47,156 nt of DNA. Source: a virus. The stretch lies in the IMG/VR virus record IMGVR_UViG_3300046313_001174, positions 1-47,156 of that record; one strand, written 5' to 3'. A program made the position numbers and the translations under genes. A model generated the notes under the pieces. The model did not search any database and was not told where the DNA came from. It saw only the letters and a list, made by a program, of their open reading frames with translations. Shown here piece after piece: positions 1 through 47,156 of the stretch. Position 1 is the stretch's first letter; the number at the start of each line of letters is the position of its first letter.

Positions 1-1164
1 ATGAAGCTATCAATGCACCACATTCTGTGGACCAAGGATCCAAACAAACTCGGACTGTTCCCAATCTACCTTCGGATCACAATCGACCGCAAGTCCACAC
101 ACATAAGTTCCGGGGATTTTATCGCTGAAAGGCAATGGGATAAGAAAGAGGAGCAGGTCAAGAACCACCCACTTGAAAGCGACATTAACGCCAGGCTTCG
201 TGCTTCGAAAGCTCAAGTTAGTGGAAAGTTCAATGAGCGATTACTTGCGGGTAAGAAAATCAGTGCCAAAGAGCTGAAGGCAGTCTTTGCAGGTGGTAGC
301 GATATGCACAATCTCTTTGACTTTGCGGAAATGTACCTTAAAGAGGTGCAGCACAAACGTAGTGTAAGAACAATCAGTGCGTATCGAAAGCACCTCTTGC
401 GCTTTGAGGAGTACGTGGGCAGCAAGCAGTTGTGTTTCGAGGATGTGACTCCGGAATGGCTAACGGCGTATGAATCTGCATTACGTGAGGGCACGCTGAA
501 AAGAAAGCGAAAAGGCGTCCTAAGTAACAACACAATCCATTCGCTGTTTAAGACTTTGAAGCTTCTTTTCAATGCGGCAAAACGAAAAGGCATCATTACA
601 GACTATCCCTTTGACCGCTACGAGAATCCAGTTTACATAGCTCCGATTAAGGACTGCTTAAGTCTTGATGACATAAAGAGAATTGAGGATTTTGTCGACT
701 CCACACAAGATGAGCTATTGAGGCAAGCGGCCGTGTACATTCTACTAGGTATATCAACTGGCTTACGCATTTCGGACTGGAAGCAGTTTGACCTGTCGAA
801 AAACATCAAAGGGGGTAGTATCTTTCTCCGCGCAAAAAAGAACGGAGAATGGGTGACCATGCCGATAAACAACATACTCCAAAGGAATTTAAAACGTATC
901 GAGCAAATTCCCCTAACCATGACGGAGGCAAAAATGAACGCCAAACTGAAGGTGCTGGCCAAAGCCGTAAACCTAGACAACCCTCTAACATCACACACGG
1001 GCCGACACACCTTCGCAACTACGCTTTGTGCTGATCGTGGGATTAGCTCGGAGACCTGTGCTGAACTAATGGGTATCACCGTAAGTACTTGTGTGGAGAG
1101 CTACTACCGGGTGTCTAACAGGAAGATTAACAGCGAGACGATAAGAGCCTGGGAGGGGCTGTAG
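1..1164 (+). CDS. int: Tyrosine integrase, Bacteroidota phage type
   Basis: Site-specific tyrosine recombinase that would integrate and excise the phage genome. The 387 residues match the usual family length. An arm-type DNA-binding domain occupies about 1-90, a SAM-like core-binding domain about 103-200, and the catalytic domain about 215-387. Visible catalytic residues are R256 (TGLRISDW), a Lys at 279/280, H332 and R335 (SHTGRHTF), and Y368 in ESYYR. The second His that usually follows Gly in the LGH motif is replaced by Ile (MGIT, I359). It starts on the first base of the window, so the true start and promoter cannot be checked. Its stop is 3 bp from the convergent hicA stop, and its last 64 bp recur at 1995-2058. 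Confidence 0.96.
   Translation: MKLSMHHILWTKDPNKLGLFPIYLRITIDRKSTHISSGDFIAERQWDKKEEQVKNHPLESDINARLRASKAQVSGKFNERLLAGKKISAKELKAVFAGGSDMHNLFDFAEMYLKEVQHKRSVRTISAYRKHLLRFEEYVGSKQLCFEDVTPEWLTAYESALREGTLKRKRKGVLSNNTIHSLFKTLKLLFNAAKRKGIITDYPFDRYENPVYIAPIKDCLSLDDIKRIEDFVDSTQDELLRQAAVYILLGISTGLRISDWKQFDLSKNIKGGSIFLRAKKNGEWVTMPINNILQRNLKRIEQIPLTMTEAKMNAKLKVLAKAVNLDNPLTSHTGRHTFATTLCADRGISSETCAELMGITVSTCVESYYRVSNRKINSETIRAWEGL
1101..1164 (+). repeat. Direct repeat copy 1: functional integrase 3' end
   Basis: The last 64 bp of the integrase gene match 1995-2058 at 59 of 64 positions. The five differences all fall on third codon positions and are synonymous (Arg, Thr, Ile, Arg, Glu codons). The repeat includes both Tyr codons of the YYR catalytic motif and the stop codon. 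The two copies flank the HicBA-like cassette. Confidence 0.93.
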
Positions 1165-1167
1165 ATC

Positions 1168-1401
1168 CTAACAGTTTTTTTCAGCCCAAGCATATAAATC
1201 TATAAGACTGCAACCTATGGTTGTGCAGCATGATTTTAGATGTGTGGCAGGAATTTCCTTCTCATCCCCCCACACAACTAGTGTACGTTTCCCTTTTTTC
1301 ACGTACTGGTGGTGGCTACCTGAGGTTCTATTTTTTACGAAACCTTGATGCGTAAGGAACAAAATCCAACATCTAGTTGGTAAAGGCCTAAAATTACCCA
1401 T
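1168..1401 (-). CDS. hicA: HicA-like mRNA interferase toxin
   Basis: Small toxin of the HicA (YcfA) family, which cleaves mRNA in the cytoplasm when not bound by HicB. It has 77 residues; family members are usually 60-80. The diagnostic GSHH at 28-31 supplies the catalytic His and is followed by a basic strand (QYVKKGKRTLVV) and the KEIPATHLKS segment typical of the fold. Its ATG directly abuts the hicB stop codon on the same strand, so the two are probably co-translated, with antitoxin first. The gene is convergent with int, 3 bp between stops. Family assignment rests on motif reading only. Confidence 0.78.
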   Translation of the reverse strand: MGNFRPLPTRCWILFLTHQGFVKNRTSGSHHQYVKKGKRTLVVWGDEKEIPATHLKSCCTTIGCSLIDLYAWAEKNC

Positions 1402-1803
1402 TTAAGCTAAAAGAAGTTCACGTGTTTTGACAGAGCCTTCCTCAGCATTAAAATCTTTTAGATCCCCATTACTGTCTACATACACTTTTGAAAAGTCTTT
1501 ATTCTTAAACTTATCTTTTTCCCAACCAAGCGAGAAAAGTTCCTTTTCCCTATCGCGTATGGATAAATTGTTGAGATAAATCGCAAAGTCTTTAATTGAA
1601 AATTTCATCATCTCTTGAGCTCGATCTTCCGTATTTCCGTATCCGGATATATCTAAAGTAGGTGAATAGACCACATACTGCTTAGTATCTTTGTCTACGA
1701 AATGGTATACGAATAGTACTAACTTTATGCCATCTTTACCGATGTGCAGCTCTTCCTTAAGTGGCCCTTTTACATTCTGTATTTCAATTTTGATAGATTC
1801 CAT
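1402..1803 (-). CDS. hicB: HicB-like antitoxin
   Basis: Antitoxin that would bind and neutralise the adjacent HicA-like toxin and probably repress its own promoter. The first in-frame ATG is at 1803, giving 133 residues; a TTG six codons upstream is less likely. The HicB core is visible at about 40-75: a strand reading YVVYSPTLDISGYG followed by a helix with NTEDRAQEMM. The C-terminal part shows no clear ribbon-helix-helix or HTH motif that I can name. It is upstream of hicA on the same strand, and a 12-bp palindrome lies 68 bp before the start. The cassette is AT-rich compared with the structural genes, which suggests acquisition. Confidence 0.72.
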   Translation of the reverse strand: MESIKIEIQNVKGPLKEELHIGKDGIKLVLFVYHFVDKDTKQYVVYSPTLDISGYGNTEDRAQEMMKFSIKDFAIYLNNLSIRDREKELFSLGWEKDKFKNKDFSKVYVDSNGDLKDFNAEEGSVKTRELLLA

Positions 1804-1870
1804 AAGCAGCTTTAAAATCAAATTATCTTTTCGATTGGTACAATGTTAATTCATATTTCGAACATATGTG

Positions 1871-1882
1871 TGCAGGCCTGCA
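1871..1882. promoter_or_regulatory. Palindrome upstream of hicB, candidate operator
   Basis: TGCAGGCCTGCA is a perfect 12-bp palindrome, preceded by the 8-bp palindrome ACATATGT at 1862-1869 and followed by an A/T tract. Its place just ahead of hicB suggests a binding site for the antitoxin. No clear TAnnTTFG-type -7 element was found beside it, so the operator role is an inference. The rest of 1804-1994 is AT-rich sequence with no gene. Confidence 0.35.
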
Positions 1883-1994
1883 ATTTTTTTAAAAAACTCA
1901 AATAAAAAGTTATATTATTTATTGTAAATATTATATTTTTTAAGTTATGGTCTAGGTTTCTGTTAATTCACTTTTATGCGCTCTATTTGGAAAA

Positions 1995-2058
1995 CTACTA
2001 CCGAGTGTCTAACAGGAAGATTAACAGCGAGACAATTAGGGCCTGGGAAGGGCTGTAG
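1995..2058 (+). pseudogene. Remnant of a second integrase 3' end
   Basis: The 64 bp encode the same last residues as the intact integrase (YYRVSNRKINSETIRAWEGL and a stop) but differ at five synonymous third positions. No upstream integrase sequence remains, so it is a broken copy. The purely synonymous divergence means the copy evolved as a working integrase allele before it was cut off; it is not a fresh duplication. Together with 1101-1164 it brackets an 830-bp segment holding the HicBA-like pair. Confidence 0.9.
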
Positions 2059-2117
2059 CTTTTTTATCTGAACCATTCGTCGTGTGGAGATTACCTCTTG
2101 TGTAATTCATACCTGTT

Positions 2118-2152
2118 TTTGGCTGGGTGTGTGGCAATAACGCATATTATTG
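2118..2152 (+). promoter_or_regulatory. Candidate promoter with overlapping inverted repeat
   Basis: TTTG at 2118-2121 and TATTATTG at 2145-2152 resemble the Bacteroidota -33/-7 pair with one mismatch in the -7 and a 23-nt spacer. GCAATAA (2134-2140) and TTATTGC (2147-2153) form a perfect 7-bp inverted repeat over the -7 element, as an operator would. Transcription would begin about 20 nt before the ATG at 2179. Confidence 0.4.
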
Positions 2153-2178
2153 CGTCGAATCTTAAACCAAATAAAACT

Positions 2179-2742
2179 ATGAAAACGAAAAAATATCTAA
2201 CTATAAGCCTTGAGGGGTATAAGCCATTTAGTGTAGAATTGGTATGTGATGAAAAAATATCCGATAAATACACTTGTTATTTTCATAAACTTGACCCGAA
2301 TGAAACTGCCGATGAGCAGCCAAATTTTATTGATTTTTTCAAAACTAATGGTTTCTCATACTGGCGGCAACAAGATGGAACTATCTGTTTTAAACCAAAT
2401 GCCAAAGGAAACGAGATGTTTTGCAGGTATATATGGATGATTTGGCATCAAATCCATATTAAAAATAGTACCCCAAATTCATCGATTAGCTGGATTCCTG
2501 AAAATATAGGCCGAGAGCATATTTTAAACGCCATGGCTCAAATTGACGAAGAAGGGGTTTCGATCAATAGAGCCGCTAGAAAATACGAAATTGTGTATGC
2601 TGCAAAAAAATACCCTCCTAAACTCTTAATTGAATATGCGAATGTATTTGCCAACGGTAACAATTTAATTGAGGGGGTAAGTACTCACCAAGCTAATGGC
2701 TACTTAACGAAACTGGGTTTTACTGTCGTTCCAAAACAGTAA
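2179..2742 (+). CDS. Protein with C-terminal ScoMcrA-like head domain
   Basis: Accessory protein of 187 residues starting at the ATG at 2179; an upstream TTG would add a poor leader. Residues about 111-184 (GREHILNAMAQIDEEGV ... YPPKLLIEYAN ... GYLTKLGF) match the pattern I know from the N-terminal head domain of ScoMcrA-type modification-dependent restriction proteins. The N-terminal 105 residues are unrecognised, and no HNH or GTPase motif is present. The nuclease part of such systems is therefore missing. It sits alone on the plus strand in the accessory block, with a candidate promoter before it and a strong terminator after it. A role in defence against other phages, or an adaptor function, is an inference. 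Confidence 0.62.
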   Translation: MKTKKYLTISLEGYKPFSVELVCDEKISDKYTCYFHKLDPNETADEQPNFIDFFKTNGFSYWRQQDGTICFKPNAKGNEMFCRYIWMIWHQIHIKNSTPNSSISWIPENIGREHILNAMAQIDEEGVSINRAARKYEIVYAAKKYPPKLLIEYANVFANGNNLIEGVSTHQANGYLTKLGFTVVPKQ

Positions 2743-2834
2743 GAGGAGACGCTCCCCGCAATACCCGCACGCATTACTGAAAAGCATTTTTTGGGTGCAA
2801 AATAGTGTTTATTCACACTTACTGAATTAAAAAC

Positions 2835-2868
2835 AAAGAAACCCGACGCCTAGGTGCCGGGTTTCTTT
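2835..2868. terminator. Intrinsic terminator, probably bidirectional
   Basis: AAAGAAACCCG (2835-2845) and CGGGTTTCTTT (2858-2868) form a perfect 11-bp stem around a 12-nt loop, with T-rich sequence on the plus side and an A-rich tract on the other. It lies between the plus-strand gene ending at 2742 and the minus-strand unit ending at 3010, so it can stop both. Confidence 0.85.
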
Positions 2869-2929
2869 CTGTTACGGGCTGTAGTATTAGCCTAAAATAA
2901 TGTCCTTTTTCATGTGTTTTGGGGTTTAG

Positions 2930-2978
2930 TTCATTAAAACTTTTGTTCATTAAAAACTTTTGCTCATTAAAACTTTTG
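2930..2978. repeat. Three tandem copies of a 16-17 bp repeat
   Basis: TTCATTAAAACTTTTG occurs at 2930-2945, again at 2946-2962 with one extra A, and at 2963-2978 with C for the first T. The array lies in the untranslated gap downstream of the minus-strand unit. No function is evident. Confidence 0.85.
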
Positions 2979-3009
2979 TAAAGTTACCTATTTTACGCAA
3001 TAATCAAAA

Positions 3010-3528
3010 TCAAATTGCTCTATTTAACGACACGTCATCGCCGGATAGAAAAGTATTAGGGCTAATTATCTCTTTACTTTTGTAATCTTGTATGAAGACC
3101 CGATTGAAGCCTGATAAAGCGTGTTTTGCTATGACTGTTAATCTAATGAATGCTGATTCGTCGTCCCATGTGTCCTCAATGGCCTCTGTAGTTCTAATTT
3201 GTAGCGCATGTAAGTTAAAGTGATCGTCGCTCTTTTTCTGAGGTAGATAAGCTATGAAATTATCTTTAAGTTTTATGTCACGACCCCGTAAATTATTGCC
3301 ATTATACGCCCCCACAGGTTTATAAAAAGTTAATTCGACATGTACGTCAAATATATCCGAATTTGTCATATTAACTATCTTAAAAATATAATTGACACTG
3401 CCGTCTATTGTAACTCGGCTGATTTGTTCTGATAATACGATATCCGGTTTTTTATTCAAGAGAAAAACAACGAGAAAAACGTAAGACGAAATTAAACCCG
3501 CTAGAACACTTATAATGAAATTGCTCAT
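3010..3528 (-). CDS. Membrane-anchored protein, function unknown
   Basis: The 172-residue protein has one N-terminal hydrophobic segment at about 4-25 (FIISVLAGLISSYVFLVVFLL) followed by a basic NKK, so it is probably anchored in the inner membrane with a soluble C-terminal domain. The soluble part looks beta-rich (alternating strands through residues 35-150), but I do not recognise it. It is last in a minus-strand series 4745-3010 that runs behind the repressor, ending before the 2835-2868 terminator. That position is typical of genes expressed from a prophage. Confidence 0.7.
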   Translation of the reverse strand: MSNFIISVLAGLISSYVFLVVFLLNKKPDIVLSEQISRVTIDGSVNYIFKIVNMTNSDIFDVHVELTFYKPVGAYNGNNLRGRDIKLKDNFIAYLPQKKSDDHFNLHALQIRTTEAIEDTWDDESAFIRLTVIAKHALSGFNRVFIQDYKSKEIISPNTFLSGDDVSLNRAI

Positions 3529-3584
3529 TTTCTTTTCGTCAGTGATTTATGTGCTGACGCCGCACATTTAGGTATTAGTGATAT

Positions 3585-3896
3585 TTATTTAAAAGCCTTC
3601 TTCAGTAGTTTAATCTCCTGCTCTATCTCATCTAGTCGTGCAATCGGGGATTTCGCTTCAAGTAGCCTAACTGGTGTGATGCCTAATAGCAGCCAATCGA
3701 AGCTATATCGGTATGTGGTGTTCAACGCAACAATGTGCTCGAGTGTTGGGTACCTTTTGCCTATTTTCATCTGCGTCAATACTTGTGACACATCACCTAG
3801 GGAGGCCATCACTTCCTTATAAGATAGCTTATGGCCGTAATGGATCTCATCAATGGCGTCAATCACTCGGGCACGTACTTGTTCGTTAATAGTCAT
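3585..3896 (-). CDS. XRE-type helix-turn-helix regulator
   Basis: This 103-residue protein follows the pattern of small Bacteroidota DNA-binding proteins. Residues about 5-70 hold a degenerate XRE fold (VRARVIDAIDEI ... YKEVMASLGDVSQVLTQMKIGKRYPTLEHIV), ending in FDWLLLG, the counterpart of the NWLLTG found in the S24 repressor here. A C-terminal helix (LDEIEQEIKLLKKAF) may be a short coiled coil for dimerisation. It lies 11 bp downstream of the secreted-protein gene on the same strand. It probably regulates its own operon or the lysogeny switch, but the target is unknown. Confidence 0.72.
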   Translation of the reverse strand: MTINEQVRARVIDAIDEIHYGHKLSYKEVMASLGDVSQVLTQMKIGKRYPTLEHIVALNTTYRYSFDWLLLGITPVRLLEAKSPIARLDEIEQEIKLLKKAFK

Positions 3897-3907
3897 GGGT
3901 TGGTGGC

Positions 3908-4624
3908 TTAAAAATTCTCTATGTCTCTTTTTTTAGCTTGTTCGGCTCTTTGTTTAATTCGCATCTCGACCTTATATTTTTCGTCAGAAACTAGCTTGTG
4001 AATTGCTTTGTCATAGAGTATCGTGTATTCAAAAATACTTATCTCCCCAAATAGGTTAAATGTAGCATCGTAGTTATAGTAGCAAACTACGCCGGGGATA
4101 TTGGTGTTGTATGTGTGTTTATACCTTTTGTCTGTTTTAACAGTCTCTATGCCTAAGCCATTGACAAATGTGTGAGGAGTTTCTTCGTGTTTCATTTCGG
4201 GTTTTCCGTATTTCAAGGTTAATAGTTCATCAACACCGCTCCCCTCAATATTGATTTCATAAAGTTCATCTTTATAGAACGAAAGTCCCACGCGGTGCAG
4301 CTTGATTTTGTCATTAATAGCATATTCCCCCAAATAAAAATTCCTTACCTCTTTTAGAGGTGAGCCAAAAAAAGTAGAAGTTACAGAACTAGTATCTGAA
4401 AACAACTCAAAAGTTACTTTTTGGTCATTCTTATCGACTTTTTTAATGTACTCTCTTGCTGTTCGGATGTCAGTCTTTCTGGCAAGTTCAGGGATATCAC
4501 TCACATGCATACCTAGTTGAATTTTGCCAAACCCTTTTATTTTTAAGTCGGAAGGATTCTCGTTTTCTTGCGCACGAATTTGGTGTAGGGACAAAATGAA
4601 GATGAGTAAATAGATGCTTCTCAT
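3908..4624 (-). CDS. Secreted protein, function unknown
   Basis: The 238-residue protein begins with a clear Sec signal peptide (MRSIYLLIFILSLHQIRA, cleavage before QEN), so it should reach the periplasm or beyond. The mature part contains KIKGFGKIQLGM at about 28-39, a phrase seen in small exported Bacteroidota proteins, then alternating beta strands and a highly charged helical tail from about 205. No enzyme motif is visible. It lies behind the repressor on the same strand and may alter the envelope of the lysogen. A -7-like TAAATTTG on the minus strand at 4701-4708 has no matching -33. Confidence 0.68.
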   Translation of the reverse strand: MRSIYLLIFILSLHQIRAQENENPSDLKIKGFGKIQLGMHVSDIPELARKTDIRTAREYIKKVDKNDQKVTFELFSDTSSVTSTFFGSPLKEVRNFYLGEYAINDKIKLHRVGLSFYKDELYEINIEGSGVDELLTLKYGKPEMKHEETPHTFVNGLGIETVKTDKRYKHTYNTNIPGVVCYYNYDATFNLFGEISIFEYTILYDKAIHKLVSDEKYKVEMRIKQRAEQAKKRDIENF

Positions 4625-4744
4625 AACTGTTAAAATTTAAAAAGTGAATGAATGTAAAACGCCTGGCTACTACCAGTCGCCATTAATTAAGCATAAATTT
4701 CAAATTTAGAACAGTTTACCCCTGATCGGGATAGCTATTATCGA

Positions 4745-5410
4745 TTACTCGAGACGAATCACCCCAATAACTAGGGCGACACTTCGAATCTCTGACACAG
4801 GCACTTCAAAATCATCGTAGTCCTTGTTGTCGCTTTTACACACGACGGACTCTGCACTATTACCTTTTGTGAGGCGCTTCATAACGATACCTTGACTAAT
4901 CGTGTCAATCACGTAAACCTTATTCCACTGCACAAATAGCAATTCCTTTATAAACCTACACGCCACAACATCCCCACTACTATACTTGGGATACATACTA
5001 GATCCACGTACCGGTATCATGAAATCAATCTTAACTCCGTCAAACAAAGGGATGACATACCGGTCTTCTATGGTGTCGAAATTCACTCCTTGAACAGTTG
5101 AGTCGCCAATCCCCGCAAAAGCTTCTAACTGAAGTACCGGAATGCCCTCTGCTGATTTAGCTGGTTTTGCTACCAGTGTCTCTTTTTTTAGCATATCACC
5201 TTTTCCGGTTAAGAGCCAGTTAGCATCTATGTCGGGATAAATAGATAATAATCTATCTATCGCATCTGAATTTAAGGCTGTATTTTTCTGTGTTCCCTTA
5301 AAACTTCCATAGGTCATTCCAATTTTTTCAAAAAATAATTCTTTCGAAACTCCCTTATAATCAGATAGATACAAAAATCTTTCCTTAATATTAGATATTT
5401 TTTTATCCAT
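4745..5410 (-). CDS. S24-family phage repressor (CI/LexA-like)
   Basis: Lysogeny repressor of 221 residues. An N-terminal HTH occupies about 1-70, ending in the Bacteroidota-typical IDANWLLTGKGDML. A linker carries the probable self-cleavage dipeptide A99-G100 (EAFAGIG). The S24 peptidase fold follows, with Ser138 (GSSMYP) and Lys178 (VMKRL) as the catalytic dyad. In this family RecA filaments stimulate autocleavage, so DNA damage should trigger induction. It diverges from the Cro-like gene at 5492 across an 81-bp gap containing a strong rightward promoter and a perfect palindrome, which it probably binds. Confidence 0.94.
   Translation of the reverse strand: MDKKISNIKERFLYLSDYKGVSKELFFEKIGMTYGSFKGTQKNTALNSDAIDRLLSIYPDIDANWLLTGKGDMLKKETLVAKPAKSAEGIPVLQLEAFAGIGDSTVQGVNFDTIEDRYVIPLFDGVKIDFMIPVRGSSMYPKYSSGDVVACRFIKELLFVQWNKVYVIDTISQGIVMKRLTKGNSAESVVCKSDNKDYDDFEVPVSEIRSVALVIGVIRLE
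5242..5255. promoter_or_regulatory. Possible secondary operator inside the repressor gene
   Basis: TAGAT and ATCTA form inverted arms around a 4-nt spacer. The same TAGAT/ATCTA arms bound the 18-bp palindrome in the divergent promoter region, where the spacer is longer. It is coding sequence, so chance is possible. Confidence 0.25.
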
Positions 5411-5413
5411 TTG

Positions 5414-5446
5414 TTTGTTTTTTAGATAATTTATTATCTATATTTG
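5414..5446 (+). promoter_or_regulatory. Rightward early promoter (pR equivalent)
   Basis: TTTG at 5414-5417 and TATATTTG at 5439-5446, spaced by 21 nt, fit the Bacteroidota TTTG / TAnnTTTG consensus exactly. It points at the Cro-like gene and the early operon. Transcription should begin near 5453. Confidence 0.82.
5423..5440. promoter_or_regulatory. Repressor operator palindrome
   Basis: TAGATAATTTATTATCTA is a perfect 18-bp palindrome that fills the spacer and touches the -7 element of the rightward promoter. Binding of the S24 repressor dimer here would block polymerase. The binding itself is inferred from position and symmetry. Confidence 0.75.
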
Positions 5447-5491
5447 CATAAGCAATCAGGAACGCAAATAAGTACCTAAATGTAATATAAA

Positions 5492-5734
5492 ATGCTAAAA
5501 AATCAAATACATACTCCTATGGCTTCAAAACCTACGATTCGAAGAAAAAGCGTGAAGTTGACAAGAGAGCAAAAGCGCGATTTTACAAGTTTTGTTAAGT
5601 CGCATCACACGCTTCAAGACGCTTGCGATTTTTTGGACTTGACCCCCAACTCTGTTCGCCGAATTATGGCTGCTGGCACAGCAAGTTCAACGACTATCGA
5701 GAAGATTTTCTCAATCATTCCTGTAAACCGATAA
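5492..5734 (+). CDS. Cro-like small HTH protein
   Basis: First gene to the right of the early promoter, divergent from the repressor, which is the usual place of a Cro-type antirepressor. The 80 residues are basic at the N-terminus (IRRKSVKLTREQKRDF) and contain a helix-turn-helix-like stretch DACDFLDLTPNSVRRIMAAG at about 43-62. A second ATG at 5519 would give 71 residues, and the sequence does not decide between them. It probably competes with the repressor for the palindrome at 5423-5440. Function is by analogy, not from a recognised family. Confidence 0.68.
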   Translation: MLKNQIHTPMASKPTIRRKSVKLTREQKRDFTSFVKSHHTLQDACDFLDLTPNSVRRIMAAGTASSTTIEKIFSIIPVNR

Positions 5735-5746
5735 ACCAAAATCCCC

Positions 5747-6052
5747 ATGACACAAGAAGAAGTAAGACTTAAATGTGTGGAGCTATCTATCAAGCACTAT
5801 TCTGAACCTGGCATATCAACTGAGGCCAGACTTGCGCACGCTAAAAAAATCGAGGAATATGTCAGTGAGCCTACTAACCGTAGAATGCTAGAGATGTTTG
5901 AATCTTCGCGCGATCTTGACTGGTCTGCGGGAGAGCGTCTTTTAGAGGGACAGCAGAAGGCAAAAAAGAAAAAGGGCTTAACCTTTCTACCCAATGCTGA
6001 TCTCTTGTTCGACCCAGTAAGAGAGTTTCTTTCCAGGAAAAAACAGGACTAA
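5747..6052 (+). CDS. Early protein, function unknown
   Basis: The 101-residue protein is charged and mostly helical, with a lysine run KAKKKK at about 71-76 in the middle of the C-terminal half. No motif is recognised. It follows the Cro-like gene by 12 bp and is co-directional, so it is in the early operon. Its stop overlaps, by 4 bp, the stop of the convergent small gene 6049-6270. Confidence 0.65.
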   Translation: MTQEEVRLKCVELSIKHYSEPGISTEARLAHAKKIEEYVSEPTNRRMLEMFESSRDLDWSAGERLLEGQQKAKKKKGLTFLPNADLLFDPVREFLSRKKQD

Positions 6053-6270
6053 GACACACTATAGCCGAACATTCGGCCTTTTACAGGGCCTTGAGGTGTC
6101 TTGAGTAACTCCGCTGGAATCTCGAGAATTTGGAATGTGTCCGTTCTATCGGAACAGTGCAGGAGCTTGCAGATCACTAGCTCTGAAGTTGAAATCCCAA
6201 TAACTAAAAATAGCTTTTGGGGTGTGGTAATTAGGCAAACTACGTCGCCTAGCTTGATATTATCTAACAT
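6049..6270 (-). CDS. Small minus-strand protein inside the early operon, unknown
   Basis: Starting at the ATG at 6270 this is a 73-residue protein (MLDNIKLGDVVCLI...). A GTG at 6333 would lie upstream of the promoter found here and is rejected. The N-terminal LGDVVCLITTP...LFLVIGISTSELVICKLL looks like a small SH3-like beta barrel; no named family. It runs against the early operon from its own consensus promoter at 6292-6324, so it can be expressed when the early genes are silent. Confidence 0.62.
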   Translation of the reverse strand: MLDNIKLGDVVCLITTPQKLFLVIGISTSELVICKLLHCSDRTDTFQILEIPAELLKTPQGPVKGRMFGYSVS

Positions 6271-6291
6271 GATTTTTGTTTTTGGTACATA

Positions 6292-6324
6292 CAAAAATAG
6301 TGTTTTCGAGATTTCACTTGCAAA
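6292..6324 (-). promoter_or_regulatory. Promoter for the minus-strand gene 6049-6270
   Basis: On the minus strand TTTG (6324-6321) and TATTTTTG (6299-6292) are 21 nt apart and match the Bacteroidota consensus exactly. The predicted start of transcription near 6285 is about 15 nt before the ATG at 6270, which decides that start. Confidence 0.72.
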
Positions 6325-6351
6325 AAATCTCACTTTTTAAAATTGACAGGT

Positions 6352-6591
6352 ATGCAAGAGCTATTAGAACTACAAAAGGAGATTAAGCAGATCAAGTCGA
6401 TGCTTCGTAGAGCACTACCGGCATCTGCACAAGAGCACTGGGTCGGCTATTCAGTGATCCAGGAAATCACTCCGTGGAAAACAGGAGAGAAGCTTCGCTG
6501 GGCACGAGAGAATAGCCTAGTCAAGTATAACGCCAAAAAAGGCTATCTGCTTGAAAGCATACCCCCGCAATTCATAACAAGTAAACAATAA
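6352..6591 (+). CDS. Excisionase-like winged-helix small protein
   Basis: The ATG at 6352 gives 79 residues; a TTG three codons upstream is less likely. An N-terminal helix (LLELQKEIKQIKSML) precedes HWVGYSVIQEITPWKTGEKLRWARE, which resembles the helix-turn-helix of small Bacteroidota phage excisionase/helix-turn-helix_17 proteins, then a short wing NAKKGYLL. Such proteins bend DNA at att sites or regulate early genes. It lies 5 kb from int. Assignment is tentative. Confidence 0.5.
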   Translation: MQELLELQKEIKQIKSMLRRALPASAQEHWVGYSVIQEITPWKTGEKLRWARENSLVKYNAKKGYLLESIPPQFITSKQ

Positions 6592-6619
6592 TCTATTCAC
6601 CCTATAACTCGAAAAAAAA

Positions 6620-7006
6620 ATGAACATCACAGTAACAATCGCCCCGAGTCCCGAGCTATTGCAAAGCATGCAATCTCTCGCAAATGCCTTAAAAGGTATT
6701 TCTCCATCCAATTTCCCAATCGAAATTCCCCCTGTAAGCGCAGTGCTTCCGGCAAGCGAGGAGCAAGCGGAAAAGCCCGTGGCTACAAGCGCGGTTAAGA
6801 AAGCCAAAACAGCTACCGTAGCAAGCGAGCCGCAAGAGGAGGTTAAAGTAAGCGTTGAAGCGATTCGCGAAATGGTATCAGCCAAATTGACTGCTGGTAA
6901 AAAAGCAGAAGTAAAGAAGCTGTTAGCAGAATTTGAAGTAGCTACCGTGTCTTTACTCTCTCCAACAGATTACACTGCATTCTACCAAAAACTTACACAC
7001 CTGTAA
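6620..7006 (+). CDS. Early replication-cluster accessory protein
   Basis: The 128-residue protein has a short N-terminal helical part, a low-complexity Ala/Pro/Glu linker at about 36-75, and a compact helical C-terminal domain (VEAIREMVSAKL...GKKAEVKKLLAEF). Related small proteins with this C-terminal layout commonly sit in front of the DUF2800/DUF2815 pair in phage genomes, where they are often misnamed. The start is 4 bp upstream of a clean gene junction with the nuclease gene at 7011. It probably serves the recombination/replication complex, but no activity can be read from the sequence. Confidence 0.65.
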   Translation: MNITVTIAPSPELLQSMQSLANALKGISPSNFPIEIPPVSAVLPASEEQAEKPVATSAVKKAKTATVASEPQEEVKVSVEAIREMVSAKLTAGKKAEVKKLLAEFEVATVSLLSPTDYTAFYQKLTHL

Positions 7007-7010
7007 TCCC

Positions 7011-8168
7011 ATGTCGCACGCTATCCTATCCCCATCAGGCGCCTCGCGTTGGTTCGCCTGCACTCCTTCGGCTAGGTTCGAAGAGAAGTTTCCAGACAAG
7101 ACAAGTGCTTTTGCCCAAGAAGGTACAGTAGCTCACTCATTAGGTGAGCTGCTTATCCGCCAAAAGCTTAATTGGGTTGACAAAAAGACTTTCAAAGCAG
7201 CTTTTGCCGAGTTCGAGGCAAACGAATACTACAGCGAAGAGATGCTAGAACATTGCAATGATTACGCAGATTTCGTATGTGAGAAGTTTGCCGAAGCACA
7301 AGCAAGAACTCCAGACGCAAAGCTTTTCTTAGAACAGCGCCTTGACATGACCGAATATGTTCCCGAAGGTTTCGGCACCGGTGACGCAGTTATCGTTGCG
7401 GATATGTTGATGGAGACAATTGATCTGAAGTACGGTAAAGGCGTGGCCGTAAACGTACACGAGAATAAGCAACAAATGCTTTACGCTTTAGGCGCACTTA
7501 AAGACTTCGATATCCAATACGACATCCAAGAGGTCCGCATGAGTGTGTATCAACCCCGTATCAACAACATTGCTTCCTTTATCATTAATAAGAACGAGCT
7601 GTTAACGTGGGCAGAGACAGAACTAAAGGCCAAAGCAGAACAGGCCTTTGCGGGTGAAGGTGAATACGTGCCTGGTGATCACTGCCAGTTCTGTAGAGGT
7701 CGGGCGGTTTGCAAAGCTCTTGCTGATAAGAACCTAGAGCTTGCAGCTTACGAGTTCAAGGACCCGAACATGCTTGATGATACAGAGATTGCCGATGTGT
7801 TGTCACGTGCTAAGCAGTTTACGAATTGGATTGGTGCAGTTGAAGACTATGCCTTTGACCAAGCGTTGAATTTCTCCAAGAAATGGCCAGGCTTTAAGCT
7901 GGTAGAAGGAAGAAGCAATCGCAAGTACTCCGATCCGGATGCAGTGGCAAATGCTTTGATAGGTGCCAAATTCTCCGAGGAGATAATTTTCACCAAAAAG
8001 CTACTTGCCTTAACTAACCTGGAGAAGGAGATTGGCAAGAAGTCTTTCAATGATATCGTCGTGCCTTTCATCATCAAGCCCGCAGGCAAACCTACCCTAG
8101 TACCGGTAACAGATAAACGGCCTGAGTTTACAGGCGTGGAGAGCGCTGTCAGCGACTTTGCAGAATAA
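7011..8168 (+). CDS. DUF2800 RecB/Cas4-like nuclease
   Basis: The 385-residue protein begins with LSPSGASRWFACTPSAR and has EGTVAHSLGE at about 36-45, the signature of DUF2800. Further motifs fit the PD-(D/E)XK fold: GTGDAVIVADMLMETIDLKYGKG at about 122-144 and a C-terminal cysteine cluster (HCQFCRGRAVC, about 224-234), with the N-terminal Cys17 possibly completing an iron-sulphur site as in Cas4. The family is thought to process DNA ends in phage replication and recombination. It is next to its usual partner DUF2815. Confidence 0.88.
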   Translation: MSHAILSPSGASRWFACTPSARFEEKFPDKTSAFAQEGTVAHSLGELLIRQKLNWVDKKTFKAAFAEFEANEYYSEEMLEHCNDYADFVCEKFAEAQARTPDAKLFLEQRLDMTEYVPEGFGTGDAVIVADMLMETIDLKYGKGVAVNVHENKQQMLYALGALKDFDIQYDIQEVRMSVYQPRINNIASFIINKNELLTWAETELKAKAEQAFAGEGEYVPGDHCQFCRGRAVCKALADKNLELAAYEFKDPNMLDDTEIADVLSRAKQFTNWIGAVEDYAFDQALNFSKKWPGFKLVEGRSNRKYSDPDAVANALIGAKFSEEIIFTKKLLALTNLEKEIGKKSFNDIVVPFIIKPAGKPTLVPVTDKRPEFTGVESAVSDFAE

Positions 8169-8204
8169 CTTAATTAATTTTTTTAAACCTAAAAACCCAA
8201 TAAA

Positions 8205-8762
8205 ATGAGCACACAAACTCAAACAACAAAGGTGGTTACAGGCGTTGTTCGCCTGTCTTACGCACATCTTTTCGAACCAGTCGCTATGGGCGAAAAAGAG
8301 GACAAGAAGTACTCGGTATCTATCCTAATCCCTAAAAAGGACAAGGAGACGATTGCTAAAATCGAAGCTGCCATTGCGGCCGCCACCGAACAAGGTAAAG
8401 CTAAATGGGGTGGTAAAATCCCAGCTAAATTAAAGCTTCCACTTCGTGATGGCGATGAGGATCGTCCGGATGACGATGCTTACGTAGGTCACTACTTCAT
8501 CAACGCTTCTACCAAGTCAAAGCCGGGAGTAGTTGACAAGGATTTGAACCCGGTACTGGATCAAGAAGAGGTGTACAGCGGTTGCTACGGTAGAGTGTCA
8601 ATCCACTTCTACCCCTTCGATACACAAGGTAGCAGAGGAGTTGCTGCTGGACTGAACAATGTTCAAAAGCTAAAAGACGGCGAGCCATTAGCTGGCAAGG
8701 CTTCTGCGCAAGATGATTTCTCCGACGAGCTTGAGCTTGAAGACGACGAGGATTTATTCTAG
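8205..8762 (+). CDS. DUF2815 ssDNA-binding protein
   Basis: The 185-residue protein has the DUF2815 pattern: VRLSYAHLFEPVAMGEKEDKKYSVSILIPK at about 17-46 in broken form, a basic middle, and GCYGRVSIHFYPFDTQGSRGVAAGLNNVQKL near 129-158. It ends in a strongly acidic tail (ELELEDDEDLF), like the tails by which single-strand binding proteins recruit partners. It probably coats ssDNA at the phage fork and works with the DUF2800 nuclease just upstream. A hairpin follows the stop codon. Confidence 0.87.
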   Translation: MSTQTQTTKVVTGVVRLSYAHLFEPVAMGEKEDKKYSVSILIPKKDKETIAKIEAAIAAATEQGKAKWGGKIPAKLKLPLRDGDEDRPDDDAYVGHYFINASTKSKPGVVDKDLNPVLDQEEVYSGCYGRVSIHFYPFDTQGSRGVAAGLNNVQKLKDGEPLAGKASAQDDFSDELELEDDEDLF

Positions 8763-8770
8763 AACCCCTT

Positions 8771-8802
8771 AAGAGGTGGCAAGCAATACCCCGCCACCTC
8801 TT
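8771..8802 (+). terminator. Strong hairpin after DUF2815 gene
   Basis: AAGAGGTGGC (8771-8780) and GCCACCTCTT (8793-8802) form a perfect 10-bp stem with a 12-nt loop. The following TTGTTT is only a weak U-tract, so it may be a partial terminator or a 3'-end stabiliser that raises the level of the upstream message. Confidence 0.6.
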
Positions 8803-8820
8803 GTTTAAACTATCAAACCC

Positions 8821-9372
8821 ATGAAAAAATTAGAATTAGTAGTTGGCTCGGATAAAGACCCGCGCGAAAACTTTAAGTATATCCAGTTTAATGCAGATGG
8901 CTACGTGTACGCCACCAACGGCTTTGTGGTCGTAAAGTGTCCTATTGAAGAGGTGCTTGGTCAAGTGGCAGGTCTCCCTACCCGGTTCTACGTATTAGGC
9001 AAAGACTGGGGGCGTTTTAAATTCTCGACTGCTGTGCAATTTGTTTCCCTTGGCGATGGTCGCTTGGTTGGTTTCAACGCAAAACATGAAGAGCTTGGAA
9101 GCATCAAGGTACTATCTGAAGATGAATTTGTGGCAAAAGTAGGTCGCTTTGTTGACATCGAAAGAGCCATCCCAAGTAAAGATGCTCCTTTGGTTGATAT
9201 CCCCAAACTCGGCATTAACGTAGATCTGCTATCATCCGTTTGTAAAGCTCTAGGCTTTAACTCAGTAAAGCTCTCGTTTAGAGGCGAAAATAGCATCGTG
9301 CAAATCGAGCCAAACGCTGAGAATGCTGGCTTATCGGTGGGCTACATCATGCCATTGGTTACGCGTAAGTAA
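8821..9372 (+). CDS. Replication-cluster protein, possibly clamp-like
   Basis: The 183-residue protein has two halves that resemble sliding-clamp building blocks: FNADGYVYATNGFVVVKCP at about 24-42 reads like the 'ATDGhrL' strand of beta clamps, and LLSSVCKALGFNSVKLSFRG at about 136-155 reads like a clamp helix and strand. A C-terminal GYIMPLV fits the last strand. It is shorter than DnaN (about 370), closer to T4-type single clamp units. It stands between the ssDNA-binding protein and polymerase genes. The clamp idea is an inference from pattern; no motif proves it. Confidence 0.5.
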   Translation: MKKLELVVGSDKDPRENFKYIQFNADGYVYATNGFVVVKCPIEEVLGQVAGLPTRFYVLGKDWGRFKFSTAVQFVSLGDGRLVGFNAKHEELGSIKVLSEDEFVAKVGRFVDIERAIPSKDAPLVDIPKLGINVDLLSSVCKALGFNSVKLSFRGENSIVQIEPNAENAGLSVGYIMPLVTRK

Positions 9373-9380
9373 ATAGTATT

Positions 9381-9503
9381 TGTTGGGTGGCGGAATGGTA
9401 GACGCTATTATCTGAGAATGTGATCGTGAGTAGGATGCAAAACTACATAGATATGAGTATTATAGGATCACACCACTTACAGGTTCGATTCCTGTCCCGA
9501 CAA
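9381..9503 (+). tRNA. Aberrant tRNA-Leu-like gene with oversized central region
   Basis: The two ends are those of a tRNA. The acceptor arms TGTTGGG (9381-9387) and CCCGACA (9496-9502) pair over 7 bp with one G-T. A leucine-type D-arm (GCG ... CGC, with AATGGTAGA loop) spans 9390-9405. A perfect T-arm (ACAGG TTCGATT CCTGT) spans 9479-9495. Between D-arm and T-arm there are 73 nt where a Leu tRNA needs about 35. ATTAT (9407-9411) and GTGAT (9420-9424) can form a weak anticodon stem with an 8-nt loop CTGAGAAT that contains GAG. An alternative 7-bp helix, TGTGATC (9419-9425) with GATCACA (9466-9472), excludes it. No CCA is encoded. It may be a decayed or unusual tRNA. Confidence 0.6.
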
Positions 9504-9669
9504 CCGTACCTGGTGCAGCAGTAGAAATATTGGCAGGGTTGCATGTAAGGTTGCCAGACTCAAACGCTACGAGAAGAACAGGGTTAAGAAATAACTCTAG
9601 GAAGCGCTAAAAATTCCGACAGCTTGGAAAGACAGCAAATTTTCAAAGAACATAAACCTTTTAAAAAAA
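9504..9669. other. Intergenic stretch without a recognised gene
   Basis: The 166 nt between the tRNA-like gene and the membrane protein gene at 9670 hold no ORF of note. Short complementary pieces (GGCA/TGCC at 9531-9556) suggest some folding, but I can assign no RNA class. Confidence 0.5.
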
Positions 9670-9879
9670 ATGGAAAAGCTACTACGATTTATGTATGTCA
9701 TCCAGTGCAAGCGTGTTAGAACAGGTCTAGGACCTACTATCGCCATGCAGCGATTAAACCCTTTCAACCCCATAAGCTATGCGCTTCTACTTGTGGTTTT
9801 GCTTGTAGGCATTGTTTTGTTCGGCATAGCGGGTGTGTGGGAAGTGCTAAAACTCCCAAGAATCTTTAAGTGGAAATAG
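9670..9879 (+). CDS. Small single-span membrane protein
   Basis: The 69-residue protein has one strong transmembrane segment at about 36-61 (YALLLVVLLVGIVLFGIAGVW) preceded by NPFNPIS, a combination common in small Bacteroidota phage proteins. The N-terminus is basic. Its role is unknown. It opens a series of small genes 9670-12241 between the replication genes. Confidence 0.6.
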   Translation: MEKLLRFMYVIQCKRVRTGLGPTIAMQRLNPFNPISYALLLVVLLVGIVLFGIAGVWEVLKLPRIFKWK

Positions 9880-9884
9880 TAGCC

Positions 9885-10154
9885 ATGTTGAAGCAAAAAC
9901 TACGACTGCTAAGAGCCATTAAGGCCTATATCGATTCGCTGGGTTTAAAATGGAAAATGATTCCCGACACAGGAAGTCTGATCCTTTTAAAAGAAGGTGG
10001 CGATAACAATCACTATATGCTTATTACGGTGATTGGCGCCAATCCTCAGTGGGAATACGCCATGCGACATTTCAGCTTTGCTAGACTGAGAGCTGAATCA
10101 ATTAACCAAGTAAAAAAATCAATTAATAATTACCTAAAACCCCAAAAACAATGA
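9885..10154 (+). CDS. Small protein, function unknown
   Basis: From the ATG at 9885 this is an 89-residue basic protein (MLKQKLRLLRAIKAYIDSLG...). A GTG at 9870 would add five residues and overlap the previous gene. Alternating hydrophobic stretches and a C-terminal helix (INQVKKSINNYL) are visible, but no family. Its TGA overlaps the next ATG by 4 nt (ATGA), so translation is probably coupled. Confidence 0.6.
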   Translation: MLKQKLRLLRAIKAYIDSLGLKWKMIPDTGSLILLKEGGDNNHYMLITVIGANPQWEYAMRHFSFARLRAESINQVKKSINNYLKPQKQ

Positions 10155-10519
10155 GTGCAAACCAAAATCCACAAGGGTTCACGTTTACCCTTTGCTTTAG
10201 CCGCTATGCTGGCTTTCACATTTTCTTCAAACCCGCTTTCCGCATATGCTTAGGTTGGGTAGGAATCACCATTTGCCTGTTCGATCTCGAAGCCGCTGTA
10301 GGTCTTCATATTAACGAGATTGAGGATCAGAAGCAATTAGCCGACAAACAAGCCGAAGAGCTCCAAAATGAGCTTGCCGATGTGGCTAGTAACGCTAAAA
10401 AGACCAAACGCAAGCTGGCAAATTGCTACAAGAAACTGGCTCGTCGAGATCGACGAATCGCACAGCTTGAAAATAAATTAAACACGATTGTTAAATCTGC
10501 TAAACGCACAAACTCTTAG
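10151..10519 (+). CDS. Coiled-coil protein, function unknown
   Basis: The 122-residue protein has an N-terminal part with hydrophobic residues (about 12-50, possibly membrane-associated around CLGWVGITICLFDLE) and a long charged helix from about 55 to 115 with heptad-like spacing (EDQKQLADKQAEELQNEL...). The C-terminus is basic. It overlaps the upstream gene by 4 nt. The topology resembles small membrane-bound coiled-coil phage proteins; its partner is unknown. Confidence 0.58.
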   Translation: MSANQNPQGFTFTLCFSRYAGFHIFFKPAFRICLGWVGITICLFDLEAAVGLHINEIEDQKQLADKQAEELQNELADVASNAKKTKRKLANCYKKLARRDRRIAQLENKLNTIVKSAKRTNS

Positions 10520-10524
10520 AACGA

Positions 10525-10929
10525 ATGGAAACTAACATATCGATTTTTAAAGTCGGAGACCGAGTATTTGACATCCGCTATGGCTGGGGTGAAGTCACAC
10601 GCAACGATCCTAAAGCTAACACATTGGACGTAAGGTTTAGCGGTAGTGGAGTCATAGTTTACTCTAATCATCTAAACAACATATGGAAATTATCCTTCAC
10701 AGAATATAGGTTGCAAGGGTTCAGTCAGGAGCGGCCAGAGCCATTGCCTGAAATCGGTGATGCTGTGTGGGTCAGAGATACTGACGATCAACAGTGGCTA
10801 GTGATGCATTTCTTCGGAATGGAAGGAACACGAGTCAAAGCAAATCGTTACTACGATGAGTCAACCTCAATATGTTGGAATCAAATGACGACTAAAAACC
10901 CTTATAAACAACAGAAAAATGAAAACTAA
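10525..10929 (+). CDS. Small beta-barrel protein, two SH3-like repeats
   Basis: The 134-residue protein has KVGDRVFDIRYGWGEV at about 9-24, a phrase repeated in many Bacteroidota phage early proteins, and a second module starting EIGDAVWVRD at about 76-85. Both fit SH3-like barrels that start with a G-D-x-V strand. The C-terminus ends in NPYKQQKNEN, and the last 11 nt of the gene overlap the start of the next (ATGAAAACTAA). Function is unknown; a nucleic-acid or protein-binding adaptor is plausible. Confidence 0.62.
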   Translation: METNISIFKVGDRVFDIRYGWGEVTRNDPKANTLDVRFSGSGVIVYSNHLNNIWKLSFTEYRLQGFSQERPEPLPEIGDAVWVRDTDDQQWLVMHFFGMEGTRVKANRYYDESTSICWNQMTTKNPYKQQKNEN

Positions 10930-11122
10930 ATACTTTCTAAGATTCGCAGCCATAATCGCTACTACATACCTATTAATGTGTTTTATTTATTTGGATTTGG
11001 ATGCTCGTAATTGGGGTACGCATGGTCGCTTTATGGCTATTCCTCTTAGCCTCGTAATTGTCATATTGGCCAACAATGGCGCCTTCGAAAACCCATATAA
11101 ACAACAAGACGATGAAAACTAA
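10919..11122 (+). CDS. Small membrane protein, unknown
   Basis: The 67-residue protein has two hydrophobic segments at about 6-26 (YFLRFAAIIATTYLLMCFIYL) and about 39-53 (MAIPLSLVIVILANN). It begins inside the last codons of the upstream gene and ends in YKQQDDEN with the same 11-nt overlap onto the next gene. No family is recognised. Confidence 0.58.
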   Translation: MKTKYFLRFAAIIATTYLLMCFIYLDLDARNWGTHGRFMAIPLSLVIVILANNGAFENPYKQQDDEN

Positions 11123-11393
11123 ACAAACAGTGGTTAATCAGCTACTTCCGCTTATCCCTGATGGTGATGAGATTATGGATTACATCTGTGCAAATAATGC
11201 TGACGCTCGTATGCTAGATGATTGGCTTTATCAAAGAATGTTTAAGGACCGAGACTGGGAACAGATGGAGAAAGAGCAGATGGAACACGCACATAAAGTT
11301 GGGGGAGCCATGGCAAATATTCCGTCTGAATTTAGGTTGGATTTCGAACGATATTACAACGAAACTTATAACCAACAAGACGATGAAAAATAA
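11112..11393 (+). CDS. Small acidic protein, unknown
   Basis: The ATG at 11112 lies in the repeated junction motif and gives 93 residues; an upstream TTG in frame is rejected. The protein is helical and rich in Asp, Glu and Met (WEQMEKEQMEHAHK). No family is recognised. It ends in YNQQDDEK, parallel to the ends of the two preceding proteins. Confidence 0.58.
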   Translation: MKTKQTVVNQLLPLIPDGDEIMDYICANNADARMLDDWLYQRMFKDRDWEQMEKEQMEHAHKVGGAMANIPSEFRLDFERYYNETYNQQDDEK

Positions 11394-11697
11394 ACAAAAG
11401 ATATCGCCAAAAATCCAAGCGGTAAGGTTAATAAGAAGCTTTAAAGATTGGGTACTGATTGATTATACGGGTGATGAAGAACCTCTTTTTAGCCATCAAA
11501 AAGGATGCGCATTAATGGTGGTTAATAATATTCTCAAATATCATGATTCATTATTTGATGAGGGGCTTAAAGATGTCGCTATTACCGCGGAATCCCCAAT
11601 AAGAACGGTCAAGGATGTTTTAAATCCATTGCGTAAGTATTGGAAACAAGTCAAAGTAGAAATCGAATTAGCTAATGAATACGATGGAAACTGGTAA
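11383..11697 (+). CDS. Small protein, unknown
   Basis: The ATG at 11383 is the third example of the overlapping junction and gives 104 residues. A longer reading from 11218 runs through the previous gene in another frame and is rejected. The sequence alternates short strands and helices (AVRLIRSFKDWVLIDY ... VLNPLRKYWKQVKVEIEL) without a known motif. Confidence 0.57.
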   Translation: MKNKQKISPKIQAVRLIRSFKDWVLIDYTGDEEPLFSHQKGCALMVVNNILKYHDSLFDEGLKDVAITAESPIRTVKDVLNPLRKYWKQVKVEIELANEYDGNW

Positions 11698-11995
11698 AAA
11701 TATACCCAAACGCTTCAAGCTATTCGCTACCACTGTTCAGGTCGTATTTAACAACCCGCGAATGGACGATCTAAAGGCATACGGCTACTGGCATCCTAGC
11801 GAGTCTACGATAACGCTTGCCGCTAGAGATGGCTTTACACCCATCCCTGGAGACAAAGTACTGGATACCTTCTATCACGAGAAAGTACACGCCATACTCG
11901 ACACGATGCACGAGTACAAGTTAAGCCGTAACGAGAAGTTCGTAGACACATTTGCTAAGCTACTTCGTCAATCAGACGAGACAGCAGAATACTAA
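11684..11995 (+). CDS. HExxH zinc metallopeptidase-like protein
   Basis: The 103-residue protein (an ATG three codons earlier, at 11675, is possible) carries HEKVH at about 67-71 in FYHEKVHAILDTM, the zinc site of gluzincin-type peptidases. A downstream Glu in RNEKFVDTFAKLL is a good third ligand. Similar short phage proteins resemble ImmA/IrrE and SprT-like domains. In temperate phages such peptidases can cleave repressors, but the substrate here is unknown. The start overlaps the previous gene by 14 nt, as at the other junctions. Confidence 0.72.
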   Translation: METGKNIPKRFKLFATTVQVVFNNPRMDDLKAYGYWHPSESTITLAARDGFTPIPGDKVLDTFYHEKVHAILDTMHEYKLSRNEKFVDTFAKLLRQSDETAEY

Positions 11996-12013
11996 CTCTT
12001 AAACAGCAATAAG

Positions 12014-12241
12014 ATGAAAATAACTAATAAAACCTCGCAGTACAGAAGAGATTTTGATGCGGATATCGTTTGTGAATTCTGCGGAAATCAGGAAAAATTA
12101 ATAGGTGGGTATGACGATACCTTTTATCACACACAGGTATTGCCTAACAAAGAATGTAGTAAGTGTAATAAATCAACGGTGTCTGGGGGTGGGCAAATTG
12201 GTACTCCATTGCTAAAATACCCAGAACAAGTACAGGTATAG
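12014..12241 (+). CDS. Small zinc-ribbon protein
   Basis: The 75-residue protein has two Cys pairs, CEFC at about 20-23 and CSKC at about 48-51, spaced as in zinc ribbons (25-30 residues apart). Such small ribbons often bind nucleic acid or assist polymerases. It lies 18 bp before the DNA polymerase start. No specific partner is shown. Confidence 0.66.
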   Translation: MKITNKTSQYRRDFDADIVCEFCGNQEKLIGGYDDTFYHTQVLPNKECSKCNKSTVSGGGQIGTPLLKYPEQVQV

Positions 12242-12259
12242 TAGTTGAAACCCAATCAA

Positions 12260-14203
12260 ATGAGCACACTAAGCATAGACATAGAGACCTTTAGCAGCAA
12301 TGACCTTGCTAAGGGCGGAGTGTATAAATACGTGGAGGCGGAGGACTTCGAGATCCTACTGTTCGCTTACGCCTACGACGACTCACCCATTGAGGTCATT
12401 GACTTAGCGCACGGCGAGGTTTTGCCTGATGGCGTGCTAAGGGACCTCATCAATCCTGGTGTGCTAAAGACTGCCTATAACGCAGCCTTTGAGCGGACCT
12501 GTATCGCCAAACACTTTGGCTTAGCCTTAGAGCCTAACCAGTGGGAGTGTACCATGGTGAAAGCAGGAATGCTTGGCCTACCTATGTCGCTAGATGCTGC
12601 CTCTAAAGCTTTGAGGCTAGGGCAGAAAAAAGACACGGCGGGTAAAACCTTAATCCGCTTCTTCTGTCTTCCCTGCAAGCCAACTCTTAAAGACCCAAGC
12701 ACGAGAAAAAACCCTGCGTTGTATGTTGATAAGTGGCAAGCCTTTAAGGACTACTGCATCCAAGACGTTGCGGTGGAAAGGGCAATCAGAGAGAAAATCT
12801 CATTCTTTGAAATGCCTGAGAGTGAGAAGCAACTCTGGCAACTAGACCAACACATCAACGATGGCGGCGTGCTTGCTGATCGTTCGTTTATCGCGAATGC
12901 TATCAACCTAGACGTTGAGAACCGCATCGCGCAGATCAGTGAAGCAGTAGCGCTTACGGGCCTTGATAACCCCAACTCCGCCTCGCAACTAAAGGCGTGG
13001 TTAAGTGACGAACTAGACCAAGAAGTGGACTCGCTTAAAAAGGCAGACATACCCGTACTGCTTGAGGCCTCTAGCTCTACGACTGTTAGTCGTGTGCTTA
13101 GTCTGCGTCAAGAACTGTCGAAGACCTCGGTAAAAAAATACGAGGCCATGCGCCAGGCTATTTGTGAAGACGATCGCATCAGAGGCCTTCTGCAGTTCTA
13201 CGGTGCTAACCGAACAGGGCGTTGGGCAGGACGACTTGTGCAGGTGCAGAACCTGCCTCAGAACCACTTGTCTGACTTAGACCTTGCACGCAACACGGTA
13301 TCGGGTGGCGATCTTGAGACACTTGAGTTGCTGTATGGCAATGTGCCTGATACGCTCTCGCAGCTTATCCGCACTGCCTTCATCGCGCCCAAAGCTCATC
13401 GCTTCATCATTGCCGACTTCTCAGCTATTGAGGCTCGCGTTATTGCCTGGCTTGCTGGAGAGCGTTGGCGCATGCAGGTATTTGCCAGTCACGGTAAGAT
13501 CTACGAAGCCTCCGCGGCTCAGATGTTCAACGTGCCGATTGAGAGCGTGACCAAAGCAAGTCCGCTCCGCCAAAAAGGAAAGATTGCAGAATTGGCCTTG
13601 GGTTACGGCGGAGGACCTGGTGCGCTAATCACCATGGGCGCACTTAACATGGGCCTTGACGAGAGTGAACTAGCCGGGCTTGTTAAAATGTGGCGAAATG
13701 CCAATCGCGCCATCGTTAAACTCTGGAGAGATGTGGAGAATGCTGCCATCGAAGCTGTCGACGGTGCGCCTACTAGGCTCCAACACGGATTACAGATGTA
13801 CGCCAAAAAGGGAATGCTTGTGGTGCAACTGCCTAGTGGCCGTTGTCTCCACTACCAAAACCCCAAGCTAAGCACCGGTAAGTTCGGCAACTGCAGCCTT
13901 AGCTATGAGGGCCTCAATCAGACCACTCGTCAATGGTGCAGGCAAGATACCTACGGCGGCAAATTGGTTGAGAACATCGTGCAGGCCATTGCCCGCGACT
14001 GCCTAGCGGTTGCTATGCTTAGATTAGATGAAGCTGGTTATCGCATAGTTATCCACGTACATGATGAAGTTGTGCTGGAAGTGCCTGACGACTTCGGTTC
14101 ACTAGAACAGGTAAACGCAATCATGTCACGCGCTATACCCTGGGCTAAAGGCCTTGACTTAAAAGCTGAAAGCTATCAAACAACGTATTATAAGAAAGAC
14201 TAA
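12260..14203 (+). CDS. Family A DNA polymerase with 3'-5' exonuclease domain
   Basis: Replicative phage DNA polymerase of 647 residues, starting at the ATG at 12260 (a TTG five codons earlier is less likely). The DnaQ-like exonuclease has Exo I D7/E9 (SIDIETF), Exo II around YNAAFER and Exo III YCIQD, so proofreading should be active. The polymerase domain shows motif A (ADFSAIEARV), motif B (RQKGKIAELALGYGGG) and motif C (HVHDEVVLEVP) with the catalytic aspartates. No 5'-3' nuclease domain is present, as usual in phage enzymes. It acts with the VapE-type helicase encoded downstream. Confidence 0.96.
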   Translation: MSTLSIDIETFSSNDLAKGGVYKYVEAEDFEILLFAYAYDDSPIEVIDLAHGEVLPDGVLRDLINPGVLKTAYNAAFERTCIAKHFGLALEPNQWECTMVKAGMLGLPMSLDAASKALRLGQKKDTAGKTLIRFFCLPCKPTLKDPSTRKNPALYVDKWQAFKDYCIQDVAVERAIREKISFFEMPESEKQLWQLDQHINDGGVLADRSFIANAINLDVENRIAQISEAVALTGLDNPNSASQLKAWLSDELDQEVDSLKKADIPVLLEASSSTTVSRVLSLRQELSKTSVKKYEAMRQAICEDDRIRGLLQFYGANRTGRWAGRLVQVQNLPQNHLSDLDLARNTVSGGDLETLELLYGNVPDTLSQLIRTAFIAPKAHRFIIADFSAIEARVIAWLAGERWRMQVFASHGKIYEASAAQMFNVPIESVTKASPLRQKGKIAELALGYGGGPGALITMGALNMGLDESELAGLVKMWRNANRAIVKLWRDVENAAIEAVDGAPTRLQHGLQMYAKKGMLVVQLPSGRCLHYQNPKLSTGKFGNCSLSYEGLNQTTRQWCRQDTYGGKLVENIVQAIARDCLAVAMLRLDEAGYRIVIHVHDEVVLEVPDDFGSLEQVNAIMSRAIPWAKGLDLKAESYQTTYYKKD

Positions 14204-14215
14204 ACCCCTATTATC

Positions 14216-14479
14216 ATGAACACCTATCCACAAGACCCCTCGCCAAGCTTCGAGACATTGTTTGAACAAATGGCCGACCTAGGCCCCGACAAAATCGAGG
14301 CTAATAAGCTACTTGCATTATGTGACGAGCAGGACATCATCAATTGGTTGGCAAACAACCGAGCTGAATACCTGCTAATCAAGACAAGCCGTCAAGTACA
14401 ACGAGACGCCATTATCGAGTTCGTAGAAAAGGAAGTTTACCCTTGCTACAGCGACCAAGTAGAAAATATCATTTATTAA
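14216..14479 (+). CDS. Small acidic protein, unknown
   Basis: The 87-residue, mainly helical acidic protein (FEQMADLGPDKIEANKLLALCDEQDIINWLANN) lies between the polymerase and primase-helicase genes, 12 bp and 22 bp from them. No motif is recognised. A role as replication accessory is only suggested by position. Confidence 0.62.
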   Translation: MNTYPQDPSPSFETLFEQMADLGPDKIEANKLLALCDEQDIINWLANNRAEYLLIKTSRQVQRDAIIEFVEKEVYPCYSDQVENIIY

Positions 14480-14501
14480 TAGTTAGCCCCACAGCAGCAC
14501 C

Positions 14502-16946
14502 ATGGAGTTCCAATACGACGACAAAATAGACATCGCCACCGCAACCACGCGCACATCACTTAACTGGAAGAACAAGCAGATCCTTTGGTCTGAGTTCGTT
14601 AAGAAGGTAAGTACGACGCATCGAACCGCGGAGACTGTGGCCGAATACGCCGCAGCCAAGAAAGCAAGGCAAGACGAGATCAAAGACATTGGTGGCTTTG
14701 TGGGGGCCTACCTAAGCGGAGGCCGTCGTAAGCATGGCTCGGTGGCGCATCGTCAACTTGTTACACTTGACATCGACTTCGGAGCTGCGGACTTCTGGAC
14801 TGACGTTACGCTTAGCTTCCACAACGCAGCCTTGCTGTATAGTACTCACAAGCACACGCCCACATCACCTAGGTACCGACTTGTTTTGCCGCTTGACCGC
14901 CCGGTCTTTGCTGACGAGTATCAGGCTATTGCTAGGCGCATAGCGGGCATGCTTGACATCGAAGCTTTCGACCCGACGACGTTCCAGGTGGAGCGGTTGA
15001 TGTACTGGCCATCTAGCTCAAAGGATGGGGAGTATGTGTTCGAGGTGCAGGACGGCCCGTGGCTTGAAGCTGATAAGATACTAGCCTCCTATCACGACTG
15101 GACAGACTCTTCGCTTTGGCCTGTGTCGGAGAAGATCGACAAGATCATGCTTCGTAGCATCGCCAAACAAGGTGATCCACTTGAGAAGCCTGGAGTCATT
15201 GGCGCCTTCTGTAGAAGCTACTCCATAGCCGAAGCGATTGATAGCTTCCTACCCGAGATCTATGAGCCTTGTGAAGTAGAGGGGCGGTTTAGCTATTTGC
15301 GGGGAAGTACTGCCGCAGGACTTGTGGTGTATGATGATAAGTACGCCTACTCGCACCACGGCACGGACCCGATCAGTGGAAAGCTATGTAACGCCTTCGA
15401 TTTAGTGCGTATCCACTTGTTTGGTCTTCGAGACGAACAATCCGCGGAAGGATGCCCGATTAACAAATTACCCTCTTTCGTTGAAATGGTCGATAATCTT
15501 TGTCTTAAAGATCCTAAGGTGAAGCTGTTGGTGATGGGTGAGAAGATAGATAAGGCAAAGGCTGATTTCGCGGAAATGGGTGTGTTCCAAGATGATGTGC
15601 TAGAGCTTGAAGGGCAAGAGGTTGAAAACGAGCAGCAGGAGGATGATAGCTGGTATGCTTTGCTTGAAGTGGACCGCAAGCTAAACCCGCTTAGCACCAT
15701 CAATAATGTGTGTATTATACTTGAGAACGACCACAAGCTAAAAGGCTTGTTTGTCACGGATGTGTTTAGAAGAAAGAAGTTATTAACCCGCAACGCCCCT
15801 TGGCGCGCAGTAAATGCGGAGTCGATGTACTTCACCGATGATGATGAGGCAAATATTAGAAAGTATATGGAGCAGTACGGGATTAGCCACAACGGGAAGA
15901 TAAAAGATGCACTTGTTTCGCACTTTGCCAAACATAGCTTCCATCCGGTGCGTGATTACTTAAACGCGCTAAGCTGGGATGGCGTGCCTCGCATTGAGCC
16001 GCTACTGATTGACTTCTTAGGGGCTAAAGATGATGTGTATGTACGCACAGTCACAAAGAAGTCAATCGTCGCAGCGGTGACGCGCATCTTTGTTCCAGGG
16101 GCGAAATTCGATGAGGTGTTGGTCTTGGTTGGAAAACAGGGCGTGGGTAAGAGTACACTACTAAAGAAGCTGGGGTGTGACTGGTTTAGTGATAGCTTCA
16201 ACTTCCACATGCTACAAACCAAAGAAGCTTTTGAGCAGATCCAAGGTGTGTGGTTGGTGGAGATTGGAGAGCTTTCAGGGCTTAAGAAAGCCGATATCGA
16301 AGGAGCTAAGAGCTTTATATCCAAGCAAGAAGATAGTTTCCGTGCAGCATACGCCCAGAACGTGACTACACTTAAACGCCAGTGCGTGTTCTTTGGGACC
16401 ACTAACAACAAGGACTTCTTGCGTGATCCTACTGGGGATCGTCGTTTTTGGCCTGTGGATCTAAACGAAGAGTTAAGTACCAAGAGTGTTTTCAAGGATC
16501 TAAGCAAACAAATGATTGATTTGATTTGGGCGGAGGCGATGGTCTTGTTCAAGCAGAAAGAGCCCTTACACCTTAATGAGGAGGTCAAGTTAATGGCCTT
16601 GCAAGCACAAAGAGAGCACAGCGAACACGATGAGCGGGAAGGTTTAATTCAGAGATACTTGGATACCTTATTGCCTGAGAACTGGGAGGAAATGGACACC
16701 TGGCAACGGCAGTCTTTCCTTCAAGGCGACGAGCTTCAAGCAGTAGGTAAAGTGCGTAGAAACAGGGTCTGTGTGGCCGAGATTTGGTGCGAACTTTTTA
16801 AAGGAACGCGTAAAGATATGACCTCGCAAAATACGAAAATCCTTCACGATATTATGCGTAAAATGGATGGTTGGGAGCAAGGAAAAAGTCGGTCTGTTTT
16901 CAAAAAATATGGTAATCAAAGGATCTATTTTAGGGTCCAAATTTAA
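14502..16946 (+). CDS. Primase-helicase with VapE domain
   Basis: Replication initiator/helicase of 814 residues. The N-terminal 230 residues resemble an archaeo-eukaryotic-type primase: LVTLDIDFGA at about 86-95 gives the metal-binding D-x-D, and SPRYRLVLPL a later strand. The C-terminal VapE (virulence-associated E) domain has a Walker A GKQGVGKST at about 544-552, a Walker B WLVEIGEL near 583-590, and GTTNNKDFLRDPTGDRRFWPV near 628-648 as the sensor/Arg-finger region. Such fused proteins prime and unwind at the origin. Its stop codon lies at the edge of an iteron array (16946-17104), the likely binding site. Confidence 0.92.
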   Translation: MEFQYDDKIDIATATTRTSLNWKNKQILWSEFVKKVSTTHRTAETVAEYAAAKKARQDEIKDIGGFVGAYLSGGRRKHGSVAHRQLVTLDIDFGAADFWTDVTLSFHNAALLYSTHKHTPTSPRYRLVLPLDRPVFADEYQAIARRIAGMLDIEAFDPTTFQVERLMYWPSSSKDGEYVFEVQDGPWLEADKILASYHDWTDSSLWPVSEKIDKIMLRSIAKQGDPLEKPGVIGAFCRSYSIAEAIDSFLPEIYEPCEVEGRFSYLRGSTAAGLVVYDDKYAYSHHGTDPISGKLCNAFDLVRIHLFGLRDEQSAEGCPINKLPSFVEMVDNLCLKDPKVKLLVMGEKIDKAKADFAEMGVFQDDVLELEGQEVENEQQEDDSWYALLEVDRKLNPLSTINNVCIILENDHKLKGLFVTDVFRRKKLLTRNAPWRAVNAESMYFTDDDEANIRKYMEQYGISHNGKIKDALVSHFAKHSFHPVRDYLNALSWDGVPRIEPLLIDFLGAKDDVYVRTVTKKSIVAAVTRIFVPGAKFDEVLVLVGKQGVGKSTLLKKLGCDWFSDSFNFHMLQTKEAFEQIQGVWLVEIGELSGLKKADIEGAKSFISKQEDSFRAAYAQNVTTLKRQCVFFGTTNNKDFLRDPTGDRRFWPVDLNEELSTKSVFKDLSKQMIDLIWAEAMVLFKQKEPLHLNEEVKLMALQAQREHSEHDEREGLIQRYLDTLLPENWEEMDTWQRQSFLQGDELQAVGKVRRNRVCVAEIWCELFKGTRKDMTSQNTKILHDIMRKMDGWEQGKSRSVFKKYGNQRIYFRVQI

Positions 16947-17104
16947 CTACCGCAAGGCTAAAAAAAACTACCGCAAGGAAATTTAGCGGTACTACCGCAA
17001 CTACCGCAATACTACCGCAAAAAATAGGCTTGCGGTAGTTAATAAAATAGGTTTGTAAGCCAAAAACACAGAAAAATTAGTAAAAACTACCGAAACTACC
17101 GCAA
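16946..17104. repeat. ACTACCGCAA iteron array, candidate replication origin
   Basis: The 10-bp unit ACTACCGCAA occurs in exact form at 16946-16955, 16967-16976, 16991-17000, 17000-17009, 17011-17020 and 17095-17104. It also occurs in inverse at 17030-17039 and in near-exact form (ACTACCGAA) at 17086-17094. The spacings are irregular, and the array is followed by A-rich sequence. It lies directly after the primase/VapE helicase gene in the longest gene-free stretch of the replication region (16947-17237). This is the arrangement of iteron origins beside their initiator genes. Confidence 0.75.
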
Positions 17105-17185
17105 AAAACACAAAAGAGTAAAAAACAAGAATTAGGCAGACACAGACGGAAAACTGCGTACCTAAATCACCTAATCGCATATACT

Positions 17186-17197
17186 CTCGCGCGCGAG
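17186..17197. repeat. GC-rich palindrome in the origin region
   Basis: CTCGCGCGCGAG is a perfect 12-bp palindrome in otherwise AT-rich sequence, followed by degenerate inverse iteron pieces (TGGTAGTTG, TGTAGTT) up to 17217. It may be part of the origin or a regulatory site for the nuclease gene 41 bp downstream. Confidence 0.5.
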
Positions 17198-17237
17198 GAG
17201 TGGTAGTTGCTGTAGTTTTACTAAAATTTAGCAAGAA

Positions 17238-17519
17238 ATGGAAAGCGAAAAATCGATCGAAAAAACCTTCTACAATCGGATAAAAAAACACGGTGGCTTA
17301 GCCATCAAATTCCACTCCGCGTTCTTCACCGGAATGCCTGATCGTTTGGTGTTTCTACCCGGTGGTCGCTTTGAGCTTGTCGAGCTAAAAGCCGAAGGCA
17401 AAAAGGCAAGCCCAAGACAAGTTTTAGTGCACGCACAACTTGAACGCTTAGGCTTTAAAGTTTGGATAGTTGACAGCCTTGAATCTATGAACCAATTTTT
17501 AAAAACAATCGAGCAATGA
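17238..17519 (+). CDS. VRR-NUC domain nuclease
   Basis: Stand-alone VRR-NUC nuclease of 93 residues, the normal size for phage members. GMPDRLVFLPGG (about 32-43) supplies the first acidic residue and FELVELKAEGKK (about 46-57) the E-x-K of the PD-(D/E)XK site. The C-terminal QLERLGFKVWIVDS is typical. These enzymes cut branched or flap DNA structures, so it fits resolution of replication or recombination intermediates. Its last codons overlap the SNF2 helicase start by 4 nt (ATGA). Confidence 0.94.
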   Translation: MESEKSIEKTFYNRIKKHGGLAIKFHSAFFTGMPDRLVFLPGGRFELVELKAEGKKASPRQVLVHAQLERLGFKVWIVDSLESMNQFLKTIEQ

Positions 17520-18937
17520 TCTATAAAGCCAGAGCTTACCAAGAGCACACAACCGATTTCATCATCAACAACCCTTACTGCTTCCCAATGCTTGACATGG
17601 GTCTAGGCAAAACGGCCTCCACCTTAGCAGCAGTTAGCCAGCTACTTGAATCGGGAGAGGTTAAGAAGGTGCTTGTTATCGCGCCAAAGAAAGTAGCTGA
17701 AAGCGTGTGGAGTCAAGAAGGACAGAAGTGGGATTGTTTTCAGCACCTAAGCTTCTCGATGATTCTAGGCTCTGAGGTTCAGCGTAAAAACGCACTACAC
17801 GCCAAAGCAGACATCTACGTGATTAACCGCGAAAACGTCGTGTGGCTTGTTAGCTATTACGCCACAGCCTTCCCCTTCGACATGGTGATTATCGATGAAT
17901 CGTCGAGTTTTAAAAACGTCAAGTCGGCTAGGTTCAAAGCCCTAAAGCGCATTCGGCCTAAAATCAAACGTGTCGTGAACCTAACCGGTACGCCAACCCC
18001 AAACGGTCTTTTGCAGCTTTGGCCACAGATGTATTTGCTTGACAGAGGTGAGCGACTAGGGGAGAACTTCTTTGCCTATCGCCGTAAGTACTTCACCCCA
18101 AGTGCCAAGGTCGGTAACATCGATGTGGCTTTCGAGTTAAAAGGCAAAAGGGGGTATGAAAAGGGCCTAGGCGAAATATTGGGCGAAGATTTAGCCCGCC
18201 AAGAGATCCAAGAGAAAATCTCGGACATCTGTTTTTCAATGAAATCCGAGGACTACATCGACCTGCCTCCGCGCATGGACATCGAAGTACCGGTACTGCT
18301 TTCACCTGCTGACATGGCTAAATACCAAGACTTCGAGCGAAAGCAAGTGTTGGCCTTGCAAGACGATGTGAACCTGACGGCTGTCAACGCAGCGGCGCTT
18401 ACCTCCAAGTTGATCCAATTTGCCAATGGTGCAATCTATCACGAGGACGAGCAGGGCAATAGGTCTTACATCGAGCTTCACGATGCGAAAATCAGAGCCC
18501 TAGAAGATATTCTCGAATCAGCCAATGGCCAATCAGTTCTCGTGTTTTATTGGTTCAAATCCGATCTTGAACGTATCAAGCAGCACTTGAAAGCCTACGG
18601 CCCTAGAGAGCTAAAGACCCCACAGGACGTGCAAGACTGGAATGCGCAGAAAGCACCGTTCATGCTGGCCCATCCTGCCAGTGCTGGTCACGGCTTGAAC
18701 CTGCAAGACGGCGGCCACATATCGACTTGGTTTGGAAATACCTGGGATCTAGAACTCTACCAACAAGCCAATAAGCGTATCCACCGGTCCGGACAGACAC
18801 GTCCGGTGATCAATAACTTGCTAGTGACCAAAGGCACCATGGATGAAGACGTCATGAAGTCATTGTCGGCAAAGGCTAATAGGCAAGAAGCCTTGATGGA
18901 TGCGGTGAAAGCAAGGATTAAAAAGTACAGGGGTTAG
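17516..18937 (+). CDS. SNF2-family DEAD/H helicase
   Basis: DNA-dependent ATPase/translocase of 473 residues. Motif I is DMGLGKTAS at about 26-34, motif II is IIDESSSFK near 125-133 (DESS replacing DEAH, usual in this phage group), and motif III is NLTGTPTPNG near 158-167. The C-terminal RecA domain has AGHGLNLQ and motif VI QQANKRIHRSGQ near 416-427. Phage SNF2 proteins are normally paired with VRR-NUC, as here with a 4-nt overlap, and probably remodel forks or displace proteins. The stop overlaps the stop of the convergent regulator gene. Confidence 0.94.
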   Translation: MIYKARAYQEHTTDFIINNPYCFPMLDMGLGKTASTLAAVSQLLESGEVKKVLVIAPKKVAESVWSQEGQKWDCFQHLSFSMILGSEVQRKNALHAKADIYVINRENVVWLVSYYATAFPFDMVIIDESSSFKNVKSARFKALKRIRPKIKRVVNLTGTPTPNGLLQLWPQMYLLDRGERLGENFFAYRRKYFTPSAKVGNIDVAFELKGKRGYEKGLGEILGEDLARQEIQEKISDICFSMKSEDYIDLPPRMDIEVPVLLSPADMAKYQDFERKQVLALQDDVNLTAVNAAALTSKLIQFANGAIYHEDEQGNRSYIELHDAKIRALEDILESANGQSVLVFYWFKSDLERIKQHLKAYGPRELKTPQDVQDWNAQKAPFMLAHPASAGHGLNLQDGGHISTWFGNTWDLELYQQANKRIHRSGQTRPVINNLLVTKGTMDEDVMKSLSAKANRQEALMDAVKARIKKYRG

Positions 18938-19227
18938 TTGCTATCCCCTGGCCTTTGCCACCGTTCACGCATTAATTTCGAGTAGCTCTCGTCTGACTCC
19001 TTGGTGCCTACGAACGGGTATAGGTCGAGGTATTTGCAAAGAAGCAGGTATTGCTTAAAATTGATCCACGCCCCCCTGTGCTCGAAGCGCACAATGGTTA
19101 TGACGCTGATACCTGAGAGTTCTGACAGCTTCCTTTGGGACAGGCCTAGCTCCAGCCTCCTAGCACGCATGAAGTCAGCGATTAAGTCTCTTGATGCGTT
19201 TAAAATTAATTCGTCGTGATTTTCCAT
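18934..19227 (-). CDS. XRE-family regulator, minus-strand unit
   Basis: The 97-residue protein has a canonical HTH_3 domain at about 19-72: RRLELGLSQRKLSELSGISVITIVRFEHRG, with the SQRKLSELSGIS recognition helix. It follows the 160-residue gene at 19237 by 9 bp on the same strand, so the two form an operon under the promoter at 19739-19770. Its stop codon overlaps the SNF2 stop. It may repress its own promoter. Its position opposite the lytic operon suggests expression in the lysogen. Confidence 0.85.
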   Translation of the reverse strand: MENHDELILNASRDLIADFMRARRLELGLSQRKLSELSGISVITIVRFEHRGAWINFKQYLLLCKYLDLYPFVGTKESDESYSKLMRERWQRPGDSN

Positions 19228-19236
19228 TTTGAAATT

Positions 19237-19719
19237 CTAAGCCTCTGTGTAAACTACTTCTTGTTTTGTTGCTTTGGTGATGGCAATGGTGTATAGTGTA
19301 TTGCCATTCTTTGTCACTCTTTGGACTATTGCCTCTTGGCCTTCTTTAAGCTCATTAACTTCGATTTCGAAAGTCTTGAAATCAACACCGCGAAACTCGC
19401 GAGTAAGCTCACCGAAGGCAAAACGAATCTCGTTGATAGTTCCCACATTAAGCGCCGATGTGTTAACGCTTGTGCTTAGTTCGCCAAAATGAACTCCGAA
19501 GCCTTCGCCATTAGCGTGATCCGATACGCGAAGATTAACCACTTTGCCTTCTTGGTTTGAAATTTGAAAATAAAACGATGCACCGTTAACGAAGCTAGAC
19601 GTTGAGTAGCCAACGCGAAGGTTAGCTGGCAAATTTTGCGTTAAGAATTCAAGCTTAGAAGTCATAAATGCTTCTTGTTGCGACTGGTTGAACTCTCTTC
19701 TTTCAAATGAATTTGGCAT
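19237..19719 (-). CDS. Unknown protein, first gene of minus-strand unit
   Basis: From the ATG at 19719 the protein has 160 residues; an internal Met at residue 19 is possible. The body is beta-rich (VGYSTSSFVNGASFYFQISNQEGKVVNLRVSDHANGEGFGVHFG), with a C-terminal region resembling a small barrel (EAIVQRVTKNGNTLYTIAI). I recognise no family. The promoter gives a leader of about 14 nt, which supports the upstream start. Pairing with an XRE regulator raises the possibility of a toxin-antitoxin-like unit, but no toxin motif is present. Confidence 0.7.
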   Translation of the reverse strand: MPNSFERREFNQSQQEAFMTSKLEFLTQNLPANLRVGYSTSSFVNGASFYFQISNQEGKVVNLRVSDHANGEGFGVHFGELSTSVNTSALNVGTINEIRFAFGELTREFRGVDFKTFEIEVNELKEGQEAIVQRVTKNGNTLYTIAITKATKQEVVYTEA

Positions 19720-19738
19720 AATCTTGTTGTTTGTTGAA

Positions 19739-19770
19739 CAAATATAGTAGCACTTATGACACTATCCAAA
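19739..19770 (-). promoter_or_regulatory. Promoter for the minus-strand unit 19719-18934
   Basis: On the minus strand TTTG (19770-19767) and TATATTTG (19746-19739) are 20 nt apart and match the Bacteroidota consensus exactly. Transcription should begin near 19733, just before the ATG at 19719. CACT occurs twice between the elements and may be part of a regulator site. Confidence 0.8.
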
Positions 19771-19828
19771 TTTTTTTATAGTTTTTTTCAAAAATTATTG
19801 ATTTATTTTGCAAACAAATTATTTACCC

Positions 19829-20554
19829 ATGCTAAACGAAAGACAGAAGCGCTTTTGCGATGAATACCTGATCGACTTGAATGCCACACAAGCTGCTAAG
19901 CGTGCTGGCTATTCCCAAAAAACAGCTTATTCGCAAGGACATGATCTCCTGAAGCATCCCGAAATTAAGCCATATATCGAAAAAAGGCTAGAAGAGGCTG
20001 CCATGTCAAAGACAGAGGCTCTAAAGCTAGTTTCTGACATTGCTAGAGGCAATCTAGGCGACTACTTCACCCCTCAAATCGTAAAAAAACGCCCATTGGT
20101 CACAAAAGCACTCAGCACACTCGTCAAAGAGCTTCAAAAGGAGATTGATTTTGAGATTGAATTTGAGGCGTTGCTGCCTGATACCGACAAGGAGAAGACC
20201 AAGCAGAAGCTACTCATCCAGGCAAAGAAGCGAGAGCTATTGCGCATGCAGCTAGAGCTCAAACATAACCCGAAGGCAAAACGAATTGTCGAGGGCCCCG
20301 AGGAGCTTTTCGAGGAGATGCAGCTTAACATCAACCAGGTAGTGGCCGATAAGGTGAGAGGACGCATCAAGGCAGTCACACCAAGCGAACACGGGGTGAA
20401 GGTTGAGTTGTACTCTGCCGAAGCTGCACAGGCCACCATTCTCAAGATCCACGGGGCCTTCGAGAAGGACAACGCGCAAAAAAAGGTGGAGATCCAAGCG
20501 CCTTTCACTGAAGAGCAAGTTGACAAGCTTATCACCGAACTACGCAAGAAGTAA
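19829..20554 (+). CDS. terS: Terminase small subunit
   Basis: DNA-recognition subunit of the packaging motor, 241 residues from the ATG at 19829; a TTG seven codons upstream is rejected. The N-terminus (MLNERQKRFCDEYLIDLNATQAAKRAGYS) is the classic Terminase_2 HTH start, which binds the packaging site. The C-terminal half is helical and charged, as expected for oligomerisation and contact with the large subunit. Its stop and the large-subunit start share one base (TAATG), so the two are translationally coupled. Confidence 0.93.
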   Translation: MLNERQKRFCDEYLIDLNATQAAKRAGYSQKTAYSQGHDLLKHPEIKPYIEKRLEEAAMSKTEALKLVSDIARGNLGDYFTPQIVKKRPLVTKALSTLVKELQKEIDFEIEFEALLPDTDKEKTKQKLLIQAKKRELLRMQLELKHNPKAKRIVEGPEELFEEMQLNINQVVADKVRGRIKAVTPSEHGVKVELYSAEAAQATILKIHGAFEKDNAQKKVEIQAPFTEEQVDKLITELRKK

Positions 20555-21993
20555 TGAAGCTAAAACCGCTTGAAGCTAGTATTTTCGCAGGCCTAAAGCC
20601 TGAGCTCAAAGAGCAGCTTAAGGCGTCTGGTGTGGTGCCGGTTAACGACGTGTTTTTACCCTATTGGCACAACAGCAACAAAATTAACCTGTTTTACGGC
20701 TCCTACGGTTCAGGTAAATCGGTCTTCATCGTTGACAACTTCATCAACCACGCACTTGAAGACAAGTACTTTCGGTGCTACTACGGACGTAAGGTCTTGG
20801 AAGACGTGCGAGGATCAGTCCACAAGACCATTACCGATCAGCTTGAAGAGCGACGAGTTCATAACCTCTTCGATTTCTCGACCAAGCCCAACGGCTCGAT
20901 GAACATTGTCTGCAAGGAGAATCGAAACGAAATGATACCTTTCGGGGCTAACAACGCCGCATCGCTTAAGTCAATCAAGGACCCGACGCACTTCTTTTTG
21001 GAAGAAATGGACCAGTTCACCTTCAAGGATTTCGGTATTGTATATTCGCGCCTCCGCACCACGAAAGCCCTAACGCAGCTCTATGGCGCCTTCAACACAG
21101 AGCGCGTGTTCCAGTCACACTGGATACGCACGATGCTGTTCGATGGGGAGTTTAGCGCACAGGCCACAAAGCTTCTTTGCAACTACACCGATAACCACTT
21201 CATTGACCAGGGCGACTACTTCTCCAAGCTCCAGCTCATGGCAGGGGGCAATCAGGCGTTCTTGAACGCAATCTCCAAAGGCGCATGGGGTATGATCCGT
21301 ACCGGTTCAGAGTTCTGGACGCAGTTCGATGAGACCCGACACGTTCGCCAGGTGGAGCTTGATAAGCACACCACCATACACGTAACACTCGATGAGAACG
21401 TGAATCCTTACGTCACACAGACCCTCTGGCAGATCTTCCCAGGCAGCCAAAGCCTCAAACAAGTCGAAGAGCTGTTGTGTGAAAGCCCTAAGAACAACGC
21501 ACCCAAAGCGGCTAAGGAGCTTATCACATGGCTCGGTGAGCGTGATTACCGACCGGTTATATTCGTGTATGGTGACCCCTCGGCAAACAAACGCAGTACC
21601 GTTGACGAGAACAGCGCCTCGTTCTACGACAAGTACATATCCGAACTACGAAATGCGGGCTTTTCGGTGGTTAACCGAGTGAAGAAGTCAGCTCCAGAGG
21701 TCGCCTCCTCGGCCGACTTCATTAACTCGATCTACGAATCAAACTACGGTGGGTGGTCGATAACCATCAACGCTGACTGCCTTAAATCCATTGAAGACTA
21801 CATCCTTGTCAAGTCAAGCCCCGATGGGCACATGGCTAAACCCAAGATTAAAGACCCTGATACGGGCATTACCTATGAGCCTCAAGGTCACATAAGTGAT
21901 GCGAAGAGGTACTTCATAACCACTGTGCTAGAGAGTGAATTTAAGGCCTTCAAGTCACGTAAATCACGGATGTTTGGTTATTCGGTAGGTTAA
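20554..21993 (+). CDS. terL: Terminase large subunit
   Basis: ATPase/nuclease of the packaging motor, 479 residues. Walker A is GSYGSGKS at about 49-56 and Walker B is FFLEEMDQF near 148-156. The RNase H-like nuclease domain begins near 335 with FVYGDPSANKRS, which supplies the first catalytic Asp; further acidic residues follow towards KDPDTG and HISDAKRY. Overall layout is that of PBSX/SPP1-type large terminases. The C-terminal ends in RMFGYSVG. Confidence 0.95.
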   Translation: MKLKPLEASIFAGLKPELKEQLKASGVVPVNDVFLPYWHNSNKINLFYGSYGSGKSVFIVDNFINHALEDKYFRCYYGRKVLEDVRGSVHKTITDQLEERRVHNLFDFSTKPNGSMNIVCKENRNEMIPFGANNAASLKSIKDPTHFFLEEMDQFTFKDFGIVYSRLRTTKALTQLYGAFNTERVFQSHWIRTMLFDGEFSAQATKLLCNYTDNHFIDQGDYFSKLQLMAGGNQAFLNAISKGAWGMIRTGSEFWTQFDETRHVRQVELDKHTTIHVTLDENVNPYVTQTLWQIFPGSQSLKQVEELLCESPKNNAPKAAKELITWLGERDYRPVIFVYGDPSANKRSTVDENSASFYDKYISELRNAGFSVVNRVKKSAPEVASSADFINSIYESNYGGWSITINADCLKSIEDYILVKSSPDGHMAKPKIKDPDTGITYEPQGHISDAKRYFITTVLESEFKAFKSRKSRMFGYSVG

Positions 21994-22059
21994 TTCTTAG
22001 AATAATTTTTTATTTACAAAATAAACTTTTAATTTTCGCAATAAATAATCTACCGAAAC

Positions 22060-23898
22060 ATGGGGGTATATACCGAGGTCCAAATCAAAAGCATTATTGC
22101 CGATAACCCTAACAAGCACCTTATCAAGAAGGCGCGGGAGACGTCAGCTAAACTCGTAATGCACCTGTACGGTACGGACCTCTCTCAATACATTTTGCGC
22201 GATACGTACTTCGAAAACGAAGACGCTTTCAAGTCGAGATCCGAACAACCTGTGTCCAACAAAGACATGTTCCAACGCCTCCTCCAGCAAGAGGATGTTG
22301 TGTTTACAGCACGTGGAGGCGCTAATCGGTACAATCTTCCCGAAGCGCGCGAGAAAGAGCTTGGGAAGGTATTAGCCAATATCCAGTACAACCTATCCCT
22401 GCGCAACTGGGTCCGCAATTTCGCACTACCTGCATATCGCAGTGATCCTATGGGGGTCATATTCATGGAGATCGGACAAGCCGACCCTGAAAGCACGCAG
22501 CCTAAATGCTACCCTACCTACAAGTCCAGTGCTTGCATATACGACTACAAGACCAAAGGCAGAGAGCTTGAGTATGTTTGCTTCGAGCTTAAAGCGCATG
22601 AGCTTGAGCGCTACGGGGTGAGTGATACAAGTAATCTCGACGTTAAAACCTCAGCCGAACAGAAACCTAGGTATTTTCGCTTTGTGGACGATTCCCAGGA
22701 CCGTGTTGTGAAATACGAGAATCAAACACTGATCACCCTTACAGGCATAGACCAAGAGAACCCGATAGCTAATCCATGGGGTAAAACACCAGCGATCATC
22801 GTGTCAGACTTAATGCACTTCGACGATTTGTCGTGTTTTGGCTCTCCGCTTAGCTTCATTGTGGAGCTGGCTGACTGCTACCTACGCGATCGCTCTATAC
22901 GTGATCTGCAAAAGAAGTACCACGGCTTTGCCAAAGCGGTTGAACCGCTTATGAAGTGTTCAACTTGTGAGGGTACAGGAGTCACGAAGGGGTCAGCTTG
23001 TCCGGACTGCACACCTGCAGGGGCGAGTACCGGTAGTGGCTACAAGCTCAGAACCAAAGTATCCGATGTGGCTAAATTCCCAATAGATATTCTCGAGAAC
23101 AGCAATTTCGACTTTAAGAAGATATTTGGCTTTGTGGCTCCGGACATCGAGACCTGGAACAAACAAGATTCAAGCCTAGAAGACCTAGAAGGCAACATCT
23201 ACCGAACCTATTGGGGTGTTGAGATGGAAGGTAGAACGGCTGGTGGGCGCATGAGTCCTACAGGTTCAAGCAATATGCAAGAGACAGCGACAAAGACCAT
23301 TGCCAATCTGCAACCAAAATACGCGCGACTTAGCGCAACGGCCGACTGGGCAGAGAAGCTCGAGAACATCATTGCCACGTTTGTCGGCAAGCTACTCTTT
23401 CCGGAATTCAAGGAGTCGCAAATCACATACGGCCGTAACTGGATCCTTGAAACACCTGCCAATTTATTACAGCAGTATTACGAGAGCAGAACCAAAGGGG
23501 TTCCTGACTTCATTCTAAATGAGATGTTGGACCGTTACATCCGAGCGCATTATCAGAACAGCCCTGTGCAAATGGCCAAGTACTTAAAGCTTATGGAGGT
23601 AGAGCCCTTCTTGCACATCGACGCCAAGTTCTGTTTGCCTCCTGGCTCATCGTCCACATCCGGATGCGTTGTTATTCCCACAATGGACGACTATTTGGCT
23701 AAGATCTATTTTGGCGAATGGTGCAGCACACTTACTGAAGCCTACATCCTGATGACCAAAACAGACAAGCTAAAATCTGATTTGTTTGAATACTGTGACC
23801 AAAAGGAGATTGAGGAGGCGCCAGCCGCTCAAACACCACCGGCACCATTGCCAGGTACGCCTGAAGAAGACGGCAAACCTGAGCCAAAAGAAGACTAA
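22060..23898 (+). CDS. Portal protein with inserted zinc knuckle
   Basis: Portal of 612 residues, in the standard place after the terminase. The helical stem and clip segments are recognisable by layout and by the acidic/Pro-rich C-terminus (PAPLPGTPEEDGKPEPKED). At residues 300-317 it carries CSTCEGTG and CPDC, the DnaJ-type C-x-x-C-x-G-x-G zinc pattern, which is not a normal portal feature. About 66 bp of AT-rich sequence precede the start. The protein forms the dodecameric DNA channel and connects to the neck proteins. Confidence 0.88.
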   Translation: MGVYTEVQIKSIIADNPNKHLIKKARETSAKLVMHLYGTDLSQYILRDTYFENEDAFKSRSEQPVSNKDMFQRLLQQEDVVFTARGGANRYNLPEAREKELGKVLANIQYNLSLRNWVRNFALPAYRSDPMGVIFMEIGQADPESTQPKCYPTYKSSACIYDYKTKGRELEYVCFELKAHELERYGVSDTSNLDVKTSAEQKPRYFRFVDDSQDRVVKYENQTLITLTGIDQENPIANPWGKTPAIIVSDLMHFDDLSCFGSPLSFIVELADCYLRDRSIRDLQKKYHGFAKAVEPLMKCSTCEGTGVTKGSACPDCTPAGASTGSGYKLRTKVSDVAKFPIDILENSNFDFKKIFGFVAPDIETWNKQDSSLEDLEGNIYRTYWGVEMEGRTAGGRMSPTGSSNMQETATKTIANLQPKYARLSATADWAEKLENIIATFVGKLLFPEFKESQITYGRNWILETPANLLQQYYESRTKGVPDFILNEMLDRYIRAHYQNSPVQMAKYLKLMEVEPFLHIDAKFCLPPGSSSTSGCVVIPTMDDYLAKIYFGEWCSTLTEAYILMTKTDKLKSDLFEYCDQKEIEEAPAAQTPPAPLPGTPEEDGKPEPKED

Positions 23899-23922
23899 AA
23901 TCAATTTTTAACATAACAGCAC

Positions 23923-24180
23923 ATGAAATTCAACAAGATTTATCACGCCTTAACGGCGGACCCAAAGAACAAGTGGAAGGAGAGCTTCCGCGAGACTGTC
24001 GACATCGACCCAGCACAAGCTGAGGACGAGAATTTACGTTTTGAGCTAACAGGCGTGAAGTACGTAGCTATTGAGGCACATGACTTGGGAACTGAAAAGG
24101 CCTCGACAAAAAAAGCGAAAACAGAAGCCACGCAACCCGAAGCCGCACAAGAGCCAGCGACTAGCGCGGATGCTGTTTAA
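23923..24180 (+). CDS. Small virion-region protein, unknown
   Basis: The 85-residue protein has a folded N-terminal half and an Ala/Thr/Glu/Lys-rich C-terminal tail from about residue 62. It lies between the portal and the scaffold-like gene, so it may be a head-assembly accessory. No family is recognised. Confidence 0.62.
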   Translation: MKFNKIYHALTADPKNKWKESFRETVDIDPAQAEDENLRFELTGVKYVAIEAHDLGTEKASTKKAKTEATQPEAAQEPATSADAV

Positions 24181-24198
24181 TTCCTAAACCCCATACCC

Positions 24199-24780
24199 AT
24201 GACAGATAAAGTAAAAAACGCAGTTGTCGAGTACCAAGAAGACTTCGACACCATTGGTCCTGATTTGGTTCGCAACGATATGTTGGCCAAAGGCTTCACA
24301 GAGCAGGAAGCTACGGAAGTGATCAGCGCATTAAGCTCAGACAACACTGCACCGGTAGCTGCAAAACCTGTAGCTGCAAAACCCAAAGCTAAAGCCGCTA
24401 CAGAGGTCGCAACCTATGACCCGGAGAACCCAAATAACAGCATTGCTGATAAGTTAAAGACTATCGACTACCAAAACCTGACGCGAGAAGAGCTTGCAAG
24501 ATATTACGAGCTACTTGAAAGCTTACCACACAACCAGCTGTATGACTTTGAAGTGCATAAGGTGAATGTTTTGCGCCAAGAACGTTTTGAGGGCGTTCCC
24601 AGCTCACCTGTCGATGTTGTAGGTGTGGTGTTAGAAAGCACAAAACCATTAATCAGCACTCGGGTGTACCCCCAAAACGCAATCGCGCAGAATGGCCGAT
24701 TGGTGAGAGGACGCAACCATTTCGAGATTGTTGGACAGCAGTTCCTCGAGAATAAAAGATTTTACATTTTAAAGAAATAA
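24199..24780 (+). CDS. Virion-region protein, unknown
   Basis: The 193-residue protein has a UBA-like helical N-terminus (NDMLAKGFTEQEATEVISAL at about 27-46), an Ala/Lys/Pro linker with a duplicated VAAKP (about 54-67), and a mixed C-terminal domain. It lies 18 bp after the previous gene and 4 bp before the scaffold-like gene. A role in capsid assembly or as a minor head protein is suggested by position only. Confidence 0.6.
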   Translation: MTDKVKNAVVEYQEDFDTIGPDLVRNDMLAKGFTEQEATEVISALSSDNTAPVAAKPVAAKPKAKAATEVATYDPENPNNSIADKLKTIDYQNLTREELARYYELLESLPHNQLYDFEVHKVNVLRQERFEGVPSSPVDVVGVVLESTKPLISTRVYPQNAIAQNGRLVRGRNHFEIVGQQFLENKRFYILKK

Positions 24781-24784
24781 CGCA

Positions 24785-25618
24785 ATGGCTTTAAAAAAAG
24801 AAACTATTGATAAGCTGAAAAAATACGGCTTTGACACAGATAAATTGATTGCGGCCATCACTGCGGAGGCCGAACAAGATTTTGACCTGCCGGAGGTTAC
24901 GGTCTTAACAGATGCGCAGTTGACTGAACGCGATAACGTGAAAATCGGAGAAGGCAAGAAAGCAGGAGAGGTGGAGGCTAGATCCACACTGGTGAAAGAG
25001 CTAGGCAAGAAATTGAACTTAGACATCAAAGGTGAGCGATTAGCCGATGTGGTAGGCGAAATCCAAGCATTCATCAATAAAAACGGTGATGAGAAAGTAA
25101 CAATACTTCAGGACCAAATCACGGCGCTTACTGCGGACAAGAATCAGTTAACGGCTAAAGTAACTGAGTTTGAGACCAATCTATCAGCGGCGAAATTCGA
25201 AAATGAGTTGCTTGGCTATTTCCCTGTTAATCGAGGAACAGGCTTATCGGATATCGAGCGATTGACACTGATCAAAAGCGCTATTAATTTTGAGCAAGTA
25301 GATGGCAAATATGTGGCGAAGCGTGACGGAGTAGTCGTAACCGACCCGGCAACACATGCACCACTGCCAATTGGCAAAGTGATAGAAGGCTACTTTGCAG
25401 AGAAGCCGTTCCTGTTAGGCGGACAACAAAATCCCCCACCTTCAGGCCGTGGAGCAGGAGACTCTAACCCGGGAGGCGCGGGAGGCGTTACGAAGTTATC
25501 GCAAGCAGAGAAGGCTTGGTTAGCTGACAATCCTGACGGCAACATTATGTCGCCTGAATTTACAGCTTACGTGGAGAAGATCGCCAAAGAAGACTTAACA
25601 TTCGATTTCTACTCATAA
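24785..25618 (+). CDS. Scaffold-like capsid assembly protein
   Basis: The 277-residue protein is acidic and contains a coiled coil at about 105-140 (VTILQDQITALTADKNQLTAKVTEFETNL), followed by a Gly/Pro-rich linker (PPPSGRGAGDSNPGGAGG) and a C-terminal helix. The size, coiled coil and position directly before the capsid gene fit a scaffolding protein of HK97-type phages. A strong terminator lies 48 bp after its stop, separating its transcript from that of the capsid gene. Function is inferred from context. Confidence 0.7.
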   Translation: MALKKETIDKLKKYGFDTDKLIAAITAEAEQDFDLPEVTVLTDAQLTERDNVKIGEGKKAGEVEARSTLVKELGKKLNLDIKGERLADVVGEIQAFINKNGDEKVTILQDQITALTADKNQLTAKVTEFETNLSAAKFENELLGYFPVNRGTGLSDIERLTLIKSAINFEQVDGKYVAKRDGVVVTDPATHAPLPIGKVIEGYFAEKPFLLGGQQNPPPSGRGAGDSNPGGAGGVTKLSQAEKAWLADNPDGNIMSPEFTAYVEKIAKEDLTFDFYS

Positions 25619-25665
25619 GTTCTAAGGTTCATTTTTTTTACAATAGGGTTTGATAGGCATTACCT

Positions 25666-25696
25666 AAAACCATCTCTTAATAAGGGGTGGTTTTTT
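25666..25696 (+). terminator. Intrinsic terminator before the capsid gene
   Basis: AAAACCATCTC (25666-25676) pairs over 11 bp, with two G-T pairs, with GGGGTGGTTTT (25684-25694) around a 7-nt loop, and T residues continue to 25696. It ends the scaffold-gene transcript and isolates the capsid gene's own promoter. Confidence 0.83.
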
Positions 25697-25713
25697 ATTT
25701 ATCTTAAAAACTA

Positions 25714-25742
25714 TTTGTATTTAAAATAAATCATTAATTTAG
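25714..25742 (+). promoter_or_regulatory. Candidate promoter for the major capsid gene
   Basis: TTTG at 25714-25717 and TAATTTAG at 25735-25742 are 17 nt apart; the -7 has one mismatch to TAnnTTTG. It lies right after a terminator and before the structured capsid leader, giving a leader of about 125 nt. Confidence 0.55.
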
Positions 25743-25765
25743 CTATCGAAATCAGTATTAGAGTA

Positions 25766-25832
25766 CCCAGGTGGTGCCTGGGCTATTCAACTACTGAGGC
25801 TAAGGTGGTGCCTTGGCCACGGATGGTGTCCG
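25766..25832 (+). promoter_or_regulatory. Capsid-gene leader with three TGGTG hairpins
   Basis: Three hairpins in a row share the five-base loop TGGTG on different stems. They are CCCAGG/CCTGGG (25766-25782, 6 bp), GGCTAAGG/CCTTGGCC (25798-25818, 8 bp with one G-T) and CGGA/TCCG (25820-25832, 4 bp). The closing pair changes from G-C to A-T in the third with compensation on both sides. They end 42 nt before the capsid ATG. Identical loops on differing stems suggest a binding site for a protein or small RNA that regulates capsid translation or mRNA stability. Confidence 0.72.
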
Positions 25833-25874
25833 CTTCGCAAAATATATCCTTCAACATTTTTAACAAACACAGAT

Positions 25875-26924
25875 ATGCCAAATTATGCTACCTCGGTGTT
25901 GGCGAAAGGGCAGGCAGTAGTCTCCGCAAAAAACCAATTACCCGAGCAACGTACAAAGATGCCAACCGTATTCGAGTTGGCCATCAAAAATCAAGAATAC
26001 TCAATCCCAAACGCACCGGATTTGAGAAAATCACCTTTGCGCCCTGTAGAGATCAACTACTTCACGAAAGTAGCTCCGGGTTCTGCAACCGCTAAAGCAC
26101 ACAACCACTCAGGTACGTATGGCGACACGGGAAAGGTGGAGTTGGTGTATGTATCACACGTGGAGACTTTAGGTATTCCGCGTAAGATTGCTGATAACTC
26201 TATCATGGAGTATCAAAACATCTTCAATAACCTCTATGAGCAAAAGTGGAAAAACTTACGCAAGCGTCACGACGATTCAGCGTTAGCTTTCTTGTTTGCT
26301 AACCGTGCGCAGTTAGCTGCAAACGTGATGAACCCGCAAATCGCTTCGGCTAATCCGGGCAGTTGGAACGCGGCCAATTTCGCATTGGAGATTAGCCAAT
26401 CGGACAAGAATTTGTTTTTGCAACGTGCGAAAGCATTCATGGCGGCTCGCTACTACACAGGCGATTTAGACATCATTGCCGATTTACAAATCGCGCAATG
26501 GGTTGAATACTTGCAAAACCAAGGTTCTGGTAACTACGTGAATACGGCTTTTCAGACAATGGGTATCAGCCCAGTGGTTACGCAAGATCAAATCGCACCG
26601 GCGTACGGAAACGGTTCTGCTATCGTGATGCCTAAAGGCGCTTTGGCAGGCTTGAACTGGAATGAGGCGTTGAACAAGAGAGGTGTAAACGCAGGTAGCT
26701 CTGACTCTATCGGTATTTTAGGTACTACAGCCGATCCACTTGGTTCAGGCGCAGTGGCCGACATCTCGATGTTCACGCAACGTGCGGACACTTCGGCTAA
26801 CAGCTCTGGTGGTTCAACTCAGGACATCGTAGATCAATGGGAGATTACTTTGACTGTTGGTTACGCGTTACCTCCTTTGGGTACTGCAGGCGATTCTGTT
26901 GTTCACTTGATTGCACAATCATAA
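25875..26924 (+). CDS. Major capsid protein (HK97-like)
   Basis: Main shell protein, 349 residues. It follows the scaffold-like gene, is in the right size range and has the even composition of a highly expressed virion protein. Segments such as TVFELAIKNQEYSIPNAPDLRKSP (start region, about 31-54) and SALGI-like beta stretches near 140-160 fit the HK97 fold, although I cannot align it to a named family. Its transcript has its own promoter and structured leader, consistent with the need for many copies. Confidence 0.82.
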   Translation: MPNYATSVLAKGQAVVSAKNQLPEQRTKMPTVFELAIKNQEYSIPNAPDLRKSPLRPVEINYFTKVAPGSATAKAHNHSGTYGDTGKVELVYVSHVETLGIPRKIADNSIMEYQNIFNNLYEQKWKNLRKRHDDSALAFLFANRAQLAANVMNPQIASANPGSWNAANFALEISQSDKNLFLQRAKAFMAARYYTGDLDIIADLQIAQWVEYLQNQGSGNYVNTAFQTMGISPVVTQDQIAPAYGNGSAIVMPKGALAGLNWNEALNKRGVNAGSSDSIGILGTTADPLGSGAVADISMFTQRADTSANSSGGSTQDIVDQWEITLTVGYALPPLGTAGDSVVHLIAQS

Positions 26925-26936
26925 AAGTCGAAAGCA

Positions 26937-28091
26937 GTGACTAACGGATTTGACATTTCGAGGGTTAATGATGCAATGGCAAACCGATTGGGTTGGTTAC
27001 AACCGACCCTTTCAGGTTCGCCAACCATTGATGCCGATAACTTGGTTTCGAAATCAGGTCGCAATTACAATGACGGAAGCTTTCATCCTACGTGCACGAT
27101 AGACCGAATCAAAAGTGTCCAGGAGAATGCGTCAATTAGCGACGCTGATTTTAACGCGTTATTGGCAGGATTGGATAAAGCGGTGACAACACGTTGCCTG
27201 AATGCTGTATTCAATCGCCCTCAACTTGTCGAACATACCTTGCTGTACGAAAGGGCTTCTAATGTTCGCAACATCGCAGTACCTAACAGCGGTAATTTCT
27301 GCGGGTACAGGATTAAAGTCGCAAAAGGTGATTGGGCAGTGCAGCTAAACAGCGTATCCTTGTTTTTCGACAAGGCAGCAACTTTCAAGCTGTACCTGTT
27401 CAATGACTTAATCGCTTCGCCGGTAGCTGAAAAGCAAGTCACTACACAAGCAAACTCCCAAGTGGTTGTGGATTTAGACTGGACTGTAAGATATGCAAGC
27501 GTCGCAAATAGCGGAGGCTTGTTCTATGTCGGCTATTTCCAAGACGACTTAGGTGATGCACATGCACTTGATGAGCAGTTGAACCTATGGGGTGATACTA
27601 AGATTTTTGGGGCGTATCCTTTCCAAAGCCCGCGTAAGGCGGGGCAATTGGACTTCAACCGCACCAATCCAAGCGTGGTTTTCAAGACCTATGGATTGAA
27701 CCTAGAAGTTAGTTCGTTTCGGGATTATACCAGAGCCATTGTGCAGAACGCGCACTTGTTCGACAACGCTAGAGGTCTTTCAATGGCTATCCGCGTCATG
27801 GAGGAGATTAAATACTCTTCACGCACGAATGCGATTGAACGCCAGGGCAAAGAGGCGATTGATGCAGCTGATCTTAATTTGGATTTGAACCTTGCATCAC
27901 CAACCGAAAACCTGCCTTTCGTGGCGGGGCTTAAGGCTCAATTGGCGCAAGAGTTAAACCGAATCAGCAAGAACTTCTTTCCGAAATCGCAAGCTAGTTC
28001 TGTAAGTATTGCAGGCGGACACGATGCGGGCCTAACAGCCTACGACACATTCACACTAAAAAACCTACCACCTCGTGAGCGTTTTTACTAA
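26937..28091 (+). CDS. Virion protein, head-neck region
   Basis: The 384-residue protein starts at GTG 26937. Its N-terminus (FDISRVNDAMANRLGWLQPT) and the central beta-rich part (FKLYLFNDLIASPVAEKQV) recall a family of Bacteroidota phage structural proteins that follow the capsid gene. No enzymatic motif is visible. The end overlaps the next gene by 17 nt. Probably a head decoration or connector protein; the exact role cannot be told. Confidence 0.65.
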   Translation: MTNGFDISRVNDAMANRLGWLQPTLSGSPTIDADNLVSKSGRNYNDGSFHPTCTIDRIKSVQENASISDADFNALLAGLDKAVTTRCLNAVFNRPQLVEHTLLYERASNVRNIAVPNSGNFCGYRIKVAKGDWAVQLNSVSLFFDKAATFKLYLFNDLIASPVAEKQVTTQANSQVVVDLDWTVRYASVANSGGLFYVGYFQDDLGDAHALDEQLNLWGDTKIFGAYPFQSPRKAGQLDFNRTNPSVVFKTYGLNLEVSSFRDYTRAIVQNAHLFDNARGLSMAIRVMEEIKYSSRTNAIERQGKEAIDAADLNLDLNLASPTENLPFVAGLKAQLAQELNRISKNFFPKSQASSVSIAGGHDAGLTAYDTFTLKNLPPRERFY

Positions 28092-28626
28092 GACTAATCC
28101 TGTTGGTGTTGATCGCCAAATTCAAGACTTTCAAGAGGTGCTGTATGACCTGCTTAAAAAGAAGTGGGGCATTATTGGTGATAGTGCATGGGGTTGCTAT
28201 GGCCGTGTGTATAAAAACCAAACGACCGACGGGTATTCCCCTGAAGCCTACGTAGGCAATGGTGAGTACCAAGAGGTTTACTTCGATGACAACCTAATGG
28301 CCTTGTCCTTCTTTTATGTTGGGGACTCCACTAAACACAATCGCTTATCAGCCACAGCGCCGGTGAGCTTGGTGTTTATGGTGAATGTCTCAAAGCTTAA
28401 GCCCAAGGCGGTACACCGGGCAGACGAAGAGATTCGTTTGGATGTGCAATCGTTTTGCCAAACGCCCAGGTGTGGTTTCATGCTTACCGAGTTTGTGACC
28501 GGAATAGATTCTGTGTTTAAGGACTTTTCAGGAATGCGGAAGGCCGGCACTAAGTACATGGACCAACACCCACTGCATTGCTTCAGACTTGACTTTAGCG
28601 TGAGCTACAATATTCATAATTCATAA
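28075..28626 (+). CDS. Neck/tail completion protein
   Basis: The 183-residue protein begins at GTG 28075 inside the previous gene. It has a tail-completion-like mix of strands and helices (QDFQEVLYDLLKKKWGIIGD near 18-37) and no motif of a named family. It lies between the connector-type protein and the major tail-like gene, the usual place of head-tail joining and tail-terminator proteins. Confidence 0.58.
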   Translation: MSVFTKTNPVGVDRQIQDFQEVLYDLLKKKWGIIGDSAWGCYGRVYKNQTTDGYSPEAYVGNGEYQEVYFDDNLMALSFFYVGDSTKHNRLSATAPVSLVFMVNVSKLKPKAVHRADEEIRLDVQSFCQTPRCGFMLTEFVTGIDSVFKDFSGMRKAGTKYMDQHPLHCFRLDFSVSYNIHNS

Positions 28627-28643
28627 ATTTTAACATTCTTAAA

Positions 28644-29609
28644 ATGGCAAATCTTAATACTTTGGCTTCCATTAGCCAAGCAGGTAACACCGGTAAGCAG
28701 GCAGCGGCTTTTCAGCCTAAGAACATTATTGGTGCAATTTTAACCCCAAAGGGTTATGTGCTAACCGCGGCTAAAATAGCAGCTTTGCAAACAGCACTTC
28801 AAGCGGATGCGTTGGCATCTAGCAAATTGAATAGAATTTTCCCTGTTTTCGGTTTTGTGACCGCACAAGACAGCAGTGAAGATATCACCGTGCAAACACA
28901 CGGGTACGGAGCTAAGCACGTAGTGCGTGAAGGCTTTATTGACTGGAAGTATGAATACGTGGACGGCCAAACTTCTTTGCATAAGAACTTACGCTTGTTC
29001 AATGGTTCAGCACACGATTTCTTATTTGTAGATTCTGCAAACGTGATTATTGGCACTTCCACTGTGGACAGCACTGGAGCCCCAGCTTTGAAGGCTATCC
29101 CATGTGATGGCGGTTTCTTCTACGCACACCCTTGGAAGGCCAACGACGGCAGCAAAATCGCGCAATACTTATTGCAGTTTGTGTTCCAACCAAAGTTCAT
29201 CAATGAATATCTTGGTTTTGTGGATGCGGGTTTTGACCTATCTAGCAACCTTTCAGGCGTTGTGGATGTGGTGCTTTCAAGCCCATCGGCAAACGCTACT
29301 AGCGGTTCTTACAACGTAGTGGCAAAAACGGTAGACGTGAACACTAACCTAAGCGACGTCTATCCGACCGAGCTTGCGGCGGCAGCAGCATGGAAAGCCA
29401 CTAATGCGGCTGGTGAGACTATCGCAATCACGGGTGTGACCTACAGCCCTGCGTTTGGAGGCTTTGTGCTTGTGTTAGACAAGACTAGCGCAGCTTACCC
29501 AGCAGGAGCAGGAGCAAAGGTGTCGATTAGTTTAGTTTCCCCATCTGCACTAGCTGCACTTGGCGTGACTAACTACGAAAGCACATCTGTTGCAATCGTT
29601 AAAAACTAA
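28644..29609 (+). CDS. Major tail protein-like
   Basis: The 321-residue protein has a conserved-looking N-terminal domain (about 1-210) and a C-terminal Ig-like beta domain (about 215-320) rich in Ser, Thr and Ala (VVLSSPSANATSGSYNVVAK). Such added Ig domains are common on major tail tube proteins. Position before the tape measure gene and the strong hairpin terminator after it fit an abundant tail protein. The assignment is from context. Confidence 0.72.
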   Translation: MANLNTLASISQAGNTGKQAAAFQPKNIIGAILTPKGYVLTAAKIAALQTALQADALASSKLNRIFPVFGFVTAQDSSEDITVQTHGYGAKHVVREGFIDWKYEYVDGQTSLHKNLRLFNGSAHDFLFVDSANVIIGTSTVDSTGAPALKAIPCDGGFFYAHPWKANDGSKIAQYLLQFVFQPKFINEYLGFVDAGFDLSSNLSGVVDVVLSSPSANATSGSYNVVAKTVDVNTNLSDVYPTELAAAAAWKATNAAGETIAITGVTYSPAFGGFVLVLDKTSAAYPAGAGAKVSISLVSPSALAALGVTNYESTSVAIVKN

Positions 29610-29627
29610 GTTGTTTTAACCTAAAAG

Positions 29628-29652
29628 GCTAGCAGGTTAGAAGCCTGCTAGC
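29628..29652 (+). terminator. Intrinsic terminator after the major tail-like gene
   Basis: GCTAGCAGG (29628-29636) and CCTGCTAGC (29644-29652) form a perfect 9-bp stem with a 7-nt loop, followed by TATTTTAT. It lies 10 bp before the next start and may be leaky, giving more tail tube than downstream proteins. Confidence 0.78.
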
Positions 29653-29662
29653 TATTTTATCC

Positions 29663-30115
29663 ATGACAGCCGCTGCACTTATCCAGGTACTAAAGAATGT
29701 CAATGTCGCCAATATTGCGGTAAAAGCTGTTAAGCAAACGCAGACAGAGTATTTGAACATTCAAACTCAAAAGCAAATGCTTTACGGTATTGACGCGACG
29801 GGCAATAAGATAAGTCCTTCGTACACAACTGCTGCATACTCTCGCCAAAAACAACGATTCAACCCTAGACCAGGGTATGGCGTGCCCGATTTGCGAAAGA
29901 GCGGAGATCTGTATGAAGAGACGAAATTCCTTAAAGTGGACGAGACGCAAATTGAGATTGAAAGTCAAGTGCCTTACGCCAAATACGTAGAGCGCAGGTA
30001 TGGGAGTAAGATTTACGGACTTAGCCCTAAAAACAGAAGTGCGTACGCCTTTGGGCCCTTTTTTAAAGCGTTCAAAAAGCAGTTAGAGAGCCTTACGGGC
30101 TTGGTGTTAAAATAG
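29663..30115 (+). CDS. Phage morphogenesis (neck/tail) protein
   Basis: The 150-residue basic protein has the look of HK97 gp10-type or virion-morphogenesis proteins: a helical start, then SPSYTTAAYSRQKQRFNPRPGYGVPDLRKSGDLYEE near 51-86 and VPYAKYVERRYG near 103-114, where PYA.YvE is a hallmark of that group. It probably helps join head and tail or ends the tail tube. Confidence 0.68.
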   Translation: MTAAALIQVLKNVNVANIAVKAVKQTQTEYLNIQTQKQMLYGIDATGNKISPSYTTAAYSRQKQRFNPRPGYGVPDLRKSGDLYEETKFLKVDETQIEIESQVPYAKYVERRYGSKIYGLSPKNRSAYAFGPFFKAFKKQLESLTGLVLK

Positions 30116-30123
30116 GCTTAAAT

Positions 30124-30837
30124 ATGGTTTTGATTCGGAATTTCATAAGTAAGATAGGCTTTGGCGGCAAACAGGCAGCAGTGCCTGAAAACGTTGTCGC
30201 ACAGGTGCAGACGGACGGATTGGTGTACGGCAACATTCACGTGTTAACGCTTGATAGATTCATTGATTGCTTATGTGATGATAGACTTGAAGCTCTTTTA
30301 ATACCTGGTAAGAAAGCAACCGTTGAGCAGTTGAAACAGGCTTGGCAGAGAGTGTATGAGCAGTACAGCGATAATGTACAGGACAGCGAACAGAAATACA
30401 TGGGTCGGTTATCGCGAGAAATCAACCTATTAGGCACAAAGCTCAATCTAGTTAACCTTATCGTGGAGCGTCTTGAATTGGATCACGACCCTGATATTTT
30501 AGCCGAATTGAGAAGGATTTTAAACGCCCCTGGGCAGTTCAATCCGGAAAACAGAGAGCAGTATAAAAGAGACATACAGCTCACAATCTCGTTGAGTAAA
30601 CAGCTATTTATGCGCATGAAGGAGAAAGAAGCCGAGCTCAAACGCTTAATGCCTACCAAGCAAGCGGGTAAAATAGATCGGGCGCATTTTGACACTTTAC
30701 TCATTCAGCTTTCGAAGCATTTTAAGTTCCAGATTAACAAGAATCAGGTATTTGTTGGCGAGTTTATCGCCATGATGATGGACATGCGAAATACGCACGA
30801 CCAACAACTAAAGAACGCTAAAAACATTAAAGCATAA
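30124..30837 (+). CDS. Tail assembly chaperone-like protein
   Basis: The 237-residue, largely helical protein precedes the tape measure gene, the standard place of tail assembly chaperones, and has their general character (charged helices, no catalytic motif). It is in the same reading frame as the tape measure gene and is separated from it only by TAA and one codon. No programmed -1 frameshift partner was found. Role inferred from position. Confidence 0.55.
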   Translation: MVLIRNFISKIGFGGKQAAVPENVVAQVQTDGLVYGNIHVLTLDRFIDCLCDDRLEALLIPGKKATVEQLKQAWQRVYEQYSDNVQDSEQKYMGRLSREINLLGTKLNLVNLIVERLELDHDPDILAELRRILNAPGQFNPENREQYKRDIQLTISLSKQLFMRMKEKEAELKRLMPTKQAGKIDRAHFDTLLIQLSKHFKFQINKNQVFVGEFIAMMMDMRNTHDQQLKNAKNIKA

Positions 30838-30840
30838 GCC

Positions 30841-33800
30841 ATGGCAGGATCGGAAAGAATAGATGACATTATCGACTTAACCAGTACCCAGCAACAAGTA
30901 ACAAAATTGCTTGAGATGATTGCGTCTGTGGACGAGAAAATCAAACAGGTGGGTAAGATCACTGTCACTTATGCACAAGGCGGCACAAGTAGCTCGGAGA
31001 TTAAAAGACAAACCGACGAGCTAATCAAAGTAAACGCCGACATGGTTAACATGCAAAAAGCATTGTCTGAACAAGCTGCAAAAGCAAGAGCCTCGCAAGA
31101 CATGTTCGGTAGAAGCATAGAGGAGAATGCGCAACAGCTTCTAAGGCTCAAAGCTTCAATGGAATCCTACAAAATGAGTCTTAAGGAGGACGCGGTACTG
31201 CTTAAGCAAGGCGAAATTTCAAGAGAGGAATACAATAAACGCATCGCCGAATCAAATGTTAAGATAGGGGAGCTTAAGTTAAAAAGCAGTGAGTTGACAA
31301 GCGTGTTAAAAACACAGCAAAAACAACAAATGGCCCTCACAGGTAGCATGGACGAGATGAGTCAGCGACTTAATTTGATGAAGAACTCCTACAGGTCCTT
31401 GAATGAAGAGCAGCGCAAAAGTGCATCAGGGATGGCCCTACAAAAAGAGATTCAAGCTTTAGACGCTAGAATAAAAGATGCTAGCGCTTCTCTTGGTGAT
31501 TTTCAAAGAAACGTGGGTAATTACCAGAGCGCCAATCAAGCTTTGGGTTCTGGGCTAAAAGCGACCAATGCTTCTCTTGGCGAACAACAAGGTAGCGTGA
31601 ATAAATACGGGAGTGCGATTAAGGGCTTTGCTAGCAAGGCTTGGGGCGGTCTTCGCCAACTCGCTTATGTGCTACCAGGGCTTGGGATTGCAGGCATTAT
31701 GGGTGTTATTAGTGCAGCAGTAATGGCGGCAATCGAATCACTGGATCTATTCAACTCAAAGCTAAACGATTCTAAAAAACGAGCGGAGGATCTAGTAACC
31801 ATAAACAAAGAAAGCGCGAAATCCTATGCAGAACAGAGTGTCAAGTTAACTATTCTTAAAGAACGCTTTATGGATGCGGGGGCAAGTGCAAAACAAAAGA
31901 AAAACGTTATGGAAGAGCTAAACAAAGAGTTTGGCGATTATGGCGTAAATCTGAAAAACACAAGCGAGACGGAAGACTTCTTAGTTAACAAGACACCCAA
32001 GTTCTTGCTAATGCTGGATACGAAAGCTAAAGCTGCGGCGGCATTTGGGTTAGCGACCGAATACTACAAGAAAGCGCTTGAGGAAATGGCAAAAGCGGAT
32101 AAAGAATATGTGGATAAATGGGATGAAATGGTTATAGGTCAAGGTACCCGAAAAGTCAATCAGGTTATAACTGGACCTTCTGCTTACGGTTTTGTAGGTG
32201 AAGTCCAAAAACAAAAAGCTATACGTGCTCAGGCAGATAAAGAGCGAAAAAAGGCAGAAGCGGAACAAATGAAAGGTTATGATTTCGCGATAAAACAAGC
32301 GGTGGGGTATCAAAAAAAATTGGGTGAAATTCAGCGAAATGAGGGTATGGTTCCAGAAGGCAAAGAAACTAAAACCAAAAACGTACTGGTCTCTAAGCCT
32401 ATTGATTTTAGTGAAGACCAACGAAAGGCAGATGATAACACCCTAAAGGCACAAATCGAGGGCCAAAAAGAGGTTTTAAACACCCGTCTTTATTACTTGA
32501 ATCAAATCGTAGGCGATGAGAAAAAGAGCTATGAAGAACGTGAGTTGGCTTTGATTGAGAGTATTGACCTACAAAAGCAATTGGTTGACCTCCAAAGCCA
32601 AAGTGAGCTTGCAAGCATCAAAAGTAAACTAGAAGAGATAGACAAGCTCAATGAGCAAGGAGGCAAAAAGGCTATACAAGGTCAACTGGATGAGATATCG
32701 AGAATCGAGACTATTGAGGAAAGTAAACGAAAGGCCGAAGAAAAAACGCTATTGAACAAAAAGGATGTTTTGGCTAAAAAGATGAATCTTCTTATCGAGG
32801 AAGAGAGTCTTAGACTACAAGAGCAAAACATTGCCTCCAAAGCCACCAATGAAAAAGGCAAAATCGACAACAAAGGGGGGCTCGATCGGACCAAAATGGC
32901 TGTGGATGATATTGCAAAACAAGCACAAAAGCAGGGCCTAATCGTAGACACACAAGCCATTGACCCTGAACTAAAGAGGTTGCAAGAGCTCCATGAGGAA
33001 TACAAAAAGGGGAAAGTAAGCTTAGATGAGTACAACCGTCAACGCCAAAAATTAAGTGAGGCCAATACGCTTAATGTGTTGAAAGAACACCAAAAAATAC
33101 TTGAACAGCAAAGAAAGACGCTGCAAAAATACGGAGAGGACACAACGCAGATTGAAAAACTGATTGCTGAAAACACAAAACAGCAGACCTTGTTGACCAT
33201 GGAAATGGAGGACAAAGAAATCAGCCACAAACTAGCCAAAAACAAGAAAGCGTATGACGATATTATCCACTATACGCGCGAAGCGGCGGGAATCATTTCT
33301 GAAATCATGGATAACCGGTTTACTGCCGAAAAAAATGCTATCCAAGACGTAGAGAATGCACAGCAACAAAGCTATGAGAAAGATGTGCAAAACATCGAGA
33401 AGAGCAGTGCAAGCGAGCAGGATAAAGCCAATAAACTTAAGATATTAGAAGCTAGCAGACAAGCCCAAAAAGAAGCTAATGCACGTGAACAAAAGAAAAT
33501 CGATATCGAGAAGGCTAAGTTCGATAAGGCGCAAGCCATTTTAAATATCATCCTAAACACTGCTTCTGCTATTGTGGCTCAATTGTCTGTGCCTGGGGCA
33601 GGTATCGCCTTATCATGGGCGGCGGGTGCTATTGGCGCGGCTCAATTAGCCGTTGCAGCAAGCGCCCCACTACCTAAATACGAAAGAGGTCGTAATGGCG
33701 GGCCTGCTGAATGGGCCTTGACCGATGAGAAAGGTCCCGAGCTTTACTTGGAGCCTGATGGGAGTGCTTATCTAGGTAACGACAAACCCACCATGCGTTT

Positions 33801-34050
33801 TCTTCAAGCGGGTACAAAAATCATTCCGGCTGATCAGATTAATAACTATTCGACGCTTCGAATGCTTGCACAATTGAGTGGGCCTATGGCCCCCGACGCT
33901 ACGGGCAAGAAAATTGACGAGCTGAAAGACATAATGGCTTGGCAGACAAACAAATTGGCTAGCGCTTATAGCGAGAGAAAGGCACCGGTAGTAAACATAA
34001 TCAACCAAGGGCAATGGAACGACTACATCAATAGATCCGTAAAAAACTAA
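30841..34050 (+). CDS. Tape measure protein
   Basis: Tail length ruler of 1069 residues. Long coiled coils occur at about 20-260 and about 540-900. Hydrophobic segments near 275-300 (GLGIAGIMGVISAAVMAAI) and near 905-945 (ILNIILNTASAIVAQLSV, ALSWAAGAIGAAQLAVAA) fit the membrane-interacting parts that help DNA entry. From the 0.15 nm per residue rule the tail should be about 150 nm long; this is an inference. It is co-directional with the chaperone-like gene. Confidence 0.93.
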   Translation: MAGSERIDDIIDLTSTQQQVTKLLEMIASVDEKIKQVGKITVTYAQGGTSSSEIKRQTDELIKVNADMVNMQKALSEQAAKARASQDMFGRSIEENAQQLLRLKASMESYKMSLKEDAVLLKQGEISREEYNKRIAESNVKIGELKLKSSELTSVLKTQQKQQMALTGSMDEMSQRLNLMKNSYRSLNEEQRKSASGMALQKEIQALDARIKDASASLGDFQRNVGNYQSANQALGSGLKATNASLGEQQGSVNKYGSAIKGFASKAWGGLRQLAYVLPGLGIAGIMGVISAAVMAAIESLDLFNSKLNDSKKRAEDLVTINKESAKSYAEQSVKLTILKERFMDAGASAKQKKNVMEELNKEFGDYGVNLKNTSETEDFLVNKTPKFLLMLDTKAKAAAAFGLATEYYKKALEEMAKADKEYVDKWDEMVIGQGTRKVNQVITGPSAYGFVGEVQKQKAIRAQADKERKKAEAEQMKGYDFAIKQAVGYQKKLGEIQRNEGMVPEGKETKTKNVLVSKPIDFSEDQRKADDNTLKAQIEGQKEVLNTRLYYLNQIVGDEKKSYEERELALIESIDLQKQLVDLQSQSELASIKSKLEEIDKLNEQGGKKAIQGQLDEISRIETIEESKRKAEEKTLLNKKDVLAKKMNLLIEEESLRLQEQNIASKATNEKGKIDNKGGLDRTKMAVDDIAKQAQKQGLIVDTQAIDPELKRLQELHEEYKKGKVSLDEYNRQRQKLSEANTLNVLKEHQKILEQQRKTLQKYGEDTTQIEKLIAENTKQQTLLTMEMEDKEISHKLAKNKKAYDDIIHYTREAAGIISEIMDNRFTAEKNAIQDVENAQQQSYEKDVQNIEKSSASEQDKANKLKILEASRQAQKEANAREQKKIDIEKAKFDKAQAILNIILNTASAIVAQLSVPGAGIALSWAAGAIGAAQLAVAASAPLPKYERGRNGGPAEWALTDEKGPELYLEPDGSAYLGNDKPTMRFLQAGTKIIPADQINNYSTLRMLAQLSGPMAPDATGKKIDELKDIMAWQTNKLASAYSERKAPVVNIINQGQWNDYINRSVKN

Positions 34051-34053
34051 CAA

Positions 34054-37000
34054 ATGGCATTAACTCGCGAAATCTTCTTATTCTTCATCGTCGATAGCTT
34101 CGGGCAATGTTACTATGTAGACGCGTTGGGTAAAATCCAAACGTGCCAACCGGGAGATCCTAACAGTTGGTTACCCCAAGCCCCGCATGGTTGGTCAGAC
34201 CAACAAATAGGCTACGGGCGGAATACGAAGTACTGGGGATTGAACCGTTCGTATTCTCAATCATTGAGATTCATCAACGAAGGGGCCACAATACTTCGCC
34301 ACTTGCTATATGCTAAACGTGGGAGTGAGGAACAGATTTACCTAGTTGTCAACAAGTATAACGATTTAACCGATACCTACGAAGGCTACTACAAAGGTGA
34401 AATCGACCTGATGAACAACGTCGATGACGTGCCGCTCGATGGTATCACGGTTAACCTGATGGAGGGCGGTTTATTAAAGCTGTTTAAGGCCTACGAGAAC
34501 ACCACATTTGAAATCCCGTGCGACGGGTCTATACCCGAAAACCTTCAAGTCAATATCGAAGGACTAATGTTCCATGCCCTGTTTACCTATAACACCGTAA
34601 CTTCTCAAGTAACATCCAGAGGGACAATCTTACCGATTGTTTTTCTAAACCAACAAGGTAGTGAGGCGGGAGTTATTGGGACTGATCAGGCGCTTGAGGT
34701 ATTCGACCCGACTAACGGTGCCGCATTCAGCTCTTTGTTGAACAACAGCTCTAATTACCTATTCATGAGTAATAAGGAGATACACGATGTAAAAATTTCA
34801 GGCACGTTGAATTTTTATGGGGCTTTAAGTAACGCAAGTTTAGTTGTTTGGACAAGTCTTAGCAATAGATACCCACTGATCAATTCAATCACAGCAAGTA
34901 GAGTGCCTACAGGCGGTATATCTGCTGAAAACAACTATAACGTAGACGTGACCATACCAACGCTTGCGGCAGGGGAGGCGGTATTTGTGATGCTAATCAC
35001 ATCAGATAACTCGGTGAGTATTGGATTGACCACAACGAATCTGTTTGTGACTTTCGATAGTCGATTTACAGATAGTCCTGTTTGGGGGTTAAAGCCCTAC
35101 GATTTACTATCGTTGCTTTTGAAAAAAATATGCTACACAGCCTATACGTATCCGGAGAATAGGATTTACGAATTGCAGAGTAATCTATTGCAGCAACACA
35201 GTAATCTAGTACTCACCTCGGGAAGTGCTTTGCGAAAAGAGCGTTCTGCGGTAATTAAGACGAGTTTGTCTGAATTCTTTCAAGCTTTCGATGCCCAGCT
35301 ATGCGCAAGCATGGGTAACGTTCAAACCCTTTCAGGCGAAACGCTATTTTTTGAGCAGCTAAACTACGTCTTTGATACTAGTCGTGTCTCCATGGAATTA
35401 GGCGAAGTAGCGAAGTTTAAAATCACGCCCGCTACGGATTTGTATTTCGATTTGTTGAAAATTGGGTATGCCGAACAGAAATACGACGAGCGTCAAGGCA
35501 ATAGCGAGTGGAACACAACAGCACAATATAAGGCGCCAGTTAAGAAAGTTAACAAAGAGCTAAATAAAATTAGCCCTTATCGAGCGGATGCGTACGGGGT
35601 TGAATACACACGTACCCTTCTACCAACATCGAACTCGACCAATAATAAGAGTGACAATGATACATTCTTGCTAAACATTGATTTGAGTAAAATCAACACC
35701 GCGCAGGCGTATGTGAACGGTGTTACAGGTAACTATTATGGCAGTGGGTATTTTTTGCCAGACGCTGGGAAAGGGTTAAACCGAGGTAAACGAATGGCCG
35801 TTGAAAACATCACGGGGGAGGGTATTGCCGCACAATTCGATGTCGATACGGTTGATAGCCCAGGTGACGTGATTAGGTACGTAGGAAGCAATACCGAGGC
35901 CTCCTTATCTTTTAAGCTCCAATTTAACTTCAGGGGGGACTTGTCTAAGTATTACTACGATTTAGGTCCTTTATGGTGGCAGGGTAACGTAAGGAGGAGT
36001 TTACCTGCTGGGGTCTACTATGCTTTTTTTAATATCCGGCACAACAACACCGTTCTATATACCCAAGCACTAACGCTTTCAGGGGGTCAAGTGAGTAACT
36101 TTACAATCTCGAAGCACTTTCCGAATTTTGACTTGAAGTTTGCCGACCAATTTCAGTTCGAAATACTATACAGCACAAAAGACCCTAGAAGCCAAAGCAA
36201 CAACGTTAACGAACTAGGTGATGAATCCAATGGGTATCTGTTTGTGTTCAACATCGAAGAGCTTACGTTGGTCATAAGTGATGATAACGCTACACCTGTT
36301 TACGGACTTACCAAGAAAAATTACGACAGTAGCTCTTTGCCAAATGCAAGCCAAGCATATAACATTGAGGAGCTCTCACCGGTTAGACTGCTCTCGAAGC
36401 AAGCGGGTTACATCAAGAGCCTATTGTACAATCAGCTTGATCGCAATCTAGTTTTCCAAGTCGCTGATAAGAATAGCTCACTCTCCACAACGCTGAATGG
36501 TGTAACGGTAATGGATGGCGTGGACGTGCCGTTAGGTACACTACCTGGGGAAATACTCTTTCGCCCGTTCTATTTTGAATTCCAAACCAAGGTGCCTACT
36601 AGCTTCATCGACCTCGTTAAGAGTTCGGCCAATGGACACATCAAATTCAGCTACTGCGGTAACGACTTCTACGGATTTCCAGTCGACATCAAAGTTAAAC
36701 CCGCACTCGAAGATGCCCAGGAGTGGAAACTGCTTTGTAGTCCCATTGTGGATTTAAAGAACCTCATCGAAATAGAATATACCGGATTAGATAACATAGA
36801 CATTATGAAATACAACCTTGCCGCAACACATCTTTCACCCGTGAAATTCGTACAACTCGGGTTCATGCCGAAAGAGAGATATAATTTCTTGCACATCGAC
36901 CAGGACTGGTTTATCAACCAAGTGGGTTTTTGGCCATTTAAAGAGAACTATTTCCAAAAATGGCAAAAAAACGATGTGCTAGAACTGCAATGTATTACCA

Positions 37001-37785
37001 ATAGCCTCGCTCCAGTAACAGCAAGCTTGATTGACAGCTCAGGTACTGTAATTGATACGTTCATCTACGAGCTGATAAACGATAACGCGGTTAAATCCCC
37101 CTTGCAGTTGTGGCAAGCCAGCTATCCGCTGTCATCGCTTGAAGAGGGTATCTACTACTTAAAGTTAACAGCCGGCACGGGGAATACTACCTCGGTAATG
37201 ATCAGTGAGGGGCTGCACGTTAAAGAACGGTGGCCAATGACCTTGTTGTTTGAATACAGCAGTACTCGAAATCGACAAGCGACCGTGTTCACAAGCGGCT
37301 ATGCACCGTCGTTTAGGGTAGAGGCATGGCTAGATGAGTATATGCCAAACGCTAAATATGCTATCTACGAGGACCAACCGGCCAACCTTGAGATGCTGAA
37401 CGCTATCCCTTACATGAACTGCACATTGAATGTTGGTGATAATGGCGGAGTGCCTGCATGGGTGATTCGTTTAGTCGACAGAATCTTACTACTCAATAGA
37501 GTGTTGATTGACGGTGTCGGATACACTCGTGAACAAGACGCTAAGTGGGATAAAATCGACGTCCCCTTGTGGCCTAAAAAATACTACAAAATACAGCTTC
37601 GAGAAAGTGAGAATAGTGATTTCGTTGCTGTGTACGCTGACGGCTCAAATACTTCAGATGGATCGGGCGGATCAAACGGTTCTGGAGGCGATACATTGAC
37701 AGTTGTCTACAACATCAACACGGATGCTTTCGGTGATGGAGCAGACAACACCGAGACTATACAAGTGACAAAACTAATCAAATAA
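34054..37785 (+). CDS. Large baseplate/tail tip protein
   Basis: The 1243-residue protein follows the tape measure by 3 bp, the position of distal tail and tail-tip proteins in siphoviruses. It is beta-rich, with many Tyr and Asn, and ends with a Gly/Ser-rich linker (GSGGSNGSGG) and a short C-terminal strand region. I can name no domain with confidence. A role in the baseplate hub with receptor contact is likely. Confidence 0.72.
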   Translation: MALTREIFLFFIVDSFGQCYYVDALGKIQTCQPGDPNSWLPQAPHGWSDQQIGYGRNTKYWGLNRSYSQSLRFINEGATILRHLLYAKRGSEEQIYLVVNKYNDLTDTYEGYYKGEIDLMNNVDDVPLDGITVNLMEGGLLKLFKAYENTTFEIPCDGSIPENLQVNIEGLMFHALFTYNTVTSQVTSRGTILPIVFLNQQGSEAGVIGTDQALEVFDPTNGAAFSSLLNNSSNYLFMSNKEIHDVKISGTLNFYGALSNASLVVWTSLSNRYPLINSITASRVPTGGISAENNYNVDVTIPTLAAGEAVFVMLITSDNSVSIGLTTTNLFVTFDSRFTDSPVWGLKPYDLLSLLLKKICYTAYTYPENRIYELQSNLLQQHSNLVLTSGSALRKERSAVIKTSLSEFFQAFDAQLCASMGNVQTLSGETLFFEQLNYVFDTSRVSMELGEVAKFKITPATDLYFDLLKIGYAEQKYDERQGNSEWNTTAQYKAPVKKVNKELNKISPYRADAYGVEYTRTLLPTSNSTNNKSDNDTFLLNIDLSKINTAQAYVNGVTGNYYGSGYFLPDAGKGLNRGKRMAVENITGEGIAAQFDVDTVDSPGDVIRYVGSNTEASLSFKLQFNFRGDLSKYYYDLGPLWWQGNVRRSLPAGVYYAFFNIRHNNTVLYTQALTLSGGQVSNFTISKHFPNFDLKFADQFQFEILYSTKDPRSQSNNVNELGDESNGYLFVFNIEELTLVISDDNATPVYGLTKKNYDSSSLPNASQAYNIEELSPVRLLSKQAGYIKSLLYNQLDRNLVFQVADKNSSLSTTLNGVTVMDGVDVPLGTLPGEILFRPFYFEFQTKVPTSFIDLVKSSANGHIKFSYCGNDFYGFPVDIKVKPALEDAQEWKLLCSPIVDLKNLIEIEYTGLDNIDIMKYNLAATHLSPVKFVQLGFMPKERYNFLHIDQDWFINQVGFWPFKENYFQKWQKNDVLELQCITNSLAPVTASLIDSSGTVIDTFIYELINDNAVKSPLQLWQASYPLSSLEEGIYYLKLTAGTGNTTSVMISEGLHVKERWPMTLLFEYSSTRNRQATVFTSGYAPSFRVEAWLDEYMPNAKYAIYEDQPANLEMLNAIPYMNCTLNVGDNGGVPAWVIRLVDRILLLNRVLIDGVGYTREQDAKWDKIDVPLWPKKYYKIQLRESENSDFVAVYADGSNTSDGSGGSNGSGGDTLTVVYNINTDAFGDGADNTETIQVTKLIK

Positions 37786-37792
37786 TAAACGC

Positions 37793-39241
37793 ATGAATAT
37801 CAACCTATCAATAAGCGCCGCACCAGGTATCACAAGCAATAAGCTAGTCGTAGCTATCTACGACAGCACAGCTCCAGCTACTGTGGCGGCATCAAGAGTC
37901 TTGAATGCCCCGCACACAGCACCGGTGAATGTGAGCTTTACAAGTCTACGCTCAGGCGTCTACTTGGTCAAAGTATATGAGAGTGTGGACGGCACGCCTA
38001 GCGGAGTGTTAAGGCACAGTTTTGTCTACAATACTACTTTTGGCGGGGCCAAGGTCAGAGAAGACGAGGTGTTGATTGTTGGGCAAACCGAAGGATTAGT
38101 TGCAGGAACAACAACATACGACAATCTGAATTTTACGGATTGGGATTACACAGTGGAGCGTCGGGGAGTAGGTAGTCTGATAGACTTTGCCAAATCAAGT
38201 TCAAATGCAGATTACATTACCAAGAGCACGGGCGGATTCACCCTCATTAAGCCGGATGATGTGTTTGGCGAGGAGGAGATCTTCATTGTTAGGTTCCTTC
38301 CCCAAATCATTAAGGCTGAAAACCAGACAAACCAAACCTCGGGCGTTTTGTGGGGCGGGGCGAAAGATGTCACAACCAATACAGATCTCCAAGCCGCTGA
38401 CATGGGCAAGTATTGCCTATTGCAAGGCGATGCGGCTGTGCTAAACGTAACCTTACCAAGCGGTAATAGCGTTGTGGACGGCACGATGATTGCCTTCTTA
38501 AGCGAGGGAGGTAGTCACGTAGTTGCCAACATCATACCAAAGGGGACGGATCAAATCAAGTGGCTAGGCGATACTTGGGCAGCCAACGACCCATTCTCTA
38601 TCCATCAAGGAGAAGAGGTTTGGATGATGTATCACGGCAACTCCTGGAGAGTGATTCAGGCGGACGGCGGATGGCGACAAGTTGGTGAATTTGTCTACTC
38701 ATACAACCGAAATCAAATAAACTCAATCCCAGCAAACGGCGCGATTTACAATCGAGCGTATTACCCGAGATTGTGGCGTTACGTTAAGAAGTATTTAGAT
38801 CCAACGTTGCTTGTAGATGCTTCAATATGGGAATTTGCTGATTGGCGGGTTAATTTCCATCCAAATGTGTGTAAATACTCTAACGGCAATGGTACGACCA
38901 CTTTCCAAACGCCTTTGTTGATTAAAAGTGTCGATCAAAATGGTAACATCAGAAGCGGCGGGTATCTGAGGGCTGTTAGCGGCGATACGAGTGAGGAGAA
39001 AGCAGGAGTTCAAAAAAAGGATGCGGTAGGTAATTTTCAACTGCGCACCTATTTGCCTACGGGGGATAGTTATTTGAGCCACCCTTACCCCCCTACAGCT
39101 TTTGGCAAAGGGTTAAAGATCAACTACCCATACAATTTAGAGATAGATGTCCTGGTAACCGGACTGGATCCGACGACTAAAACGGCCAACGGGGAGACTA
39201 GACCTTTCTCGTCGAACGCATATTTGTCGATAAAATTTTAA
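37793..39241 (+). CDS. Tail protein with collar-like C-terminal domain
   Basis: The 482-residue protein has an N-terminal beta domain (about 1-90) that resembles the Ig-like anchors of baseplate proteins. The C-terminal part (about 290-480: PANGAIYNRAYYPRLWRYVK ... TTTFQTP ... GGYLRA) follows the pattern of phage tail-collar domains of short-fibre proteins. Such domains trimerise and bind receptors. It follows the large baseplate gene by 7 bp. Confidence 0.75.
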   Translation: MNINLSISAAPGITSNKLVVAIYDSTAPATVAASRVLNAPHTAPVNVSFTSLRSGVYLVKVYESVDGTPSGVLRHSFVYNTTFGGAKVREDEVLIVGQTEGLVAGTTTYDNLNFTDWDYTVERRGVGSLIDFAKSSSNADYITKSTGGFTLIKPDDVFGEEEIFIVRFLPQIIKAENQTNQTSGVLWGGAKDVTTNTDLQAADMGKYCLLQGDAAVLNVTLPSGNSVVDGTMIAFLSEGGSHVVANIIPKGTDQIKWLGDTWAANDPFSIHQGEEVWMMYHGNSWRVIQADGGWRQVGEFVYSYNRNQINSIPANGAIYNRAYYPRLWRYVKKYLDPTLLVDASIWEFADWRVNFHPNVCKYSNGNGTTTFQTPLLIKSVDQNGNIRSGGYLRAVSGDTSEEKAGVQKKDAVGNFQLRTYLPTGDSYLSHPYPPTAFGKGLKINYPYNLEIDVLVTGLDPTTKTANGETRPFSSNAYLSIKF

Positions 39242-39250
39242 GGTAAAATG

Positions 39251-39280
39251 TTTATAGAATAAATAATTAGTTTAAATTTG
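39251..39280 (+). promoter_or_regulatory. Possible promoter before the signal-peptide fibre gene
   Basis: TAAATTTG at 39273-39280 matches the Bacteroidota -7 element exactly. The -33 candidate TTTA at 39251-39254, 18 nt away, has one mismatch. A transcript would begin about 10 nt before the ATG at 39297. This would let the fibre gene be expressed apart from the late operon. Confidence 0.45.
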
Positions 39281-39290
39281 AAACAAAAAG

Positions 39291-40685
39291 ATGTGTATGA
39301 AAAAGAGTGCTAATCTATTACTGGCGATTCTGTTGATGTTTTTCAGCTCTATGGGCCTGAAAGCGCAGATTTACTCCTTTCCAAACCCGGGCACTTACGG
39401 GCTTAAATTCAACAGAGGGTTGTTTGCAAAAACACTCCATGTCCCTACAATCGGCTCAACGCCAAGTAACGCTGGAGCGCTCAACAGCAATGTTTCCAAC
39501 CTATCTGCGATTGTCTATGACAGTACCGGACACAAACTGTATGTGTGGGACCCTTCCCTAAAGCTTTGGAAATCTCCAACCGGTGAGCCCCTTATTGCTT
39601 TAGGCACTGTGGACCAGTATTGGAGAGGGGATAAGACTTGGCAAACGTTGGATAAAACGGCGGTTGGCTTGTCGAACGTTGATAATACTGCAGATGCGGA
39701 TAAGCCTGTATCTTCTGCGACCCTAACAGCGCTGGCGCTAAGAGAAAGTGTATCCAACAAATCTACCGACATCGCAACAGACGCAGCATCGAATGTTAAA
39801 TACCCCACGGTCAAGGCGGTTAAAACGTATGTAGACGCTGTTGCGACTACGGGAGGTGGCACAGGTACTTCGGTAACAATAGGGACTGCAAATGGGCTAT
39901 CGCTTACAGGCCAGTCACTGTCTTTAAGTTTGGCTAGTAGTGCAGCAAGTGGTGCTTTGTCTGCCGCTGATTGGTCCACCTTTAACGGTAAGCAATCACA
40001 ACTGAGTGGCACGGGCTTCATCAAAGCGTCCGGGTCAACCATTATGTACGATAATACCGCCTACTACCCCTCATACAATCCAAACGGCTATATATCGGGG
40101 ATCAATAGTTCTATGATTATATCAGCGTTAGGCTATACACCTTACAACCCCTCTAACATATCTTTCGGAATGGTGACATCTGCTCTCGGATACACCCCAT
40201 ACAACGCTTCCAACCCCAACGGTTATATCTCTGGGATTAACAGCTCGATGGTCACGTCGGCTTTAGGTTATACGCCATACAACGCCGCCAACTCTGCCGG
40301 TTACATCACGGCAACCAGTCTAAGCGGTTATGTGCCTTACTCGGGTGCAACGGCTGATTTGAATTTAGGCTCAAGATCAGTGACGGCAGGTGCTTTTTAC
40401 GAATATTCAGACGTGCGATTAAAACGCGTGTTGTGGCGCTATTGTTCGAGCGATATCTCGACAATCACATTTAAGTGGAAGGATAAACGCGATTTGAAAA
40501 CCCATTGGGGTTATTCAGCCCAACAGGTTAAGCGCGTTTTACCCCATGCCGTGTCAAGAGATAGTCTTGGGTATCTAGTTGTTGATTATAGTCAAGTACA
40601 CACTTACAAGATTAAAGAGCTTGAAGCTAGAGTGGCTAAACTTGAGTATAAGCTTAAGCGAGTTTTGAAACAATTAAATAGATAA
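39291..40685 (+). CDS. Tail fibre with signal peptide and S74-type chaperone
   Basis: The 464-residue protein starts with a Sec signal peptide (MKKSANLLLAILLMFFSSMGLKA, cleavage before QIYS); the ATG at 39297 is a better start than 39291. The shaft contains fibre repeats of the type VGLSNVDNTADADKP and three GYTPYN repeats near 280-350. The C-terminal about 95 residues form a Peptidase_S74-like intramolecular chaperone: SDVRLKRVLW with S373, WGYSAQQVKRVLPHAV, then a coiled coil. S74 domains fold fibre trimers and cut themselves off. An exported fibre is unusual for a cytoplasmically assembled phage. Confidence 0.85.
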   Translation: MCMKKSANLLLAILLMFFSSMGLKAQIYSFPNPGTYGLKFNRGLFAKTLHVPTIGSTPSNAGALNSNVSNLSAIVYDSTGHKLYVWDPSLKLWKSPTGEPLIALGTVDQYWRGDKTWQTLDKTAVGLSNVDNTADADKPVSSATLTALALRESVSNKSTDIATDAASNVKYPTVKAVKTYVDAVATTGGGTGTSVTIGTANGLSLTGQSLSLSLASSAASGALSAADWSTFNGKQSQLSGTGFIKASGSTIMYDNTAYYPSYNPNGYISGINSSMIISALGYTPYNPSNISFGMVTSALGYTPYNASNPNGYISGINSSMVTSALGYTPYNAANSAGYITATSLSGYVPYSGATADLNLGSRSVTAGAFYEYSDVRLKRVLWRYCSSDISTITFKWKDKRDLKTHWGYSAQQVKRVLPHAVSRDSLGYLVVDYSQVHTYKIKELEARVAKLEYKLKRVLKQLNR

Positions 40686-40687
40686 AT

Positions 40688-41122
40688 ATGTCTTGGGCAG
40701 CATTATCGGGAAATCAAGTCGTAACGTGGGCGAATCTTCAAGATGCGGTAGATAATAACGTTTTCATTAAGATCGGCGCTATTCCACCCGCGGGGGTGTC
40801 TGCAAACAGAGCGGTCACTAAGCTTGGCGCGCTTACAACAGTCGACATACAGAGCGGCCCACTTTCAGGCAAATCAGACAATCAACTAGTTGTCAAAAAC
40901 AATCTAGTTGCGAACGTTAATACGTACTACAGGCTAACAGCATGCGGCGGTGGTGCGGATGCGTGGACAAGCATTAATCCGAGTTTGGGATACGGGCAAA
41001 GGTACGTTTTACCTTCATCAACTCCCATATACTATTACTACAGCGGGGTGAGCCAAAACACGCTACCTGCTGGATACAATGGCTCGATACAGCTCGTTGC
41101 TGGGGCCACTTATTGCCCGTAA
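40688..41122 (+). CDS. Fibre-associated beta protein, unknown
   Basis: The 144-residue protein has WAALSGNQVVTWANLQDAV at about 3-21, a phrase found in small proteins next to Bacteroidota phage fibres, and a C-terminal Tyr-rich region (YYYYSG). It follows the fibre gene by 2 bp. It is probably a short fibre or fibre tip, with no signal peptide of its own. Family not named. Confidence 0.6.
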   Translation: MSWAALSGNQVVTWANLQDAVDNNVFIKIGAIPPAGVSANRAVTKLGALTTVDIQSGPLSGKSDNQLVVKNNLVANVNTYYRLTACGGGADAWTSINPSLGYGQRYVLPSSTPIYYYYSGVSQNTLPAGYNGSIQLVAGATYCP

Positions 41123-41140
41123 TTTAACCAACATCTTAAA

Positions 41141-41386
41141 ATGGAAAAGCAGTCACAGCCACAACAAAAAATAGTCGGGTATTCCGAATTTATAGGGTTA
41201 ATCATAGCCTTCACCAGCGCAGCATTAATCTTTTGGAAAACGACGGATGTGCGCTTATCTGCATTGGAATTGCGTATGGCGATGAAGGAGAAATCGGAAG
41301 ACACAATAAACGCTAAACTTGATAAACTCCAGGAAGGGGTTAACGATTTAAAAATAACGATTCAAAATAAACAGGACAAGAAATGA
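41141..41386 (+). CDS. Single-span membrane protein with coiled coil, holin-like
   Basis: The 81-residue protein has one transmembrane span at about 16-34 (FIGLIIAFTSAALIFWKTT) and a charged coiled coil after it (about 40-78). The layout resembles XhlA- or spanin-type phage lysis proteins, but it lies among the fibre genes. Its stop overlaps the next start by 4 nt. Its role is unsure. Confidence 0.6.
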   Translation: MEKQSQPQQKIVGYSEFIGLIIAFTSAALIFWKTTDVRLSALELRMAMKEKSEDTINAKLDKLQEGVNDLKITIQNKQDKK

Positions 41387-42495
41387 AGAACCGGATTATA
41401 CCTATGTTAATGCTGGTGTTTTTGTCATTTTTGGCAAAAGCCCAAGACACCCTATTTGTTAGCGCCAACACCGTTGAGCTTAGTAAGGCAGGAAAACGCG
41501 TCTACAAAGGCGCGAATATCTTGTACGTTAAAAAGAACTTGCCATCAAATATCCAATTCGGCAACGCTTCTAGTTTCTATGAGCTTGTTGCCCCAGCAGG
41601 ACAGTTGAAAGTAGCTATCAATGGTGCCGCTGCTGTTTCAGGCTTAGGCTACGACGAGATTTACAATGTAATAAAAGACAACGTCGCATCAGTAAACGCT
41701 AGTGCGGGTTCGAGCGCAGGGGCTTTAGAAACAACACAACAGGCCATTAAGAATCGAGACGATGATGCAAATTATTCAGGAATAGTCACGCCAGGCACAC
41801 CTTACGTAATTAATACGAAGGGGAAAGGCACGGTGACTTTTACTGTTAGCGGTAGCTGGAGTGGGTATATCTACATAGAAGCGTCATTGGATGGTGTGAC
41901 TTGGGTTCCTAGGTATTTCTCAACGCTTCCTGTTGGAACGCCGCAACCGATTCTATACGTTAATGATACGGCGGGGCAAATTACCACTATTTCTTTTGAT
42001 TTTGTTCGATTTAGAGGCTCGACGACGGGTGGAACGGGTTTGTTTAGCGGTTCGGCCACAATCAAAGCTAACGCAAGCCGAATAGCGGCTAACGTAATGC
42101 TTGACACGCAGTTGCCGCCAGGGCTTAATATCATAGGGAGCGTGAGACAAGGCAGTGCTTGGGACGTGACTTTACTCCCGGGAACTAACAGTGTAGGTAA
42201 AGTAGTCGCTTCTCTACCCACGTCTGCGAGTGGTGTAATCCTGTCACTATCGACCAACGCGTCAGGTGCAACGTTTACCACCTTTGCTTCTCAAACATGC
42301 ACACAACTGCGTGTGGCCAACAATACAGGCACGACTATTGAGTTTCGGATAGGGGGAACAGGAACAGCCATGCCCATTTTCAACGGCAAGTATTATTTGA
42401 TTACGGGTATTACAGACGCTTCAAGTGTTGGTATCCGCAGAACGGATCAAGTGAACACGCCAGTAACGGTTCAAGCTCACGCGTTAACAAACTAA
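41383..42495 (+). CDS. Secreted beta-sandwich protein of the fibre region
   Basis: The 370-residue protein has an N-terminal Sec signal peptide (MKNRIIPMLMLVFLSFLAKA, cleavage before QDT). The mature part contains a beta-sandwich stretch near 140-190 (TVTFTVSGSWSGYIYIEASLDGVTW) typical of phage tail or adhesin domains, and a second beta domain near 240-370. It is in the fibre operon. Export makes it either a surface protein of the lysogen or an odd virion part. Confidence 0.68.
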   Translation: MKNRIIPMLMLVFLSFLAKAQDTLFVSANTVELSKAGKRVYKGANILYVKKNLPSNIQFGNASSFYELVAPAGQLKVAINGAAAVSGLGYDEIYNVIKDNVASVNASAGSSAGALETTQQAIKNRDDDANYSGIVTPGTPYVINTKGKGTVTFTVSGSWSGYIYIEASLDGVTWVPRYFSTLPVGTPQPILYVNDTAGQITTISFDFVRFRGSTTGGTGLFSGSATIKANASRIAANVMLDTQLPPGLNIIGSVRQGSAWDVTLLPGTNSVGKVVASLPTSASGVILSLSTNASGATFTTFASQTCTQLRVANNTGTTIEFRIGGTGTAMPIFNGKYYLITGITDASSVGIRRTDQVNTPVTVQAHALTN

Positions 42496-42496
42496 T

Positions 42497-42859
42497 ATGG
42501 TAAAGACCGATTTTCGGATTAGTGATCACAAGAGGGGAACTACCTGGTATGGGTTATCGCTAACCCTTACCGAAACGTTAGACAACGGCGTGAAAGCACC
42601 TGTTGATCTAACGGGGGCGGTGGTTACGGCCGAATTAGCAAAGAACCCAGGGAACGCTGCAAGCTTTATTTACTCGACCCAAAACAACACTTTGCTATTC
42701 GGTCCTGAAGAAGCTCCGAATCCTTCTAGTGGAGAAGTTATGTTTAAGCCTGAATTGATAACGCACCCAGTGTATAACTATTATTTACGTGTTTATGTGC
42801 AGTTCCAAAATACCGATAAGGATTTGATTCTTGAAGGCTATTGGAACATAACCGAATAG
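42497..42859 (+). CDS. BppU-like Ig-domain baseplate protein
   Basis: The 120-residue protein matches the pattern of the N-terminal domain of phage baseplate upper proteins: KRGTTWYGLSLTLTE at about 12-26, PVDLTGAVVTAELAKNPG at about 35-52 and a late GEVMFKPE, all beta strands. Here the domain stands alone, where in other phages it anchors a receptor-binding protein. It starts 1 bp after the upstream stop. Confidence 0.75.
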   Translation: MVKTDFRISDHKRGTTWYGLSLTLTETLDNGVKAPVDLTGAVVTAELAKNPGNAASFIYSTQNNTLLFGPEEAPNPSSGEVMFKPELITHPVYNYYLRVYVQFQNTDKDLILEGYWNITE

Positions 42860-42862
42860 GTC

Positions 42863-43153
42863 ATGCAAGTAACAGTCATTGAGAAAACAAAGAGGTACAC
42901 CGTAAGCGGCTCGCAAACAACTAAACGCTACGAGGTGAATAGTACGCAAAGCAGTAAGCGCTACGTACTAGAGATTGCTGAATTAGGTAAGCGGGGCTAC
43001 ACGGGTCTGTCATCGTACCAATTAGCTGTTCGAAATGGATTGTTTGAGGGCACAGAACAAGAATACCTATTGGATCAAGTGCCTAAATTAACAGTGCTTG
43101 GTGACTATGAACGCGACTGGGCAAATGATTTTTTAATCGCATTAAACACTTAA
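42863..43153 (+). CDS. Tail fibre linker protein with KRY repeats
   Basis: The 96-residue protein begins with three short repeats (TKRYTVSGSQ, TKRYEVNSTQ, SKRYVLEIAE). It then has GYTGLSSYQLAVRNGLFEGT, the fibre motif in which a G-x-S-x-Y-x-x-A-x-x-x-G-x-x-G-T segment follows a collagen-like start, as found in many phage fibres. It is probably a linker between the BppU-like protein and the distal fibre. Confidence 0.65.
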   Translation: MQVTVIEKTKRYTVSGSQTTKRYEVNSTQSSKRYVLEIAELGKRGYTGLSSYQLAVRNGLFEGTEQEYLLDQVPKLTVLGDYERDWANDFLIALNT

Positions 43154-43156
43154 GAA

Positions 43157-43663
43157 ATGACACTAGAACTTAGAATTAAAGCCTTGGCCGAACAGGTGGC
43201 TTCCACGATTAAAGCTATAAATGCTAAGGTCGGAAACACTGCTTCCTTATCCACAACAGATAAAACAAATCTTGTGGCGGCTTTGAACGAATTGAAGTCT
43301 AACATTTCAGCTCTACCGGCACCAAGCTCGGTAATTGATGATACTTCGGCTAGCGCAAGCAAAACGTATAGCTCCACTAAAATCACTTCATTGATTACAA
43401 CGGCCGTGGCTAATTTAATCAATGGCGCTGGGAGTGATAGCGATACCTTGAAAGAGCTTGCCGATAAGATTGTGGCACTAGCGCAAACGGATACAGGTTT
43501 GGTTTCGGTTGCTTTGGCGCAGACTTTCACGGATGTGCAAAAAGCACAGGCTAGAACAAATATTGGCGCTGCATCGGCAACTGATTTGACAGCGCTTACA
43601 ACGAATGTCGGCAATACTGATCGTGATTTTGTCGCAGATTTTAACACAGGTTATTTAGCTTAA
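43157..43663 (+). CDS. Tail fibre shaft protein
   Basis: The 168-residue protein contains repeats of the type SLSTTDKTNLVAALNEL and FTDVQKAQARTNIGAAS, known from phage tail fibre shafts. The segments are coiled-coil or triple-beta-helix-like and would trimerise. No signal peptide is present. It lies 3 bp after the linker gene. Confidence 0.72.
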   Translation: MTLELRIKALAEQVASTIKAINAKVGNTASLSTTDKTNLVAALNELKSNISALPAPSSVIDDTSASASKTYSSTKITSLITTAVANLINGAGSDSDTLKELADKIVALAQTDTGLVSVALAQTFTDVQKAQARTNIGAASATDLTALTTNVGNTDRDFVADFNTGYLA

Positions 43664-43664
43664 A

Positions 43665-43964
43665 ATGGCTTTAGCTAATAGAATAGCATCGGTTATCGGT
43701 CACATCGCCACTTTGATGAAGGCGATGTCAAATTCTATTGACAAAAAAGCAAATAAGGAGAACTGGTTTACCCTAGTTTCAGGCTTTTTGTCAGTTGAAA
43801 AACTACCAGACATTGCTGCGGGTCGAGTGATGAAATACACCTACCCAGGCGGCGGTATTCGCTATCGATTCATTGCCAATGATAAGAGTGAGGATAGTTT
43901 TTATACCGCGATGAATAACGGAGTATTAACGGGGCTTACGGCAACCAAAAAAATAACAGTGTAG
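43665..43964 (+). CDS. Small fibre-associated protein, unknown
   Basis: The 99-residue protein has a helical N-terminus (LANRIASVIGHIATLMKAM) and a beta-rich C-terminal half (RVMKYTYPGGGIRYRF). The spacing of 1 bp on both sides places it in the fibre operon. It may be an adaptor for the following long fibre protein. No family is recognised. Confidence 0.58.
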   Translation: MALANRIASVIGHIATLMKAMSNSIDKKANKENWFTLVSGFLSVEKLPDIAAGRVMKYTYPGGGIRYRFIANDKSEDSFYTAMNNGVLTGLTATKKITV

Positions 43965-43965
43965 G

Positions 43966-46305
43966 ATGGGATTTACTTTATCAGGATCGATAATCACTCA
44001 GTCTGGGCAAACTAGCTCTACTCGCGACACACCTGCTACTCTTTCAACCTGGGCAGCTGCTAATGGGTTGTCAGCCAGTATTTTTTTGACGGGGAGACAA
44101 CTAACAATACAAGGCAATTATAGACTTCATATTAATGGTTTTTACGACGATACCGGCTACATAAACAATATAGCGTCAGGTTCAAGAATTCGATTTGGAG
44201 ATTCTTGTGACTGGCTGAGTGGTGAGCAAGTACATCAATCAACAACCAATGTTTCAGATTTTCAGGGGATTTCCATTAAAGGGGCTAAATGGTTGTGCAA
44301 TGGTTGGACTAGTGACGAATCTATCAATCTAGGAAATGGTGGCAAACTTCGCTGGTATAGTGTTGATATTAACTCTGACCTAAGCGTTCCAGTATACGGA
44401 AGTACACGCTCAGACCTTGTTTTTAATGGCGCTAGTTTAGATGCTTGGTTTATCGATTGCTCTTTTACTCCTAGAGGGAATCATAAATTAACAGGAAATG
44501 CAAATGTCAAAGCAACGGGATGCTTCTTTGGCTTTGGTCCATTTTACTTCAACGGTGATATTTCTGGATTTTCCAACAATGTAGTTGGTAGTTATATAAC
44601 AAACGAAGTGCGTTGTAATATCGACAATGGGCGAACTATGAAAGGTGCAACCCTTAAGTTTCCGTTAACAACTACAAACTGGGTTCTGAATCTAGGAGCT
44701 ACAACAGATATCAGAACCTATCAAGATTTAGGCCTACCATCTACGCTTAACTATGCTGGTGTAAGTGGGTATCAAGGTGGAGTTGTGAATCTCATTCGTA
44801 GCTTCTCTTTACCTATTGTAAAAGCGGAATCCCCAACAACAGCTATTACTACTGCGACATTATATCGGCAAGAACTTGGCTCATTAGTTTCTTATCCATC
44901 TGCAAATCTCCCAACAACGATATTGGCATACACTTGGAAGTGGACTAATGCTGACTTCTCTTTCAGGGTGGCACACCTTACTGAAGATAGAAGACTATGT
45001 GATTATTTCATTGTCGATTATGCTAGAAGCGTTGTTACAGGCCAAATCGATGTCTCTAACAGTCCGTTTACAGGTAAGGCATTCATGCCGATTGACGGCT
45101 CAATCACGCAAGCCAACCAAACCACAGTAGCGGCTTACACATCTTGCGAAACACCACAAAAAGCATACGATCTTTCTAAATTGCGGATGGTCAACAATTA
45201 TACGGGGCAAACTGAGCCGAGCCTTTTGCGAGCAGGTAATACAATCAGCACAACGAAAAATGTTGTCATCGACCCTAATGCAAGTGCTGCCTATTCGGAA
45301 AATGCGACAACTATAACGCTTAAGGCATCCGCTTTTGCTGGATCGATAACCGCGCCTAGCGTATCGTTAGTCAATGGTGCAAGTGTTGCTGACAATGTGG
45401 CTATAACAGGCAATCTAGCATACAACACCAACACCGATATAGTAGTTACCTTGGCCAACTGCACGATTTCAGGGACAGTTAGTAACTCAGGCACAGGTAA
45501 TGTGAAGCTGAATCTAGTTAACTCAAGTGTTAGCACTGGTGCGCGCGTCGTAGCTCAATACCCTATTACCGTTACCGACGCGGGGAGCAACTTGTTCTCT
45601 ACTCAAATTTGGGTGTTCAATAGTTCGGGAAGCATAGTCGAGGACACAGGCTTCCAAAGCCTTATCGCATCCAAGACAGTATATATGCCTGTGGGTGGAA
45701 GCCTACGTGTGTACAGTCAAGCCTATGGCTACCAATCGAAGATTACCAACACGGCTGCCACTAATGCAAGTCTAGTAATCACACATATCCCAGAAACCTT
45801 AGTAGACACGACACTTGATGCGACAACACGCAATACGATAGCTGGACACTTCTCGTCGGTTGTGGAGAGCATGCTGTTGTATGTGGAAGTTGATACGGAT
45901 CTAGTGAGCTATACCCCAGCCCAAGTGCTGAATGCTATGCACTACTTCATTGTGTCTAACGGTGGGAATTTTGCAGCGCTATCCTTGCTGGCAAATACGG
46001 TTGGTAGTGTTCAGCTAATAGACGGAGGCTTTAGGGTTTATACGGCTGCATTTAAAGGTCGTGCAAAATCAACACTCAATAGCACCAACACACCAACGCT
46101 GTTTATTACGCTACCGCTCTACATTGAAGATGCAAGCGGCGTATCAGGCAATCAGGTCATTGTGCGTAATGCCAACGGCATAGACGTGCACTCCGCATTA
46201 TGGTCAAAGGCTACAGCCAACATATCGCAAAACGATATGGATAGCATTGCAAACACAACTTGGAGCCACGGCACAAGAACACTGAATGATATTTACTTTG
46301 AATAG
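43966..46305 (+). CDS. Long tail fibre/tailspike-like protein
   Basis: The 779-residue protein is beta-rich throughout. Residues about 60-240 have the alternating hydrophobic and polar residues and Asn ladder of a beta-helix (HINGFYDDTGYINNI, NLGNGGKLRWYSVDI), and about 440-530 show further short repeats. A C-terminal helical and beta domain follows. It is probably the receptor-binding fibre or spike; no catalytic residues of a depolymerase can be assigned. It is the last structural gene. Confidence 0.75.
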   Translation: MGFTLSGSIITQSGQTSSTRDTPATLSTWAAANGLSASIFLTGRQLTIQGNYRLHINGFYDDTGYINNIASGSRIRFGDSCDWLSGEQVHQSTTNVSDFQGISIKGAKWLCNGWTSDESINLGNGGKLRWYSVDINSDLSVPVYGSTRSDLVFNGASLDAWFIDCSFTPRGNHKLTGNANVKATGCFFGFGPFYFNGDISGFSNNVVGSYITNEVRCNIDNGRTMKGATLKFPLTTTNWVLNLGATTDIRTYQDLGLPSTLNYAGVSGYQGGVVNLIRSFSLPIVKAESPTTAITTATLYRQELGSLVSYPSANLPTTILAYTWKWTNADFSFRVAHLTEDRRLCDYFIVDYARSVVTGQIDVSNSPFTGKAFMPIDGSITQANQTTVAAYTSCETPQKAYDLSKLRMVNNYTGQTEPSLLRAGNTISTTKNVVIDPNASAAYSENATTITLKASAFAGSITAPSVSLVNGASVADNVAITGNLAYNTNTDIVVTLANCTISGTVSNSGTGNVKLNLVNSSVSTGARVVAQYPITVTDAGSNLFSTQIWVFNSSGSIVEDTGFQSLIASKTVYMPVGGSLRVYSQAYGYQSKITNTAATNASLVITHIPETLVDTTLDATTRNTIAGHFSSVVESMLLYVEVDTDLVSYTPAQVLNAMHYFIVSNGGNFAALSLLANTVGSVQLIDGGFRVYTAAFKGRAKSTLNSTNTPTLFITLPLYIEDASGVSGNQVIVRNANGIDVHSALWSKATANISQNDMDSIANTTWSHGTRTLNDIYFE

Positions 46306-46329
46306 GCTAAAACCATAAATACAAACACC

Positions 46330-46635
46330 ATGTATGAATTTTTGATATACGCAATCTTAACTACCGCAGTAATGGCTTCTGTCTATATAGGGAATAGGTT
46401 GAAAGAGAAAGGAAAAGACAGCTCTGGTCTTGAGCCAAGAGAAACCGACGACGGAAAGTTCGCTATTCCGAAACCAGCCGACGAGGATATGAAAGGGATA
46501 GTTTGCGAAGAGATTAGAACCAATCCAAAATTTAAAAATAGTACTTCACAATTAAACACAAACACACATGTTAACAACAATGATCTGGGTGGGAGCCCTA
46601 GTGACAGGAATCCTGGTAGCGGCTTGGCTGGGTAA
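46330..46635 (+). CDS. Single-span membrane protein, lysis cassette candidate
   Basis: The 101-residue protein has an N-terminal transmembrane span at about 3-22 (EFLIYAILTTAVMASVYIG) and a charged, Pro- and Asn-rich C-terminal half. That N-anchor with a soluble tail fits an inner-membrane spanin or holin-type protein. It overlaps the start of the next gene by 68 nt in another frame. Its C-terminal 20 residues look unstructured, probably constrained by that overlap. Confidence 0.58.
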   Translation: MYEFLIYAILTTAVMASVYIGNRLKEKGKDSSGLEPRETDDGKFAIPKPADEDMKGIVCEEIRTNPKFKNSTSQLNTNTHVNNNDLGGSPSDRNPGSGLAG

Positions 46636-46762
46636 GCAAGCTGGCAAAAATGAAAGTAAAAAACACACAAGCAAAAAGCTAGACCCCAATGAGCAATCAA
46701 CACCGCAGAAAAACGCGATCGCAAACCCGAGTGGCCCGCCCCCTAAGACACCTTTTAGATAG
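46568..46762 (+). CDS. Nested small membrane protein
   Basis: The 64-residue protein starts inside the preceding gene in another frame and ends inside the following one. It has an N-terminal transmembrane span at about 2-22 (LTTMIWVGALVTGILVAAWLG) and a basic, Pro-rich tail. Nested reading frames like this are typical of spanin pairs and holin regulators. No lipobox Cys is present, so it is not a classic outer-membrane lipoprotein. Function not certain. Confidence 0.5.
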   Translation: MLTTMIWVGALVTGILVAAWLGKQAGKNESKKHTSKKLDPNEQSTPQKNAIANPSGPPPKTPFR

Positions 46763-47156
46763 GGTGCAACACATTCCAATTCCTAGTATGGATCAAGTCC
46801 TACTTATTGTATCCTTTGTTCTGATTATTAGGACGGGGAATGTGGCGGATTACCTGATGGGGCTAACAGCAGTTAACGCATGGGAGATTGGTATTAATAT
46901 CTACCGATCTGCTTTCCTGCTGCTCATCTACGCGTTAAGAAAGGAGGTTGTGCTTTTGACCGGTCCTATAGTTTTCAGGCTTATGTATTATTTGCTTATT
47001 AACCATTTCGTTGACCTGTATTTAGGTTATCGGGTGTGGAGCATTAATGATACATTGACCGTGTTTCTAGTTGTTGGCGAATCGGTGGTTCTGCTTTTAA
47101 GCAAAACCGCCGTGCCCCAACGATTAAATCAAATCCTAAAATTATTCAAGAAATGA
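46689..47156 (+). CDS. Multi-span membrane protein, putative holin
   Basis: The 155-residue protein begins inside the nested gene and runs to the end of the window. It has a basic start (MSNQHRRKTRSQTRVARPLR) and about four hydrophobic segments (near 38-55, 70-85, 88-108 and 118-137). Size and topology fit a phage holin or a membrane component of the lysis cassette. It ends on a stop codon at the last base. No endolysin gene follows inside the window. Confidence 0.6.
   Translation: MSNQHRRKTRSQTRVARPLRHLLDRVQHIPIPSMDQVLLIVSFVLIIRTGNVADYLMGLTAVNAWEIGINIYRSAFLLLIYALRKEVVLLTGPIVFRLMYYLLINHFVDLYLGYRVWSINDTLTVFLVVGESVVLLLSKTAVPQRLNQILKLFKK

Follow-up and report, generated by a model that had tools for sequence, protein, structure and literature searches.

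Why should the 3′ end of an integrase gene be found twice at the left end of this phage, once on the gene itself and once on the far side of a small toxin-antitoxin-like gene pair? The window, i.e., the whole stretch of 47,156 bases that was analysed, is a virus record from a temperate phage, and since its first base is that of the int start codon (ATG) and its last codon is a stop, we infer that it represents a provirus trimmed at gene borders. The int gene (1–1164, plus strand) is intact and encodes a tyrosine recombinase with arm-binding, SAM-like core-binding and catalytic domains (Pfam PF17293, PF13102 and PF00589). An S24 repressor gene is located at 4745–5410 and a terminase-like gene at 20554–21993. 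On balance, we read the record as a temperate Bacteroidota phage and the region behind int as a mosaic scar in its cargo (moron) zone. Further inside, at 7011–8762, a DUF2800/PD-(D/E)XK nuclease gene is followed by one for an Enc34-type single-strand DNA-binding protein, and the two may act together in recombination.

The first-pass annotation had reported that the last 64 bp of int (1101–1164) recur at 1995–2058 with five differences, all at synonymous third positions. Exactly these five are found (P 0.0004 for random placement) and the repeat stands as named, but its true start lies about 7 bp earlier, which adds two differences, one of them non-synonymous. The full direct repeat, 1094–1164 and 1988–2058, comprises 71 nt of which 64 are identical (90%; seven differences; BLAST E 4e-23). 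Its first copy is the 3′ end of int on the plus strand; the second, also on the plus strand, reads ENYYRVSNRKINSETIRAWEGL followed by a stop and is a remnant of a second int allele, recognised by the repeat match and by its GC content (0.479, against 0.343 in the left flank, 1165–1987, and 0.377 in the right flank, 2059–2884). Six of the differences are synonymous, the sixth falling in codon 366, and the seventh exchanges S367 of int for N367 in the remnant. Since asparagine is the residue of the family (11 of 12 aligned integrases, the exception being that of the window), S367 probably arose in the line of the intact int, with the remnant having kept the older state. Together with the synonymous-only divergence over 64 bp, the family residue suggests that the remnant was once part of a functional integrase gene, as had been proposed. 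Upstream of 1988 the similarity stops sharply (24% identity over 120 nt). The possibility, named at first as one that would speak against insertion, that the remnant matches a longer decayed int copy fails here: the best int match of 1822–1987 reaches only E 0.27, and a longer copy is ruled out as no int homology continues upstream of 1988. No description of such an int-tail footprint was found among the titles and abstract openings of the papers retrieved.

The 830 bp that the first-pass annotation had placed between the two int ends (1165–1994) indeed hold only two minus-strand open reading frames and AT-rich DNA, the name HicB being given there to a protein without family match. The HicA-like toxin gene (1168–1401, minus strand) is recognised by Pfam PF07927 HicA_toxin (E 1.4e-8; 35.2 bits vs. 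a cut-off of 27) and by PHROG 353 “toxin” (E 3e-6); it had no match in PADLOC or NCBIfam, and its profile matched a solved HicA weakly (E 0.1). It is arranged tail to tail with int, the two reading frames ending 3 bp apart. The HicB-like antitoxin gene (1402–1821, minus strand; 139 aa from a TTG, 133 aa from the ATG at 1803) encodes a protein that matched no family in Pfam, PHROGs, PADLOC or NCBIfam and, as a profile, no solved HicB, while its single-sequence structure model (mean pLDDT 54) was too poor for a fold search. The label was therefore taken from homologous gene pairs rather than from a family match. Homologues of the HicB-like protein were detected in 6 of the 395 genomes that make up a phylum-wide sample and in 21 of 294 genomes of the family of Pinibacter, a genus placed in Chitinophagaceae by NCBI. 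Seventeen loci were fetched with this query and 16 were checked (all but L033), with flanks of about 1.5 kb or less. A clear HicA homologue (39–65% identity) directly follows the hicB homologue in five of the 16 (L029, L083, L084, L085, L088), an adjacency that indicates a conserved two-gene hicB-hicA operon; three loci (L031, L034, L090) gave weak HicA matches only and the other eight none. No int match lies beside the hicB homologues within these short flanks. Given this pairing in other genomes, the two genes probably represent a known host-type toxin-antitoxin module rather than a phage-specific invention. Relatives of the HicB-like protein were not found in viral_contigs or phage records by an exact short-peptide scan, from which very near records were possibly left out.

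Ahead of the pair lies an AT-rich intergenic stretch (1822–1987 in the GC profile) that is free of int remains. A promoter-like site on its minus strand (1849–1822, a consensus match only) suggests that this stretch probably holds the hicBA promoter. Passages of a review (PMC11594946) report prophages with HicAB loci, operons in the hicBA order and HicB proteins that lack a DNA-binding domain. With type II HicAB systems the pair shares the hicBA order, a HicA with a Pfam match and a HicB-like gene ahead of hicA, but differs in that its HicB-like protein matches neither a family model nor a solved HicB. By analogy with other type II toxin-antitoxin pairs, the likely role of HicBA is to stabilise the prophage or to counter other phages.

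The cassette is not the only DNA that sets this phage apart. The integrase is 45–57% identical to those of 13 int loci, and even the nearest (L014) reaches only 57%. In L014 the int stop is followed by a single base and then by an open reading frame on the opposite strand (7142–7459), which is homologous to window 3585–3896. With one base at this place in the relative, the whole 2.4 kb at 1165–3584, and not the cassette alone, is extra in the window. Beyond the remnant this region contains a second cargo gene (2179–2742, plus strand; 187 aa from ATG) with a weak Psq-type helix-turn-helix (Pfam HTH_psq E 0.0033, below the cut-off); the C-terminal part of its product matches in 17 of the 395 genomes, mostly in much larger proteins (open frames of 160–1130 aa), and no match to this gene was found in viral_contigs or phages. 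A third cargo gene (3010–3528, minus strand), to which no function was assigned, was not found in L014. Three similar 16 bp direct repeats stand in a row between these cargo genes at 2925–2973 (TTTAGTTCATTAAAAC and two variants at 88%), a possible operator or remnant array. The gene at 3585–3896 (minus strand; 57% identity to L014:7160–7459), whose profile found L014's own record only, marks where the extra region ends on the right.

In composition, too, the region stands apart: GC is 0.466 in int, falls to 0.343 and 0.377 in the blocks on either side of the remnant and to 0.336 in 2885–3584, and is 0.436 in the next phage gene. Set between AT-rich cargo blocks, the remnant thus has the look of an old boundary. 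Morons, or cargo genes, are a familiar component of the lysogeny region of temperate phages. As is expected of such genes, those of the window form islands of deviant GC and are absent from the relative L014; they share with morons the position of extra AT-rich genes between int and repressor and the sharp borders. The likeness is one of category, and the window differs from it in that one border is marked by the 71 bp tail of a second int.

A survey of the sequence downstream of int in 23 int-relative loci revealed no duplicate of the int tail (0/23). Among these loci L071 and L076 are identical at this place, and in L009 and L010 the int ends are nearly the same and the open reading frames behind them differ; the more distant matches L015, L016, L018, L025–L028 and L079–L082 were omitted. 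When the first three reading frames behind int were compared across the 23 loci, eight similar pairs were obtained, three of them from the identical L071 and L076, and among seven int-adjacent genes that were scanned, one (in L005) encodes a GDSL hydrolase and the others had no match at or above the Pfam cut-off. Int-adjacent genes thus vary between relatives and few first reading frames are common to them, which is the pattern of a cargo zone behind int. The first-pass annotation had considered that an insertion should leave relatives with an empty site, int joined directly to the sequence from 2059 onwards, and that the insertion model would fail if all relatives had the same fixed arrangement without one. 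No precise int/2059 junction was found, which goes part of the way against insertion; yet absence in the viral scans is weak evidence because they used exact short-peptide matching and left out records very near the window. Neither a donor (int, then hicBA) nor a recipient (int, then 2059 onwards) was found in searches from which very near records were possibly left out, a degenerate pattern of the tail had no match in viral_contigs, and the DNA of 1–4200 had none in phages or plasmids. Among the genomes, int had matches in five of the 294 of the Pinibacter family (at 1e-40) and in one of the 395 of the phylum sample (at 1e-60), with only Pinibacter being close.

The terminase gene (20554–21993) tells of other relatives: two metagenome fragments (L019 and L020) carry it with 100% identity, which shows that IMG/VR does contain near relatives of the window phage. 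Neither int nor window 1–6000 had a match in the records of these two fragments, and int and the left-end DNA were unmatched in five terminase-relative records, four of which are only 6.5–15.6 kb long. Conversely, the terminase was not found in 13 int-relative records.

Where integrases of this family attach bears on any explanation that places an insertion at the int 3′ end. A Pinibacter soli prophage (L017; G013:C9 448353–491440) of about 43 kb resides in a tRNA-Cys gene and is bordered by 23 bp attachment repeats at 491418 and 448353, the first of which extends into the tRNA-Cys 3′ end, immediately ahead of int. Of the 20 loci for which upstream sequence is available, 13 have a similar core (at least 16 of 23 positions) at a distance of 141–216 bp ahead of the int match, or 12 of 19 without the Pinibacter source, compared to 31 of 1000 random segments; a clear upstream core is absent in the remaining 7 of the 20. 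Judging from the Pinibacter repeats and the upstream cores in relatives, integrases of this family seem to use a site ahead of their own gene, which appears to lie at a tRNA 3′ end. With up to three mismatches allowed, the window does not contain the Pinibacter core. As the window starts at the int ATG and its own left flank lies outside, its attachment has to be judged by analogy, and on these grounds the int 3′ end is probably a place for cargo that points into the prophage and not an attachment site. An attachment site of the phage's own at the int 3′ end was rejected by the same analogy, the Pinibacter repeat lying between tRNA-Cys and the start of int.

The best fit to these observations is a recombination scar between two related phages, one of the two origins that had been offered at first: the remnant has a phage-like GC content, carries N367 and differs by synonymous changes only over 64 bp, and its AT-rich flanks are absent from the nearest relative. 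We somewhat favour the view that the cargo was gained by recombination between related phages and that the tail of the displaced int was left behind. The ancestor would have had int followed by repressor-side genes, with some cargo possibly already in between, and the donor would have been a related phage or prophage with a slightly different int and hicBA tail to tail behind it. In a single recombination event, the sequence immediately ahead of hicB might then have been fused to the ancestor's int at a position 71 bp short of its end. The working gene would since have been the donor's, either entirely or in its 3′ part only, with hicBA carried along as cargo, while the old int would survive as a useless 71 bp tail. 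The abrupt left border of the remnant, with no decayed int beyond it, supports such a join. This right-hand join looks illegitimate, and while passages of De Paepe et al. (PMC3945230) document homologous exchange between diverged phages, they also hold illegitimate joining to be probably much less frequent, which counts against the join proposed here. Further points against the scar are that neither donor nor recipient was found among the records searched, that the nearest int is only 57% identical, that a clear upstream core is absent in 7 of 20 loci, and that the spacing of 3 bp between int and hicA would suit a targeted insertion as well. Most likely, the locus reflects ordinary mosaicism with toxin-antitoxin cargo and not a new kind of jumping element.

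Three other explanations would produce this footprint too, but they call for more components that have not been seen. A circular DNA carrying an int 3′ end and hicBA could have entered through a single homologous crossover within the int tail, in the manner of Campbell and with no specific recombinase. This would yield exactly the order int, cassette and int tail with direct repeats of 71 bp; we nevertheless consider it unlikely, as it requires a circle, of which there is no sign, and a crossover within about 71 bp of homology, and no other example exists in the 23 loci. A duplication of int within one phage or in tandem prophages, with hicBA acquired between the copies and most of the second copy then deleted, would also leave a truncated 3′ copy as at 1988–2058. 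Given the synonymous divergence, either two int lineages must be involved or both copies must have stayed under selection for a long time, and since the 166 bp upstream of the remnant contain no int remains, the deletion would have had to end cleanly; we regard this course of events as quite unlikely.

Elements that integrate into a gene and rebuild its 3′ end form a well-known class, and the other origin offered at first was a satellite-like passenger that targets phage integrase genes. Such a passenger would insert site-specifically into int 3′ ends, bring a replacement end and rely on a tyrosine recombinase in trans. With elements of the known class the locus shares a gene end that now stands beyond the cargo, and a replacement end with synonymous changes is the footprint that they would leave; it differs in having no recombinase of its own and in that the candidate target would be the integrase gene of the phage itself. 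No recombinase gene is encoded in 1165–1987, no inverted repeats of at least 12 bp occur at the cassette ends, integrases of the family appear to attach elsewhere, upstream of int, and the footprint is seen in none of the 23 loci. A foreign recombinase might still act at the int 3′ end. As the searches gave no viral relative for the HicB of the cassette and related pairs stand without int in their short flanks, a satellite that targets int is unsupported, and we consider it highly unlikely.

In favour of a passenger of this kind, a stretch at 2869–2884 (plus strand) would close a second bracketed module, 826 vs. 894 bp. This 16-mer resembles the int tail in 13 of 16 positions, with the last nine identical, and could be an older int end. 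Its level of similarity was reached by none of 500 dinucleotide shuffles and by none of 22 relatives in the 2.5 kb behind their own int, and among 52 gene ends of the window by two, int itself and the unrelated 34054–37785. When aligned locally with gaps, the site reaches a score of 20 and the best place in 2059–3584 lies elsewhere with a score of 26, a value reached by 212 of 300 simple shuffles. With the evidence mixed and the gapped alignment giving no backing, a third int tail at 2869–2884 was kept as a lead only. Directly before it lies a hairpin of 13 pairs (2835–2868), terminator-like on the minus strand. It is tempting, if very doubtful, to see in the int 3′ end a serial docking point at which modules of about 0.8–0.9 kb arrive with a new int end, the older ends being pushed outward (71 bp at 1988, 16 bp at 2869). 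If relatives turned out to confirm such a series of tails, cargo would have a recurrent entry point at the int end, and the leftovers would show in which order it was gained. Under the recombination scar that we favour, the displaced integrase tail is a readable fossil of phage mosaicism, and it helps to order the gain of toxin-antitoxin cargo.

Follow-up and report, generated by a model that had tools for sequence, protein, structure and literature searches.

Why should three hairpins with one and the same loop, set on different stems, stand shortly ahead of a phage capsid gene? The question is raised by the virus record IMGVR_UViG_3300046313_001174, which was analysed over its full 47,156 bases and is called the window here; the hairpins precede the ATG, at 25875, of the gene for its major capsid protein (MCP). 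This gene matches the phrog_7231 virion structural protein (1e-24), the annotated major capsid protein of phage Pan5 (6e-35) and, by profile, the capsid protein of PDB entry 9ww9 (3e-15). The coordinates of the locus are collected in Table 1.

Three hairpins and their transcription unit

All three TGGTG hairpins with differing stems, as originally claimed from the sequence, are present before the capsid ATG. The pentamer TGGTG occurs 105 times in the window, both strands together; on the plus strand of the 47 kb it is enclosed by four or more Watson-Crick stem pairs only in these three hairpins. The shared five-base loop of the original prediction has to be redrawn: the same letters do stand in all three, but each hairpin, folded singly (-10.7, -12.7, and -3.6 kcal/mol for hairpins 1, 2, and 3), forms a GGU triloop closed by a U-G pair, and GGU is what stays constant among relatives. 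In the minimum-energy fold a longer outer stem spanning 25752-25797 carries hairpin 1. The weakest of the three is hairpin 3, with which alternative foldings compete in the native context. The leader folded as a whole has z = -3.6. The loop of hairpin 3 lies 50 nt upstream of the ATG, a placement kept in the relatives, and the spacer behind it is 39-42 nt long in 10 of the 16 tabulated leaders. The interval 25714-25832 had been taken as the hairpin leader; it includes the hairpins, but these begin only at 25766, so that its 5′ portion includes a putative promoter.

Table 1. Features of the MCP locus in the window.
Feature	Position	Strand	Description
Scaffold-like gene, 277 aa	24785-25618	+	Long coiled coil, disordered Gly-rich stretch; candidate binder
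Intrinsic terminator-like hairpin 3′ of the scaffold-like gene	25666-25694	+	13-bp stem, T tail
Putative Bacteroidota-type promoter	25714-25742	+	TTTG at 25714-25717; TAATTTAG at 25735-25742, one mismatch to TAnnTTTG
Hairpin 1	25766-25782	+	CCCAGG-TGGTG-CCTGGG; as RNA CCCAGGU-GGU-GCCUGGG, 7 bp counting the U-G pair
Hairpin 2	25798-25818	+	GGCTAAGG-TGGTG-CCTTGGCC, one wobble pair; as RNA GGCUAAGGU-GGU-GCCUUGGCC, 9 bp
Hairpin 3	25820-25832	+	CGGA-TGGTG-TCCG; as RNA CGGAU-GGU-GUCCG, 5 bp
Spacer, hairpin 3 to MCP start codon	25833-25874	+	42 nt, mostly unstructured
MCP gene, 349 aa	25875-26924	+	phrog_7231, Pan5 MCP, PDB 9ww9
Terminator-like hairpin 3′ of gene four in the MCP unit	29627-29653	+	12 bp, strong; ends 9 nt before the ATG of a 150-aa gene

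The terminator-like hairpin behind the scaffold-like gene, which by eye is also found in Pan5 and in the relative L014, divides the MCP transcription unit from the preceding genes. The exact motif TAnnTTTG stands ahead of the hairpins in 47 of 59 leaders (about 0.09 occurrences are expected per 150 nt); the window and L014 have it in a one-mismatch form, and because of this mismatch the promoter of the window is called putative here. At the other end, the terminator-like hairpin before the 150-aa gene recurs at the same boundary in several relatives and suggests stepped-down expression beyond the head genes. Given the promoter motif, the placement of the loops, and the recurring terminator-like hairpin, the MCP unit seems to be transcribed on its own and would carry the hairpins at its 5′ end, with transcript starts predicted from sequence. 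Elsewhere in the window the Rfam tRNA model matches at 35.5 bits, but the match is stretched across 123 bases (9381-9503), about 50 of them surplus in the anticodon-to-variable region; ARAGORN calls no tRNA there, and the locus may be a tRNA carrying an insert or an unusual tRNA with a long arm.

The array in related phages

MCP relatives were collected from IMG/VR, GTDB genomes, and annotated phages. A lack of conservation had been named in advance as the outcome that speaks against the prediction; the hairpins were found conserved upstream of the MCP gene. Relatives at 43-75% MCP identity with a readable leader have hairpins of the GGU-array type, and window-type relatives, including the cultured Pseudanabaena phage Pan5 (MCP 27.7% identical to that of the window), carry 2-4 of them in the same place, so that multiple sites shortly before the capsid ATG are a property of the relatives as well. 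Their stems are unrelated in sequence yet complementary, while the triloop is constant or altered in concert. For example, L014 has AATAGGU-GGC-GCCUAUU, UUAGU-GGU-GCUAA, and CGGAU-GGU-GUCCG; L015 has CCAGGU-GGU-ACCUGG, GGGAU-GGU-AUCCC, and GGAGU-GGU-ACUCC; and Pan5 has four, GAAAGC-GGU-GCUUUC, GUGGC-GGU-GCCAC, GGGUA-GGU-UACCC, and CCGUA-GGU-UACGG (the Pan5-like contig L187 has three). Since the closing pair varies across the relatives (U-A, U-G, C-G, or A-U), what stays constant is GGU. L018 has GGA in each of its three loops, and as the MCP tree places it closest to the window and L014, the three changed together; in L022, L026, L027, and L168 the loops are mostly UGU or AGU. The least regular leaders are those of L017, L019, and L023, and extra or interrupted hairpins missed by a simple scan occur in L016, L017, L029, and L023. 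In the leaders of L015, L028, and L020 there is an additional first hairpin of about 8-9 bp directly 3′ of the promoter motif, with the loop CUCCCC or UCUCC instead of GGU. Some relatives have the MCP gene directly behind the scaffold gene, with no long leader (Polaribacter phages, a Rhodobacteraceae phage, L172, and L174-L186), and no GGU-type hairpins were found before the MCP in these.

The claim of a constant loop on covarying stems is borne out by these unrelated stems with their common triloop and by compensatory changes in a stack of the three hairpins from 14 leaders. In this stack 15 of 15 stem pairs have compensatory changes, double-changed cells number 80 against 20.3 in shuffles, and the covariation is 1.07 against 0.27 in shuffles and is lost when the partner is slid; 96% of the positions are paired, a value biased upward because the 14 leaders were picked as visibly hairpin-bearing. 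Loop-anchored and whole-contig tests are free of this selection. GGT with its first four flanking pairs all paired (anchored on the loop, pairing not required) was found in 38 of 89 cases in leaders versus 114 of 5,167 elsewhere, GGT triloops with a stem of at least 5 bp number 29 in 20 leaders versus 39 in all remaining sequence, and NGU triloops with such a stem make up 33 of 188 in leaders versus 149 of 16,906 elsewhere (Fisher p = 6e-31), figures that describe enrichment and not exact probabilities, since related sequences are not independent. When at least three hairpins with the same triloop were sought within 160 nt over 393 kb on both strands, with no loop sequence assumed beforehand, the search returned the MCP leaders (GGU or GGA) and a few cases with A/T-only loops. 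Groups of at least two GGU, UGU, AGU, GGC, or GGA triloop hairpins occur in 11 long contigs only before the MCP, the sole exception being a GGA pair in Pan5; 3 of the 11 contigs have no group under this strict scan, though their leaders hold mixed loops. A covariance model built from the 14-leader stack gave 13 matches in 577 kb; every one is an MCP leader, and most had served as training sequences. In 297 Bacteroidota genomes it gave none, but the genome that contains L031 was equally unmatched, so that this blank carries no weight. A search of viral contigs for three copies of the core GTGGTAC was set aside: among the matches listed, the arrays resembled in-frame Gly/Thr-type coding repeats. 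The hairpin loops are always on the MCP sense strand, and the last loop has a median position of -49 relative to the ATG in both MCP clades.

The second of these clades (L216-L253) has an MCP about 28% identical to that of the window, and its leaders have two hairpins straight after TAnnTTTG, with C-G-closed loops GGUA, GGUU, GGUAU, or GGUAAU (UGU and AGU in L252). Some of the stems lean on several G-U pairs; as these hold only in RNA, the stems fit RNA and not DNA. RNAalifold returned no consensus structure from a MAFFT alignment of this clade, a poor automatic alignment, since the stems differ and the loop lengths vary. In several of these leaders the spacer 20-35 nt before the ATG is complementary to a hairpin loop and its 3′ arm (GGUAAAGUU with AACUUUAUU in L230), which is possibly a switch helix; such a long-range helix has a mean z of -0.9 in the second clade, a weak value from related sequences, and none was found between hairpins and spacer in the clade of the window (mean z -0.2).

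Known RNA families and a candidate binder

What was observed is a real and conserved hairpin array before the MCP gene, and with stems that covary and are kept ahead of a single gene family it belongs to the general kind of cis-regulatory structured RNA leaders. The original statement that no described RNA class fits it holds for Rfam 15, whose covariance models gave no match at gathering score in the window leader and eleven relative loci, and for the literature as far as our partial search covered it, in which no such leader is described. Several known systems resemble the array in part. CsrA and RsmA-RsmE leaders have several hairpins with a constant loop on variable stems, read by protein dimers; multiple hairpins per leader, constant loop, and variable stems are shared with the array, and in L018 the loops, AGGGAU, come close to the loop consensus of CsrA. 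However, the loop of the array is usually GGU, with GGA only in L018, and its sites do not overlap the start region. CsrA was tried as the binder and rejected on 13 records, phage or host, in which no CsrA-family match rose above the cut-off. The coat-protein operators of RNA phages (MS2 and PP7 type) place a hairpin with a recognised loop near a structural gene, and capsid-protein feedback on the array would, by analogy, work alike; unlike them, the array belongs to tailed dsDNA phages, has several sites about 40 nt from the ATG, and has a putative binder only. Lambda boxB and the HK022 put RNAs are phage-specific loops or hairpin pairs near a promoter, whereas the array is placed relative to the ATG of one gene only, with terminator-like hairpins kept downstream. 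Like the array, mini-ykkC (guanidine-II) RNAs line up small hairpins that share one conserved loop and differ freely in their stems, but they consist of two ACGR-loop hairpins pairing together and not of 2-4 hairpins with NGU/GGU loops, and the array, which precedes a phage structural gene, has no Rfam match. The kind is known (a cis-regulatory leader with tandem loop-specific sites); new, it appears, are its family, its target, and its loop.

For a protein partner, gene content offers a guide. The genes common to all 11 array carriers are portal, scaffold-like, MCP, and further head and tail genes, all of them structural, so that a dedicated conserved phage RNA-binding protein is unlikely, unless rapid evolution hides it; a protein of the virion or its assembly, either the MCP or the scaffold-like one, is the likeliest binder, with a conserved host factor as the alternative. 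Feedback of the scaffold on its own synthesis has a precedent in phage P22. The scaffold-like protein has no match in Pfam, and its structural model has a mean pLDDT of 77 and a pTM of 0.35; in the alignment a GRG is invariant in 11 of 11 carriers within the otherwise variable disordered Gly-rich stretch. Similar GRG stretches also occur in the leaderless relatives, and the motif therefore does not speak specifically for binding.

A proposed docking array for capsid dosage

We think it somewhat probable (roughly 0.55), judging from sequence comparison, that the leader is a tandem docking array for a loop-specific protein that tunes the translation and/or the stability of the capsid mRNA. A loop that is constant, or changed in concert, on free stems points to recognition by a loop-specific partner; the 2-4 copies point to multivalent binding; and as the distance to the ATG hardly varies, the function is linked to translation or the mRNA and not to transcription elongation. 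The capsid mRNA leader would thus present 2-4 hairpins with one loop (GGU or a lineage variant) on unconstrained stems, as a multivalent docking site, and the bound protein would adjust translation and/or stability of the message. We infer that the leader acts as RNA near the 5′ end of the mRNA, that a protein reads the loops, and that MCP output is affected. That a bound repressor simply covers the start site does not suggest itself, because the last hairpin lies about 40 nt from the ATG, just beyond the usual initiation footprint. Were the MCP or the scaffold-like protein the binder, the outcome would be feedback control, the alternative being a conserved host factor. The fullest form of this proposal, in which free MCP or scaffold would count itself via the GGU-loop array of Bacteroidota tailed dsDNA phages and at least one cyanophage, as an autogenous capsid-dosage switch with co-evolving loop and protein, is tentative and may well be wrong.

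The hairpins could instead serve stability and ribosome access with no specific regulator, shielding the 5′ end of a very abundant mRNA and insulating an unstructured landing zone, perhaps with a ribosomal or housekeeping host protein holding the loops. They do begin near the predicted transcript start, and their far end keeps an almost constant distance ahead of a spacer that is largely unpaired, which fits initiation in Bacteroidetes, where a lack of structure and upstream A count and Shine-Dalgarno pairing does not (PMC6847099), and occurrence in phages of two host phyla would be accounted for; we nevertheless hold this to be rather unlikely, since plain stability does not need an identical loop on each hairpin, the usual closing pairs U-A and U-G are not the most stable, and the concerted loop change points to sequence-specific recognition. 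That change, as phage-specific loop variants, would also suit an antitermination site of the nut/boxB or put kind, at which RNA polymerase, on entering a late operon, would be modified by the hairpins to read through terminators, as would the promoter-proximal position of the conserved loops and the long operon downstream. But the array keeps its distance to the ATG and not to the promoter, several relatives retain the terminator-like hairpin 3′ of the head genes, and each genome has the array at only one place, all of which makes antitermination improbable.

Inverted repeats near packaging and head genes bring to mind an element acting as DNA (an N4-like hairpin promoter, an origin, or a packaging site), a reading that is very hard to reconcile with loops always on the MCP sense strand and 3′ of the promoter motif, with the near-constant distance to the ATG, and with second-clade stems that depend on G-U pairs. 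The mini-ykkC architecture, too, consists of small hairpins in tandem, alike in the loop and free in the stem, and its repetitive hairpins were remarked to look like protein sites (PMC2864571); a metabolite riboswitch of that manner receives the least credence of all from us, as the loops are not self-complementary, copy number (2-4) and spacing vary, no metabolic gene is attached, and Rfam gives no match.

How tailed phages arrange for the right excess of capsid over portal and scaffold is poorly understood beyond a few models. The array is a compact RNA element tied to one gene and conserved in phages of two host phyla, and its natural loop variants are ready-made specificity controls; with it, control of capsid dosage at the RNA level becomes directly testable, also in the cultured phage Pan5.
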